NCBI RefSeq assembly: GCF_005080845.1
Contig: NZ_CP034858.1
Location: 1-64,000, forward strand
DNA from: Buchnera aphidicola (Rhopalosiphum padi)
Lineage (GTDB): Bacteria; Pseudomonadota; Gammaproteobacteria; Enterobacterales; Enterobacteriaceae
Direction: 5' to 3'
DNA length: 64,000 bases
The notes beneath the pieces are model-generated. The model had not been told where the DNA came from, made no database searches, and worked only from the letters and a program-made list of their open reading frames with translations. Shown here one piece after another: positions 1 through 64,000 of this stretch. Position numbers and translations under genes: made by a program. Each line of letters begins with the position of its first letter. The first letter of the stretch is position 1.

Positions 1-29
1 TTTCTTTTATTATCAATGTTACACGTTAC

Positions 30-38
30 TTATCCACA
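30..38 (+). promoter_or_regulatory. DnaA box (TTATCCACA)
   Basis: Exact match to the high-affinity E. coli DnaA box, in the orientation that R1 has relative to mnmG. It is the only perfect copy I found in the origin segment. DnaA itself is encoded at 12773-14137. Confidence 0.85.
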
Positions 39-107
39 GATTTTGTGTTTACTAATAATAAGTATTGTTATTTTTTTTTTTAATTTTTAAGAAAAGAAAA
101 ATAATCT

Positions 108-170
108 TTATTATTTTTGTTTTTATTATTTTTGTTTTTATTATTTTTGTTTTTATTATTTTTATTTTTG
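108..170. repeat. 15-bp A+T-rich tandem repeat, candidate DNA unwinding element
   Basis: About four copies of a T-rich 15-base unit (TTATTATTTTTGTTT). The single G recurs at 119, 134 and 149, and the fourth copy has A at 164. It sits between the DnaA box and mnmG, where E. coli has its three 13-mers. The periodicity is seen directly; the unwinding role is inferred. Confidence 0.7.
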
Positions 171-204
171 ATTATTTTATTTTGAATATTTATTATGTGT
201 TATC

Positions 205-233
205 TTGATTAAAATATTAATACTGTATAGAAT
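205..233 (+). promoter_or_regulatory. Candidate sigma-70 promoter of mnmG
   Basis: TTGATT at 205-210, a 17-base spacer, and TAGAAT at 228-233, ending 28 bases before the mnmG start. Each hexamer differs from consensus at two or fewer positions. Transcription from here would run away from oriC. In E. coli mnmG transcription affects origin firing; whether that holds here is unknown. Confidence 0.6.
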
Positions 234-261
234 AATTTGAATATTTTAAAGGGTCTTTTGT

Positions 262-2160
262 ATGTCGAAGTCGTATTTAAAAAATTTTGATGTTATTGTT
301 ATTGGTGGAGGACATGCTGGTACTGAAGCTGCAGCAGCCTCTGCAAGAGTAGGTTGTAAGACATTATTATTAACTCAAAAAATTACTGATATAGGTGTAT
401 TATCTTGTAATCCAGCAATTGGAGGGATAGGAAAAAGTCATTTGGTAAAAGAAATAGATGCTTTGGGTGGTTTAATGGCTAGAGCTATTGATTATTCGGG
501 AATTCAGTTTCGAATTTTGAATTCGAAAAAAGGTCCTGCTGTACGGTCTACTAGAGCCCAAGCTGATAGAATACTTTATTGTCAAAATATAAAAAATTTA
601 TTGAACAAAGAAATTAATTTGTTAATTCTAGAAGAAGAAGTAAAAGATTTAATTGTTAAAAACTATCAAGTTGTAGGTGTTTTAACACAAAGTAATGTAA
701 GTTATCATTCTAAATCAGTTGTATTATCTACAGGTACTTTTTTAGGTGGGAAAATACATGTAGGCTTGAAAAGTTATTCTTCTGGAAGAAAAGGAGAAAA
801 AGCATCTATAGATTTAGCTATGCGTTTAAGAGAATTGCCTCTTCGTGTGAATAGATTAAAAACTGGAACACCACCTCGTATTGATATTAATACAATTAAT
901 TTTAAAAATTTATTTGTCCAGTATGGTGATATTCCTACTCCTGTTTTTTCCTTTATGGGAAATATTTCTAATCATCCTCTTCAAATACCATGTTTTCTTA
1001 CACATACTAATGAAAAAACGCATGAAATAATACGCAATAATTTAGATAAGAGTCCTCTATATACAGGTATAATTAAAGGTTTAGGACCTCGATATTGTCC
1101 TTCTATTGAAGACAAAATTATTCGTTTTCCTGATAGAAAATCGCATCAAATTTTTTTAGAACCAGAAGGGTTAACTAGTATTGAAATATATCCGAATGGT
1201 ATTTCAACTAGTTTACCTTTAGATATTCAAAAGGAAATAGTAAGATCTATAAAAGGATTAGAAAAATCTAGAATTATTACTCCTGGTTATGCTGTAGAAT
1301 ATGATTTTTTTGATCCTAAGGATTTGAATCTTACTTTGGAAAGTAAATGGATTAAAAGTCTTTTTTTAGCTGGTCAAATTAATGGTACCACTGGTTATGA
1401 AGAAGCTGCTGCTCAAGGACTCCTAGCAGGTTTAAATGCAGCTTTAAGTGCAAAAGATTGTGAACAATGGTTTCCTAGACGTGATCAAGCTTATTTAGGC
1501 GTTCTTATTGATGATTTAACTACTCAAGGTGCGAACGAACCTTATCGAATGTTTACTTCAAGGGCTGAATATCGATTAACTTTAAGAGAAGATAATGCTG
1601 ATTTACGTTTAACTGAAATTGCTTATAAATTGGGATTAGTAGATAATCCAAGATGGATTCGTTATAATGAAAAAGTATTAAATATTAGTAATGAAATAAA
1701 TCGTTTAAAAAAAATAAAGATATATCCTAAATCTTCTGATGCTAATACCTTGAGTCAGTTGTTTGATATTGTTTTAACTAAAGAAATAAATATTTTAAAT
1801 TTATTAAAACGTCCTGAAATTACATATAAAAATTTGAAGTTTTTAAAAATATTTGAAACAGGTATTTCTGATTTAGAAGCAGCAGATCAAATAGAAAATG
1901 AAATTAAATATGAAGGTTATATTAAAAGACAATTAGAAGAAATTAATAGACATTTAAAAAATGAAAATACTCCCTTGTTACCTACTTATGATTATAATAA
2001 AATCAAAGGTTTATCTCATGAAGCAGCTGCTAAGTTAAATGATTATAAACCAGTTTCTGTTGGTCAAGCATCGCGTATTTCTGGTATAACACCAGCCACT
2101 ATATCTATTTTGTTAATACATTTGAAAAAAGAATATTATAAAAATCATGTTGTATCATAA
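262..2160 (+). CDS. mnmG: tRNA uridine-5-carboxymethylaminomethyl modification enzyme MnmG (GidA)
   Basis: FAD-dependent partner of MnmE; together they install the (carboxymethyl)aminomethyl group on wobble U34 of several tRNAs in the cytoplasm. The 632 residues match the family length (629 in E. coli). The FAD-binding GGGHAG is at residues 15-20, the SCNPAIGG motif with Cys49 follows, and the conserved RYCPSIEDK segment carries the second family cysteine. An AAAGGG ribosome site lies about 8 bases before the ATG. Its partner mnmE is also in this window (16958-18328). In E. coli rsmG and atpI separate mnmG from atpB; here only a 291-bp A+T-rich spacer remains, with no readable remnant of either gene. 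Confidence 0.98.
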
Positions 2161-2442
2161 CGAATTGTTTTTTCACTTTTTTACTTTAAAATGTGTAATA
2201 ATTTTTTTTGATACTGCTTGTTTATTAAAAATTAAAATTAATTTTAAGTAATTAGTTTTTGAATAAATGAATAAAAATAACAATTTTTGATGGTAAAAAA
2301 AGAGTAAATAATTTTTTTCAATAAGTTTTAAAAAATAGTTAATTATTAAAAATATTTTTTTTGATTTTATTTATTAATTTAGTATTTTTAAAATTAGTTA
2401 CTTTATTCTGTTTTTTTTATTTAAATTATATAAAATAAATGA

Positions 2443-3270
<828 letters not shown>

Positions 3271-3297
3271 GATGAAAATTGACCATAATTGTATTGA

Positions 3298-3552
<255 letters not shown>

Positions 3553-3599
3553 TTTTTTATTTCTTTATAAAAAAAATTATTGTTTTAAATTATAAGTAA

Positions 3600-3630
3600 A
3601 ATCTTTACGTTTTTAGATAGCGTAAAGATT
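3600..3630 (+). terminator. Stem-loop between atpE and atpF
   Basis: Ten-base perfect stem, AATCTTTACG at 3600-3609 with CGTAAAGATT at 3621-3630, and an 11-base loop; the following DNA is T-rich. It lies inside an operon in an unusually long (110-bp) spacer, so a partial terminator or a block to 3' exonucleases is more likely than full termination. Confidence 0.6.
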
Positions 3631-3662
3631 AATTTTTATTTTAATACATAAGGTCCATTATC

Positions 3663-4148
3663 GTGAATCTTAATGCAACAATTCTTGGACAAGCAGTTTC
3701 GTTTATTTTATTTGTTTGGTTTTGTATGAAATATATATGGCCTCCTATTATTTTTGCCATTGAGACAAGACAAAAAAAAATTAAAAAATCTTTGATTTCT
3801 TTAAAAAAAGCTGAAGAAGAATTTTTAGTTATTCAAAAAAAAATGAATCAGATAATTCAAGATTCTAAAGAAAAAGCATCATTCATTATAAATGAAGCAA
3901 ATAAACAAAAATCAATGATTTTAGAGAATGCGAAGAATATTGCTGTGGAGGAAAGTAAAAAAATTTTTTTAAAAAATAAATTAGAAATTGATATAAAAGT
4001 GATGCAAGCACGTAAAAATTTACATAAAGAAATCGTAGATTTATCAATTTCTATGGCTGAAAAAATTATTAAAGAAAATATTCAAAAAGATCAAAATAAA
4101 GACTTAATAAAAAAATTAATTGTTTCTTTATCACAGATAAAAAATTAA
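3663..4148 (+). CDS. atpF: ATP synthase Fo subunit b
   Basis: Peripheral stalk subunit that links subunit a to the F1 head through delta. It has 161 residues (156 in E. coli): one N-terminal membrane helix at about residues 6-26 followed by a long lysine-rich amphipathic coiled coil. The start is GTG; the N terminus MNLNATILGQA is identical to E. coli, which supports this choice. It ends 16 bases before atpH. Confidence 0.97.
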   Translation: MNLNATILGQAVSFILFVWFCMKYIWPPIIFAIETRQKKIKKSLISLKKAEEEFLVIQKKMNQIIQDSKEKASFIINEANKQKSMILENAKNIAVEESKKIFLKNKLEIDIKVMQARKNLHKEIVDLSISMAEKIIKENIQKDQNKDLIKKLIVSLSQIKN

Positions 4149-4164
4149 TATAGGTGAAATATTA

Positions 4165-4698
4165 ATGTCAGTGTTTGATACTATTGCCAGACCATATGCT
4201 AAAGCAATTTTCGCATTAGCCATTGAAAATAAATCAATAGAAAAATGGAAAAAAATGTTAATTTTTATTGATGAAATTGTTTCTTCAAAAAAAATTGAGA
4301 AATTTTTATCTGGATCTTTATCGCCTGGTTATTTATCATCGTTTTTTATTTTTGTTGCTGGTGATCAAATTGATGAAAAAGCAAGAAATTTAATAAAATT
4401 ATTAGCTAAAAATCAACGTTTTAAAATATTCAATAATATATTACAAAAGTTTTTAAAATTAGAAACATCTTATCGCGGTAATATGATGGTTGAATTGACT
4501 TCAGCATATTCCTTGAAAGAAAATGAGATTATTGATATACGTTGTATATTGCAGAAAATATTTTTATATAAAATCAAGTTTATATATAAAATTGATCATC
4601 AAATACTTGATGGTATTATTATAAAAACAAATGATACAGTTTTTGATTTTTCTGTTCGTGGTCGTCTTAAACAATTATCTGAATTTTTAAATTTTTAA
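4165..4698 (+). CDS. atpH: ATP synthase F1 subunit delta
   Basis: Stator subunit that caps the alpha3beta3 head and holds the b dimer. It has 177 residues, the same as E. coli. The N terminus ([14 protein letters not shown]) is the well conserved helical domain; the middle is more diverged, which is normal for this subunit. The C terminus ends in a conserved RGRLKQL segment. It lies between atpF (16-bp gap) and atpA (13-bp gap). Confidence 0.97.
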
Positions 4699-4711
4699 GA
4701 GAGCATTATAT

Positions 4712-6244
4712 ATGCAATTAAATTCTACAGAAATTAGTCAATTAATTAAAGAAAGAATTGCTCAATTTGAAGTGTTTGATCAATCTTATAATGAAGGTAC
4801 TATTATTTCTGTTAATGATGGTATCATAAAAATTTATGGTCTTTCTAATGTTATGTTAGGAGAAATGATTTTATTACCTGAAAATGAATATGCAATTGCA
4901 TTAAATATAGAAAGAGACACAATTGGCGCTGTAGTTATGGGACCTTATGTTCATATTACCGAAGGCACTAAGGTCCGATGTACAGGGAGAATTTTAGAAG
5001 TTCCAGCAGGTATTGCACTTTTAGGTAGGACAGTTAATGCATTGGGTTTTCCTATTGATGGAAAAGGTTCTATAAAACATGATGTCTACTTGCCAGTAGA
5101 AGCAGATGCACCTGGTGTTATCGAACGTCAATCAATTAATCAGCCAATACAAACTGGTTATAAAGCGATTGATGCCATGGTTCCTATTGGTCGTGGACAA
5201 CGTGAACTAATTATTGGAGATAGACAAACAGGAAAAACGGCACTTGCAATCGATACCATTATTAATCAAAAAACATTTAACATTCCATGTATTTATGTCG
5301 CTATAGGGCAAAAACTTTCGACTATTATTAATGTTGTAAAAAAACTAGATGAACACGATGCTTTATTAAATACTATTATTGTTGTCGCTTCAGCTGCAGA
5401 AGCAGCTTCTTTACAATATTTAGCACCTTATTCAGGTTGTGCAATGGGGGAATATTTTCGTGATCGAGGAGAAGATGCTTTAATTGTTTATGATGATCTT
5501 TCAAAGCATGCAGTAGCGTATCGTCAAATTTCTTTATTATTACGTAGACCTCCTGGAAGAGAAGCATTTCCGGGGGATGTTTTTTATCTTCATTCACGTT
5601 TGTTAGAAAGAGCGGCTCGTGTTTCTAAAGAACATGTAAAGAATATTACTAAAGGTAAAACAATTGGAAAAACTGGATCTCTTACAGCCTTACCTATTAT
5701 TGAAACACAATCTGGTGATGTTTCTGCATTTGTTCCTACAAATGTGATTTCTATTACTGATGGGCAAATATTTTTAGAATCTAATTTGTTTAATTCAGGT
5801 ATTCGACCCGCTGTTAATGCAGGTATATCTGTATCTCGAGTTGGCAGTGCAGCTCAAACTAAAATTATTAAAAAATTATCTTCTGGAATTCGTACCGCAT
5901 TAGCTCAATATCATGAACTTGCTGCATTTTCTCAGTTTGCATCTGATTTAGATCAAACAACTCGAAAACAATTAATGCATGGTCAAAAAATTACTGAGTT
6001 ATTAAAACAAAAACAATATAGTCCTATGTCCATAGCAGAACAAGGATTGATGTTTTTTATTGCTGAAAATAATTTTTTTGATGACATTTCTGTAGAAAAA
6101 ATTGTTCAATTTGAAAAAGAAATCTTGATGTATGCTTATAGTTATCATTTAGATTTAATGCAAGAAATAAACAAAGATGGAAATTTCAATGATATAATAA
6201 AGAAAAAATTTATAGAATTAATTAATAATTTTAAGAATTCTTGA
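4712..6244 (+). CDS. atpA: ATP synthase F1 subunit alpha
   Basis: Non-catalytic nucleotide-binding subunit of the F1 hexamer. It has 510 residues (513 in E. coli). The Walker A motif GDRQTGKT is at residues 169-176, identical in place to E. coli, and the [14 protein letters not shown] segment (Walker B region) and the [11 protein letters not shown] motif are intact. The last residues are more diverged and lysine-rich. Confidence 0.98.
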
Positions 6245-6296
6245 TTTTTAAAATTTTATTTTTAATAACATAATAAAAATTCATTGAGAGAAGATA

Positions 6297-7172
6297 GTGG
6301 CAAGTAAAAAAGAAATAAAAGATCAAATAATAAGTGTTACAAATACTAAAAAAATTACTAAAGCTATGGAAATGGTTGCTGTTTCTAAAATGAGAAAAAC
6401 AGAAGAAAGGATGCGTTTAGGTCGACCGTATTCTGAAATAATTACAAAAGTGATTCATCATGTTTTACAAGGTAGTTTAGAGTATAAACATAGTTATTTG
6501 CAAAAAAGAAATAATAAAAGAGTTGGCATAATCATAGTTTCTACTGATCGAGGATTATGTGGAAGTTTAAATACTAATCTTTTTAAACAAGTACTATTTA
6601 AAATTCAAGATTTTGCTAAAATAAATATTCCTTGTGATTTAATATTATTTGGTTTAAAAAGTTTATCTGTTTTTAAATTATGTGGTAGTTCTGTTGTTTC
6701 AAGTGTAACTAATTTAGGTGAAAATCCTGATTTATCAAAACTAATTGGATCAATTAAAATTATTTTAGAAAAATATCAAAATAATCAAATTGATAAACTT
6801 TTTATTGCTTATAATAAATTTCATAACAAATTATCACAGTATCCAAAAATCAGTCAGCTTTTACCACTTTATAGTGAAAATAATATTCTATATAACAAGA
6901 AAATAAAATGGGATTATTTATATGAACCAGAATCTAAATTAATTTTAGATACATTGTTTGATCGATATATTGAATCTCAGATTTATCAAAGTATTTTAGA
7001 AAATATTGCAAGTGAACAAGCAGCTCGTATGGTTGCCATGAAAACTGCCACAGATAATAGTGGTAATCGTATCAAAGAATTACAGTTGATTTATAATAAA
7101 GTTCGTCAAGCTAACATTACTCAAGAATTGACTGAAATTGTTGCAGGAGCATCAGCAGTATCAGTGGATTAA
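6297..7172 (+). CDS. atpG: ATP synthase F1 subunit gamma
   Basis: Central rotor shaft. It has 291 residues (287 in E. coli). The N-terminal helix with ITKAMEMVAVSKMRK and the C-terminal helix with AARMVAMKTATDNSGN, which form the coiled-coil axle, are highly conserved; the middle is diverged. The start is GTG (MASKKEI), preceded by a GAGAGAAG ribosome site. The 52-bp spacer from atpA is the second longest within the operon. Confidence 0.97.
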   Translation: MASKKEIKDQIISVTNTKKITKAMEMVAVSKMRKTEERMRLGRPYSEIITKVIHHVLQGSLEYKHSYLQKRNNKRVGIIIVSTDRGLCGSLNTNLFKQVLFKIQDFAKINIPCDLILFGLKSLSVFKLCGSSVVSSVTNLGENPDLSKLIGSIKIILEKYQNNQIDKLFIAYNKFHNKLSQYPKISQLLPLYSENNILYNKKIKWDYLYEPESKLILDTLFDRYIESQIYQSILENIASEQAARMVAMKTATDNSGNRIKELQLIYNKVRQANITQELTEIVAGASAVSVD

Positions 7173-8594
<1,422 letters not shown>

Positions 8595-8615
8595 TTAAAT
8601 ATTTCGGATACATCC

Positions 8616-9032
8616 ATGGATTTTTATTTAGATATTGTTAGTGTTAAAAAACGTATATTTTCTGGATTAGTAGATAAAGTACAAGTATCTGGAAGTGAAG
8701 GGGAAATGGGAATTTATCCAGGACACACTCAATTGTTGAGTATAATTAAACCAGGTATAATATATATATTCCATAAAAATAAAACAGAAGAATGTCTTTA
8801 TATATCTGGAGGTATTTTAGAAGTACAACCTTCTTTTGTTTCTATTTTAGCAGATGTTGCTATTCGCGGTATTGATTTAGATCGAAAACGTATTTTAGAA
8901 GCAAAGAAACAAGCTGAAGAGCATTTTAAAAAAGAAACAATAACTGTAAAAAAAGATGATGTTTTATTTGAACTTTCTAAAGCTATTGCAAAATTACGTG
9001 TTCTTGAAATTATGGATAAATTTAAAAAATAA
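8616..9032 (+). CDS. atpC: ATP synthase F1 subunit epsilon
   Basis: Rotor foot and regulatory subunit. It has 138 residues (139 in E. coli): an N-terminal beta-barrel with [17 protein letters not shown] and a C-terminal two-helix domain rich in lysine. It is the last gene of the atp operon, convergent with gyrB across 106 bp that contain a hairpin at 9042-9064. Confidence 0.97.
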
Positions 9033-9041
9033 AGAGTGTTC

Positions 9042-9064
9042 GCGGCTGGTTTTTTTCCTGCCGC
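9042..9064. terminator. Hairpin between convergent atpC and gyrB
   Basis: GCGGC at 9042-9046 pairs with GCCGC at 9060-9064, and GG at 48-49 with CC at 57-58, across one T.T mismatch and a loop of seven T. It is GC-rich in a very A+T-rich region and placed 10 bases after atpC. There is no downstream U-tract on either strand, so an intrinsic-terminator role is only likely. Confidence 0.55.
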
Positions 9065-9138
9065 AATTATTAGTTAAACAGTTTTTAGAATTATAAAAAA
9101 AATATGAAGATGTTTCATAGTTTTTTTAATTATGTGTT

Positions 9139-11625
<2,487 letters not shown>

Positions 11626-11667
11626 TTATGTTCTAAAAATTTTTTAACATTTTTAAATTAATTATTT

Positions 11668-12768
11668 TCATCTTTTTAAAAGCATTATAATATATGCATT
11701 TAAAGAATTATTTTCTGCTTCAATTTGTATAGAAGATTTAGACTTATTTAAAAATAATATAATATTTTCACTTTTTATATTATTGATTACATCTAATAAA
11801 TAATAAACATTTATTGATATTTCTATTGTATCTCCAAGATAATTAATATCGAATAAATCTTCAGCAGTTTCTTCTTCCTGATTGTCAGATAGTACTTTAA
11901 ATTTATTTTTTTCAATTTTTATTTCAATTCCGCAAAATTTTTCATGAGCTAGAATAGCTGCGCGCAATAGTGATTTTTTTAATAAAGTACAGTTAGCAAT
12001 AATAGGATTCTTTTTTTCTTTAAATAAGACACTTTCATAATCAGGATATTCACCCTCAATTAATTGAGTGGTAAAAATTAAATCTTTTATATATATTCTA
12101 ATACTATTAGTACCAATTAAAATATTTAATAATTGTACTTGAGTATTTAATAATCTTGATAATTCCATTACTGCTTTGCTTGGAATAATAATTGAAAAAA
12201 AATTGATGTCTTTTTCTAATTTAGAATATGATATTGCTAATCTATATCCATCTGTTGCAACACTACGCAGAAAGTTATCTTTTTTTTCTAATAACATACC
12301 ATTTAAGTAATATCTTACATCTTGTTTACCCATTGAAAATTCAGTCTTTTCTATCATTTCTTTTAAAATATTTGAAGATATATGAAAATTAGAAATATGA
12401 TTAAAATTTTGATGGTTTGGAAAATCATCAGCCGATAAAGTACTTAATATATAATTACTATTTTCACAAGAAACATACATTTTTTTTTCTTTCAATTGCA
12501 TTTTTACTTCTGATTTTTCTGATAAATTTCGACAAATATTTAGAATTTTTCTACCTGAAATAGTTATTTTTCCTGGGGTATATTTTGTTATAATTTTAAT
12601 TTTTGAAACGAGTTCTATTTCTAAATTCGTTGTTGTTAAAGATAAAATTCCATTTTCAATTTGTATTAATATATTTTCTAAAATAGGAAATGAAACATTT
12701 TTGATGAGCAATCGAGTTATTTTTTTTAAATTTTCAACTAAAATATCATTCTGAATAGTAAATTTCAT
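11668..12768 (-). CDS. dnaN: DNA polymerase III beta subunit (sliding clamp)
   Basis: Forms the dimeric ring that holds the replicative polymerase on DNA. It has 366 residues, the same as E. coli, with three repeated clamp folds. Conserved pieces include TDGYRLA and GEYPDYESV. It starts 4 bases after the dnaA stop, so the two are surely cotranscribed. Sequence conservation is moderate, as expected for this protein in symbionts. Confidence 0.97.
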
Positions 12769-12772
12769 AATA

Positions 12773-14137
12773 TCACACTGATAGAGTTCTGATTAAATTT
12801 GAAAAATCTTCTTTAATATCGTTACTTTCTTCACGTAATTGTTCAATTTTGCGACAAGCATGTAGTACTGTAGTATGATCTCTTCCGCTGAAAGCATCTC
12901 CAATTTCAGGTAAACTATGATTAGTTAATTCTTTTGCCATAGCCATTGCCATTTGTCTCGGACGAGCTACTGAACGAGAACGTCGCCTAGATAATAAATC
13001 TGCTACTTTTATTTTGTAATATTCTGCAACTGTTTTTTGAATGTTATCAATAGTAACAAGTTTTTCCTGTAAAGCTAATATATCTCGAAGTGCTTCACGA
13101 ACAAATTCTACAGTAATCGAACGATGAGTAAAATTAGCATTAACGATTACTCTATTTAAAGCTCCTTCTAGTTCACGAACATTAGAACGTAAATGTTTAG
13201 CTATAAAAAATGCAACTTCGTCAGGCAATATAACATTGTTTTCATCTGCTTTTTTTATTAATATAGCAACTCTAGTTTCTAATTCTGGTGGATCAATAGC
13301 AACTGTAAGACCCCAACCGAACCTTGATTTCAAACGATCTTCAACACCATTAATTTCCTTAGGATAACGATCTGAAGTTAAAATAATTTGTTGATTTCCT
13401 TCTAAAAGAGCGTTAAATGTATGAAAGAATTCTTCTTGAGAACGTTCTTTATGTGCAAAAAATTGAATATCATCAATTAATAATGCATCAACAGAACGAT
13501 AGTATAATTTAAATTTTTCAATAGCATTGTTTTGTAAAGCTTTTACCATATCTTGTACAAAACGTTCAGAATGCATGTAGATGATTTTAACATTATATTT
13601 ATATGCTAATATTCCGTTCCCGATAGCGTGTAACAAATGTGTTTTTCCTAATCCCGTACCTCCATACAAAAAAAGTGGATTATAGGAATTTCCAGGGTTA
13701 TTAGCTACTTGAGATGCAGCTGCTCGTGCTAATTGATTTGATTTTCCCTCTATAAAATTTTCAAAATTATGTTTTTTATTAATGTTAGAACGACAAGACG
13801 ATTTTTCGAAAATTGGTATTTTATTCCAAATTAATTTTTCATTTTTATTTTGTATTTTTTGTAAAATATTTTTTTTAAATTTTTTTTCTTTAGAAGTTTG
13901 GTATACTTTAAACTTGATTGAAGGTGAATTAGAACCACAAAAATCTCGTAATATTTTTTTAAAATGAATTAAATATTTGTCTTTTACCCAATCTAAAATA
14001 AATTGATTTGGAGTATATATTTCTAAAATATTATTGTTTAGTTTGGCTTTCAGAGAGCGTATCCACATACTAAATTCTGTAGATGGTAACTCGTCCTGCA
14101 ACCGGTCAAGACACTGTTTCCAAAGACAAAGTGACAC
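12773..14137 (-). CDS. dnaA: Chromosomal replication initiator DnaA
   Basis: Binds DnaA boxes in oriC, opens the duplex and loads DnaB with DnaC. I choose the GTG at 14137, giving 454 residues that start MSLCLWKQC like E. coli DnaA. A GGAG ribosome site lies six bases upstream, while an in-frame TTG at 14149 has no such signal. Walker A GGTGLGKT is at 159-166, and LIDDIQF follows as Walker B. The C-terminal DNA-binding signature [11 protein letters not shown] is intact. The linker domain II is short and lysine-rich. It leads the dnaA-dnaN-gyrB group. Confidence 0.97.
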
Positions 14138-14573
14138 GGTAGTCTCCAAGCGAACAAAATTAAATAAAATTTGAAAAAGTTACTATTTTTTCTTTTTCTA
14201 TTTTGACACATATATTTCATATAAAAAAAATTATATTTTTTTATATTAAAAGTTATACAATTTAAGATTAGTGAGTATAACGAAAAGGATGTAATATATT
14301 TTTTAGACATTTTTTTATCTAAAGAAGTAATGTTGAGATGTAATTTTGTTTTTATAGATAAAAATACATTTATCATGTCAAAATAAAATATTAAAAAAGT
14401 GTTTTTTTAAATAATTTTATTTTTGATTTTGTTTTTTTACAAAGAAAAATTGAATATTGATTTAATATCTAAACTAAATTTAGTTTTATCATTTAAAAAA
14501 AATCTTCTTCTCTTCTTTTTTTAGAGAATCTTATTAATTATATTTAATAAAGTATATTCAGGTAAATACTAAA
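14138..14573. other. Divergent dnaA / rpmH intergenic region
   Basis: 436 bp of A+T-rich DNA between the divergent dnaA and rpmH starts. On the minus strand a perfect TTGACA (14381-14376) is followed 19 bases later by TATAAA (14356-14351), a possible dnaA promoter with a longer than ideal spacer. I found no perfect DnaA box for autoregulation and no convincing gene. A 108-codon minus-strand frame overlapping the dnaA start looks like chance. Confidence 0.5.
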
Positions 14574-14717
14574 ATGAAACGAACTTTTCAACCATCAATA
14601 TTAAAACGTAATCGTTCACATGGATTTAGAATTCGAATGGCAACTAAAAATGGTCGTTATATTTTATCACGTAGACGTGCAAAATTGAGAACACGTTTAA
14701 CTGTTTCTAGTAAATAA
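14574..14717 (+). CDS. rpmH: 50S ribosomal protein L34
   Basis: Small basic ribosomal protein of 47 residues (46 in E. coli), starting [19 protein letters not shown] and ending RLTVSSK. The arginine- and lysine-rich sequence aligns over its whole length. It is first in the rpmH-rnpA-yidD-yidC-mnmE group, 13 bases before rnpA, as in E. coli. Confidence 0.97.
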
Positions 14718-14730
14718 TAGGTTAAATATA

Positions 14731-15075
14731 GTGTTAAATTATTTTTTTAAAAAAAAATCAAGGTTGTTAAGATCCGTAAATTTTCAATATGTTTTTAGCA
14801 ATCCTTGTACTAAAAGCACTTTTCAAATAAACATATTAGGACGTTCTAATTTATTAGGACATCCTAGATTAGGTCTTAGTATATCTCGCAAAAATATCAA
14901 ACATGCACACAAGCGTAATACAATTAAACGATTAATTCGAGAAACTTTTCGTTTATTACAACATAAATTAATTTCAATGGATTTTATTGTTATAGCGAAA
15001 AAAAACATTGTTTATTTAAACAATAAAAAAATAACAAATATATTGGAGAATATATGGTCAAATTATCATCGATAG
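14731..15075 (+). CDS. rnpA: Ribonuclease P protein component
   Basis: Protein cofactor of the RNase P ribozyme, which trims 5' leaders from tRNA precursors. It has 114 residues (119 in E. coli) and starts at GTG. The RNR motif region KRNTIKRLIRETFR, which contacts the RNA, is intact. A run of nine A follows near the start codon. The last 22 bases overlap yidD. Confidence 0.96.
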   Translation: MLNYFFKKKSRLLRSVNFQYVFSNPCTKSTFQINILGRSNLLGHPRLGLSISRKNIKHAHKRNTIKRLIRETFRLLQHKLISMDFIVIAKKNIVYLNNKKITNILENIWSNYHR

Positions 15076-15311
15076 TTGTATTTTTTCTAACTTTTTTTAT
15101 TTTAATTTATCAAAATTTTATTAGTTTTTTTATGCAGCCAAATTGTCGTTTTTATCCTACTTGTTCAACATATATGATTTTATCTTTACGTGAATTTGGA
15201 GTTATTAAAGGTATTATTTTAACAATTTTACGTTTATGTAAATGTCATCCATTTCATGCAGGAGGGGATGATTTATTGCCTTCTAAAATTAAAGATAAAA
15301 GTGAATATTAA
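15054..15311 (+). CDS. yidD: Membrane protein insertion efficiency factor YidD
   Basis: Small membrane-associated protein thought to assist YidC-dependent insertion. It has 85 residues, the same as E. coli. An N-terminal hydrophobic helix is followed by the family core CRFYPTCSTY and CKCHPFHAGGDD, with the conserved cysteines present. It overlaps rnpA by 22 bases, and its stop shares one base with the yidC start (TAATG), which implies translational coupling. Confidence 0.95.
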   Translation: MVKLSSIVVFFLTFFILIYQNFISFFMQPNCRFYPTCSTYMILSLREFGVIKGIILTILRLCKCHPFHAGGDDLLPSKIKDKSEY

Positions 15312-16909
15312 TGATGGAATTACAGCGTAATTTTTTTATTTTTGCCTTTTTGTTTGCTTCTTTTTTGTTATGGCAAGCATGGCAGAGTCAATCATTAACA
15401 AAAAATAAAACAAATGAAACGACTAATTCTCTTTTTAATTCAAATTATAAAAAAGAAGATAAGAATCAAATAATTATTCAAAATGACGTAATGCGTTTAG
15501 TTATAAATATGTATGGAGGTGATGTAGAAGAAGCAAGTTTACTTAATTATAAAGAAAAATTAAATTCTCCTAAGTGTTTAAAATTATTAGAAACAACATC
15601 TGATTTTGTCTATCAGGCACAAAGTGGACTTATTGGAAGAGATGGTCCAGATAATTCAATAAATGGTATTAGACCACTGTATTCTGCAAAAAAAAATTTT
15701 TTTGAATTACGCAATAATAAAAATGAGTTACGTGTTCCAATAACTTTTATTGGAAAAAATGGGGTAACTTATATAAAAAACTTTATCCTTAAATCAGGAA
15801 GATATGATGTACAAGTAGAATACGATATTCACAATTCCACTAAGAAAAACTTAGAATTAAGTATTTTTGGACAACTCAAACAAACTATTAAATTACCTAA
15901 AAACCGTGATATTTATAGCGGTAATTTCGCCCTTCAGACTTTTCGTGGTGCTGCTTATTCAAGTTCAGATACGAAATATGAAAAATATAAATTTGATAAT
16001 ATTGCTAATAATAAACATTTACATATTATGACTTACGATGGTTGGATTGCCATGCTGCAACAGTATTTTGTTGTTTCTTGGATACCTGAAACTAGTATTA
16101 GTTCTAATATAATGTATACATCCTACCTAGACAACAGTATTGCTGTAATTGGATATAAATCTTCTTTAATTAACATTCCGTCTGATTCTAGATATGTCAT
16201 AAAATCTAAATTATGGATAGGGCCTGAAAAACAGCAAGAGATGGCGTTAGTGGCACCCAATTTAGATTTAACAGTAGATTATGGTTGGCTTTGGTTTTTA
16301 TCTCAGCCTTTGTTTAAATTGTTAAGTATTATACATAATTTTATAGGAAATTGGGGTTTTTCTATTGTTTTAATTACTTTTATGATGAAAGGTATTACTT
16401 ATCCTTTAACAAAAGCGCAATATACTTCTATGGCAAAAATGCGCGAATTACAACCAAAAATTAATGAGTTAAAGAAAAATTTTGGACATGATAAACAAAG
16501 AATGAGTAGAGAAATGATGGCTTTATATAAAAAGGAAAAAATAAATCCATTAGGTGGTTGTTTACCAATTTTTATTCAAATGCCTATTTTTTTATCTCTT
16601 TATTATATGTTAATTGGTTCTGTTGAATTACGTCATGCTCCTTTTTTATTTTGGATAAAAGATTTATCTGATCAGGATCCATATTATGTTTTACCCATAG
16701 TTATGGGTTTAACTATGTTTTTTATCCAAAAAACATCATCTAATAGTATTTCAGATCCATTCCAACAAAAAATAATGAGTTTTATGCCTGTTGTTTTTAC
16801 GCTGTTTTTTTTATGGTTTCCATCAGGATTAGTTCTATATTATATAATAAGTAATTTAGTTACTATTATACAGCAAAAATTTATTTTATCTAATTTCAAA
16901 AAGAAATAA
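15311..16909 (+). CDS. yidC: Membrane protein insertase YidC
   Basis: Inner-membrane insertase that works alone or with SecYEG, for example on Fo subunit c encoded at 3313. It has 532 residues (548 in E. coli): an N-terminal signal-anchor (FFIFAFLFASFLLWQAW), a periplasmic domain, then the Oxa1-like core of five helices starting near residue 340, with the conserved GCLPIFIQMPIFLSLYYML. Either of two adjacent ATG codons could start translation. Confidence 0.97.
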   Translation: MMELQRNFFIFAFLFASFLLWQAWQSQSLTKNKTNETTNSLFNSNYKKEDKNQIIIQNDVMRLVINMYGGDVEEASLLNYKEKLNSPKCLKLLETTSDFVYQAQSGLIGRDGPDNSINGIRPLYSAKKNFFELRNNKNELRVPITFIGKNGVTYIKNFILKSGRYDVQVEYDIHNSTKKNLELSIFGQLKQTIKLPKNRDIYSGNFALQTFRGAAYSSSDTKYEKYKFDNIANNKHLHIMTYDGWIAMLQQYFVVSWIPETSISSNIMYTSYLDNSIAVIGYKSSLINIPSDSRYVIKSKLWIGPEKQQEMALVAPNLDLTVDYGWLWFLSQPLFKLLSIIHNFIGNWGFSIVLITFMMKGITYPLTKAQYTSMAKMRELQPKINELKKNFGHDKQRMSREMMALYKKEKINPLGGCLPIFIQMPIFLSLYYMLIGSVELRHAPFLFWIKDLSDQDPYYVLPIVMGLTMFFIQKTSSNSISDPFQQKIMSFMPVVFTLFFLWFPSGLVLYYIISNLVTIIQQKFILSNFKKK

Positions 16910-16957
16910 AAGATAAAAATTACTTGTTTTTTTATTTAAAGACTAAGAAAATATTTT

Positions 16958-18328
16958 ATGATTCAAAATGAAACTATTATTGCTCAAGTTACTTGTCCTG
17001 GAAAAAGTTCTGTTGGAATATTGAGAGTTTCAGGGATTTACGCAAATCAGGTTGCTATGAAAGTATTAGGTAAAGTTCCTAAACCAAGATTTGCTACTTA
17101 TTCAAAATTTTTTGATAAAAATAAAAAGGTATTAGATGAAGGTATATCTTTATGGTTTCCTGCACCTTTTTCTTTCACAGGTGAAGATGTACTAGAACTT
17201 CAATGTCATGGTAGTCCATTTATTATGGACTTATTAATGAAAAGAATTTTATGTATAAAAAATATTAAAATAAGAATAGCTCAACCAGGTGAATTTTGTC
17301 AACGCGCATTTTTAAATGGAAAAATAGATTTAATTCAAGCAGAAGCAATAGACGATTTAATTAATTCTGAAACAGAATCAGTTGTTCGAGCATCTTTAAA
17401 TTCTTTACATGGATCTTTTTCGCTTTATATTCAAGAATTAACAAAAAAACTAATTGAATTTCGTACTAATATAGAAACAAGTATAGATTTTTCAGAAGAA
17501 AATATTGATTTTGATTTTAATATTCTTGTTACATCAAATTTTAAACAACTAAACAGTGAATTTTTAAAAATAAAGAGTATAGTTTCAGAAGGTAGCTTGA
17601 TAAGAGAAGCAAAAAAAATAGCAATTGTTGGACCACCGAATGCAGGAAAATCTAGTTTATTAAATATTTTATCATGTCGTGATAGAGCGATAGTTACTAA
17701 TTTTCCTGGTACAACCCGTGATCTTCTTTATGAACATATAAATATTCATGGTATTTCATGTGAAATAATTGATACTGCAGGTTTACGTAATACACAAGAT
17801 GAAATTGAAAAAATTGGAATTCAACGTTCTTGGCAGGTTATTAAAAATTCTGATCACATTCTTTACGTAATGGATAAAACAATCAGTTTAGAAGATCAAA
17901 AAAAATTGTCTATGCAGTTTATGAAAAAGATTTCTTCTTATAAGATAAAAGAAGTAACTTTTATTTTAAATAAAAATGATTTAGTAGAAGATTTTTTTGG
18001 AATTAAAAAAATTGGAAATTTATTATTTATTAGTATTTCTGCTCTTACAGGTCAAGGAATTGATATTTTAAAACAACATCTCTCAAATAGAGAAATAAAT
18101 AAAAGTAAAGAGAGTCTTTTTATTGCTCGAAGACGTCACATTCATCAAATTGATTTATCGTATTGTGAATTTTTAAAAGCTCAAAAAGATTGGTTAAGGT
18201 ATAAAAATATTGAATTACTGGCTGAATCACTTAATATTATTAATAAATTATTGGGAGAAATAACAGGTGAATTTACTTCTAGTGATTTATTAAAACGTAT
18301 TTTTTCTACTTTTTGTATAGGAAAATAA
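16958..18328 (+). CDS. mnmE: tRNA modification GTPase MnmE (TrmE)
   Basis: GTPase that acts with MnmG to modify wobble uridine 34. It has 456 residues (454 in E. coli): an N-terminal formyl-tetrahydrofolate-binding domain, helical domain, and inserted G domain with GPPNAGKS at 225-232, a DTAGLR switch and NKND. The protein ends in the family signature CIGK, whose cysteine is required for modification. It is convergent with tRNA-Phe, whose 3' end lies six bases beyond the stop. Confidence 0.98.
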
Positions 18329-18334
18329 AATTTT

Positions 18335-18407
18335 TGCCCGGAGGCGGAATTGAACCACCGACACGGGGATTTTCAGTCCCCTGCTCTACCAACTGAGCTA
18401 TCCGGGC
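18335..18407 (-). tRNA. pheU: tRNA-Phe (anticodon GAA)
   Basis: A 73-base cloverleaf on the minus strand. The acceptor arms GCCCGGA and TCCGGGC pair perfectly, the discriminator is A, and the anticodon loop is CTGAAAA between GGGGA and TCCCC. It is nearly identical to E. coli tRNA-Phe. The 3' CCA is not encoded (the flanking bases give AAA). The symbol follows the E. coli copy near groESL. Confidence 0.95.
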
Positions 18408-18546
18408 AATTTTGATATTAAATCATCAAAGATAAAACTTTGTCAATCTTTTTTTATAGAAGTTGGTTTTGAATTTTAATTTAATCCATTTATTATCTAC
18501 TTTTAAGTATAAAATAAAAATTAAAAATAAAAAAATAATTTTTACC

Positions 18547-18576
18547 CTTGAAAGTTTTAGTAAGCATCCCTATATT
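18547..18576 (+). promoter_or_regulatory. Sigma-32 (heat-shock) promoter of groESL
   Basis: CCCTTGAAAG containing the -35 core CTTGAAA at 18547-18553, a 14-base spacer, and a -10 element CCCTATATT at 18568-18576. This fits the RpoH consensus (CTTGAAA, then CCCCATnT) closely. It lies about 78 bases before groES. RpoH is encoded at 25585-26442. Confidence 0.85.
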
Positions 18577-18653
18577 TAAATATATAGAAAAAGTGTTAAA
18601 AAAAATAATTTTTTAATATAATTAAGAAGGATTACTCACAGGAGTATTATTAT

Positions 18654-18944
18654 ATGAAAATTCGTCCTTTGCATGATCGTGTACTTGTAAAACGTAACGA
18701 AGCAGAATTAAAGTCTGCAGGTGGTATTGTTCTTACAGGTTCTGCTGCAGGAAAGTCTACTCGCGGAACGATTACAGCAGTTGGTAATGGCCGTGTACTA
18801 GATAATGGTCAAATTAAGCCATTAGATGTTAAAGTTGGTGATGTTGTAATTTTTAATGAAGGTTATGGTGCAAAAACAGAAAAAATTGATAATGAAGAAC
18901 TATTAATTTTAACTGAAAGTGACATTTTAGCAATTGTTGAATAG
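18654..18944 (+). CDS. groES: Co-chaperonin GroES
   Basis: Seven-subunit lid of the GroEL folding chamber. It has 96 residues (97 in E. coli): [13 protein letters not shown] at the N terminus and the mobile-loop region with [15 protein letters not shown], which contacts GroEL. An AGGAG ribosome site precedes the start. It forms an operon with groEL, 69 bases downstream. Confidence 0.98.
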
Positions 18945-18965
18945 TAAACTAAGTTAGTAAACTAA

Positions 18966-20660
<1,695 letters not shown>

Positions 20661-20698
20661 AAATTTTTAGTTAATACTTTTTAAATTAATTTAAAGAT

Positions 20699-20742
20699 AT
20701 CTTTCCTCAGATGTATCTTTCTGAGGAAAGATTTTATTTTTT
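20699..20742 (+). terminator. Rho-independent terminator of groESL
   Basis: Perfect 12-bp stem, ATCTTTCCTCAG at 20699-20710 and its complement at 20721-20732, with a 10-base loop, followed by a T-rich stretch. It is the clearest intrinsic terminator in the window. Confidence 0.9.
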
Positions 20743-20775
20743 TACTAATAAAAAGCATAAAATTAACTATTTATA

Positions 20776-21789
20776 TTAAATGATAATTAATTTGTTATCT
20801 TTTGATCCATTGTCAAAAACTAATCTTGGTACTAAAAAACCTGATACCATTTTCATTAAGTCTGATATAATAGATTTGGCTTTTTTATTTGAAACTAAAA
20901 AATGTGATGTTCCTTTGACTTTATCTAAAATATGTAAATAATATGGAATAATATTATTTTCACATAAAATATTGCTAAGTTCCGCTAAAACAATAGCATT
21001 GTCGTTAATATTTTTTAGTAAAACACTTTGATTGAGTAAAATAACATTAGATTTTTTTAATTTTAATAGACTATCACTTAATTGTTTATTAATTTCTTGA
21101 GGATGATTAATGTGAGTTACAATAATAATTTTTAAAGTTGAATTAAAAAAAATTTGACAGAGATCAGAAGTTATTCGATTTGGTATTACAATAGGCAATC
21201 TAGTATGAATTCTTAACCTTTTTATATGTTTTATTCTAGATAAGGATGTAATAAGCCATAGTAATTCATGATCTTTTGCCATTAATGGATCTCCTCCTGA
21301 AAGAATTACTTCATTTAACTGTATATTTTGACTAATATAATGAAGTATTTTCATCCAGTTTTTTTTATTTCCCTTATTTGTTTCATATGGAAAATGTTTT
21401 CTAAAACAATATCTACAATTAATGGCACAATTTGTTTTTAATAGCCATAGTACACGATCTTTATATTTATGTAATAGTCCTGGTAAAACAATATTTTTTC
21501 GTTCTTTTATAGGATCTTCATTAAATTCTGAACTGTTTAATAATTCTTGATTATTTGTAATTACTTGTAATAATAATGGATCTTTAGGATCTCTTTTTCT
21601 CATTCTTAATGCAAAAGAATAAGGAACACGAAATGGGAAAAGTTTTCTTGATTCAGCGTTGTAATATTTTGAATGCTGTTCTAAGTGAAGAAATTTTAAT
21701 AATTTTTTTGGTTCAATAATAGAATTTGCAATTTCATATAACCAAGAATCTTTTTTTCTGTTTGTTTTTTTCGTTGTTTGAAGTTTCAT
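20776..21789 (-). CDS. epmB: EF-P (R)-beta-lysylation protein EpmB, lysine 2,3-aminomutase
   Basis: Radical SAM enzyme that converts alpha-lysine to beta-lysine for attachment to elongation factor P. It has 337 residues (342 in E. coli). The 4Fe-4S cysteines are C121, C125 and C128 in the CAINCRYC motif, and SGGDPL follows as the SAM-binding segment. It is divergent from efp, its substrate gene, with only 25 bp between the starts. The ligase gene epmA is not in this window. Confidence 0.95.
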
Positions 21790-21814
21790 TAATTTATTTA
21801 AAATAGAGGTTTTT

Positions 21815-22381
21815 ATGAGAGTATATCATAGTAATAATTTTCGTTCAGGTCGTAAAATTATTTTTGAAAAAGAACCCTGTTTGATAGAATCAAGTGAATT
21901 TGTTAAACCAGGAAAAGGTCAAGCTTTTGTTCGTGTAAAGTTAAGAAAATTATTAACAAATCAACTAATAGAAAAGACATTTAAATCTACAGATTCTTTG
22001 GAAATTGCTGATGTTTTGGAATGTACACTATCTTATTTATATAATGATGGTCATTTTTGGTATTTTATTAATAATAATAATTTTGAAGAATTATCAGTAG
22101 ATAAAAAAATTGTTGGTGTTAATAAAAAATGGTTATTAGAACAAGACACATGTGTTGTTACTTTTTGGAATAATCAACCAATTTCTATTACACCTAATAT
22201 TTTTGTAGAACTTAAAGTTATAGATACGGAGATAACCTTAAAGAGTGATACAGTAAATACTACCACTAAATTGGCTAAATTAAGTACAGGTGCTATTCTT
22301 AAAGTTCCTTTATTTATACAAAATGGATCACTTATTAAAGTAGACACTCGATCTGGTGAATATGTATCTAGAATTAAATAA
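21815..22381 (+). CDS. efp: Elongation factor P
   Basis: Relieves ribosomes stalled at polyproline motifs. It has 188 residues, the same as E. coli, with the three beta-barrel domains. The modified lysine is present: KPGKGQ places it at residue 34, as in E. coli, which fits the neighbouring epmB. The C terminus ([12 protein letters not shown]) is conserved. Confidence 0.97.
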
Positions 22382-22404
22382 AAATTATTTATTTCTAATT
22401 ATTA

Positions 22405-23145
22405 TTAATATTCATTACCTTTTACATATTGTCTATAGCTATCCCATTCAAAAGTTAACCATAAACTATTACCTAAACGCATTCTGTCAATGACTCTTTC
22501 TCCTAATAAACTTTTCATACCCTTATGATCTAAATTAGACAGCATTCCAGTAGAACGTTTAGAAGATGATCGTCTATCAACTATTTGATTGATGATTACT
22601 TTTTCATAACGTGATTCAGTCTGCATACCAATTTCGTCAATCATTAATAAATCAACGCTACTAAGATTATGTAATAAATTTTCTTCGGTAATATTACTAG
22701 TACCACTAAATGTCCCTTTCATATTGGACATTAAATCTGCTACTGTGACAATTAAGATACTTTTTCCATGTAAAATTAAATAATTACCTATAGCAGATGC
22801 CAGGTGATTTTTTCCGGTTCCCGGTCTTCCTGAGAAAATAAAACTTGCAATATTTTCATTAAATTCTTCAGCATAACGTTTTGCTGCTTTAAGTACTTTT
22901 CTTTGTCCATCATGTTCAATTCTATAGTTTTCAAAAGAACAATTCATATATAATTCACGTATTCCTGATCTTCCTAAAACACGTTGCATTTTCATAGCTT
23001 TATTTTCACGTAGTATGGATTCAGAAGATAGTCTGCCTTGTTCTTGATTCCAAGCTAATAAATCTTGATCACTTTCAAACTTTGGTTTAATATTATTAGG
23101 CATAAGACGTTGAAGGCGTTTAAAAAATTCAGTATAAAATGTCAT
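22405..23145 (-). CDS. dnaC: Helicase loader DnaC
   Basis: AAA+ ATPase that delivers DnaB helicase to the origin and to restart sites. It has 246 residues (245 in E. coli). Walker A GRPGTGKNHLA and the Walker B segment LLMIDEIG are visible. It overlaps the dnaT stop by one base (TAATG) and is convergent with efp across 23 bp. Confidence 0.96.
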   Translation of the reverse strand: MTFYTEFFKRLQRLMPNNIKPKFESDQDLLAWNQEQGRLSSESILRENKAMKMQRVLGRSGIRELYMNCSFENYRIEHDGQRKVLKAAKRYAEEFNENIASFIFSGRPGTGKNHLASAIGNYLILHGKSILIVTVADLMSNMKGTFSGTSNITEENLLHNLSSVDLLMIDEIGMQTESRYEKVIINQIVDRRSSSKRSTGMLSNLDHKGMKSLLGERVIDRMRLGNSLWLTFEWDSYRQYVKGNEY

Positions 23146-23642
23146 TATTTGCCTCTAAATCCATCAGGTGTTTTTTGATCAGGTACTGGTATATAAGTAA
23201 TATCTCTTTTTTGTTTAATTAAATTCATAGATCGACTTCGTTCTAAACTTCGAGCTAATTTTTGTTGCCACTGTATATGATGAAAAAAGAAACCTTCTGC
23301 CTTCCAATAAGAAATAAAGGAAGCAAGCTCGTATTTTGAAACTTCTTCGTTTAACGATATTCCCCATAATGCTGCTTTTTGAATAAAATCTTTGTCAGGA
23401 ATCCAATTAGAATGCATTGGGAATTTTTCTATCACTTTTTTCTCTTTTTTTGTTGTTTCATTTTTTAAACCGTATTTTTCAACATCAAATAAATTTTTTA
23501 AAACTTTTGGTGTTATTACATAAAATAAAGTTTTTTTATTTTTCGATATGGCTATAGTGCCATTTTTTTCTTTTTCTATAATTTGAACGGGATTTTTGCA
23601 AAATAAGTCAAGAGTTATATTTTTTGAAACTAAAATTTTCAT
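23145..23642 (-). CDS. dnaT: Primosomal protein DnaT
   Basis: Replication restart protein that links PriA/PriB-bound forks to DnaC-DnaB loading. It has 165 residues (179 in E. coli). The N-terminal part is diverged and lysine-rich. The C-terminal part is clear, with ELASFISYWKAEGFFFHHIQ, WQQKLARSL and the tail PDGFRGK. It forms a coupled operon with dnaC. Confidence 0.94.
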   Translation of the reverse strand: MKILVSKNITLDLFCKNPVQIIEKEKNGTIAISKNKKTLFYVITPKVLKNLFDVEKYGLKNETTKKEKKVIEKFPMHSNWIPDKDFIQKAALWGISLNEEVSKYELASFISYWKAEGFFFHHIQWQQKLARSLERSRSMNLIKQKRDITYIPVPDQKTPDGFRGK

Positions 23643-23686
23643 GAATATTTAGTCCTATTTATTTTTATAAAAGTTATTTTTGTTTT

Positions 23687-24259
23687 TTACATGTTAAAAA
23701 AATAAAGATAGCATGATATGCGATTTGTAGTTTTTTTCTTATACAAAGTCCAATTTTTAGATATAACAAAAGAGTGATTTTTTTCTTTTTCTATATAAAT
23801 TAATGATTTTTTTTTCATCCATTTCTTTTTTTCTAACAAAAAAAGAGTTTGGTCAACTAATTTTTGATTATATGGTGGATCTATAAATATTATATCATAC
23901 GGTTGTTTATTTTTTTTAAGCCAATCGAGAGTATTGGTATGTATAATTTCTAAGTTAGATATATTTAATCTTTTTATATTATCTTTTAGTGAAAGTACTG
24001 TTTTTTTTTCTATTTCCAATAGAGTTACAAATTTTGCATCTCTAGATACAGCTTCTATTCCTAATGAACCACTACCTGCAAAACAATCTAAACAACGAGC
24101 ATTTTTAATGTATACAGATAACCAATTAAAAAGTGTTTCTCGTATTCTATTAGTTGTTGGTCTTATATTTAAATTGTTTTTAATAAATATTTTTTTTCCC
24201 TTTAATTTTCCAGCAATAATATGAACTTTTCCATTTTTTTTTAAAAAAGCATTGTGCAT
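23687..24259 (-). CDS. rsmD: 16S rRNA (guanine-966-N2) methyltransferase RsmD
   Basis: SAM-dependent methyltransferase acting on G966 of 16S rRNA during 30S assembly. It has 190 residues (198 in E. coli). Motif I DCFAGSGSLGIEA and the catalytic IFIDPPYN are present, as is RPTTNRIRETLFNWL. It is divergent from ftsY across 131 bp, as in E. coli, and lies 44 bp upstream of dnaT. Confidence 0.96.
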   Translation of the reverse strand: MHNAFLKKNGKVHIIAGKLKGKKIFIKNNLNIRPTTNRIRETLFNWLSVYIKNARCLDCFAGSGSLGIEAVSRDAKFVTLLEIEKKTVLSLKDNIKRLNISNLEIIHTNTLDWLKKNKQPYDIIFIDPPYNQKLVDQTLFLLEKKKWMKKKSLIYIEKEKNHSFVISKNWTLYKKKTTNRISCYLYFFNM

Positions 24260-24390
24260 TTTTTTATATTTTTTTATATTATTAATATAATTTATTTTAT
24301 TATTAAATATAATTTAAATAAATATTTAATTTTTAGTTTTTTAAGTTATAAATAAAATAATTATTATTTGTTTAAATTAGGAGTAATAAA

Positions 24391-25446
24391 ATGAATGGTG
24401 ATAAAAAAAATAGTTTTTTTTCTTGGATAAATTCTAAAATAAAGAAAAAAAATAAAGAAAAAACAAAAGAAAATATATCTTTAAAGAAAGAAAAAGATAG
24501 TATCGATAATATAGAAAATATTACCAATAAAAAAATAAATTTTCTTTTTAAATTAAAAAAAAGTTTAAACAAAACTAAAAAATTTTTTGGTGATGGAATC
24601 AATCGTATTTTTTTTTCAAAAAAAATAGATGATACTCTTTTTGAAGAATTAGAAGAAACTATGCTTCTTTCCGATATTGGTGTTCATACTACAGATCAGA
24701 TTATCAACAAATTAATTGATGATGCAACACATAAAGAATTAAAAAATCCTGAAAAAATTTATTTTCTTTTAAAAGAAAACATGTGTTCTATTTTAAAAAA
24801 AGTAGAAAGACCTTTAGAAATATCTAATCATGTTCCGTTTGTTATTTTAGTAGTAGGGATAAATGGAACAGGAAAAACTACAACAGTTTCTAAATTAGCA
24901 AAAAAATATAAACTAGAAGGAAAATCTGTAATGCTGGCAGCAGCAGATACATTTCGTGCTGCTGGTATAGAACAACTACAAACATTAGGAAAATTAAACA
25001 ATATTCCTGTTATAGCTCAATCTTCTGGGTCAGATCCAGCTGCAGTAGCTTTTGATGCACTAAAATCTGCTATATCAAAAAAAATAGATGTTTTAATTAT
25101 TGATACAGCTGGAAGATTACACAACAAATTATATTTATTAGAAGAATTAAAAAAGATAATTAGAGTTATTAAAAAATTAAACTTATCTGCCCCACATGAA
25201 ATTATGTTGGTTATTGATGCTTGTAATGGCCAAAATACGATTAAGCAAACAGAAATGTTTCATAAAGCAATAAACTTAACAGGATTAGTTATTACTAAAC
25301 TCGATGGAACAGCAAAAGGAGGGGTGATTTTTTCTTTAGCTAATCAATTTTTAATTCCTATTCGTTATGTTGGAATTGGTGAAAAAACAAAGGATTTAGT
25401 TGTTTTTAACAGTAATGATTTTATTGAATCTATTTTTATTAAATAA
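24391..25446 (+). CDS. ftsY: Signal recognition particle receptor FtsY
   Basis: GTPase that docks SRP-ribosome complexes at the membrane. It has 351 residues against 497 in E. coli. The NG domain is complete: GINGTGKTT at 156-164, DTAGRLHN, and TKLDGTAKGG. The shortening is in the N-terminal A domain, here about 65 residues and strongly basic instead of long and acidic. In E. coli ftsE and ftsX lie between ftsY and rpoH; here both are gone and rpoH follows after 138 bp. Confidence 0.97.
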   Translation: MNGDKKNSFFSWINSKIKKKNKEKTKENISLKKEKDSIDNIENITNKKINFLFKLKKSLNKTKKFFGDGINRIFFSKKIDDTLFEELEETMLLSDIGVHTTDQIINKLIDDATHKELKNPEKIYFLLKENMCSILKKVERPLEISNHVPFVILVVGINGTGKTTTVSKLAKKYKLEGKSVMLAAADTFRAAGIEQLQTLGKLNNIPVIAQSSGSDPAAVAFDALKSAISKKIDVLIIDTAGRLHNKLYLLEELKKIIRVIKKLNLSAPHEIMLVIDACNGQNTIKQTEMFHKAINLTGLVITKLDGTAKGGVIFSLANQFLIPIRYVGIGEKTKDLVVFNSNDFIESIFIK

Positions 25447-25584
25447 TAAACTTAAAATTTTTTATACTTAATTTATAATTAGTATCTTTATAAAATTTTG
25501 ATTTTAATTTTTAATTAAAGTATGATGAAGTAATCCCACATATTCATGATTAATTAAATATATTTTATCAATGCGGGAATTAAA

Positions 25585-26442
25585 ATGACTAATAAAGTAC
25601 AGATTTTATCTGTAACAGCACTAGGTAATTTAGATGCTTATATTAGAATAGCTAATCTATGGCCAATGTTGTCTATTGAAGAAGAAAAATCATTAACTAA
25701 ACGTTTACGCTATAACGGTGATTTAGATGCAGCAAAAACTTTGATTCTTTCTCATCTTCGTTTTGTTATTCATATTTCACGTAATTATTCAGGATACGGT
25801 TTACTCCAAGCTGATTTAATACAAGAAGGTAATATAGGCTTGATGAAAGCTGTGCGTAGATTTAATCCAGAAATAGGAGTACGTCTTGTTTCCTTTGCTG
25901 TACATTGGATTAAATCAGAAATACATGAATATGTATTGCGTAATTGGAGAATTGTAAAAGTAGCAACAACTAAGTCTCAAAGAAAATTATTTTTTAATTT
26001 AAGAAAAAATAAAAAAAGATTAGGTTGGTTTAACGAAGAAGAAATTGAAATAGTTGCTCAAGAATTAGGTGTAAGTAGCGAAGATGTTAGAGAGATGGAA
26101 TCTAGAATGTCAGCGCAAGATGTAACCTTTAATCCATTTCCAGACGAAGATTTAAAAGATGGAAAAATTAATAAAAATATGTTGTATTTACAAGATAAAA
26201 CATCTAATTTTGCCAATGGATTAGAACAAGATAATTGGGATAAACATACTACCAATAAATTAAGCAGTGCGTTATTAAGATTAGATGAGCGCAGTCGAAA
26301 TATTATTCGTGCACGTTGGTTAGATAAGAAGAAAAAAAATACTTTGCAAACAATCGCAAAAAATTATGGAATTTCTGCTGAACGTGTTCGACAATTAGAA
26401 AAAAATGCCATGAAAAAATTAAAAATAGATATAGAAAATTAA
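25585..26442 (+). CDS. rpoH: RNA polymerase sigma-32 factor (heat shock)
   Basis: Directs polymerase to heat-shock promoters such as the one before groES. It has 285 residues (284 in E. coli). Region 2 shows [17 protein letters not shown]; the RpoH-specific box [10 protein letters not shown] is at 132-141; region 4 ends with a helix-turn-helix ([15 protein letters not shown]). A run of eight A lies in region 4 but leaves the frame intact. It is followed by a good terminator at 26505-26552. Confidence 0.97.
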
Positions 26443-26504
26443 ATATATATATATTTAATAATGTGAAGAATTAAAGATTTTTAATTTTAGATAATTATCT
26501 ACAT

Positions 26505-26552
26505 AGAGTATGAGATTAAGTTTCTTAAAATTGATAGCTCATACTCTTTTTT
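26505..26552 (+). terminator. Rho-independent terminator of rpoH
   Basis: AGAGTATGAG at 26505-26514 pairs perfectly with CTCATACTCT at 26538-26547, with a 23-base loop, followed directly by a T run. The convergent glmS ends at 26602. Confidence 0.8.
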
Positions 26553-26601
26553 AACAAAAAAAATTAACTTTATTTTGTTAAAAATAAAAATTAAAAAATT
26601 T

Positions 26602-28428
26602 TTATTCTACTGTAACTGATTTTGCAAGATTTCTTGGTTGATCAATATTTTTTCCCTTACTTAAGGCAATATAATAAGCAAGTAACTGCAATGGAATTAT
26701 ATATAAAATAGGTGCTATTATTTCTTCTACATAAGGAATTTTTATAATAGTCATATTTTTTTCTAAATCAATTTCTTGATCTGAAAAAACATAAATCACA
26801 CCACCTCTTGCGCATATTTCTTTAATATTTTTTTTTGTTTTTTCAAGTAATAAATTTTTTGGAGCTGTAATAATAACTGGTATATTTTTATCGATTAATG
26901 CAAGAGGACCATGCTTAAGTTCTCCAGAGGGATAAGCTTCAGCATGAATATAAGAAATTTCTTTTAATTTTAACGCCCCTTCCATAGCAATAGGATATTG
27001 TTCTCCTCGTCCAAGATATAATATATTTTTTTTATTATGTAATTGATTTGCTATAGTTTTAATTAAAGTATCTTTTTTTAAAATTTCTTCTATTCTAAAT
27101 GGTAAAATATTTAATGTTTTTGCAATTTTTTTTTCAATATCATTTTTTTGTTTTTTAAATTTTGTAATTTTTGCTACCAACATTAATAATACAGTTAACT
27201 GTGTAGTAAAAGATTTTGTCGAAGCTACTCCTATTTCTATTCCTGCCTCAGTTAATAAACAACAATCAGATTCTTGAACTAAAGATGAACCTTTCATATT
27301 GCATATAGTTAAGCTTCCTAAATAACCTAATTTTTTTGAAATTCTTAGTGCTGCCAGTGTATCTGCTGTTTCACCAGATTGTGATAAGGTAATAAAAACA
27401 CTTTTTTTTCTAACTGCTAATTTTCGTGAAGAAAATTCAGATGCTATTTCAACATCACATGGAATATTAGCTAGCGATTCAAACCAATATCTAGAAACCA
27501 TGGCAGCATGGTAAGATGTACCACATGCTACTATTTGAATATGTTCTGCATTTAAAAAAAAACTTTGTTCTCTATCTCCTAATTCTGAAAAACTAATTGT
27601 ATCTTTTTTTAAACGATTATTTAGTGCATTACGAATTGAAATAGGTTGTTCATATATCTCTTTTTCCATATAATGTTTATATTTACCTTTATTTACTGGT
27701 TTGTATTTTACGTTAGATATAATTTCCCTTCTTTTGATTATAGAACCATTTTTTTCAAAAATATTTATTTTTTTGCTTTTAACAATAGCAACATCTCCTT
27801 CTTCTAAATATATAAAACGTTTTGTAATATTTAATAGTGCAATTTGATCTGAAGCTATAAAGTTTTCTTCTACACCTAATCCAATAACCAATGGACTTCC
27901 AGAACGTACTGCTATTAATCTTGATGAATTATATGCATCCATAATAACCATACTATAATTTCCATTTAATTTTATTTTACTGCGTTGTACAACTTCTGGA
28001 AGTGATTGTCCTGTTTTAGTTTGTTCCCAATGTAATAAGTGTGCGATTACCTCTGTATCTGTGTCAGAACAAAATATATAACCTTTTTTTTCTAAAAAAG
28101 TTCGTAACTTTAAATTGTTTTCGATAACTCCATTATGAACTACGGCAATATGTGAAGATATATGCGGATGTGTATTTTTTTCAGAAACTTTTCCATGAGT
28201 AGCCCATCTAGTATGAGCAATACCAATTTTACCAAATAGTTTTTTTTTCTTTACTTTTTTTAAAAGTTTATTTACCTTTCCTACACATCGGATACGAATG
28301 ATATTGTTGTTTTGATTTATTACTGCTAATCCTGAAGAATCGTATCCTCGGTATTCTAATTTTTGAATACCTTCGAGAAGAAAATCAATTATATTGCGTT
28401 GTGTTACTGCAGCAACAATACCACACAT
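26602..28428 (-). CDS. glmS: Glutamine-fructose-6-phosphate aminotransferase
   Basis: Makes glucosamine-6-phosphate from fructose-6-phosphate and glutamine, the first step toward UDP-GlcNAc. It has 608 residues (609 in E. coli). The nucleophile is Cys2 (MCGIVAAV), HTRWATHG and HNGVIEN belong to the glutaminase domain, and two SIS domains follow with SQSGETADT. The C terminus ends LAKSVTVE as in E. coli. It lies 65 bp downstream of glmU in the same direction. Confidence 0.98.
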
Positions 28429-28493
28429 AGAAATATACCTTTTAAATTTTTAAAAAATTATTTTTTATTAAAAATATCAATTATTCAATACTA

Positions 28494-29876
28494 TTAATCA
28501 ATTTTTTTGATGTTTTTTTGAGGACGTATCCAATTTTTTTTTTGTTTTTGTTCTTTATTATTATAAACTAAGCATGGTGTATCAACATCTTTAGTCAGAG
28601 TAGTTCCTGCTGCAATAGTTGCATTTTTTATAATTTTAATAGGTGCAATTAATTGTGTATTAGCACCTATTAGGACATTGTCACCAATAATAGTTTTGAA
28701 TTTATTTACACCATCATAATTGCATGTAATACTACCTGCTCCAATATTAACTTGAGAACCAATTTCAGAATTTCCAAAATAACTTAGATGTTTAATTTTA
28801 GATTCTTTTTTGATGGTACTTTCTTTAATTTCAACGAAGTTACCTATATGAATTTGATTGTCTAATATAGTTTTAGGTCGTAAATGTGCAAAAGGACCTA
28901 TAATGCATTTTTTTCCTATTTTGACGCTTTCTATAATTGTATATTCTTTGATTTCAGTTTGATTATCAATAAAACTATTTTTAATCACAGATCCAGCTCC
29001 AATTTTGACATTATTTCCTAAAATAATATTTCCTTCTAATATAACACCAGTATCTATTTCTACATTTTTTCCATGTTTTAATATTCCTCTTAAAATAAAA
29101 TGATCTGGATCTTTTAATGTTACACCTGAAAGTAGTAAATCATTGATTTGTTTTTTTTGAAATATTTTTTCTAAAATAGATAATTGTAGCTTATTATTTA
29201 CACCTAATATTTCTTCATAGTTTAAAACCTGTACTGTTTTAATAGTACTTTTTTCTAAATGAGCAAAATAGATAATATCAGTCGCATAAAATTCTTTTTT
29301 TATATTTTTATTATTAATTTTATTTAGCCATCTTTTTAAATCTTTTCCATTTGCTATAAATATTCCAGAATATACTTCTTTGATTTTTTTTTCATGAAAA
29401 TTTGCATCTTGTTCTTCTATTATTTTAATAACTTTCCCATTTTTTTTTAAAACTCGTCCATATCCATCAGGGTTTTTAGTACGAGCAGTTAATAGACTGA
29501 TTTTAGATTTTTTTTTAGAATTAAATAGTTTTTTTATTGATTCAATTGAAATGCATGGCATATCTCCATAAAGAACTACTACGTCATTATCGTCTGAAAA
29601 ATTCTTAGATGCTATTAGTATAGCATCCCCTGTTCCTTTTTGTTCTTTTTGCACGATCCACTCTATAGACGCATCATTAATTGTAGATTCTATTGTTTTT
29701 TCTTTATTATTATAAACTAATATAATTTTTTTAGGTTTTATAGATTTTGCTATTTTTATAACATGTTCTAGAATTGTTTTCCCACCTAATTTATGTAATA
29801 CTTTAGGATAGCTAGATTTCATTCTTGTTCCTTTTCCAGCTGCTAGTATTACTACATTTATTTCTTTTTTTAACAT
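28494..29876 (-). CDS. glmU: Bifunctional GlcNAc-1-P uridyltransferase / GlcN-1-P acetyltransferase
   Basis: Catalyses the last two steps to UDP-GlcNAc, the precursor of peptidoglycan. It has 460 residues (456 in E. coli). The N-terminal pyrophosphorylase motif LAAGKGTRM is at about 11-19, and GYGRV is present. The C-terminal left-handed beta-helix shows repeated hexapeptides such as IGAGSV and NIGAGSITCNYDG. A run of ten A in the lysine-rich C terminus keeps the frame. It forms a glmU-glmS operon. Confidence 0.97.
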   Translation of the reverse strand: MLKKEINVVILAAGKGTRMKSSYPKVLHKLGGKTILEHVIKIAKSIKPKKIILVYNNKEKTIESTINDASIEWIVQKEQKGTGDAILIASKNFSDDNDVVVLYGDMPCISIESIKKLFNSKKKSKISLLTARTKNPDGYGRVLKKNGKVIKIIEEQDANFHEKKIKEVYSGIFIANGKDLKRWLNKINNKNIKKEFYATDIIYFAHLEKSTIKTVQVLNYEEILGVNNKLQLSILEKIFQKKQINDLLLSGVTLKDPDHFILRGILKHGKNVEIDTGVILEGNIILGNNVKIGAGSVIKNSFIDNQTEIKEYTIIESVKIGKKCIIGPFAHLRPKTILDNQIHIGNFVEIKESTIKKESKIKHLSYFGNSEIGSQVNIGAGSITCNYDGVNKFKTIIGDNVLIGANTQLIAPIKIIKNATIAAGTTLTKDVDTPCLVYNNKEQKQKKNWIRPQKNIKKID

Positions 29877-30017
29877 TTATATATCCTTTTTTCATTTTTA
29901 TAAGATTACAATTTTTATTTAAATCGTTAATTTTTATAAAATTCTAAATTATTTTTTATATTTGTTATAATATGTTTTTCACATATTAAATGTATATTTT
30001 TTTATAAAGGTTCTTTT

Positions 30018-30821
30018 ATGTATCGAATTATTACAGTAGATTTAGATGGCACTTTACTTTCACCAGAAAACAAAATAACAAAATATACTGAAAAAATCAT
30101 AAAATTGTTAATAGAAAAAGGTTTTTATTTTGTTTTCGCTTCCGGTCGTCATTACATTGATATCATGGAAATTAGAGACGCTCTGAATATAAAAGTTTTT
30201 ATGATTACTTCTAATGGAGCTCGAGTTTACGATTTAAATGATGTGTTAATTTTTGAAAATAACTTAGATGAAGAGATTGCTTTAAAATTATGTAAAATAA
30301 AATATTTAGATTCAGATATTATTACTCAAGTGTATCGTAATGATCAATGGTATATAAATAATAATAAAATAGATAATAATTTTTGTCCCACTTTATCATT
30401 ACTAAGATATAAATACTTTCGTCCAGATATATTTAATTTTAATAAAGTAAGTAAAGTTTTTTTTACAAGTTATAATTTAAAAAAATTACATAATCTTGAA
30501 AAAGAAATTACTTCTTCTTTCGGTGATCAAGTTAATGTGCATTTTTCTGTACCAGGTTGTTTGGAAGTTGTATCTGGAAAAGTTTCCAAAGGATATGGAT
30601 TAAAGTTGATATCTAAAATTTCAGGAGTTTCTTTGAAAGAATTTATTACTTTTGGAGATGGAATGAATGATCAAGATATGCTTAGTATTTCTGGAAAAGC
30701 ATGTATTATGCAGAATGCAGATTCGCGTTTGAAAAAAAAACTACCATATGCTGAAGTGATTGGAAGTAATAAAAATGATGGTGTTGCAGTTTTTTTAGAT
30801 AAAATTTTTATAAAAAAATGA
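30018..30821 (+). CDS. yigL: HAD-family sugar/pyridoxal phosphatase YigL
   Basis: Cof-type HAD phosphatase; the E. coli protein removes phosphate from pyridoxal phosphate and sugar phosphates. It has 267 residues, close to 266 in E. coli. Motif I VDLDGTLL has catalytic Asp8 and Asp10, and the metal-binding motif IV is FGDGMND. SNGARV and VSKVFFT match YigL better than other Cof paralogues. The neighbourhood also fits, since yigL lies near metE-metR in E. coli. It ends 5 bp before the convergent metR. Confidence 0.92.
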   Translation: MYRIITVDLDGTLLSPENKITKYTEKIIKLLIEKGFYFVFASGRHYIDIMEIRDALNIKVFMITSNGARVYDLNDVLIFENNLDEEIALKLCKIKYLDSDIITQVYRNDQWYINNNKIDNNFCPTLSLLRYKYFRPDIFNFNKVSKVFFTSYNLKKLHNLEKEITSSFGDQVNVHFSVPGCLEVVSGKVSKGYGLKLISKISGVSLKEFITFGDGMNDQDMLSISGKACIMQNADSRLKKKLPYAEVIGSNKNDGVAVFLDKIFIKK

Positions 30822-30826
30822 ATATA

Positions 30827-31765
30827 TTAAATATTTTTAATCTTTTTAAAAAAATGAGGTTTTAATGCATCACGAATAAATTTTAAATGAGTACAGGCAT
30901 GTAAACGTATAGAATGAATAAAATTTTGTATTATTAATTCCTTTTGATCACCATCACGTATAGCAGCGTATAAACGTTTCCACATTCCATTTCCTAATTT
31001 TTTTGTTACTATTAAACCTTGTTTTTCAAAAGTATCTACTACCCAATGTGGTAATGCAGTAATGCCCATTTGTGCTGAAACCATTTGAATTAAAAGTAAA
31101 GTATTATTTACATTCTTAAATATTGGTATAATTCCAGCTGGTTGTAAAAAAAATTTCCATATATCTAATCTATCACGTTGAACAGGATATATCATAAGTA
31201 TTTCAGATGTTAAATCTTCTGGAAGAATATTTTGTTTTTTTTGAGCTAAAGGATGGTGAGGTGATAATACTAAACGTACTTCAAAATCAAACATAGGAAC
31301 ATAAAATAAATGACTTCTTGGTAATACTTCTGAAGTTAATACAATATCCAGTTTTCCTTGTTGAAGAGATGGTTGAGGACTAAAAATCATATCTGAATAA
31401 AAATCTATTTCTACCCTTGGCCATCTTTTTTGAAATATTTTTAATGCAGGCGTTAACCATTGAATACAACTATGACATTCAATGGCAAGTCTAATAGTCA
31501 TCTGATGATTTTTCTTGCAATTTTGTATTGCTTTATGAATTTTTGGTAATATTTCTTTTGATAATTGAAGTAAAATTGCACCTTGTATTGTAAATTTTAT
31601 AGGATGACTTTTCCTAATAAATAATTTAAAACCTAATTTTTTTTCTAATTCATTAAATTGATGAGAGATGGCTGATTGTGTTTGATGCAATTGAATTGCA
31701 GCTGCACTTAATGAACCACTATTTTTTAAAGCTTGTAGTGTCCGAAGATGTTTTATTTCGATCAT
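30827..31765 (-). CDS. metR: LysR-type regulator MetR
   Basis: Homocysteine-responsive activator of methionine genes, one of very few transcription regulators kept in this lineage. It has 312 residues (317 in E. coli). The N-terminal helix-turn-helix is intact ([31 protein letters not shown]), and the effector domain is full length. It is divergent from metE across 141 bp, the classic arrangement. I find no clean TGAAN5TTCA operator between them. Confidence 0.96.
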
Positions 31766-31906
31766 GAGATTCCTTCATATCGAGAATTAACTATTTGCGC
31801 TTGCGAATTTTACTTAATACTAGAATTATAAGATATCTGTTTTAAATAAATCAATATATAAAACTTTATTAATTAATAATTTAATTATAAATAGTAAGGG
31901 AAAAAG

Positions 31907-34192
31907 ATGACTATTTTTAATCATACTCTTGGATTTCCAAGAATAGGTTTAAATCGCGAATTAAAAAAAGCTCAGGAAGATTATTGGTCTGGTAATCTTC
32001 AATCTGAAGAATTATTATCCATAGGATCTCAATTGAGAAGAGAAAATTGGAGAAAACAAAAAGAAGCTGGAGTTGATTATATACCAGTTGGAGATTTTGC
32101 TTGGTATGACCATGTATTAAGTACTAGTATGATGTTAGGAAATATTCCTGAAAGACATCTTAACGTTAATAGTAATAGTACAATTGATTTAGATTGTTTA
32201 TTTCGAATTGCACGCGGTTTTTCTCCAGATATTCCTGCTTCAGAAATGACTAAATGGTTTAATACAAATTATCATTATATAGTACCAGAATTCAATAAAA
32301 ATAGAATACTAAAATTTTCGTGGAAACAAATCTTAGAAGAAACAGATGAAGCTTTATCATTAGGATATAAAGTAAAACCTGTAATTTTAGGTCCGATTAC
32401 ATATCTTTGGTTAGGAAAAATAAAAGGAGAATATTTTGATCGTTTAGATCTTCTTAAAAATATATTACCAATATATAAACAAGTTTTAAATGAGCTATCG
32501 CAACGTAATATTGATTTTGTTCAAATGGATGAACCTGCCTTAGTTTTAGATCTTCCAGAAAAATGGAAAAAAGCTTATTCTTACGTTTATGAATATTTAC
32601 ATGGAAAAACTAAAATACTATTAACAACATATTTTGATAGTATTGAACATAATATAGAGTATATTCGAAATTTACCTATTTATGGTATTCATATTGATTT
32701 AGTTTTTGGAAAATATAACTTATTTGATTTTAATTCTAAACTACCTAAAGAATGGATTTTATCTCTAGGAGTAATTAATGGTCGAAATGTATGGCGTGCT
32801 GATCTTTTAAAATGGTTTAAAAATATCTCTACTATTTTAAAATTTCGTGAAAAATTATTAATTGGTTCATCTTGTTCTTTATTGCATTCTCCTATTGATT
32901 TAAAAGAAGAAAAAAATTTAGACAAAGAGTCTAAAAAATGGTTTTCTTTCGCTATACAAAAGTGCACTGAACTATCTTTATTATCTGAAGCATTAAATAA
33001 AAACGATATTAATGCTATTAAAAAATGGTGTTCACCTATTTATGAGCGTGATTTTTCTAAAAGGGTGCAAAACATTGAAGTTCAAAAACGGTTGTCTAAA
33101 ATTTTTAATACGAGTTTTGAACGTTCTCATTCTTATGAAATTCGTTCTCAAGAACAGAAAAAAAAATTTAATTTACCTATTTTACCAACAACTACTATTG
33201 GATCTTTTCCACAAACAGTTGAAATAAGAAAATTGCGACGTGATTATAAAGCAGGATTAATAAATAATACTGATTATGAAATAGGAATTAGAAAACATAT
33301 TAAAGAAGTAATAAAAGTACAAGAACAACTAGGTATAGATGTTTTAGTACACGGAGAGTCTGAAAGAAATGATATGGTTGAGTATTTTGGTGAAAACTTA
33401 GATGGATTTGTTTTTACAGATAACGGATGGGTTCAAAGTTATGGTTCACGTTATGTTAAACCTCCTATTATTGTCGGTGATATCAGTCGTTCAAATTCAA
33501 TAACTGTAAAATGGTCTAAATATGCTCAATCTTTAACCGATAAACCAGTAAAGGGAATGCTGACAGGACCGGTAACAATTTTATTTTGGTCTTTTCCTAG
33601 AGAAGATATTTCATTAGAAAAAATTGCTAAACAAATTGCATTGGCATTGCAAGATGAAGTATTAGATTTAGAAAAAGAAAAAATAGAAATCATTCAAATT
33701 GATGAGCCTGCATTACGAGAAGGTTTGCCCTTGCGTAAAAGTTTATGGAAAGAGTATTTGTCTTGGGCAGTGGATGCATTTCGTTTAAGCTCTTCAGGGG
33801 TAAAAAATACTACACAAATTCATACACATATGTGTTATTGTGAATTTAATGATATTATGGATGCCATTGCTTTATTAGATGCTGACGTTATTACGATTGA
33901 AACTGCTCGCTCAGATATGGAATTATTGGAAGCATTTAAAACATTTAATTATCCAAACGAAGTTGGTCCTGGAGTTTATGACATTCATTCCTCAAATATA
34001 CCTAACATTGAATCAATTAATTTTTTATTAAGCAAAGCTATGGCCTATATTCCAGTAGAACGTATTTGGGTAAATCCAGATTGTGGTTTAAAAACTCGAA
34101 ATTGGAATGAAACAATATCAGCATTAAAAAATATGGTTTGTGCAGCAAAAGAAATGAGAAATAAAATTCAAAAAAATAACTTAAATAAATAA
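31907..34192 (+). CDS. metE: Cobalamin-independent methionine synthase
   Basis: Transfers a methyl group from 5-methyl-tetrahydrofolate (polyglutamate) to homocysteine. It has 761 residues (753 in E. coli). The zinc ligands are visible in THMCYCEF and in NPDCGLKTR near the C terminus, and the homocysteine site IGSFPQT is present. It is paired with metF (50734-51618), which supplies the methyl donor. It is followed by a long hairpin shared with the convergent purH. Confidence 0.98.
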
Positions 34193-34222
34193 AATAAACT
34201 CTTTTTTTAAATTTAAAATTTC

Positions 34223-34280
34223 ATTAAATCATCTTTTAGATTGTTTTTATTAAAAATAAAAATCTAAATGATGATTTAAT
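34223..34280. terminator. Long hairpin between convergent metE and purH
   Basis: A 20-position stem with one T.T mismatch: ATTAAATCATC plus TTTAGATT at 34223-34242 pairs with 34261-34280 across an 18-base loop. The DNA to the right is T-rich. The stem is almost all A-T, so its length replaces GC content. It could end transcripts from both sides. Confidence 0.7.
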
Positions 34281-34378
34281 CAATTTATTTTTTTAGATTT
34301 CTTTATGCTATTTCTATTTAAAACTTTTCTTATATTAATAATTTAAAAATAAAAAATTATATAAATTTTAACTTTTAA

Positions 34379-35959
34379 TTAATGTTTAAAATGACGTTTA
34401 TTAGTAAAAATCATGCTTATATTATGTTCATTGGCGGATTGGATTACTTCTTTATCTCGAATAGAACCACCTGGTTGAATAATACAACTAATACCAACTA
34501 AAGCAGCATTATCTATCCCATCTCGAAAAGGGAAAAAAGCATCAGAAGCCATAATTGCTCCAATAGTATTATGATGATTTCGATCTTTCACTTTTAAGTT
34601 CGCTAATTTAGTTGCATCAACTCTGCTTGTTTGTCCTGCACCTATTCCAATAGTAGTTTTATTGACACTATATACGATAGCATTCGATTTAACAAATTTA
34701 GCCACTTTCCAAGAAAAGATGGCATCTTCTAGTTCTTTTTGAGTAGGTAATCGATTTGTAACAAAATTAAAATTTTTTATATTTACTTTATTAAAATCAT
34801 ATTCTTGTATAAGCAATCCGTTAGTTATTCTCTTAAAATCTAAACCTTTTTTATTTTTTTCAATTTTTCCACAAACAATTAAACGTATATTTTGTTTTTT
34901 TTGTAGTATTTTTAAAGCTCTTTCATCTATTTCAGGAGCAATAATAACTTCGACAAACTGTTTTTTAACAATTTCTTGAGCTGTTTTTAAATCTAATGTA
35001 GAATTAAAAGCAATTATTCCTCCAAAAGCCGAAATAGGATCTGAATTATAAGCAGATAAATATGATTTTATAAGAGAATTACTTTCTGAGACTCCGCAAG
35101 GATTCCCGTGTTTGACAATAACACATGTTGGTTCAGAAAATTCTTTTACGCATTCTAATGCTATATCAGCATCGCATATATTGTTATAAGATAGATTTTT
35201 ACCTTGTACTTGACGTGACGAACTAATCGTTCCAGACTTTAATATTTCTTTTTCTACATAAAATGAAGATTTTTGATGTTGATTTTCTCCATATCTTAAG
35301 TCTTGCTTTTTTATAAAATTTAATTTAATTTCATTTGGAAAAATATCATTTTGGTTTTTTTCTTTATAAGAATTGTTTTTTAAAAAATATTTAAAAATTA
35401 TTTCTTCATATGACGAAGTATACTCAAAAGCTTTAGTTGCTAAATCAAATCTTTTTTCTAAACTTATAGTATTGTTATTAATTAATTTAATAACTGATTT
35501 AAAATCTGATAAATCTACTATAACTACAACATCTTTGTAATTTTTAGCAGCAGCACGGACAAGTGTCGGACCACCAATATCAATATTATCAATTATTTCT
35601 TCTGCATTACATTCTTCTCGATTTTGTATTTTTTCAAATGGATAAAAATTCACAATTACCATATCTATAGGTATTAGATTATGTAATTTCATAATTTTTT
35701 GGTCTTTTTTTCTTCTACCTAAAATACCACCTATTATTTTAGGATGTAATGTTTTAACTCGTCCATCCATTATTTCAGGAAAATTTGTGTAATTTGATAT
35801 TTCCATGACAGGTATGTTGTTTTTTTTTAAAATATCAGCCGTTCCTCCTGTAGAAAGTAAATTTATTTTTTTTTCTGAAAGTATTTTTGATATTTCTAAA
35901 AGATTTGTTTTATCTGATAAACTAATCAAGGCATTTTTTATAGTATTATTTAATAACAT
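34379..35959 (-). CDS. purH: Bifunctional AICAR transformylase / IMP cyclohydrolase
   Basis: Converts AICAR to IMP using 10-formyl-tetrahydrofolate. It has 526 residues (529 in E. coli). The N-terminal cyclohydrolase shows STGGTADILKK, DGRVKTLHPK and IDIGGPTLVRAAAKN; the C-terminal transformylase shows CVIVKHGNPCG. purD, its E. coli operon partner, is absent. In endosymbionts with histidine synthesis PurH probably recycles the AICAR by-product. Confidence 0.98.
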   Translation of the reverse strand: MLLNNTIKNALISLSDKTNLLEISKILSEKKINLLSTGGTADILKKNNIPVMEISNYTNFPEIMDGRVKTLHPKIIGGILGRRKKDQKIMKLHNLIPIDMVIVNFYPFEKIQNREECNAEEIIDNIDIGGPTLVRAAAKNYKDVVVIVDLSDFKSVIKLINNNTISLEKRFDLATKAFEYTSSYEEIIFKYFLKNNSYKEKNQNDIFPNEIKLNFIKKQDLRYGENQHQKSSFYVEKEILKSGTISSSRQVQGKNLSYNNICDADIALECVKEFSEPTCVIVKHGNPCGVSESNSLIKSYLSAYNSDPISAFGGIIAFNSTLDLKTAQEIVKKQFVEVIIAPEIDERALKILQKKQNIRLIVCGKIEKNKKGLDFKRITNGLLIQEYDFNKVNIKNFNFVTNRLPTQKELEDAIFSWKVAKFVKSNAIVYSVNKTTIGIGAGQTSRVDATKLANLKVKDRNHHNTIGAIMASDAFFPFRDGIDNAALVGISCIIQPGGSIRDKEVIQSANEHNISMIFTNKRHFKH

Positions 35960-36061
35960 AATTTGTTTTCTTTTTTATAAAAATGATAACTGTGAATTAG
36001 TATAAATTTAAATGTTTTTTTATATGTAAAAATTTTTATTTTTTTAAGATAGTTTAATATT

Positions 36062-36084
36062 AGGGGCATAATGCCCCTTTTTTA
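36062..36084. terminator. GC-rich hairpin 3' of hupA
   Basis: AGGGGCA at 36062-36068 pairs with TGCCCCT at 36072-36078 with a 3-base loop. The T run follows on the plus strand, whereas hupA and purH are on the minus strand, where the hairpin is preceded by A and followed by AATATT. It may still end the hupA message, or block antisense transcription coming through purH. Confidence 0.6.
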
Positions 36085-36101
36085 TGCTGTAATTCTATAC
36101 A

Positions 36102-36374
36102 TTACTTAATTGCGTTTTTTAATGTTTTTCCAGATATAAAACTGGGAACTTTTGTTGCAGGAATAATTATTTCTTTTCCTGTTTGAGGATTTCTTCCTGT
36201 TCGAGATGTTCTTAAATTTACTTTGAAAGTACCAAAACCTACTATTTGTACTGATTCACCTTTTTTTAAGGATTCAATGATAGCTGATAGTATTGTTTCT
36301 AAAGTAGATTTAACCTGTATTTTAGATAAATTAGATTGCTTAGAAATAATGTCAATTAACTGAGTTTTATTCAT
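36102..36374 (-). CDS. hupA: DNA-binding protein HU
   Basis: Histone-like dimer that bends and compacts DNA. It has 90 residues, the same as E. coli. GFGTFKVN and [12 protein letters not shown] form the DNA-gripping arms with the intercalating proline. It aligns best with the alpha form by position, downstream of rpoC and upstream of purH as in E. coli after loss of the thi and hem genes. Confidence 0.95.
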
Positions 36375-36851
36375 TATTTTCCCTTTTTACTTAAAAAGTA
36401 TTAATTAATTTAAATAAAAATAATTTATTTTTACACTTAAAATAAATTGTTTTTTAATACAAATTTTTGTATATTTTATAGATGAGATAATAAATATGCG
36501 TAATTCTATTTTTTTTTAATAATAGTTAATTAATATTAAATTTGTAAAAATTGATTGAAAAAAAGATTTAACTTTTAAAATTAAAATATATAATATATCC
36601 TAAAATAGGTAAAAAGATAGTATAAATAAAGTGTATACATATGTTTTTAACATCGTCTATTTATCGAAATATTTTTAATAAAACTTATTAAGTTGTTTAT
36701 TTTTAATATAAATGACTCATTTAATTTCTTTTTTTAATTATTTATTAAATCAAATTTATAATTTTTAAATTTTTTTTAGCATAATGAACGCTATTTTTTT
36801 ATATTTTGGCTGCTTTTAAGAGCAGCCATAGTATAATTATTTTAAAATTAT
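36375..36851. other. 477-bp spacer between rpoC and hupA
   Basis: Very A+T-rich and without any gene. It holds the hairpin that follows rpoC (36808-36827) and must contain the hupA promoter, but no hexamer pair stands out. E. coli has the thi cluster, rsd, nudC, hemE, nfi and yjaG at this place; no remnant is readable. Confidence 0.6.
36808..36827 (-). terminator. Hairpin after rpoC
   Basis: GGCTGCT at 36808-36814 pairs with AGCAGCC at 36821-36827 with a 6-base loop, 25 bp beyond the rpoC stop. On the transcribed minus strand it is followed by an A-rich, not U-rich, segment, so it may protect the 3' end or need another factor to end transcription. Confidence 0.6.
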
Positions 36852-39800
36852 TTATGTATGATCATTTTGTATAAGAGTGGAATTTAACAATTCTGATAAA
36901 CTTGCAGATGCTTCCTCTGCACTAACTTGAGAAGAAGAACTATTGTTATTATTAGGTGTTATTTGATTGGTATTTATTGTATGACGACGATTTAAACGTT
37001 CTTTATGATATGCATATCCAGTACCTGCAGGTATTAAACGTCCAACAATAACGTTTTCTTTTAATCCTCGTAATTCATCTTTTTTTCCTGCAACTGCAGA
37101 TTCTGTTAAAACTCTAGTTGTTTCTTGAAAAGAAGCGGCAGATATGAAAGATTCAGTAGCAAGAGATGCTTTAGTAATTCCTAATAAATCTCTTGAAAAA
37201 GTTGCTAATGTTTTATTTTGTTTATTTAAAATGCGATTTGAAATTTTTATTCGAGAGAATTCTACTTGTTCTCCATCTAAAAATTCTGAACTTCCTGATT
37301 TAATTATAGTGGCTTTTCGAAGCATTTGTCTGATTATTACTTCAATGTGTTTATCATTAATTTTGACACCTTGTAAACGATATACTTCTTGTACTTCATT
37401 TACGATATATTTAGTTACAGCTTGTACTCCTCTTAAGCGAAGAATATCGTGTGGTGATTCTGGTCCATCTGATATAACATCACCTCGTTCTACTCTTTCT
37501 CCTTCAAAAACATTTAGTTGTCTCCATTTTGGAATCATTTCTTCATACGCGTCGTTTCCGTCTACAGGAGTAATAATCAATCTTCTTTTACCCTTTGTTT
37601 CTTTTCCAAAAGATATAATTCCACTTATTTCGGCTAAAATTGCTAATTCTTTTGGTCGTCTAGCTTCAAATAAATCTGCAACTCTTGGCAATCCACCAGT
37701 TATATCTTTAGTACCTCCTGATTCTTGTGGTACTCTTGCTAAAGTATCACCAGAGCTAATTTGTACTCCGTCATTAAGCTGAACAATGGCTTTTCCGGGT
37801 AAAAAATACTGTGCTGGCATTTCTGTTCCTGAAATAAGTACATCGTTTCCATGATAATCAACAATTTTTAATGAAGGTCTTAAGTCTTTTCCAATTGTCA
37901 TTCTTTCTGCTGTATCTAGTACAACTATAGAAGATAATCCTGTTAGTTCATCAGCTTGTCTTGTAATACTTTGACCGTCTATCATATCTACAAATCGAAC
38001 AAAGCCATTAACTTCGGTAATAACAGGTATAGTATGTGGATCCCATTTTGCCACTGTTTCTCCGGAATTCACTTGTTCACCGTGTCCTTTGGCCATAATT
38101 GCTCCATAAGGAACTTTATAACTTTCTTTTGTTCTTCTAAAATTGTCAATTATATTAAGTTCTACATTTCTTGAAGTTATAACTATTTTACCTGAAGAAT
38201 TAGTAACAGATTTTGCATTGTTAAGATTAATGATACCTTTATTTTTTATTTGAATACTAGATTCAGTAGCTGCCCTTGATGCGGCACCACCAATATGGAA
38301 AGTTCGCATAGTTAATTGTGTACCTGGTTCTCCTATAGATTGTGCAGCAATCACTCCTATTGCTTCTCCCTTATTAACTAAATTACCTCGTGCTAAATCA
38401 CGACCATAACAGTAAGCGCAAACACCAAAATCAGTTTCACAATTTACCACTGATCTTACTTTTACAGTATCTATAGAATTTTTTTCTAAAAGATTACACC
38501 ATTGCTCGTTTAATAAAGTATTTCTTTCAATTAATATATTTTCTGTATTAGGAATTAGTATTTTTTCTGCTGTAACACGTCCTAAAACACGTTCACGTAA
38601 TGGTTCTTTTACATCTCCTCCTTCTATTAAAGGAGTCATTAAAATTCCTTTATGAGTTCCACAATCATTTTGTGTTACAACTAAATCTTGTGCAACATCT
38701 ACTAAACGACGGGTTAAATAACCAGAATTAGCTGTTTTTAATGCTGTATCAGCTAAACCTTTTCGCGCTCCATGAGTTGAAATAAAGTATTGTAATACAT
38801 TTAAACCTTCTCTAAAATTAGCTGTTATAGGTGTTTCAATGATTGATCCATCTGGTTTTGCCATTAAACCTCGCATTCCTGCTAATTGACGAATTTGTGC
38901 CGCAGAACCTCTAGCTCCTGAATCAGCCATCATAAATATACTATTAAAAGAGATCTGTCTTTGTTTCTCTCCTTTTTTATTCAAAACAGATTCTGTAGAT
39001 AAGTTTTCCATCATTGCTTTAGCTACTCTTTCATTAGCTGCTGCCCAAATATCAATAACTTTATTATATCTTTCACCTGCTGTAACTAGTCCAGATTGAA
39101 ATTGTTCTTGTATTTCAGCCACTTCAATTTCCGCTTCATGAATAATATTTGATTTTTTTTCAGGTATAACCATGTCATCAATACCAACTGAAGCTCCAGA
39201 TCTTGCTGCATAAGCAAAACCTGTGTACATAATTTGATCAGCAAAAGCGACAGTAGGTTTTAAACCTAAAATACGATAACAAGTGTTCAACATTTTAGAA
39301 ATATCTTTTTTCCCTAAAATCTGATTAACAATACTAAATGGAAGTCCTTTTGGAACAATCATCCATAAAATAGCTCGTCCTATGGTAGTATTGATTATTT
39401 TTTTTATGGGAGTAAAACTTTGATCTTTGTTTTTTTTATGTTCTATTATACGTACCTTAACTAGAGAATGTAGTTCTGCAATTCCCAAACGATATACTTT
39501 TTCTGCTTCATTAGAACCGTTTAAAAACATTCCTTCTCCTTTCCCGTTTATTTTTTCACGAGTCATATAATAAAGTCCTAAGACTACATCTTGAGATGGT
39601 ACGATAATTGGTTCTCCATTAGCTGGAGAAAGTATATTGTTTGTAGACATCATTAAAGCTCTAGCTTCTAATTGAGCTTCTAGAGTTAATGGAACGTGAA
39701 CAGCCATCTGATCTCCATCAAAATCAGCGTTATAAGCAGCACAAACTAATGGATGTAATTGAATAGCTTTTCCCTCTATCAAAACTGGTTCGAATGCTTG

Positions 39801-41102
39801 TATTCCTAATCTATGTAACGTAGGAGCGCGGTTCAAAAGAACAGGATGCTCTCGAATAACTTCGTCTAGTATATCCCATACTATTGATTCTTCTCTCTCA
39901 ACCATTTTTTTTGCGGCTTTGATAGTAGTTGCTAGTCCACGTACTTCTAACTTTCCATATATAAATGGTTTAAAAAGTTCTAACGCCATTTTTTTAGGTA
40001 AACCACATTGATGTAAACGAAGATAGGGTCCTACAGTAATAACCGATCTTCCTGAATAATCAACACGTTTTCCTAGAAGATTTTGTCGAAATCTACCTTG
40101 TTTTCCTTTAATCATATCTGCTAATGATTTTAGAGGTCTTTTATTTGAACCAGTAATAGCTCTTCCTCTTCTTCCATTGTCTAGCAATGCATCTATTGCT
40201 TCTTGCAACATTCTTTTTTCATTTCGAACAATGATATCAGGTGCTGCTAAATCTAATAATCTTTTTAGTCTATTATTTCTGTTAATAACTCGACGATATA
40301 AATCGTTTAAATCAGATGTTGCAAATCTTCCTCCATCTAATGGTACTAATGGTCTTAGATCTGGTGGTAATACTGGTAAAACAGTTAGAATCATCCATTC
40401 TGGTTTGTTGTGAGATTGTACAAAAGATTCTAATAATTTAATTCTTTTAGTTAATTTTTTTCGCTTTGTTTCAGAGTTAGTATCATTTAGTTCTGTTCTT
40501 AAGTTTTCACATTCTTTTACTAAATTTATATCTTTTAGTAAAAATTGAATTGCTTCTGCTCCCATAGTTGCATGAAATTCATCTCCAAATTCTTCTAATG
40601 CGTCTAGATATTGTTCTTCAGTTAAAATTTGACGTTTTTCAAGATTTGTCATACCTGTTTCAACAACAACATAAGATTCAAAATAGAGTACTCTTTCAAT
40701 ATCTCTTAAAGGCATATCTAATAATAAGCCGATACGTGATGGTAATGATTTTAAAAACCAAATATGAGCTGTAGGAGAAGAAAGTTCTATATGACCCATT
40801 CGTTCACGTCTAACTTTACTTTGTGTAACTTCAACACCACATTTTTCACAAATTACACCTCGATGTTTTAATCTTTTGTATTTTCCGCATAAACATTCAT
40901 AATCTTTCACTGGACCGAAAATACGTGCACAAAATAGTCCATCTCGTTCAGGTTTAAATGTACGATAGTTAATAGTTTCTGGTTTTTTAACTTCACCAAA
41001 TGACCAGGATCTAATCATATCAGGTGATGCTAGTGAAATTTTAATAGCATCAAAATCCTCAGTTTTAGTTTGGGCTTTTAAAAATTTTAGTAAATCTTTC
41101 AC
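36852..41102 (-). CDS. rpoC: RNA polymerase subunit beta'
   Basis: Largest subunit of RNA polymerase. It has 1416 residues (1407 in E. coli). The start is GTG, as in E. coli, and [13 protein letters not shown] is identical. The first zinc site is CLCGKYK with VICEKCG; the catalytic Mg motif is NADFDGDQM; the second zinc site is in GVCAYC. The C-terminal tail is slightly longer and rich in Asn and Ser. It lies 73 bp downstream of rpoB. Confidence 0.99.
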
Positions 41103-41175
41103 GCATGAGCTCTCGTTGGAGTGAAACTTTTGAAGGTGGTAAATCTATAATTTTTATTTTAGATTATTTTAAATT

Positions 41176-44100
41176 TTATTCATTTTCTAATTCAATGTTA
41201 ATGCCTAATGAACGAATTTCTTTTAGTAATACATTAAATGATTCTGGCATTCCTGGTTCCATTTGATGATTACCATCTACAATATTTTTATACATTTTAG
41301 TTCTTCCGTTAACGTCGTCAGATTTTACAGTTAGCATTTCTTGTAACGTATAAGAAGCACCATATGCTTCTAATGCCCAAACTTCCATTTCACCAAAACG
41401 TTGTCCACCGAATTGAGCTTTTCCTCCCAATGGCTGTTGAGTAACTAAACTATAAGAACCAGTAGAACGCGCGTGCATTTTATCATCTACTAAGTGATTT
41501 AGTTTTAGCATGTACATGTAACCAACAGTGACGGGTCTTTCAAATTTTTCTCCAGTTCTTCCGTCAAAAAGCGCGATTTGACCAGAAGTAGGTAAATTAG
41601 AAAACTTTAACATTTGTTTAATTTCATTTTCTTGCGCTCCATCAAATACCGGAGTTGAAATAGGCATTCCTTTTTTTAAATTTTTTGCCAAATCTAATAT
41701 TTCTTCGTTTGAAAAATCATCTAAATTAACTTTTTGTCTTAGATTGTCTCCTAAATCAAAAGCTTTTTGAATAAATTTTCTTAAATTAGCAACTTTTTCT
41801 TGTTGTTTGAGCATATTATTGATTTTATCACCAATACCCTTTGCTGCCATGCCTAAATGTGTTTCTAATATTTGTCCAATATTCATACGAGATGGAACTC
41901 CTAAAGGGTTTAAAACAATATCTACTGGCATGCCGTTTTCGTCATACGGCATATCTTCAACAGGATTAATTTTTGAAATTACCCCTTTGTTTCCATGTCG
42001 TCCTGCCATTTTATCACCAGGTTGTATTTGGCGCTTTACAGCCAAATATACTTTAACTATTTTTAACACTCCTGGTGCAAGATCATCTCCTTGTGTGATT
42101 TTACGGCGTTTTATTTCTATTTTTTTTTCAAATTCTTTTTTTAATTCGTTATGTTGGTGTAAAAGTTTTTCTATTTCTTTTTTTTTGTTTTGATCTTTAA
42201 TATCTATTTTGAACCATTTTTCGTAAGGTAATTTGTTTAAATAATCTTCTCCAATATTAAAAGCAATAAGAGTTTTTTTAATTCTTGAAAACAAACTTAG
42301 TTCAAATATTTTAAATTCTTCTGTCAGATCTTTTTTTGCTTTTTTAAGTTGCATATTTTCGATTTCGAGAGCTCTTTTATCTTTTTTTACACCATCTCTA
42401 GTAAAAACCTGTACATCAATTACTGTTCCAGATACTCCATTAGGAACCCTTAATGAAGAATCTTTTACATCTGAAGCTTTTTCACCAAAAATTGCACGCA
42501 ATAGTTTTTCTTCTGGTGTCAGTTGTGTTTCTCCCTTAGGAGTTACTTTTCCTACTAATATATCCCCTCCAGTAACTTCAGCTCCGATATAAACTATTCC
42601 TGATTCATCTAATTTAGATAGTGCTGCTTCTCCTACATTTGGTATATCGGAACTAATTTCTTCTGGTCCTAATTTAGTGTCTCTAGATATACAGGATAAT
42701 TCTTGGATATGAATTGTTGTAAATCGATCTTCTTGTACAACTTTTTCTGAGACTAATATAGAATCTTCAAAATTATATCCATTCCATGGCATAAAAGCGA
42801 CTCTCATATTTTGTCCTAATGCTAATTCACCTAAATCAGTTGACGGTCCATCTGCTAAAACATCACCTTTATTAATTTTTTCTCTTAATTTCACACATGG
42901 TTTTTGATTGATACAAGTATTTTGATTAGAGCGAGTATATTTAGTTAAGTTGTAAATATCTATTCCAGCTTCTCCTATGTATGTTTCTTTTTCATTTACT
43001 TTGATAATTATACGAGAAGCATCTACATACTGAATAGTACCTCCTCTTTTTGCTACTACTGTCACCCCTGAATCAACAGCCACTGCTCTTTCCATTCCAG
43101 TTCCTACTAAAGGCTTATCAGTTTTTAGAGTAGGAACGGCTTGACGTTGCATATTTGCACCCATCAATGCTCTATTTGCATCATCATGTTCAAGAAAGGG
43201 AATTAAAGAGGCTCCGACAGATACAATTTGTTGAGTAGAAACATCCATATAGTCAACTTGATTAGAATTAAATAAACTAGATTCACCTTTATGTCTACAG
43301 GTGACTAAATCATCAATAAAATAACTATTTTTATCTATATTAGTATTAGCTTGTGCAATAATATAATTTCCTTCTTCTATTGCAGACAAATAGTGAATTT
43401 CATTAGTAATTAAACGATTTTGCACTTTCCGATAAGGTGTTTCTAAAAATCCATATGAGTTTGTTCGAGCATATACTGATAAAGAATTTATTAATCCAAT
43501 GTTTGGTCCTTCTGGTGTTTCTATAGGACATACTCGTCCGTAATGAGTGGGATGAACGTCTCTAACTTCAAATCCTGCTCTTTCTCTAGTTAAACCACCA
43601 AGTCCTAATGCTGAAATTCTTCTTTTATGTGTAATTTCTGATAATGGATTATTTTGATCCATAAATTGAGATAATTGGCTAGAACCAAAAAATTCTTTAA
43701 CAGCAGCAGATATTGGTTTTGCATTAATCATATCTTGTGGCATTAGAGTATCTAAATCACCTACAGATAATCGTTCTTTAACTGCTCTTTCTACTCTTAC
43801 TAACCCAATTCTAAATTGATTCTCTGCCATTTCCCCTACTGATCTAATTCGTCTGTTCCCTAAGTGATCGATATCGTCTACTTCTCCTTTTCCATTTCTA
43901 ATATCAATTAATTTTTTTATTACATCTATAATATCTTCTTTATTTAAGGTACCTTCCCCTTCAATTTCTCTACGTAGTAGAGAACGATTAAATTTCATTC
44001 GACCTACTGAAGAAAGATCGTATCTATCTTCCGAAAAAAATAAATTTTCAAATAAATTTTCTGTTGCTTCTTTGGTCAGAGGTTCTCCAGGTCTCATAAC

Positions 44101-45204
44101 TCGATAAATTTCCATTAATGCACTCATTCGATCGTTAGAAGAATCAATACGTAATGTTTCAGAAATATAGGGACCATGATCTAAATCGTTAGTGAAAAGT
44201 GTTTCAATAGAAAAAAAATGAGATTTTTTTAATTTTGTTAATGTCTCTAGAGATAATTCTGTATTAGCTGAAATAATTATTTCACCTGTTTTAGGATCTG
44301 AATAATTTTTAGATACTATTCTTCCTAAAATATATTCTACTGGCACAGTAATAGAACTTATTTTATTTTTTTTTAATTCTTGAATATGTCTTGCGGTAAT
44401 ACGACGACCTTTTTTTACGTATATTTTTCCATTTTTTTTAATATCAAAAGATGCTGTTTCACCACGAAGTCTTTCAGAAACTAGTTCTAGTTGAATTTTA
44501 TTATTATTTATATTAAAAATATTTTTTTCAAAAAATAAATTTAATATTTCTTCTGTATTATAGTTAAGTGCTCGTAGAATAATAGTTACTGGTAGTTTTC
44601 TTCGTCTATCAATTCTTACGAATAAATTATCTTTTGGATCAAATTCAAAATCCAACCAAGATCCTCGATAAGGAATAATACGTGCGTTATATAAAACTTT
44701 TCCTGAAGAGTGTGTTTTTCCCTTATCGCTATCAAAAAATACTCCAGGACTGCGATGTAATTGAGATACAACGACTCTTTCTGTACCATTGATTATAAAA
44801 GTTCCATTATTAGTCATTAATGGTATTTCACCCATATATACTTCTTGTTCTTTAATATCTTTAACAGTCGGTTCTAGAACATCACGTTCATAGATAACAA
44901 GACGTAATCTTACTCTTAAAGGTGCTGAATAAGTAGCACCTCGTATCTGACATTCTTTAACATCAAATATTGCATCACCTAAACGATAATTCACATATTG
45001 AAGTTCAGAATTTCCATTATAACCACATATAGGAAATACAGAACGGAAAGCCGCTTCTAATCCATGCTGACCTTCTGGATCTATTTTTATAAATTTTTTA
45101 AAGGAGTCGAGTTGAATCGAAAGAAGATATGGTATATCCAAAACTTGCGGACGTTTTCCAAAATCTTTACGAATGCGTTTTTTTTCGGTATAAGAGTAAA
45201 CCAT
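41176..45204 (-). CDS. rpoB: RNA polymerase subunit beta
   Basis: Catalytic subunit that forms the fork loop and RNA channel. It has 1342 residues, equal to E. coli. The rifampicin-pocket segment is intact ([24 protein letters not shown]) except that the proline after ISALG is leucine here (CTT codon). The flap and the C-terminal clamp segment ([20 protein letters not shown]) are conserved. It is preceded by a 222-bp spacer from rplL with two hairpins. Confidence 0.99.
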
Positions 45205-45252
45205 GGGGTTCCTAAGCTCGCTGACAGATAAATTAAGACTAAAATTGTCTTT

Positions 45253-45271
45253 CTGTCTGAAGGAGAGACAG
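45253..45271 (-). promoter_or_regulatory. Small stem-loop in the rplL-rpoB spacer
   Basis: CTGTCT at 45253-45258 pairs with AGACAG at 45266-45271 across a 7-base loop, about 50 bases before the rpoB start. In E. coli this spacer holds an RNase III processing hairpin; the equivalence is a guess from position. Confidence 0.4.
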
Positions 45272-45365
45272 TTTTTATTTTTAATAGATTATTTTTACAA
45301 TTTTTTTTGTTTTTTAAAATTAAAAATTTTACTTAAAATTATCAAAACACTATTCATATCAAAAC

Positions 45366-45390
45366 GGCTGGTGAATTAAAAACACCAGCC
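45366..45390 (-). terminator. Attenuator-like hairpin after rplL
   Basis: GGCTGGTG at 45366-45373 pairs with CACCAGCC at 45383-45390 with a 9-base loop. On the minus strand it lies 36 bp after rplL and is followed by GTTTTGAT. E. coli has a partial terminator here that lowers rpoBC expression relative to L10-L12. Confidence 0.7.
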
Positions 45391-45426
45391 ATATATGAAG
45401 GTTAACTAAAAAAATATATAATATAT

Positions 45427-45795
45427 TTATTTAATTTCGATTTCAGCTCCAGCATCTTCTAAAATTTTTTTAAGAGATTCTGCGTCATTTTTACTCATGT
45501 TTTCTTTTAATGCTGTTGGTGCAGATTCTACTAAATCTTTAGCTTCTTTTAATCCTAAACCAGTTGCACTACGGACACTTTTTATTACTGACACCTTATT
45601 GGGACCAATAGCTTTTAGAAAAACATCAAATTCCGTTTTTTCTTCGACGGTGCTTTTTTCATTATTGTTGTTAGCATTTATAGACATGTTTGCAGAGACT
45701 CCAAATTTTTTTTCCATCGCGGAAATAAGCTCTACAACGTTCATAACAGACATTTCTGACACGGCTTCTAAAATTTGTTCTTTAGTAATAGACAT
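45427..45795 (-). CDS. rplL: 50S ribosomal protein L7/L12
   Basis: Acidic stalk protein present in several copies per ribosome; it recruits translation GTPases. From the ATG at 45795 the product has 122 residues starting MSITKEQ, as in E. coli. An upstream in-frame start would add seven unsupported residues. A GGGA ribosome site lies upstream. The N-terminal dimer domain and the C-terminal globular domain ([13 protein letters not shown]) are conserved, while the hinge is Asn-rich rather than Ala-rich. Confidence 0.97.
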
Positions 45796-45865
45796 AGCAA
45801 TCATTCCCAATGACAAATAGAATTATTTTTGATGTTTAATAATACATCAAAAATAATAATCTTTT

Positions 45866-46363
45866 TTAAGAGGTTTCTTTTTTCTCTTTTATAGCAGATA
45901 ATGTATAGATAAGTTTACCAGCAATTGATATTTTTAGTACTAGTAAAAGTTTTCTTATTGCTTCTTCATAAGTAGGCATATCTGCAAGTTGATTAATTTC
46001 TAATTCAGATAATAATTTACCTTCAAAAACAGCTCCTGTAATTTTAAATTGTTTATTTTTTTTTTCAAATTCTTTAAATAATCTTGCACCGCTTCCTGGA
46101 TGTTTTGTAGAATAAGCAATAAAAGTAGAACCTTTTAATTTTTTTTTTAAACATTCAAAAGCAGTATTTTCAATAGCTAAAGATAAAAGAGTATTTCGAA
46201 CAATACTCATTTCAACGCCAACTTCACGGCCAGATTTTCGAAGTTGATTGATTTTATTGACAGATATACCTTGAGAATTAGCGATTATTGCTGATAGTGC
46301 TAAATTAGAAATTTGATTTATTTTGGAAACGATTGTTTTTTTTTTACTAAGATTTAAAGCCAT
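45866..46363 (-). CDS. rplJ: 50S ribosomal protein L10
   Basis: Base of the ribosomal stalk, which binds 23S rRNA and L7/L12 dimers. It has 165 residues, the same as E. coli, starting MALNLSKKKTIVSK. It is 70 bp upstream of rplL. In E. coli its leader RNA is bound by L10-L12; the 248-bp leader here contains a short inverted repeat ATCGTA/TACGAT at 46460-46474, but I cannot recognise the E. coli binding fold. Confidence 0.96.
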   Translation of the reverse strand: MALNLSKKKTIVSKINQISNLALSAIIANSQGISVNKINQLRKSGREVGVEMSIVRNTLLSLAIENTAFECLKKKLKGSTFIAYSTKHPGSGARLFKEFEKKNKQFKITGAVFEGKLLSELEINQLADMPTYEEAIRKLLLVLKISIAGKLIYTLSAIKEKKETS

Positions 46364-46611
46364 TTATCGTATTCTCCTATAATTTGATGGAGAGAAAAGA
46401 TTTTTAGTTATTAAACTTTTTGTTAATTATTATTAAATAATAATAAAATTTTTAGTATTATCGTATAATACGATTTTAAAAATTTATTAAATAATAATAT
46501 TGAAATTTAGATGTTTTAAAATGCTCAATTAAAATTAATTGTGGAATTTTTAAAAAATGGGGCTATTATTATAGATAAATTTTTTTCTATCGTAAAGTAA
46601 AAAAGATTTAA

Positions 46612-47307
46612 TTAAATAGATAAACTAGATTGATCAAGAATTAATCCTATACCCATAGTGTTTGATAAAACTATTTTTTTTATGTATATTCCCTTTGATT
46701 GAGGTGGTTTTGCTTTTTTTATAGATTCTAAAAAAATATTAAAATTTTCTTTTATTTTGTTTTTTTCAAAGTTTATTCGTCCAATAGTAGCATGAATAAT
46801 TCCATTTTTATCATTTCGGTAACAAACTTGTCCTGTTTTAGCATTTTTAATGGCTTCTTCAATATTTGTTGTTACAGTACCTAATTTTGGATTAGGCATT
46901 AAACCTCGAGGCCCTAATATATGTCCTAATTGAGTAACAATTTTCATAGCATCTGGAGAGGCAATAGCTGTATGGAATTTAATACCTTCTTTTTTTATTT
47001 TTTCAGCTAAATCTTCCATTCCTACAAATTCTGCACCTGCTTTTTTTGCTATTTTAATATTATCGCCTTGAGTGAACACAGCCACTTTAACGCAACGTCC
47101 TATTCCATGTGGTAATATTGTTGAACCCCGAATGTTTTGATCTGATTTTTTTGGATTAATTCCTAAATTAATAGCAACGTCAATACTTTCAGTAAAATTT
47201 ACATTTGATGATTTTTTTAGTAATTGTATCAATTCATCAATACAATATAGTTTTTCAAAGTTTATATCATTTTTAATTTTCTTCATGCGTTTATTAATTT
47301 TCTTCAT
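46612..47307 (-). CDS. rplA: 50S ribosomal protein L1
   Basis: Forms the mobile L1 stalk near the E site. The ATG at 47307 gives 231 residues (234 in E. coli); it lies one base after the rplK stop and has a GAGG ribosome site inside rplK. An upstream TTG at 47319 is not needed. SPDAMRIV-like, [11 protein letters not shown] and GIIHATIG are conserved. It is followed by a 248-bp spacer before rplJ. Confidence 0.96.
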
Positions 47308-47308
47308 T

Positions 47309-47737
47309 TTAGTCCTCAATAATTAAACCCATAGATTTAGCTGTTCCTTCAATAGATCGCATCATACTTTGAATATTTGAACCAGTCATATCATTTTTTT
47401 TTGTTTTTGCTATTTCTTTAATTTGTAATTTTGTTATTTTTCCTGTTTTTTCTATTTTTGGTTTGCTGGAACCTGATTTTATTCCAGCTGCTTTTTTTAA
47501 CAAAACAGAAGCTGGAGGTGTTTTTGTAACAAACGTAAATGAACGATCAGAATATACAGTGATAATTACTGGTATCGGTAAACCTTTTTCTATATTTTCT
47601 GTTTTTGTATTAAATAATTTACAAAATTCCATAATATTTACTCCTTTTTGTCCTAATGCAGGTCCTATTGGTGGACTAGGATTAGCCATTCCTGCAGCAA
47701 TTTGAAGTTTTATATAAGATTGTATTTTTTTTGCCAT
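47309..47737 (-). CDS. rplK: 50S ribosomal protein L11
   Basis: Binds the GTPase-associated region of 23S rRNA. It has 142 residues, the same as E. coli; [18 protein letters not shown] is the proline-rich N-terminal signature. It lies only 29 bp after nusG, so the separate promoter and the L1-binding leader that E. coli has here cannot fit in their usual form. Confidence 0.97.
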
Positions 47738-47766
47738 TTTTAAATTTCTCTTTAAAATAAAAAATA

Positions 47767-48312
47767 TTAATTTTTTTCAACTTGTCTAAAATCTAACTCT
47801 ACAGGAGTTGCTCTACCAAAAATAGAAACAGATACTTTTAATCTGCTTTTTTCATAATCTACTTCTTCTACAACGCCATTAAAATCTGCAAATGGACCAT
47901 CATTAACACGAATCATTTCCCCTGGTTCAAATAAAGTTTTTGGTCTTGGTTTATCTCCAATTTGACGTAATCTATTAACAATAATTTCCACTTCCTTATC
48001 ACTAATTGGTGATGGTTTATCTGATTTTCCTCCTATAAATCCTAATACTCTAGGAACATTTCTTATCAAATGCCAAGTGGAATCTGTCATAATCATGTGA
48101 ATTAAAACATATCCTGGAAAAAATTTGTATTCGCTTTTTCTACGTTGTCCACCTCGGATTTCAATTACTTCTTCTGAAGGAATCATAACTTCTCCGAAGA
48201 AATCATCCATTTTATTTAATTTAACATGCTCTTTTATTGATTGTGCCACTCTACCTTCAAAACCAGAAAAAGCTTGTAATACATACCATTTTTTTTTTAA
48301 ATTCTGGTGCAT
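47767..48312 (-). CDS. nusG: Transcription termination/antitermination factor NusG
   Basis: Binds RNA polymerase, suppresses pausing, and links to Rho or the ribosome. It has 181 residues, the same as E. coli. The NGN domain ([18 protein letters not shown]) and the KOW domain ([23 protein letters not shown]) are intact. A run of ten A near the start (KKKW) keeps the frame. Its start lies 4 bp after the secE stop. Confidence 0.97.
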
Positions 48313-48316
48313 TTTT

Positions 48317-48700
48317 TTAAAACCTTAAACTAATAATAAATGCTATTAAACGAAATATAATACTATCCAGGCCCCATAGAAACAGAGATATGACTATTGT
48401 TACAGAAATAATAATAAATGTGGTATATAAAGTTTCTTTGTATTGAGGCCAAATTATTTTTTTCATTTCATTTTTTGATGCATTAATATATAAAAAAATA
48501 TCTTTTACTCTTTTTGTATATATTGCTATGCCAATTGCAAAACCAACTAATAAAGTAATTATAGATGTACGAGTAAAAAATCCTATTTTATCAAAAAAAA
48601 TATGGATAAAAAACGATGTAATAAGAATTAAAATTATAAAAAACCACTTTATTTTTTCTAAATTTTTGGTTTTTTTTTGATTAGGAATGCGAATTTTCAT
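48317..48700 (-). CDS. secE: Preprotein translocase subunit SecE
   Basis: Essential clamp of the SecYEG channel. It has 127 residues, as in E. coli, with three predicted membrane helices (about 19-36, 44-61 and 93-115) and the conserved cytoplasmic segment [14 protein letters not shown]. The sequence outside that segment is diverged. It leads the secE-nusG-rplKAJL-rpoBC block. Confidence 0.95.
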
Positions 48701-49082
48701 AGTTTCTCTTAAAAATTATAAAAATAAAATAATATAGAAAAAATATGTTAACTTTTTTTAGATTTTTAATATGTTTTAAAAAATATTTATTTTATTTGTA
48801 TCATATAGATAGTATTTAGTATGTATTATTTTATATTTTACATATTATTATATATTTAATTTTATTATTATATATTTAATTTAAAAAAAAACTATCAGCT
48901 ATCTAGTAATAGAGATTTTTTAGTATAAGTGAATTTAGAAATATAGAAAATCTTAAAATATTATAGGTGAGATTTTTTTTGGTTTAATGATTTAAAAATA
49001 ATCATTTTTTTTGAAAATTTTTAAAAAAATGAATAAAATTTACTAGATGATATTATATTTTTGAAAAAAATAAAAAATTCTA
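48701..49082. other. Spacer between secE and tRNA-Thr, former tufB position
   Basis: 382 bp of extremely A+T-rich DNA with no gene. In E. coli tufB lies exactly here, between thrT and secE. No EF-Tu-like reading remains. A 20-bp direct repeat is at 48843-48882. The secE promoter is either in here or the block is read from the tRNA promoter. Confidence 0.6.
48843..48882. repeat. 20-bp direct tandem repeat, two copies
   Basis: The A/T-only unit TATTATTATATATTTAATTT occurs at 48843-48862 and again at 48863-48882. It is probably a slippage product in decayed DNA. Confidence 0.7.
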
Positions 49083-49155
49083 TGCTGATACCCAGATTTG
49101 AACTGGGGACCTCACCCTTACCAAGGGTGTGCTCTACCTACTGAGCCATATCAGC
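49083..49155 (-). tRNA. thrT: tRNA-Thr (anticodon GGU)
   Basis: A 73-base cloverleaf with perfect acceptor pairing GCTGATA/TATCAGC, discriminator A, and anticodon loop CTTGGTA within the ACCC/GGGT stem. CCA is not encoded. It is last in the tRNA cluster, in the E. coli order thrU-tyrU-glyT-thrT. Confidence 0.95.
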
Positions 49156-49189
49156 AAGTTTTATAATACTTTTTTTTAATACTTTTTTA

Positions 49190-49261
<72 letters not shown>

Positions 49262-49269
49262 ATTTTTTT

Positions 49270-49351
<82 letters not shown>

Positions 49352-49368
49352 TTGTTTAAATTTAATTA

Positions 49369-49441
<73 letters not shown>

Positions 49442-49491
49442 TTTTTGTTATTTTATTGAAGTAAAATATTTAAATAAATTTTACTTTTTAT

Positions 49492-49519
49492 ATTATATAA
49501 TTTTTCATTTTTATTGCAA
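49492..49519 (-). promoter_or_regulatory. Sigma-70 promoter of the tRNA cluster
   Basis: On the minus strand TTGCAA (49519-49514), a 16-base spacer, and a perfect TATAAT (49497-49492). It is one of the best consensus promoters in the window, between the murB 3' end and thrU. Confidence 0.7.
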
Positions 49520-49553
49520 GTTTTTTTAAAAAATAATTTTCTAAGTAAATATT

Positions 49554-50587
49554 TTATAATAATTTTATTTTTCCTGAAGAATTAATAAAATCTACTTCAG
49601 GTTCTAGGTATATCTCGAATTTTTTTAAAATACATTTTTGTATTGTTTTCGCTAATTTCAAAATTTCTTTTGAATTTGCGTTTTTTAGATTAATTAATAT
49701 AAGTTTTTGTTTTTTATAAATTGCTGCATTGCCAATTTGAATGTTTTTAAAATTATATTTTTCAATTAACCAAGCAGCAGAAATTTTTATGAAACCGTTG
49801 TATTGAATATAATGTGGTACATTAATGTATGAAGATAAAATTTTTTCTGCTTTTTTAAATGTAATAATAGGATTTTTAAAAAAACTTCCTGCATTGCCTA
49901 ATTTTTTAGGATTAGGTAATTTTTTTTTTCTTATTTGACATACTATATTAAATATTTTATAAGCACTTATTTTCAATAATTTTTTACTTTTTAAAAGTGA
50001 TGGGAAAATAATAGGTTTCCAATTTTTCTGTATTTTTATACCGACTGCAATAATTGCGTATCCATAATTATATTTCTTTTTAAAAATACTACTTCGATAA
50101 GAAAAATTACATAAGTTTTTTTTAAATCTAATTATTTTACCATTGTCTAGAGAAATAATATCTACGTATTCACATATATTTTTTAATTCTAAACCATAAG
50201 CACCAATATTTTGAATAGCTGCCGATCCTACTGAACCAGGAACTAAAGCTAAATTTTCTAATCCGAAGAGACCCATTCGTAATGTATATTTAACTAAATC
50301 ATGCCATTTTTCTCCTGAAAAAACGTGTAATAACCAAATATTTTGTCTTTCTTGGATTTTTATTCCTTTTATTCGGTTAACAATAACTATTCCTTCATAG
50401 TTTTCTAAAAAAAGTACATTGCTACCTTCACCTAAAATTATATAAGGAAGATTAGATAATTTACATATTTTCCATATGTTAATTAATGATTGAATTGTCT
50501 TAACAAAAACAATTTTTTTTGCTGTAACATCTATTGAAAATGTGTTTAAATCTTTTAAAGATCGAGAAAGTTTTTTTTTTTATACAT
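49554..50587 (-). CDS. murB: UDP-N-acetylenolpyruvoylglucosamine reductase MurB, start out of frame in a poly(A) run
   Basis: NADPH-dependent FAD enzyme that makes UDP-MurNAc for peptidoglycan. The MurB reading frame is continuous from the stop at 49554 back to about 50579 and aligns with E. coli from the N-terminal NTFSI through ILGEGSNVLFLE, NLALVPGSVGS, GNAGSFFKNP and LEPEVDFI. It has no ATG before the in-frame stop at 50582-50580. The only sensible start, ATG at 50587 followed by TAT, is joined to the rest by eleven A (50581-50571); nine or twelve would be in frame. The 240-codon stretch from the internal ATG at 50276 lacks the FAD-binding front part. Either transcriptional slippage, a strain-specific defect or a sequencing error. 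E. coli's next genes, birA and coaA, are absent. Confidence 0.9.
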
Positions 50588-50733
50588 AAAATTTTAAATA
50601 CTAACGTAGTTGTTTTTTTAATTTTTAAATAAAGTTTAATTTTTTAAAATCTAAAAAAGTTAATATAAATTTGATGTATAATATATCAAAAACATTCAGT
50701 TTTACATATCAAATTTTAATGGAACTTTCAATA

Positions 50734-51618
50734 ATGAATTTTTTAAACCAATATCATCGAGATATAATTAAGAAAAAATTAGAAAATTTAAATGATACCA
50801 TTCAATGTTCTTTTGAATTTTTTCCTCCTAAAAGTTTAGATGCAGAAAAAAAGTTATTCTCTTCAGTTTTAAAATTAAGTCAATTGAAACCAATTTTTTT
50901 TTCTGTCACTTATGGGGCGAATAGTGGAGAACGAGAAAAAACTTATAATATTGTAAAAACAATACATGAACAAACCGGTATTACGACAGCTCCTCATCTT
51001 ACTTGTGTCGACGCTACGTTAAGTGAACTAAAAGAAATAGCAAAATTTTATTGGAAAAATGGTATCAGAAGTATAGTTGCTCTAAGGGGAGATGCACTAA
51101 AAAAATCATATCAACATAAAATATATGCTTTAGATTTAGTTTTATTGTTAAAGAAAATTGCTGATTTTGATATTTCTGTCGCTGCTTATCCAGAAATACA
51201 TCCAGAAGCAAAAAACGCTCAATCTGATATTTTAAATTTAAAAAAGAAAGTTGATGCTGGTGCAAATAGAGCTATTACTCAGTTCTTTTTTAATATTGAA
51301 AGCTATTTACGTTTTCGCGATAATTGTATAAAAAATAATATAAATATTGAAATTATACCTGGTATATTACCAATTTATAATTTTGCACAACTCAAAAAAT
51401 TTTCTAGTATGACTAATGTAAGTATTCCTAAATGGATGTTTGAAATGTTTAACGGATTAGATAAAGATTTAGTGACTCAGAAAATTATAGGTGCAAACAT
51501 AGTTATAGATATGGTAAAAAATTTATCTTATGAAGGAGTGAAGAATTTTCATTTTTATACTTTAAATCAAGCAGACGTAATATATTCTATATGTCATATG
51601 TTTGGTTTTCAAAACTAA
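50734..51618 (+). CDS. metF: 5,10-methylenetetrahydrofolate reductase
   Basis: FAD enzyme that makes 5-methyl-tetrahydrofolate for MetE. The ATG at 50734 gives 294 residues (296 in E. coli), with a GGAA ribosome site upstream; earlier ATGs in the frame add residues without homology. CSFEFFPP, SVTYGANSGER, APHLTC, VALRGD and NRAITQFFF are conserved. It is convergent with argE across 13 bp and divergent from murB. Confidence 0.97.
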   Translation: MNFLNQYHRDIIKKKLENLNDTIQCSFEFFPPKSLDAEKKLFSSVLKLSQLKPIFFSVTYGANSGEREKTYNIVKTIHEQTGITTAPHLTCVDATLSELKEIAKFYWKNGIRSIVALRGDALKKSYQHKIYALDLVLLLKKIADFDISVAAYPEIHPEAKNAQSDILNLKKKVDAGANRAITQFFFNIESYLRFRDNCIKNNINIEIIPGILPIYNFAQLKKFSSMTNVSIPKWMFEMFNGLDKDLVTQKIIGANIVIDMVKNLSYEGVKNFHFYTLNQADVIYSICHMFGFQN

Positions 51619-51631
51619 AAAAATCATTTTT

Positions 51632-52777
51632 TTAATAACAGAATTTTATTATTAATTTTTTTATAATTTTTTTAGTAGGTTCGATAAAAGAACAGTCTAA
51701 ATATTCATCTGCATGATGTGCTTGTTCAATAGAGCCTGGTCCTAATATTAAAGTTGGTGCAATTTTTTTAAGAAAAGGTGCTTCAGTACAATAATTAGCT
51801 GTTATTGGAATTAAGTTACACGAACTTTCTATTTTTTTGACGATTTTGCTTTCTTTAGGAAATTCATATGGAGGTACAGAAAAAAAAAGGTTTTTTAAAA
51901 AAATACGATTCGGCCATTTTTTAAAAGTTACTTGTAACATTTCTTGAACTAAAATTTCAATTTGTGTTAAAGTCAATCCCGGTATAGGTCGTATTTCAAA
52001 TTTTAAATTACATAATGCACAAATTCGATTAATTGCATTACCTCCATTTATAGAAGAAAAATTCATAGTAGGATACGCAATAGAAAATTCTTTATGACAA
52101 TATTTTTTTCTTAAATATGTTTTTAATTGAAGTAGTTTTTTTATAATGAAATGCATGATTTCAATACTGTTAACACCATTAGAAGGATTGCTAGAATGAC
52201 CAGTATTACCAATAACATTAATAGAATAAGAGATATGTCCCTTATGTGCTTTTACTAACTGTAAAGATGTCGGTTCTCCAATTATAACGCAATCTGGTTT
52301 TATACTGGTAGATTTAATAAAATATCTAGCTCCTGACATATCAGTTTCTTCGTTTGCAGTTGCAAGAATGTAAATTGGTTTTTTAATTTTTTTTATATTT
52401 ATCGAGCATAAAACATCAAGTATAAAAGCAAAAAAACCTTTCATATCTACTGTGCCTAATCCATATAATTTGTTTTTTTGCTTAGTTAGTTTAAAAGGAT
52501 CTTTTGTCCATGAATGTTCATCAAAGTCAACAGTATCTGTATGTCCAGAAAGTAAAAGACCTCCTGTTCCATTACCAATGGAGGCTAACATATTAAATTT
52601 ATTTGTATTCGGAATGTTTTGTATTTTTATTGAAAATTTTAATTCAGAAAAATAATTAGATAATAGATCAATTAAAATTTTATTACTTTGATCAAGTGTT
52701 TTTTTTTGACTACTAATAGTAGGTATTTTAATTAATGATTCATATATTTCAATAAAAGAAGGTATTTTTCTTATCAT
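51632..52777 (-). CDS. argE: Acetylornithine deacetylase
   Basis: M20 zinc hydrolase releasing ornithine from N-acetylornithine in arginine synthesis. It has 381 residues (383 in E. coli). The metal ligands are in SGHTDTVDF, GLGTVDMKGF and NEETDMSG. It is divergent from argC across 175 bp, as in the E. coli argE-argCBH locus. No recognisable ARG box is present. Confidence 0.97.
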   Translation of the reverse strand: MIRKIPSFIEIYESLIKIPTISSQKKTLDQSNKILIDLLSNYFSELKFSIKIQNIPNTNKFNMLASIGNGTGGLLLSGHTDTVDFDEHSWTKDPFKLTKQKNKLYGLGTVDMKGFFAFILDVLCSINIKKIKKPIYILATANEETDMSGARYFIKSTSIKPDCVIIGEPTSLQLVKAHKGHISYSINVIGNTGHSSNPSNGVNSIEIMHFIIKKLLQLKTYLRKKYCHKEFSIAYPTMNFSSINGGNAINRICALCNLKFEIRPIPGLTLTQIEILVQEMLQVTFKKWPNRIFLKNLFFSVPPYEFPKESKIVKKIESSCNLIPITANYCTEAPFLKKIAPTLILGPGSIEQAHHADEYLDCSFIEPTKKIIKKLIIKFCY

Positions 52778-52952
52778 TTAAGTGATTTTTTTTAGGTAAT
52801 TTATTAATATTTTTTATAATTATAATTTATTTTAATTATTTATAAAACAAAAAATATCAATAAAATTTAGTAATTAATAAAATGTATTTTTTTAAAAATT
52901 TAATGAATTCATTTTTTTTTGATACTTTTTTATTTTTAAGGTTTATTCATTT

Positions 52953-53957
52953 ATGTTGAATGTGTTAATTGTTGGTGCTAGTGGATATGCTGGTGCAGAA
53001 TTAGTTAATTATATTAACCGTCATATGTTTGCTAAAATTAAAAAAATTTTTGTTTCAGAAAATAGTTCAAGTATAGGTAAGTTGTTTTCAGAATTGCATC
53101 AACAATTTACAAATATTATAGATTTACCATTTGAAGCAATTAACCGTTCTACTTTAATTGATAAAGATATTGATGCTGTTTTTTTAGCTACAGATCATTA
53201 TGTTAGTCATTCTCTCGTGCCTTTTTTTTTATCTCTTAATTGTGTTGTTTTTGATTTATCTGGTGCTTATAGAGTTAAAAATATTGATACTTATATAAAG
53301 TATTATAAATTTTCTCATAAACATGAAGATATTTTAAAAAAATCTGTCTATGGATTAGCTGAATGGAATCAGAAAGAAATCAAGAAAGCTCAATTAATTG
53401 CTGTACCAGGTTGTTATGCAACGTGTATACAATTAGCTTTAAAACCTCTTGTAAAATCAAATTTTTTAGATAAAAAATTTATTCCTATTATTAATGCTGT
53501 AAGTGGTGTCAGCGGAGCCGGTAGAAAAGCTAATATTACTAATAGTTTTTGTGAAGTTAGTTTGCATCCATATAATATTTTCACTCATCGTCATACTCCT
53601 GAAATTATAGAGCATTTGGGAATTCCAGTAATTTTTATTCCAAATTTAGGTTCTTTCTCACGTGGAATTATTGCTACTATTACATGTCAGTTAAAATCTA
53701 ATTTTAGATTACAGGATATTTATAATTTATATAATTCAGTTTATAAAGAAAAACCATTGATTAGAATATATCAAAAAAACTTTCCTAGTATTAAAGCTGT
53801 GGTAAAGTTACCTTTTTGTGATATTGGATTTATAGTTAAAGATAAATATATTGTTATTATAGCTGCTGAAGACAATTTATTGAAAGGTGCAGCTGCACAA
53901 GCTGTACAATGTTTTAATATTCGTTTTGGATTTTCCGAAATTGAATCAATTATTTAA
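52953..53957 (+). CDS. argC: N-acetyl-gamma-glutamyl-phosphate reductase
   Basis: NADPH-dependent third step of arginine synthesis. It has 334 residues, as in E. coli. The nucleotide-binding [10 protein letters not shown] is at 8-17, and the catalytic cysteine lies in [13 protein letters not shown]. It leads the argCBGH operon; argB starts 15 bases after its stop. Confidence 0.97.
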
Positions 53958-53972
53958 ATGAGGTGTTTTTTG

Positions 53973-54749
53973 ATGATGAATCCCTTAGTTATTAAATTAG
54001 GTGGAGTTCTTTTAGAAAGTGATGATGCAATGATGCGTTTATTTAAAGCACTTGTTGATTATCAAATATCTAACAAACGACATATTTTAATAATTCATGG
54101 AGGAGGAAGATTAATAGACGATTTAATGAATAAATTATCATTGCCTGTTGAGAAAAAAAATGGCTTACGAATCACTGAATCTGAACATATTAATATTATT
54201 ACAGGTGCGTTGGCGGGAACCGCTAATAAAATTCTACTTTCGTGGGCATTAAAATATAAAATAAATGCTGTTGGTTTATGTTTAGCAGATGGAAAAAGTG
54301 TAAATGTAGAAAAATTAGATCAGAATTTAGGGCATGTAGGAAAAGCTAAACCAGGTTCTCCTCTTTTTTTGACAAAATTATGCGAACAAGGTATTTTGCC
54401 AATTATTAGTTCTATAGGTATTACAGATGATGGTTTGCTAATGAATGTTAATGCAGATTTAGCTGCTATGGCTTTGGCTACTACCTTAGAGGCAAATTTA
54501 ATTTTATTATCTGATATCAGTTCAATATTAGATGGAAAAGGTCAAAGAATTCCAGAAATAAATTCTTCTCAGGCTAAAAGATTAATCTCTCAGGGTATTA
54601 TTACTAATGGTATGATTGTTAAGGTTAATGCTGCTTTAGAAGCTGCTCATGTTTTACAACGTCCTATAGATATTGCTAGTTGGCAAAATACAGATGAACT
54701 TAAATTGTTATTTGATGGCATAAACATTGGTACTCGAGTTGTAGTATAG
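53973..54749 (+). CDS. argB: Acetylglutamate kinase
   Basis: Phosphorylates N-acetylglutamate. The ATG at 53973 gives 258 residues starting [10 protein letters not shown] after one extra Met, like E. coli; a GAGGTG ribosome site lies seven bases upstream. The ATG at 53958 would overlap that site. [13 protein letters not shown] and the C-terminal DIASW segment are conserved. Confidence 0.96.
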
Positions 54750-54778
54750 TCTAATTATAATAGGTTTTAAAAAACATT

Positions 54779-55984
54779 ATGAATAATCTTAAAAAAGTTG
54801 TTTTAGCGTATTCAGGTGGTTTGGATACTTCAGCAATTATTCCCTGGTTAAAAGAAAATTATCACGTTGATGTTGTGGCTTTTGTGGCAGATATAGGTCA
54901 ATCAAAAGAAGATTTAAACGGTATTGAAAAAAAAGCACTGCAATCTGGTGCTATTGATTGCCACGTTTTTGATTTAAAAGAAGAATTTATAAAGGATTAT
55001 GTATATCCAGTCTTAAAAACAGGTGCTTTATATGAAGGGAATTATTTATTAGGTACAGCAATGGCTAGACCCATTATTGCGAAAAAGCAAGTAGAATTTG
55101 CTTCAAATATTGGAGCAAAATTTTTGTGTCATGGCGCTACTGGCAAGGGCAATGATCAAGTTCGCTTTGAGATCGCTTATGCCGCATTAGCACCTCATAT
55201 GAAAGTAATTGCTCCTTGGCGTGAGTGGAATCTTAATTCAAGAGAATCATTATTAGAATATTTACGTAAAAGAAACATTTCAACATCAGCAACTTTAGAA
55301 AAAATTTATAGTAAAGATGAAAATTCTTGGCATATTTCTACAGAAGGAGGTTTGCTTGAAGATCTTTGGAATAGACCAAATCCAGATTGTTGGAATTGGA
55401 CGGTAGAATTAGAAAATGCTCCAGAAAAACCAGAATATATTTCACTGATAGTAAAAAAAGGTTCTGTTATATCTGTTAACAATGAACATTTAACTCCTTT
55501 AAAATGCATACAAAAATTGAATAAAATTGGTTCTAAACATGCTATAGGAAGAATAGATATTGTTGAAAATAGACTTATTGGCATTAAGTCTAGAGGTTGT
55601 TATGAAACTCCAGGTGGTACTATTATGACTACAGCACTTAGAGCAATTGAACAGTTGGTTTTTGATCGAGAGAGTTTTAAATGGAGAGAAAAAATTGGTT
55701 TAGAAATGTCTTCAGTTGTTTATGATGGACGTTGGTTTACTCCAATTCGTGAATCATTGCAAGCTGCTGCAGATTCTTTATCTTCTGAAGTAAATGGTGA
55801 AGTGGTATTAAAATTGTATAAAGGAAGTGTGATTCCCGTACAAAAAAAATCTTCAAATTCTTTGTATTCTGAAGAATATGCAACTTTTGGTGCAGATGAA
55901 GTTTATAAACACTCTGATGCCGAAGGTTTTATTCGTCTTTTTTCTCTTTCTTCTAGAATACGTGCTCAAAACAAGATAAAATAA
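54779..55984 (+). CDS. argG: Argininosuccinate synthase (short type)
   Basis: Joins citrulline and aspartate using ATP. It has 401 residues, against 447 for E. coli ArgG, with AYSGGLDTS as the ATP-binding loop, [13 protein letters not shown] and [11 protein letters not shown]. It belongs to the roughly 400-residue subfamily found widely in bacteria rather than the longer E. coli type. It sits between argB and argH, giving argCBGH, whereas E. coli has argG elsewhere. Confidence 0.96.
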
Positions 55985-56033
55985 AATATATAAATGTTTT
56001 GTACTTTTAAATCATTTTTTATAGAGAAAATAT

Positions 56034-57413
56034 ATGTCGCTTTGGGGTGGAAGATTCCTTGATGAATCTAACGAAATATTTAAAAAATTTAATGCCTCTT
56101 TACCTTTTGATTATGTTTTAGCTAAAGAGGATATATTTGCATCTATTGCTTGGTCTAAATCTCTTTTGGAAGTTGGTGTTCTTACTCAAGAAGAGCAAAA
56201 AAAAATAGAGTCTGCGTTAATTTTTTTAAAAGAAGAAATTCATAATAATCCAAAAAAAATTCTTGAGAGTGACTATGAAGACATTCATAGTTGGATAGAA
56301 GCTAATCTTATCAAAAAAATAGGTGAACTAGGTAAAAAATTGCATACTGGTCGTAGTAGAAATGATCAAATTACAACTGATTTAAAATTATGGTGCAAAA
56401 GAAAAATTTTTGTTTTATTAGATAGTATTATTAATTTACAAAAAAATTTTATTTTTGTTGCTGAATTAAATTATGATATTATAATGCCAGGCTATACTCA
56501 TTTACAACGTGCTCAACCAATTACTTTTTCTTATTGGTGTTTAGCTTATATACAAATGTTAAAACGTGATGCTAGTCGTTTAAAAGATATTTTAAAGAGA
56601 TTAGATGTTAGTCCATTAGGTTCTGGGGCTTTATCTGGAACAGCATGGAATATTAATAGAAAAAAACTTGCTATATTAATGGGTTTTAATTCAGAGACTA
56701 ACAATGCACTTGATAGTGTTTCTGATAGAGATTATGTTATAGAATTGTTATCTGCCTCTTCAATTAGTATGACTCATTTATCTCGATTTTCTGAAGATTT
56801 AATTTTTTTTAACTCTAGTGAAGCTAATTTTATTGAATTATCTGATTCTATTACATCTGGCTCGTCCTTAATGCCTCAAAAAAAAAATCCAGATGCATTA
56901 GAACTTATACGTTCTAAATGTGGTCGTGTTCATGGTGCTCTAGTTTCTATCTTGGTGATTTTAAAATCTCTTCCTTTGTCCTACAATAAAGATCTTCAGG
57001 AAGATAAAGAAGGTCTTTTTGATTCGCTTAAAACTTGGCATGATTCTTTATCAATGGCTAGTTTAGTTCTAAAAAATATAAAACTAAATCGTTCTTCATG
57101 TCGTCAAGCGGCAGAAAAAGGTTATTCTAATGCGACAGAAATTGCGGATTATTTAGTAAAAAAAGGTATGACTTTTCGTGAAGCACATAATATATCTGGT
57201 CAATTAGTACTGCGTGCTATTAATGAAAAAAAATCCTTAAATGATTTAGATTTATCTATATTTCAAAAGTACAGCACTCTTATTACTGATGATATATATG
57301 AAAATATTACATTAGAAGCATGTCTTGAAAAGCGATCTTCTAAAGGTGGAGTGGCGCCAAATGAGATACGTAAACAGATTATAAAAGAAAAAGAAAGATT
57401 AAATATTTTATAA
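56034..57413 (+). CDS. argH: Argininosuccinate lyase
   Basis: Last step of arginine synthesis, releasing arginine and fumarate. It has 459 residues (457 in E. coli). The fumarase/lyase signature [11 protein letters not shown] is intact even though its codons form a run of ten A (56878-56887). HTGRSRNDQ and [10 protein letters not shown] are conserved. It ends the argCBGH operon; 137 bp of A+T-rich DNA follow. Confidence 0.97.
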
Positions 57414-57550
57414 AAAACTAATTTTTAATTAAAAAATTTTTTTATTTTTGAATTTTATAACGCATTTTAATTTTTTTTAAATTCTAAAATTAAAGTTTAT
57501 TTTTATAAAAGAATGTTTTTTTGAACCATAAAATATAGGATTTTTATTGT

Positions 57551-58000
57551 ATGAAAGATATATTATTTTTTATTTCTAATAATTTAGTACTTAGTTTTAT
57601 ATGGTTTTTTTTTCTTATTTCAATAGTTTTTTTAAGTACTAAAAATATGTATTTAAAATCTAAAATTATTAATAACTTTCATGCAATAAAACTGATAAAT
57701 GAAAACAATGCTATTGTAATTGATACACGGTCTGTCGAATTGTATAATTCAGGTCATATTGTAAATGCTATTAATATTCCTTTCAAAAATGTTTTTTCAA
57801 AAACAATAAAAGATTTAGATTTATCTAAATCTATTCCTATTATTCTTATTATAGATTCATTCGATGATTATAATAAATATATTAAAAAATTCATTAAATA
57901 TGGATTAGATGAAATTTATTTTTTAAAGAATGGAATGGATTCTTGGAACATAGAAAACTTACCTACTACTATTAACAAAAAAAATAATTTTCTAAAATAG
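57551..58000 (+). CDS. yibN: YibN, membrane-anchored rhodanese-fold protein without catalytic cysteine
   Basis: 149 residues (143 in E. coli): one N-terminal membrane helix at about 12-29 and a cytoplasmic rhodanese domain with VIDTRSVELYNSGHIVNAIN. The loop where rhodaneses carry the active cysteine reads IIDSFDDYN, and the whole protein contains no cysteine, so sulfur transfer is not expected. A structural or binding role is likely; E. coli YibN has been reported to associate with YidC, to my recollection. It lies next to secB, grxC having been lost from between them. Confidence 0.9.
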   Translation: MKDILFFISNNLVLSFIWFFFLISIVFLSTKNMYLKSKIINNFHAIKLINENNAIVIDTRSVELYNSGHIVNAINIPFKNVFSKTIKDLDLSKSIPIILIIDSFDDYNKYIKKFIKYGLDEIYFLKNGMDSWNIENLPTTINKKNNFLK

Positions 58001-58077
58001 ACTGTTAAAATTAAGATTTAAAATCCAATTTTTTTAATATTTAAAATATAAATTTTACTAATTTTAATGGATAATAT

Positions 58078-58542
58078 ATGTCAGAAAAACAATTGAAAAA
58101 GAAATCTTTTGAAATTCAGCGAATTTATATAAAAGATGCTTCTTTTGAAGCTCCGAATACTCCAAATATTTTTCATAAAAAATGGAATCCCACAATAAAA
58201 TTTAATTTAAATACAGTTTCTAAAAAATTAAAACAAAATATTTTTGAGACCACTTTACAAGTAAGAGTAATAGTAAAAAGTGAGAAAAACTTAGTTTTTT
58301 TATGTGATGTCCATCAAGTAGGTATTTTTTTTATTGCTTATTTAAATGAAAAAGAATTAAAACATTGTCTGGGATCTTATTGTCCAAATATTTTGTTTCC
58401 TTATGCCAGAACATGTATATCTAGTTTAGTATCTTATGGTAGTTTTCCGCAATTGAATCTTGCACCTATTAATTTTGATGATATTTTTTATAAAAATTTA
58501 GAATTCGAAAAAAATAATTTTAATCAAAAAGATAATTTTTAA
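58078..58542 (+). CDS. secB: Protein-export chaperone SecB
   Basis: Tetrameric chaperone that keeps preproteins unfolded and passes them to SecA. It has 154 residues (155 in E. coli). FEIQRIYIKDASFEAPN at the N terminus and LGSYCPNILFPYARTCIS in the core are hallmarks. The C-terminal SecA-binding tail is lysine- and asparagine-rich and diverged. Confidence 0.97.
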   Translation: MSEKQLKKKSFEIQRIYIKDASFEAPNTPNIFHKKWNPTIKFNLNTVSKKLKQNIFETTLQVRVIVKSEKNLVFLCDVHQVGIFFIAYLNEKELKHCLGSYCPNILFPYARTCISSLVSYGSFPQLNLAPINFDDIFYKNLEFEKNNFNQKDNF

Positions 58543-58602
58543 TTTTCATTAGTTTTATAAATTAAACTAATTTATTTTAGATGCTGTTGTAAGGAGGAAA
58601 TT

Positions 58603-59433
58603 ATGTGTTCTTTAGAAGTGTTAGAACTATGGAATATCATAAAACATGAAGCTCAAAATGTATTAAAAAAAGAGCCAGTTTTATCAAAGTTTTATCAAGA
58701 AAGTATATTAAATCATAAAAAAATAAGTGGTTCTTTAAGTTATATATTATCTAATAAATTATCAACATCGATGATATCCGAAAAAAAATTATATAATATT
58801 TTTAATGATATATATTTAAACAACGTATTCATAATTAATTCTGTAGTTAAAGATATAAAAGCAGTATTACAACGTGATCCAGTCGTAAAAAATTATTTAA
58901 CCCCTCTTTTATATTTAAAAGGCTTCCAGGCTTTAGAAGCATATAGATTAAGTAATTATCTTTGGAATATGAAAAAATATGAGTTATCTACATACTTGCA
59001 AAGTAGAATATCTACTGTTTTTTCAGTAGACATTCATCCTGGTGCTTTCATTGGTTCTGGTATCATGTTTGATCATGCAACTGGTATTGTTATTGGAGAA
59101 GGTGTAATTATAGAGAATGATGTTTCAATTTTTCATTCAGTAACTTTAGGTGGAACAGGTAAAAACAGCGGTAAAAATAGACATCCTACAATTAGAAAAA
59201 AAGTTACCATAGGTGCTGGAGCAAAAATATTGGGTAATATTGAAGTTGGTAAAGGAGTCAAAGTAGGAGCTGGATCTGTAGTTTTAAAAAACATCCCCCC
59301 ATTTGTTACTGTTGCCGGTGTTCCCGCTAAAATTATAAAAAAAAATCAAACTAGTGAAAAAAATTTTTTTCAAGAGGAAAAAAATAATTTAATGCGTAAT
59401 TTAGAATTTTTTCAATATGGAGAAGGTATCTAA
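58603..59433 (+). CDS. cysE: Serine O-acetyltransferase
   Basis: Makes O-acetylserine, the first step of cysteine synthesis. It has 276 residues (273 in E. coli). The N-terminal helical domain is followed by the left-handed beta-helix from about residue 145, with DIHPGAFIGSG, FDHATG and the catalytic histidine in IFHSVTLGG. The extreme C terminus ends YGEGI, keeping the terminal Ile that docks into CysK. A GGAGG ribosome site precedes it. gpsA, which separates secB and cysE in E. coli, is absent. Confidence 0.97.
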   Translation: MCSLEVLELWNIIKHEAQNVLKKEPVLSKFYQESILNHKKISGSLSYILSNKLSTSMISEKKLYNIFNDIYLNNVFIINSVVKDIKAVLQRDPVVKNYLTPLLYLKGFQALEAYRLSNYLWNMKKYELSTYLQSRISTVFSVDIHPGAFIGSGIMFDHATGIVIGEGVIIENDVSIFHSVTLGGTGKNSGKNRHPTIRKKVTIGAGAKILGNIEVGKGVKVGAGSVVLKNIPPFVTVAGVPAKIIKKNQTSEKNFFQEEKNNLMRNLEFFQYGEGI

Positions 59434-59553
59434 TTTATATATATTTTTTTGAAATTAAAACTCCTGTTTCTTTCTTAAGAATATAATTTATATATTACTA
59501 TTTTTTGGTACAGAAGTTTTATTTTCGATAATATTACATATATCTCTTTTATA

Positions 59554-61449
59554 CTAATCGTCCAAAAAACTACGCAGTACTTCTGATCTACTTGGATGAC
59601 GAAGTTTTCTTAATGCTTTTGCTTCTATTTGTCTTATTCTTTCTCGAGTGACATCAAATTGTTTTCCAACTTCTTCTAAAGTATGATCAGTATTCATATC
59701 AATTCCAAAACGCATACGAAGTACCTTTGCTTCACGAGCTGTAAGACCTGATAAAACATCATGTGTTGCTGATCTTAAGCTTTCAGATGTAGCTGAATCA
59801 AGTGGCAATTCTAATGTAGTATCTTCTATAAAATCACCTAAATGTGAATCATCATCATCACCAATAGGTGTTTCCATAGATATTGGTTCTTTAGCTATTT
59901 TTAAAACTTTTCTAATTTTATCTTCAGGAATTAACATTTTTTCAGAAAGTTCTTCTGGAGTTGGTTCTCGTCCTATTTCTTGAAGCATTTGTCTAGAAAT
60001 TCGGTTAAGTTTATTAATAGTTTCTATCATATGTACAGGGATTCGAATAGTTCGTGCTTGATCAGCGATAGAACGAGTAATGGCTTGTCTGATCCACCAA
60101 GTTGCATAAGTTGAAAATTTATAGCCTCGACGATATTCAAATTTATCTACTGCTTTCATAAGTCCAATATTACCTTCTTGAATTAAGTCTAAAAATTGTA
60201 GTCCTCTATTAGTATATTTTTTTGCAATAGAAATAACTAATCTTAAATTAGCTTCTACCATTTCTTTTTTTGCTCTTTTGGCTTTGGCTTCTCCAATAGA
60301 CATTCTTTTGTTAATATCTTTAACTTGCTCGATTGTTAAACCTGTTTCTTTTTCTATTTGACTTAGTTTTTTTATGCTAGAAAAAACTTTTTCTTTAACT
60401 CCTTCTAACTTTTCAGACCACGGTTGATTTGAATTTTGTTCTTTTTTAAACCAGTTTTCATCAGTTTCTTTTCCTGAAAAAATTTTTAAAAAAATTTTTT
60501 TAGGAATTTTACATTCTTCAATACATAATTTCATAATCATTCTTTCTTGTATTCTTACTCTATTCATCATATTCCGCATATTATTAACTAAATGATCAAA
60601 TTGTTTTGGAACTAATCTAAATTGTTTAAAAATTTCTGAAAGATTATAAATTTCTAACAATGAATCTTTGTGATTTCTATTTTTATTTTTAATTGTATTG
60701 CTTGTATTAGTATATTGCTTTCTTAATTCTTTAAATTTTTCATTAGCTAGCTCTGGATCAATGCTGTTTTCATCTTCGTTGTCATCTTCGTTGTCATCTT
60801 CGTTGTCATTTTCGTTGTCATCTTCGTTGTCATTTTCGTTGTCATCTTCGTTATTATCATTTTCATGAGTCATATCATCTAAAATTTCAGAACCAATATG
60901 TATTGTCGCTGTAGGATGAGAAAATATTTCTTCTGCATTTGGATCTACAAAGCCTGTTATTATATCAGATAATCGTATTTGACCAGTTTTAATTCGATCA
61001 TATTGTTCTAGAAGATAAGTAATAGCTTCTGGATATTCTGATACAGAAGATTGTACTTGATTAATTCCTTCTTCAATTCTTTTAGCTATATCAATTTCGC
61101 CTTCTCTTGTGAGTAATTCAACAGTGCCCATTTCTCGCATGTACATACGAACAGGATCAGTAGTTCTTCCTAATTCTGATTCAACACTTGATAAAACTTG
61201 CGTAGCAGCTTCAACTGCATCTTCGTCTGTATCTGTATTTATTTCATTTAAAATCAAATCGTCTGCATCAGGTGCTTCTTCGACAACTTGAATTCCCATA
61301 TCATTAATCATCTGAATAATGTCATCGATTTGTTCAGAATCAATAATTTCTTCTGGTAGATGATCATTAACTTCGGCATAGGTTAAATACCCTTGCTCCT
61401 TACCATGTGTAACAAGCAGCTTAAGTTGTGACTGTGGGTTTTGCTCCAT
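59554..61449 (-). CDS. rpoD: RNA polymerase sigma-70 factor RpoD
   Basis: Housekeeping sigma factor. It has 631 residues (613 in E. coli): region 1.1 at the N terminus, region 1.2 with [11 protein letters not shown], a non-conserved region, region 2 with [22 protein letters not shown] split by the usual WWIRQAITR, region 3, and region 4 with the helix-turn-helix near [14 protein letters not shown]. Residues about 196-228 are an acidic Asn/Glu/Asp repeat encoded by a 12-bp minisatellite; E. coli also has an acidic stretch here. It is the last gene of rpsU-dnaG-rpoD. Confidence 0.98.
60769..60852. repeat. 12-bp minisatellite inside rpoD
   Basis: Six full copies of GTCATYTTCGTT at 60781-60852 plus most of a seventh at 60769-60780. 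On the coding strand each copy encodes Asn-Glu-Asp/Asn-Asp. The unit is a multiple of three, so copy-number change keeps the frame. Confidence 0.92.
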
Positions 61450-61527
61450 AGGAAAATATCCAAATTTTATTGATATAATGAATATTAATTGACTGTTTTA
61501 GTCAATAATGAATAATAATTGATGTTT

Positions 61528-63285
61528 TTAATGTAAATTAAAATAATTTTTTTTTGATAATTTTTTATTAATAGACCAAATCTCTTTTTTTTCGTCTATT
61601 GTTAGTCCCTTAACTCTTTCTTTTGCAATTAATTTTTCTTGTCTTTTTTCTAGAATTTTGCTGTATGTGTTTTTTAATAAATCTAAAAACATATTTCGAG
61701 TTTTTTCTTTAATTATCATATGATCCCATTTAGATAAAATTTTTAAAATATTAATTATTTTACTATTTCTGTAAAACTCTAATAATTGACCTGTGTTAAA
61801 ATTTGGATTATTAGAACATGTTTTTAAAATTTCTAAAAAAATAGGAAGTCCTTTTATTTTTTCATTTTCAAATTTTTTTGTTGAAGGTACCAATTTTGAT
61901 AAATTAGGATTTTGAATAAGTAAACTTATAAGTGTTCGCATAGGAGTATGTTTAATTTGAAATTGTAAATTTTTATTTTTTCTTTCTTTTTCATATAAAA
62001 ATTTTTCAAATTGATGATCATCTAAAATTCCTATTATCCTAGCTAATATTTGTCGTAAATAAATTCTTATTGTATCACTAGATATACAGTTTATTAAAGG
62101 TAAAGCACGTACGCTCAAATGAAACTTATCATCATTAGATGATAAATCGACGTTTTTTAAAATATTTTTAAAAAAAAATTTTGACATTGTAAGAGCATTG
62201 TCAATGCGTAATTGAAATTTTTTTTTACCTTCTTTTTTTATAATTGTATCTGGATCTTCATTTTTAGGTAACATTATAAATTTTATACTTTTTTCATCAG
62301 ATATATATGGTAATGCAATTTTTAAAGTTCTCCAAGAAGCATTTCTACCTGCATCATCACCATCGTAACAGTATATAACTGTATTAGTATGACGAAAAAG
62401 CATCTGTATATGTTCTTTTGTTATAGATGTACCTAATGATGAAACTACATATTCAATATTATATTGTGTTAACATAATAACATCTATATATCCTTCTACA
62501 ACTAATAGATGTTTTGGTTTGGAGTGTTTTTTTTTCACTTGATATAATCCATAGATTTGTTTTCCTTTATGAAAAATATCAGTTTCATGTGAATTAAGAT
62601 ATTTTGGTAAAATGTTATTTGTTATTGAACGTCCTCCAAAACTTGTAATTCTTCCATGTTGATCATGTATAGGAAAAATTATACGTCCCTGAAAGGGATC
62701 ATACACATATCCATTTTTATTAGTAGAAATTATTTTGTAATATAATAAATCTTTTTCAAAATCTTTTTTTATATTGAATTTTTTAGAAAATAAATTCCAT
62801 TTGTTACTTGAAAATCCAATACAAAAAAAATCAATCATATTTTTGTTGATTCCTCTTTCAATTAAGTATTTTTGTGCTGAATCAGTAAAAATAACGTTTT
62901 TTTGATATAATTTAGATATTTCATCCATTAATAAATATAATTTTTGTTTTTTTAGATAATAGTTTTTTTCAATTATACTTTTTTTATCAAATGGAATTTC
63001 AATACTATGAATCGTAGCGAGTTCTTCAATACTTTCTACAAAATTTAAATTATCGTAGTTAATTAAAAAATCAATTGCGTTTCCATGTGCATTACATCCA
63101 AAACAATAATAAAATTGTTTTTCATAGCTTACAGTAAAAGATGGGGTTTTATCATTATGGAAAGGACAATGAGTTTGATAATTTTTACCATTTTTTTTTA
63201 ATTTTATTCGTGTTTCTATAAGTTCAACAATATTAGTACGAAATAATAGTTCGTTAATAAAATATTTAGGTATTGTTCCAGACAT
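61528..63285 (-). CDS. dnaG: DNA primase
   Basis: Makes RNA primers at the fork. It has 585 residues (581 in E. coli). The zinc ligands Cys40, His43, Cys61 and Cys64 are at the E. coli positions; the TOPRIM catalytic core shows VEGYIDV and CYDGDDAGR. The C-terminal helicase-binding domain is diverged. It lies 70 bp after rpsU, with a hairpin in the gap. Confidence 0.97.
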
Positions 63286-63312
63286 ATATTTTTTATATGG
63301 TAGAATAAAATT

Positions 63313-63332
63313 CCGTTCTTAAAAAAGAACGG
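63313..63332 (-). terminator. Attenuator hairpin between rpsU and dnaG
   Basis: CCGTTCTT at 63313-63320 pairs perfectly with AAGAACGG at 63325-63332 with a 4-base loop; on the minus strand it is followed by AATTTTATT. E. coli has terminator T1 at the same place, which limits dnaG expression relative to rpsU. Confidence 0.75.
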
Positions 63333-63355
63333 CTTTTTATTTTTTAAGAAATATG

Positions 63356-63571
<216 letters not shown>

Positions 63572-63591
63572 TCAAATTTTACCTCTATTAT

Positions 63592-63610
63592 TTATACTTG
63601 ATAAGTATAA
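63592..63610 (-). promoter_or_regulatory. Inverted repeat in the rpsU leader
   Basis: TTATACTT at 63592-63599 and AAGTATAA at 63603-63610 with a 3-base loop, 21 bases before the rpsU start. It could be an RNA hairpin or an operator. It does not match the LexA box (CTGT-N8-ACAG) that E. coli has before rpsU. Confidence 0.5.
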
Positions 63611-63816
63611 AAAATTAACAATTAATATTTTTTTAAATTATAGAATAGATCCTATATCAATTAAGATTATTTTGTAAAGTAGCATTATCTTTTATTTATT
63701 TTGATTTTTAACTTTTTTTAGAAAACTTATTAAGTAAGTTCTTTATCAATTTAAGAATATTAATTTTAGCAATATTAATTATTTTATTTTAAATTAATTT
63801 TATAGGTGTATGAAGA

Positions 63817-64000
63817 ATGAAAGTTTTAGGTATTGAAACATCTTGCGATGATACTGGTATAGCTATTTATGATGTTTCTAAAGGTTTATTAATTAATGAA
63901 TTGCATAGTCAGAAAAAAATACATGCTAATTACGGTGGTATTATTCCAGAATTAGCATCGCGTGAACATACAAGGAAAATAATTTTTTTGTTAGATAAAA
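63817..64000 (+). CDS. tsaD: tRNA N6-threonylcarbamoyladenosine transferase TsaD (Gcp), partial
   Basis: Only the first 61 codons are in the window. [19 protein letters not shown] and [16 protein letters not shown] match the N terminus of TsaD, the catalytic subunit that adds threonylcarbamoyl to A37 of ANN-decoding tRNAs. The metal-binding histidines lie beyond the edge. It is divergent from rpsU, as in E. coli. Confidence 0.95.

Follow-up and report, generated by a model that had tools for sequence, protein, structure and literature searches.

A frame break at an A tract after the start codon of murB in Buchnera aphidicola of Rhopalosiphum padi, and its probable correction by RNA polymerase slippage

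The stretch of DNA analysed here, called the window throughout, comprises positions 1 to 64,000 (64,000 nucleotides) of contig NZ_CP034858.1 of Buchnera aphidicola from Rhopalosiphum padi. On its minus strand an ATG and a TAT codon are followed by eleven A, and these by a long frame that runs uninterrupted to its natural stop. A first-pass annotation made from the letters alone had read this arrangement as a murB put out of frame just behind its start codon, and re-reading of the sequence confirmed both the arrangement and its coordinates. The features are as follows.

50585..50587, minus strand: ATG, the native start codon of murB, out of frame with MurB in R. padi Buchnera
50584-50582, minus strand: TAT codon after the murB ATG
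50571..50581, minus strand: A11 tract, one base short of frame
50555..50587, minus strand: short open reading frame from the murB ATG when read unshifted, 10 residues and then TAA
49554..50570, minus strand: intact MurB frame, 338 codons plus the natural stop (at 49554), first codon CTT at 50570
50274..50276, minus strand: first ATG in the MurB frame, codon 99

The 338-codon frame is MurB (UDP-N-acetylmuramate dehydrogenase), as indicated by the curated model NCBIfam NF000755 (430.8 bits, cut-off 277) and by the presence of both Pfam domains, FAD_binding_4 at 19-149 and MurB_C at 206-329; the E. coli MurB structure 1mbb aligns over 2-336 of the R. padi protein. From the ATG to the first MurB codon there are 17 nt, where in-frame relatives have 15, 18 or 21, and the earlier arithmetic that nine or twelve A would join the two is right. 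Upstream of CTT the MurB frame holds a stop and then three AAA codons only, and its earliest ATG, GTG or TTG is codon 99 (50276), which agrees with the statement that no other ATG occurs for about 100 codons. Codon 99 falls within the FAD-binding domain match, so that initiation there would remove most of that first domain, as had been proposed; a 240-residue protein beginning at this ATG is listed for the window (P0020). The locus thus presents a single indel in a long A tract with the rest of the frame intact, the form known from poly(A) frameshift genes rescued by slippage. A11 runs are rarer than chance in the window as a whole: its two strands together hold 2, whereas dinucleotide shuffles give a mean of 9.7, as if selection acted against long tracts.

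The start region was compared across 36 Buchnera genomes, 35 of which hold a murB match, in answer to the suggestion that the tract be aligned across aphid symbiont strains. All 35 read an ATG followed by an A-rich stretch at the same place, the second codon being mostly TAT, TAC, CAT or TGT before the A-rich codons begin. Of these ATGs, 31 are in frame and four are one base short (17 nt from ATG to the first aligned codon), namely those of the Buchnera of R. padi, R. maidis (G205, CP032759) and Melanaphis sacchari (G225), and of genome G220. By this distribution, the ATG at 50587 is the native murB start. Three further genomes (G209, G212 and G214) were first flagged as out of frame at murB and turned out to be in frame from a farther ATG. 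The motif SLKxLNTF directly behind the tract is conserved in all four genomes with the broken start, in which a standard start would lie too far downstream to include it, and the murB frames of R. padi and R. maidis contain no stop. The start lesion is therefore common to these two and is unaccompanied by decay, as expected of a gene rescued by slippage. A second site, an A10 run near codon 73, carries a one-base-short lesion in G220 and G194, which gives G220 two murB lesions (at the start and near codon 73) and G194 a single internal one. In a search of genome G073 no murB match, no mraY match and no murA over the cut-off were found, an apparent loss of the wall pathway that contrasts with the frame-broken genes elsewhere in the genus.

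Selection on murB was assessed between R. padi and R. maidis by the method of Nei and Gojobori with Jukes-Cantor correction. The two genes show 33 base differences in codons 1-97 (dN/dS 0.23) and 85 in codons 98-338 (dN/dS 0.33); the corresponding dN/dS values are 0.20 for mraY, 0.28 for murD, 0.09 for ftsW and 0.19 for murG. When the same changes were placed at random, 23.6 (sd 2.2) amino-acid changes were obtained for codons 1-97 and 60.2 (sd 3.5) for codons 98-338, against 14 and 43 seen, and in neither part was any of 4000 simulations as low as the observation. No stop has arisen, where 2.7 would be expected in codons 1-97 (P of none 0.05) and 4.8 in codons 98-338 (P 0.007); for the first part, this lack of stops is only marginal evidence. 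Both parts of murB thus evolve under purifying selection in this pair, much like the intact mur genes, and the product upstream of the internal ATG therefore matters. The finding of fewer amino-acid changes than in any simulation argues against a dead murB and hence against the fixed defect that had been offered earlier as an alternative; the loss of constraint and the further lesions that mark a pseudogene are absent from the R. padi gene. In comparisons with S. graminum (G198), codons 1-97 have a higher dN/dS, at 0.44 for the R. padi gene and 0.39 for that of R. maidis.

The condition of murB is shared by other genes of the pathway, which the first-pass annotation had not seen. Eight wall genes were examined (murB to murG, mraY and ftsW); the mra cluster was covered in 35 genomes, all except G073, which has no mraY match. 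In R. padi, an A10 run splits each of murC, murE and murF at one point, and murD has no lesion, so that four of the eight genes (murB, murC, murE and murF) are out of frame. R. maidis shows the same murC, murE and murF splits and in addition a murD that is one base short at codon 46, at a T8 next to an A7, which brings it to five of eight (murB to murF). Downstream of their lesions, the single-lesion murC, murE and murF frames of R. maidis have dN/dS values of 0.14 to 0.26 against R. padi. The genes murB to murF of R. maidis and their R. padi counterparts are accordingly present, with a single lesion each (none in R. padi murD), and under selection. Over the 35 genomes, 56 of 280 wall-gene copies are broken. 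In a separate search, murA was found undivided in both R. padi and R. maidis; in the putative A. kondoi Buchnera (G199, at G199:C1:427155-428395) it lies in two overlapping pieces, 1-69 and 67-415, offset one base short.

As controls, open reading frames of the reference Buchnera of A. pisum were located in R. padi, 49 of them within the window and a further 100 in a separate 120 kb. Within the window, murB alone is frame-broken among the 49 compared. Among the 148 control frames besides murB there is one clear tract lesion, one possible case (c56) and one decayed gene. The first of these lies in a gene that we take from its sequence to be glpF-like, and the last is presumably a cmk-like gene.

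G000:C1 about 342051, plus strand: glpF-like gene, A11 after the start in the phase opposite to that of murB, otherwise one open frame
G000:C1 about 346149, minus strand: cmk-like remnant with several lesions, decayed
G000:C1 about 367140, plus strand: c56, without an in-frame start near the expected place; a nearby ATG lies in another frame, and there is no long A run

Two other control frames flagged for a distant start have an ordinary in-frame ATG further in, a third is cut by the window edge, and a few more were flagged where the A. pisum reference frame is itself shorter or split. Frame changes among the window's reading frames are also rare in the relatives, with 0 of 51 in R. maidis (its murB start not counted) and 1 of 51 in S. 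graminum. Fisher's test of four of eight wall genes against 1, 2 or 3 of 148 controls gives P values of 1.4e-5, 4e-5 or 1e-4, which are a guide, since the mur genes were not chosen blind.

The tract lesions of the wall genes lie almost exclusively in one phase. At runs of at least nine bases in the eight genes of the 35 genomes, 54 of 56 lesions leave the frame one base short and 2 the other way; these lesions are not independent, and their equality with the number of broken gene copies is a coincidence. By gene they fall on murF (30), murC (10), murE (8), murB (6), mraY (1) and ftsW (1). Outside this count, with no run reaching nine, are murD of R. maidis (T8) and murD of M. sacchari (no run, other phase); frame differences close to the start of a gene (around codons 11-18 in murD, 2-22 in ftsW and 14-18 in murC) or to its end (for example murC 476-483) were presumed to reflect differing gene ends and left uncounted. 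A midpoint-rooted tree was built from mraY, murD, ftsW and murG, and so includes some of the genes under study; it groups R. padi with R. maidis with a support of 82% (protein) or 86% (DNA). Parsimony on this tree gives about 14 changes from frame to one base short, about 13 in the reverse direction, and 2 into the other phase. Twenty-nine of the 35 genomes have murF out of frame, as does the root in all 500 sampled reconstructions, so that under parsimony its broken state is reconstructed as ancestral to the 35 sampled genomes. As a cause of the phase, a simple mutational bias towards contraction fits poorly, returns (about 13) being about as frequent as breaks (about 14), although parsimony on one tree is not proof.

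A frame that is one base short can be put right by one extra base in the RNA or by a minus-one shift of the ribosome. In our preferred reading, to which we assign a probability of roughly 0.7, murB is truly broken in the DNA and works through slippage of RNA polymerase. While copying the A11 tract the polymerase would slip back and add one A in a fraction of the transcripts; in these the ATG would be in frame with MurB, yielding full-length enzyme in smaller amounts than an intact gene. The parts of this explanation that we infer are the occurrence of slippage, how efficient it is and the reduced dose of MurB, a reduction that is plausible. In Buchnera transcripts, 151 of 157 insertions lay in homopolymers, as against 16 of 57 deletions, and errors rose with run length (PMC5574713; the discussion of that paper gives slightly different deletion counts), and this excess of insertions, 151 to 16, predicts the one-base-short phase. 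For one inactivated locus in the Buchnera of R. padi, slippage is moreover reported to be able to correct the mRNAs (PMC3164680, citing Tamas et al., 2008). A further point in favour is that R. maidis Buchnera still makes a wall (PMC9116674) with murB to murF all out of frame. The rescue suggested when the locus was first annotated is in this way supported by the comparison of genomes, which favours it. Several observations count against it. The murB lesions in G220 and G194 and the missing match in G073 show that murB can decay, the A11 of the glpF-like control is in the opposite phase, and the dN/dS of codons 1-97 against S. graminum is raised. Traverse and Ochman, too, reported no frame-restoring transcript error in Buchnera LSR1 (PMC5574713).

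Minus-one ribosomal frameshifting, in which the lysyl-tRNA re-pairs one base back on the A run and the ribosome enters the MurB frame, fits the sequence equally. The phase is right for it in all four murB start lesions and in 54 of 56 tract lesions, the A11 holds a slippery heptamer A_AAA_AAA in phase, and E. coli dnaX shifts on A_AAA_AAG (PMC5009743). Against it, the tract begins only two codons into murB. A simple motif test of the 25-37 nt ending with each of the four R. padi tracts found no Shine-Dalgarno-like motif, and pseudoknot-free folding of the 80 nt that follow each tract gave structures hardly more stable than those of mononucleotide shuffles (z -0.7 to -1.7). We therefore place slippage in the RNA first and the ribosomal shift second, given the excess of homopolymer insertions, the slippage correction reported for R. 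padi and the lack of a stimulator in these searches; the shift is rather improbable as the explanation of murB, and it could act together with slippage.

That murB is a recent or early pseudogene, dead or dying, is a considerably weaker proposition. Tract lesions have been described as a possible first step in gene erosion (PMC3017870), and the state of G073 and the two lesions of G220 would be in keeping with such a course. In R. padi and R. maidis, however, the lesion is shared, selection has been kept and the frame holds zero stops, while true decay in the same genome looks like the cmk-like remnant. Public annotation assumes that translation begins within the intact frame at a non-standard codon, giving R. 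maidis a protein of 325 aa from codon 13 (ATA) and M. sacchari one of 317 aa from about codon 21 (P0002 and P0035). Such a start is very doubtful, since the codons before 13, LNTF included, are kept in the out-of-frame genomes and 31 of 35 relatives have the ATG in frame. The base-count error also raised at first annotation, for which the proneness of homopolymers to error speaks, is the least credible of these alternatives, because the same one-base-short state stands in the independent PacBio-plus-Illumina assembly of R. maidis, M. sacchari and G220 share the murB phase, and chance errors would not put 54 of 56 lesions in one phase.

Read as a slippage-rescued poly(A) gene, murB would add a case to a kind already reported in this organism. 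Such rescue, described by Tamas and co-workers for Buchnera and Blochmannia (via PMC3164680, PMC5009743, PMC3017870 and PMC3890641; the review's reference 244 is presumably Tamas et al., 2008), likewise concerns A+T-rich endosymbionts and genes that are intact apart from a single A-tract indel; the reported cases include a locus of R. padi Buchnera as well as cell-wall genes of an aphid endosymbiont. What sets murB apart is that its tract follows the start codon, and the one-base-short bias and the genus-wide count come from the present analysis. Degnan et al. (2011; PMC3164680) described homopolymer frameshifts in murF, murE and mraY of Buchnera, the same genes and kind of lesion as among the wall genes here, with murF intact only in ApTokyo (A. 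pisum Tokyo, G224 here) among their strains; they infer four independent inactivations of murF, whereas the 35 genomes point to an ancestral break with later returns to frame. For the Buchnera of Myzus persicae, single poly(A) indels were kept as merged gene models, and the authors judged the genes functional because both sides of the indel are conserved, as in murB, but the accessible sections of that report do not mention murB and give no count by phase or gene class (PMC3890641). In dnaX of Thermus thermophilus, transcriptional slippage likewise yields mRNAs in more than one frame, as proposed for murB, and there it gives two products, whereas the unshifted product of murB is a 10-residue peptide (PMC5009743). 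A limited literature search found no paper joining transcriptional slippage in Buchnera with peptidoglycan. The part that deserves attention is that the lesion pattern is pathway-wide, phase-biased and old.

This pattern bears on the cell wall of R. maidis Buchnera. Smith et al. (2022; PMC9116674) removed frameshifted coding sequences as likely pseudogenes and scored murF, murC and/or murE as lost in Aphidini Buchnera; R. maidis Buchnera takes a D-alanine probe into its wall although murC, murE and murF were scored absent, and compensation was proposed for a symbiont still building its wall. A 2023 review repeats this view in its text, where other enzymes may have taken over, and lists in its table murF in 29% and murB, murC and murE in 97% of 38 genomes of its group. 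Slippage rescue would explain the R. maidis wall without new enzymes, a simpler reading that is new here, with the proviso that the labelled line Rma-NM-1 and the sequenced R. maidis line need not match at the tracts. The case also warns that filtering out pseudogenes can give a wrong picture of endosymbiont pathways. Beyond murB, and much more tentatively, frame-broken A tracts may be a kept property of the peptidoglycan precursor genes of these Buchnera and no mere series of chance events, in which case almost only the correctable phase is tolerated and precursor supply is set by slippage. This broader proposal rests on the murF lesion predating the split of the sampled lineages, on the breakage of all of murB to murF in R. 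maidis and on the near-single phase, and it is rather doubtful at present. If it is true, polymerase slippage would act as a throttle on wall precursors in bacteria with few regulators, and R. maidis Buchnera could build its wall without new ligase activities.
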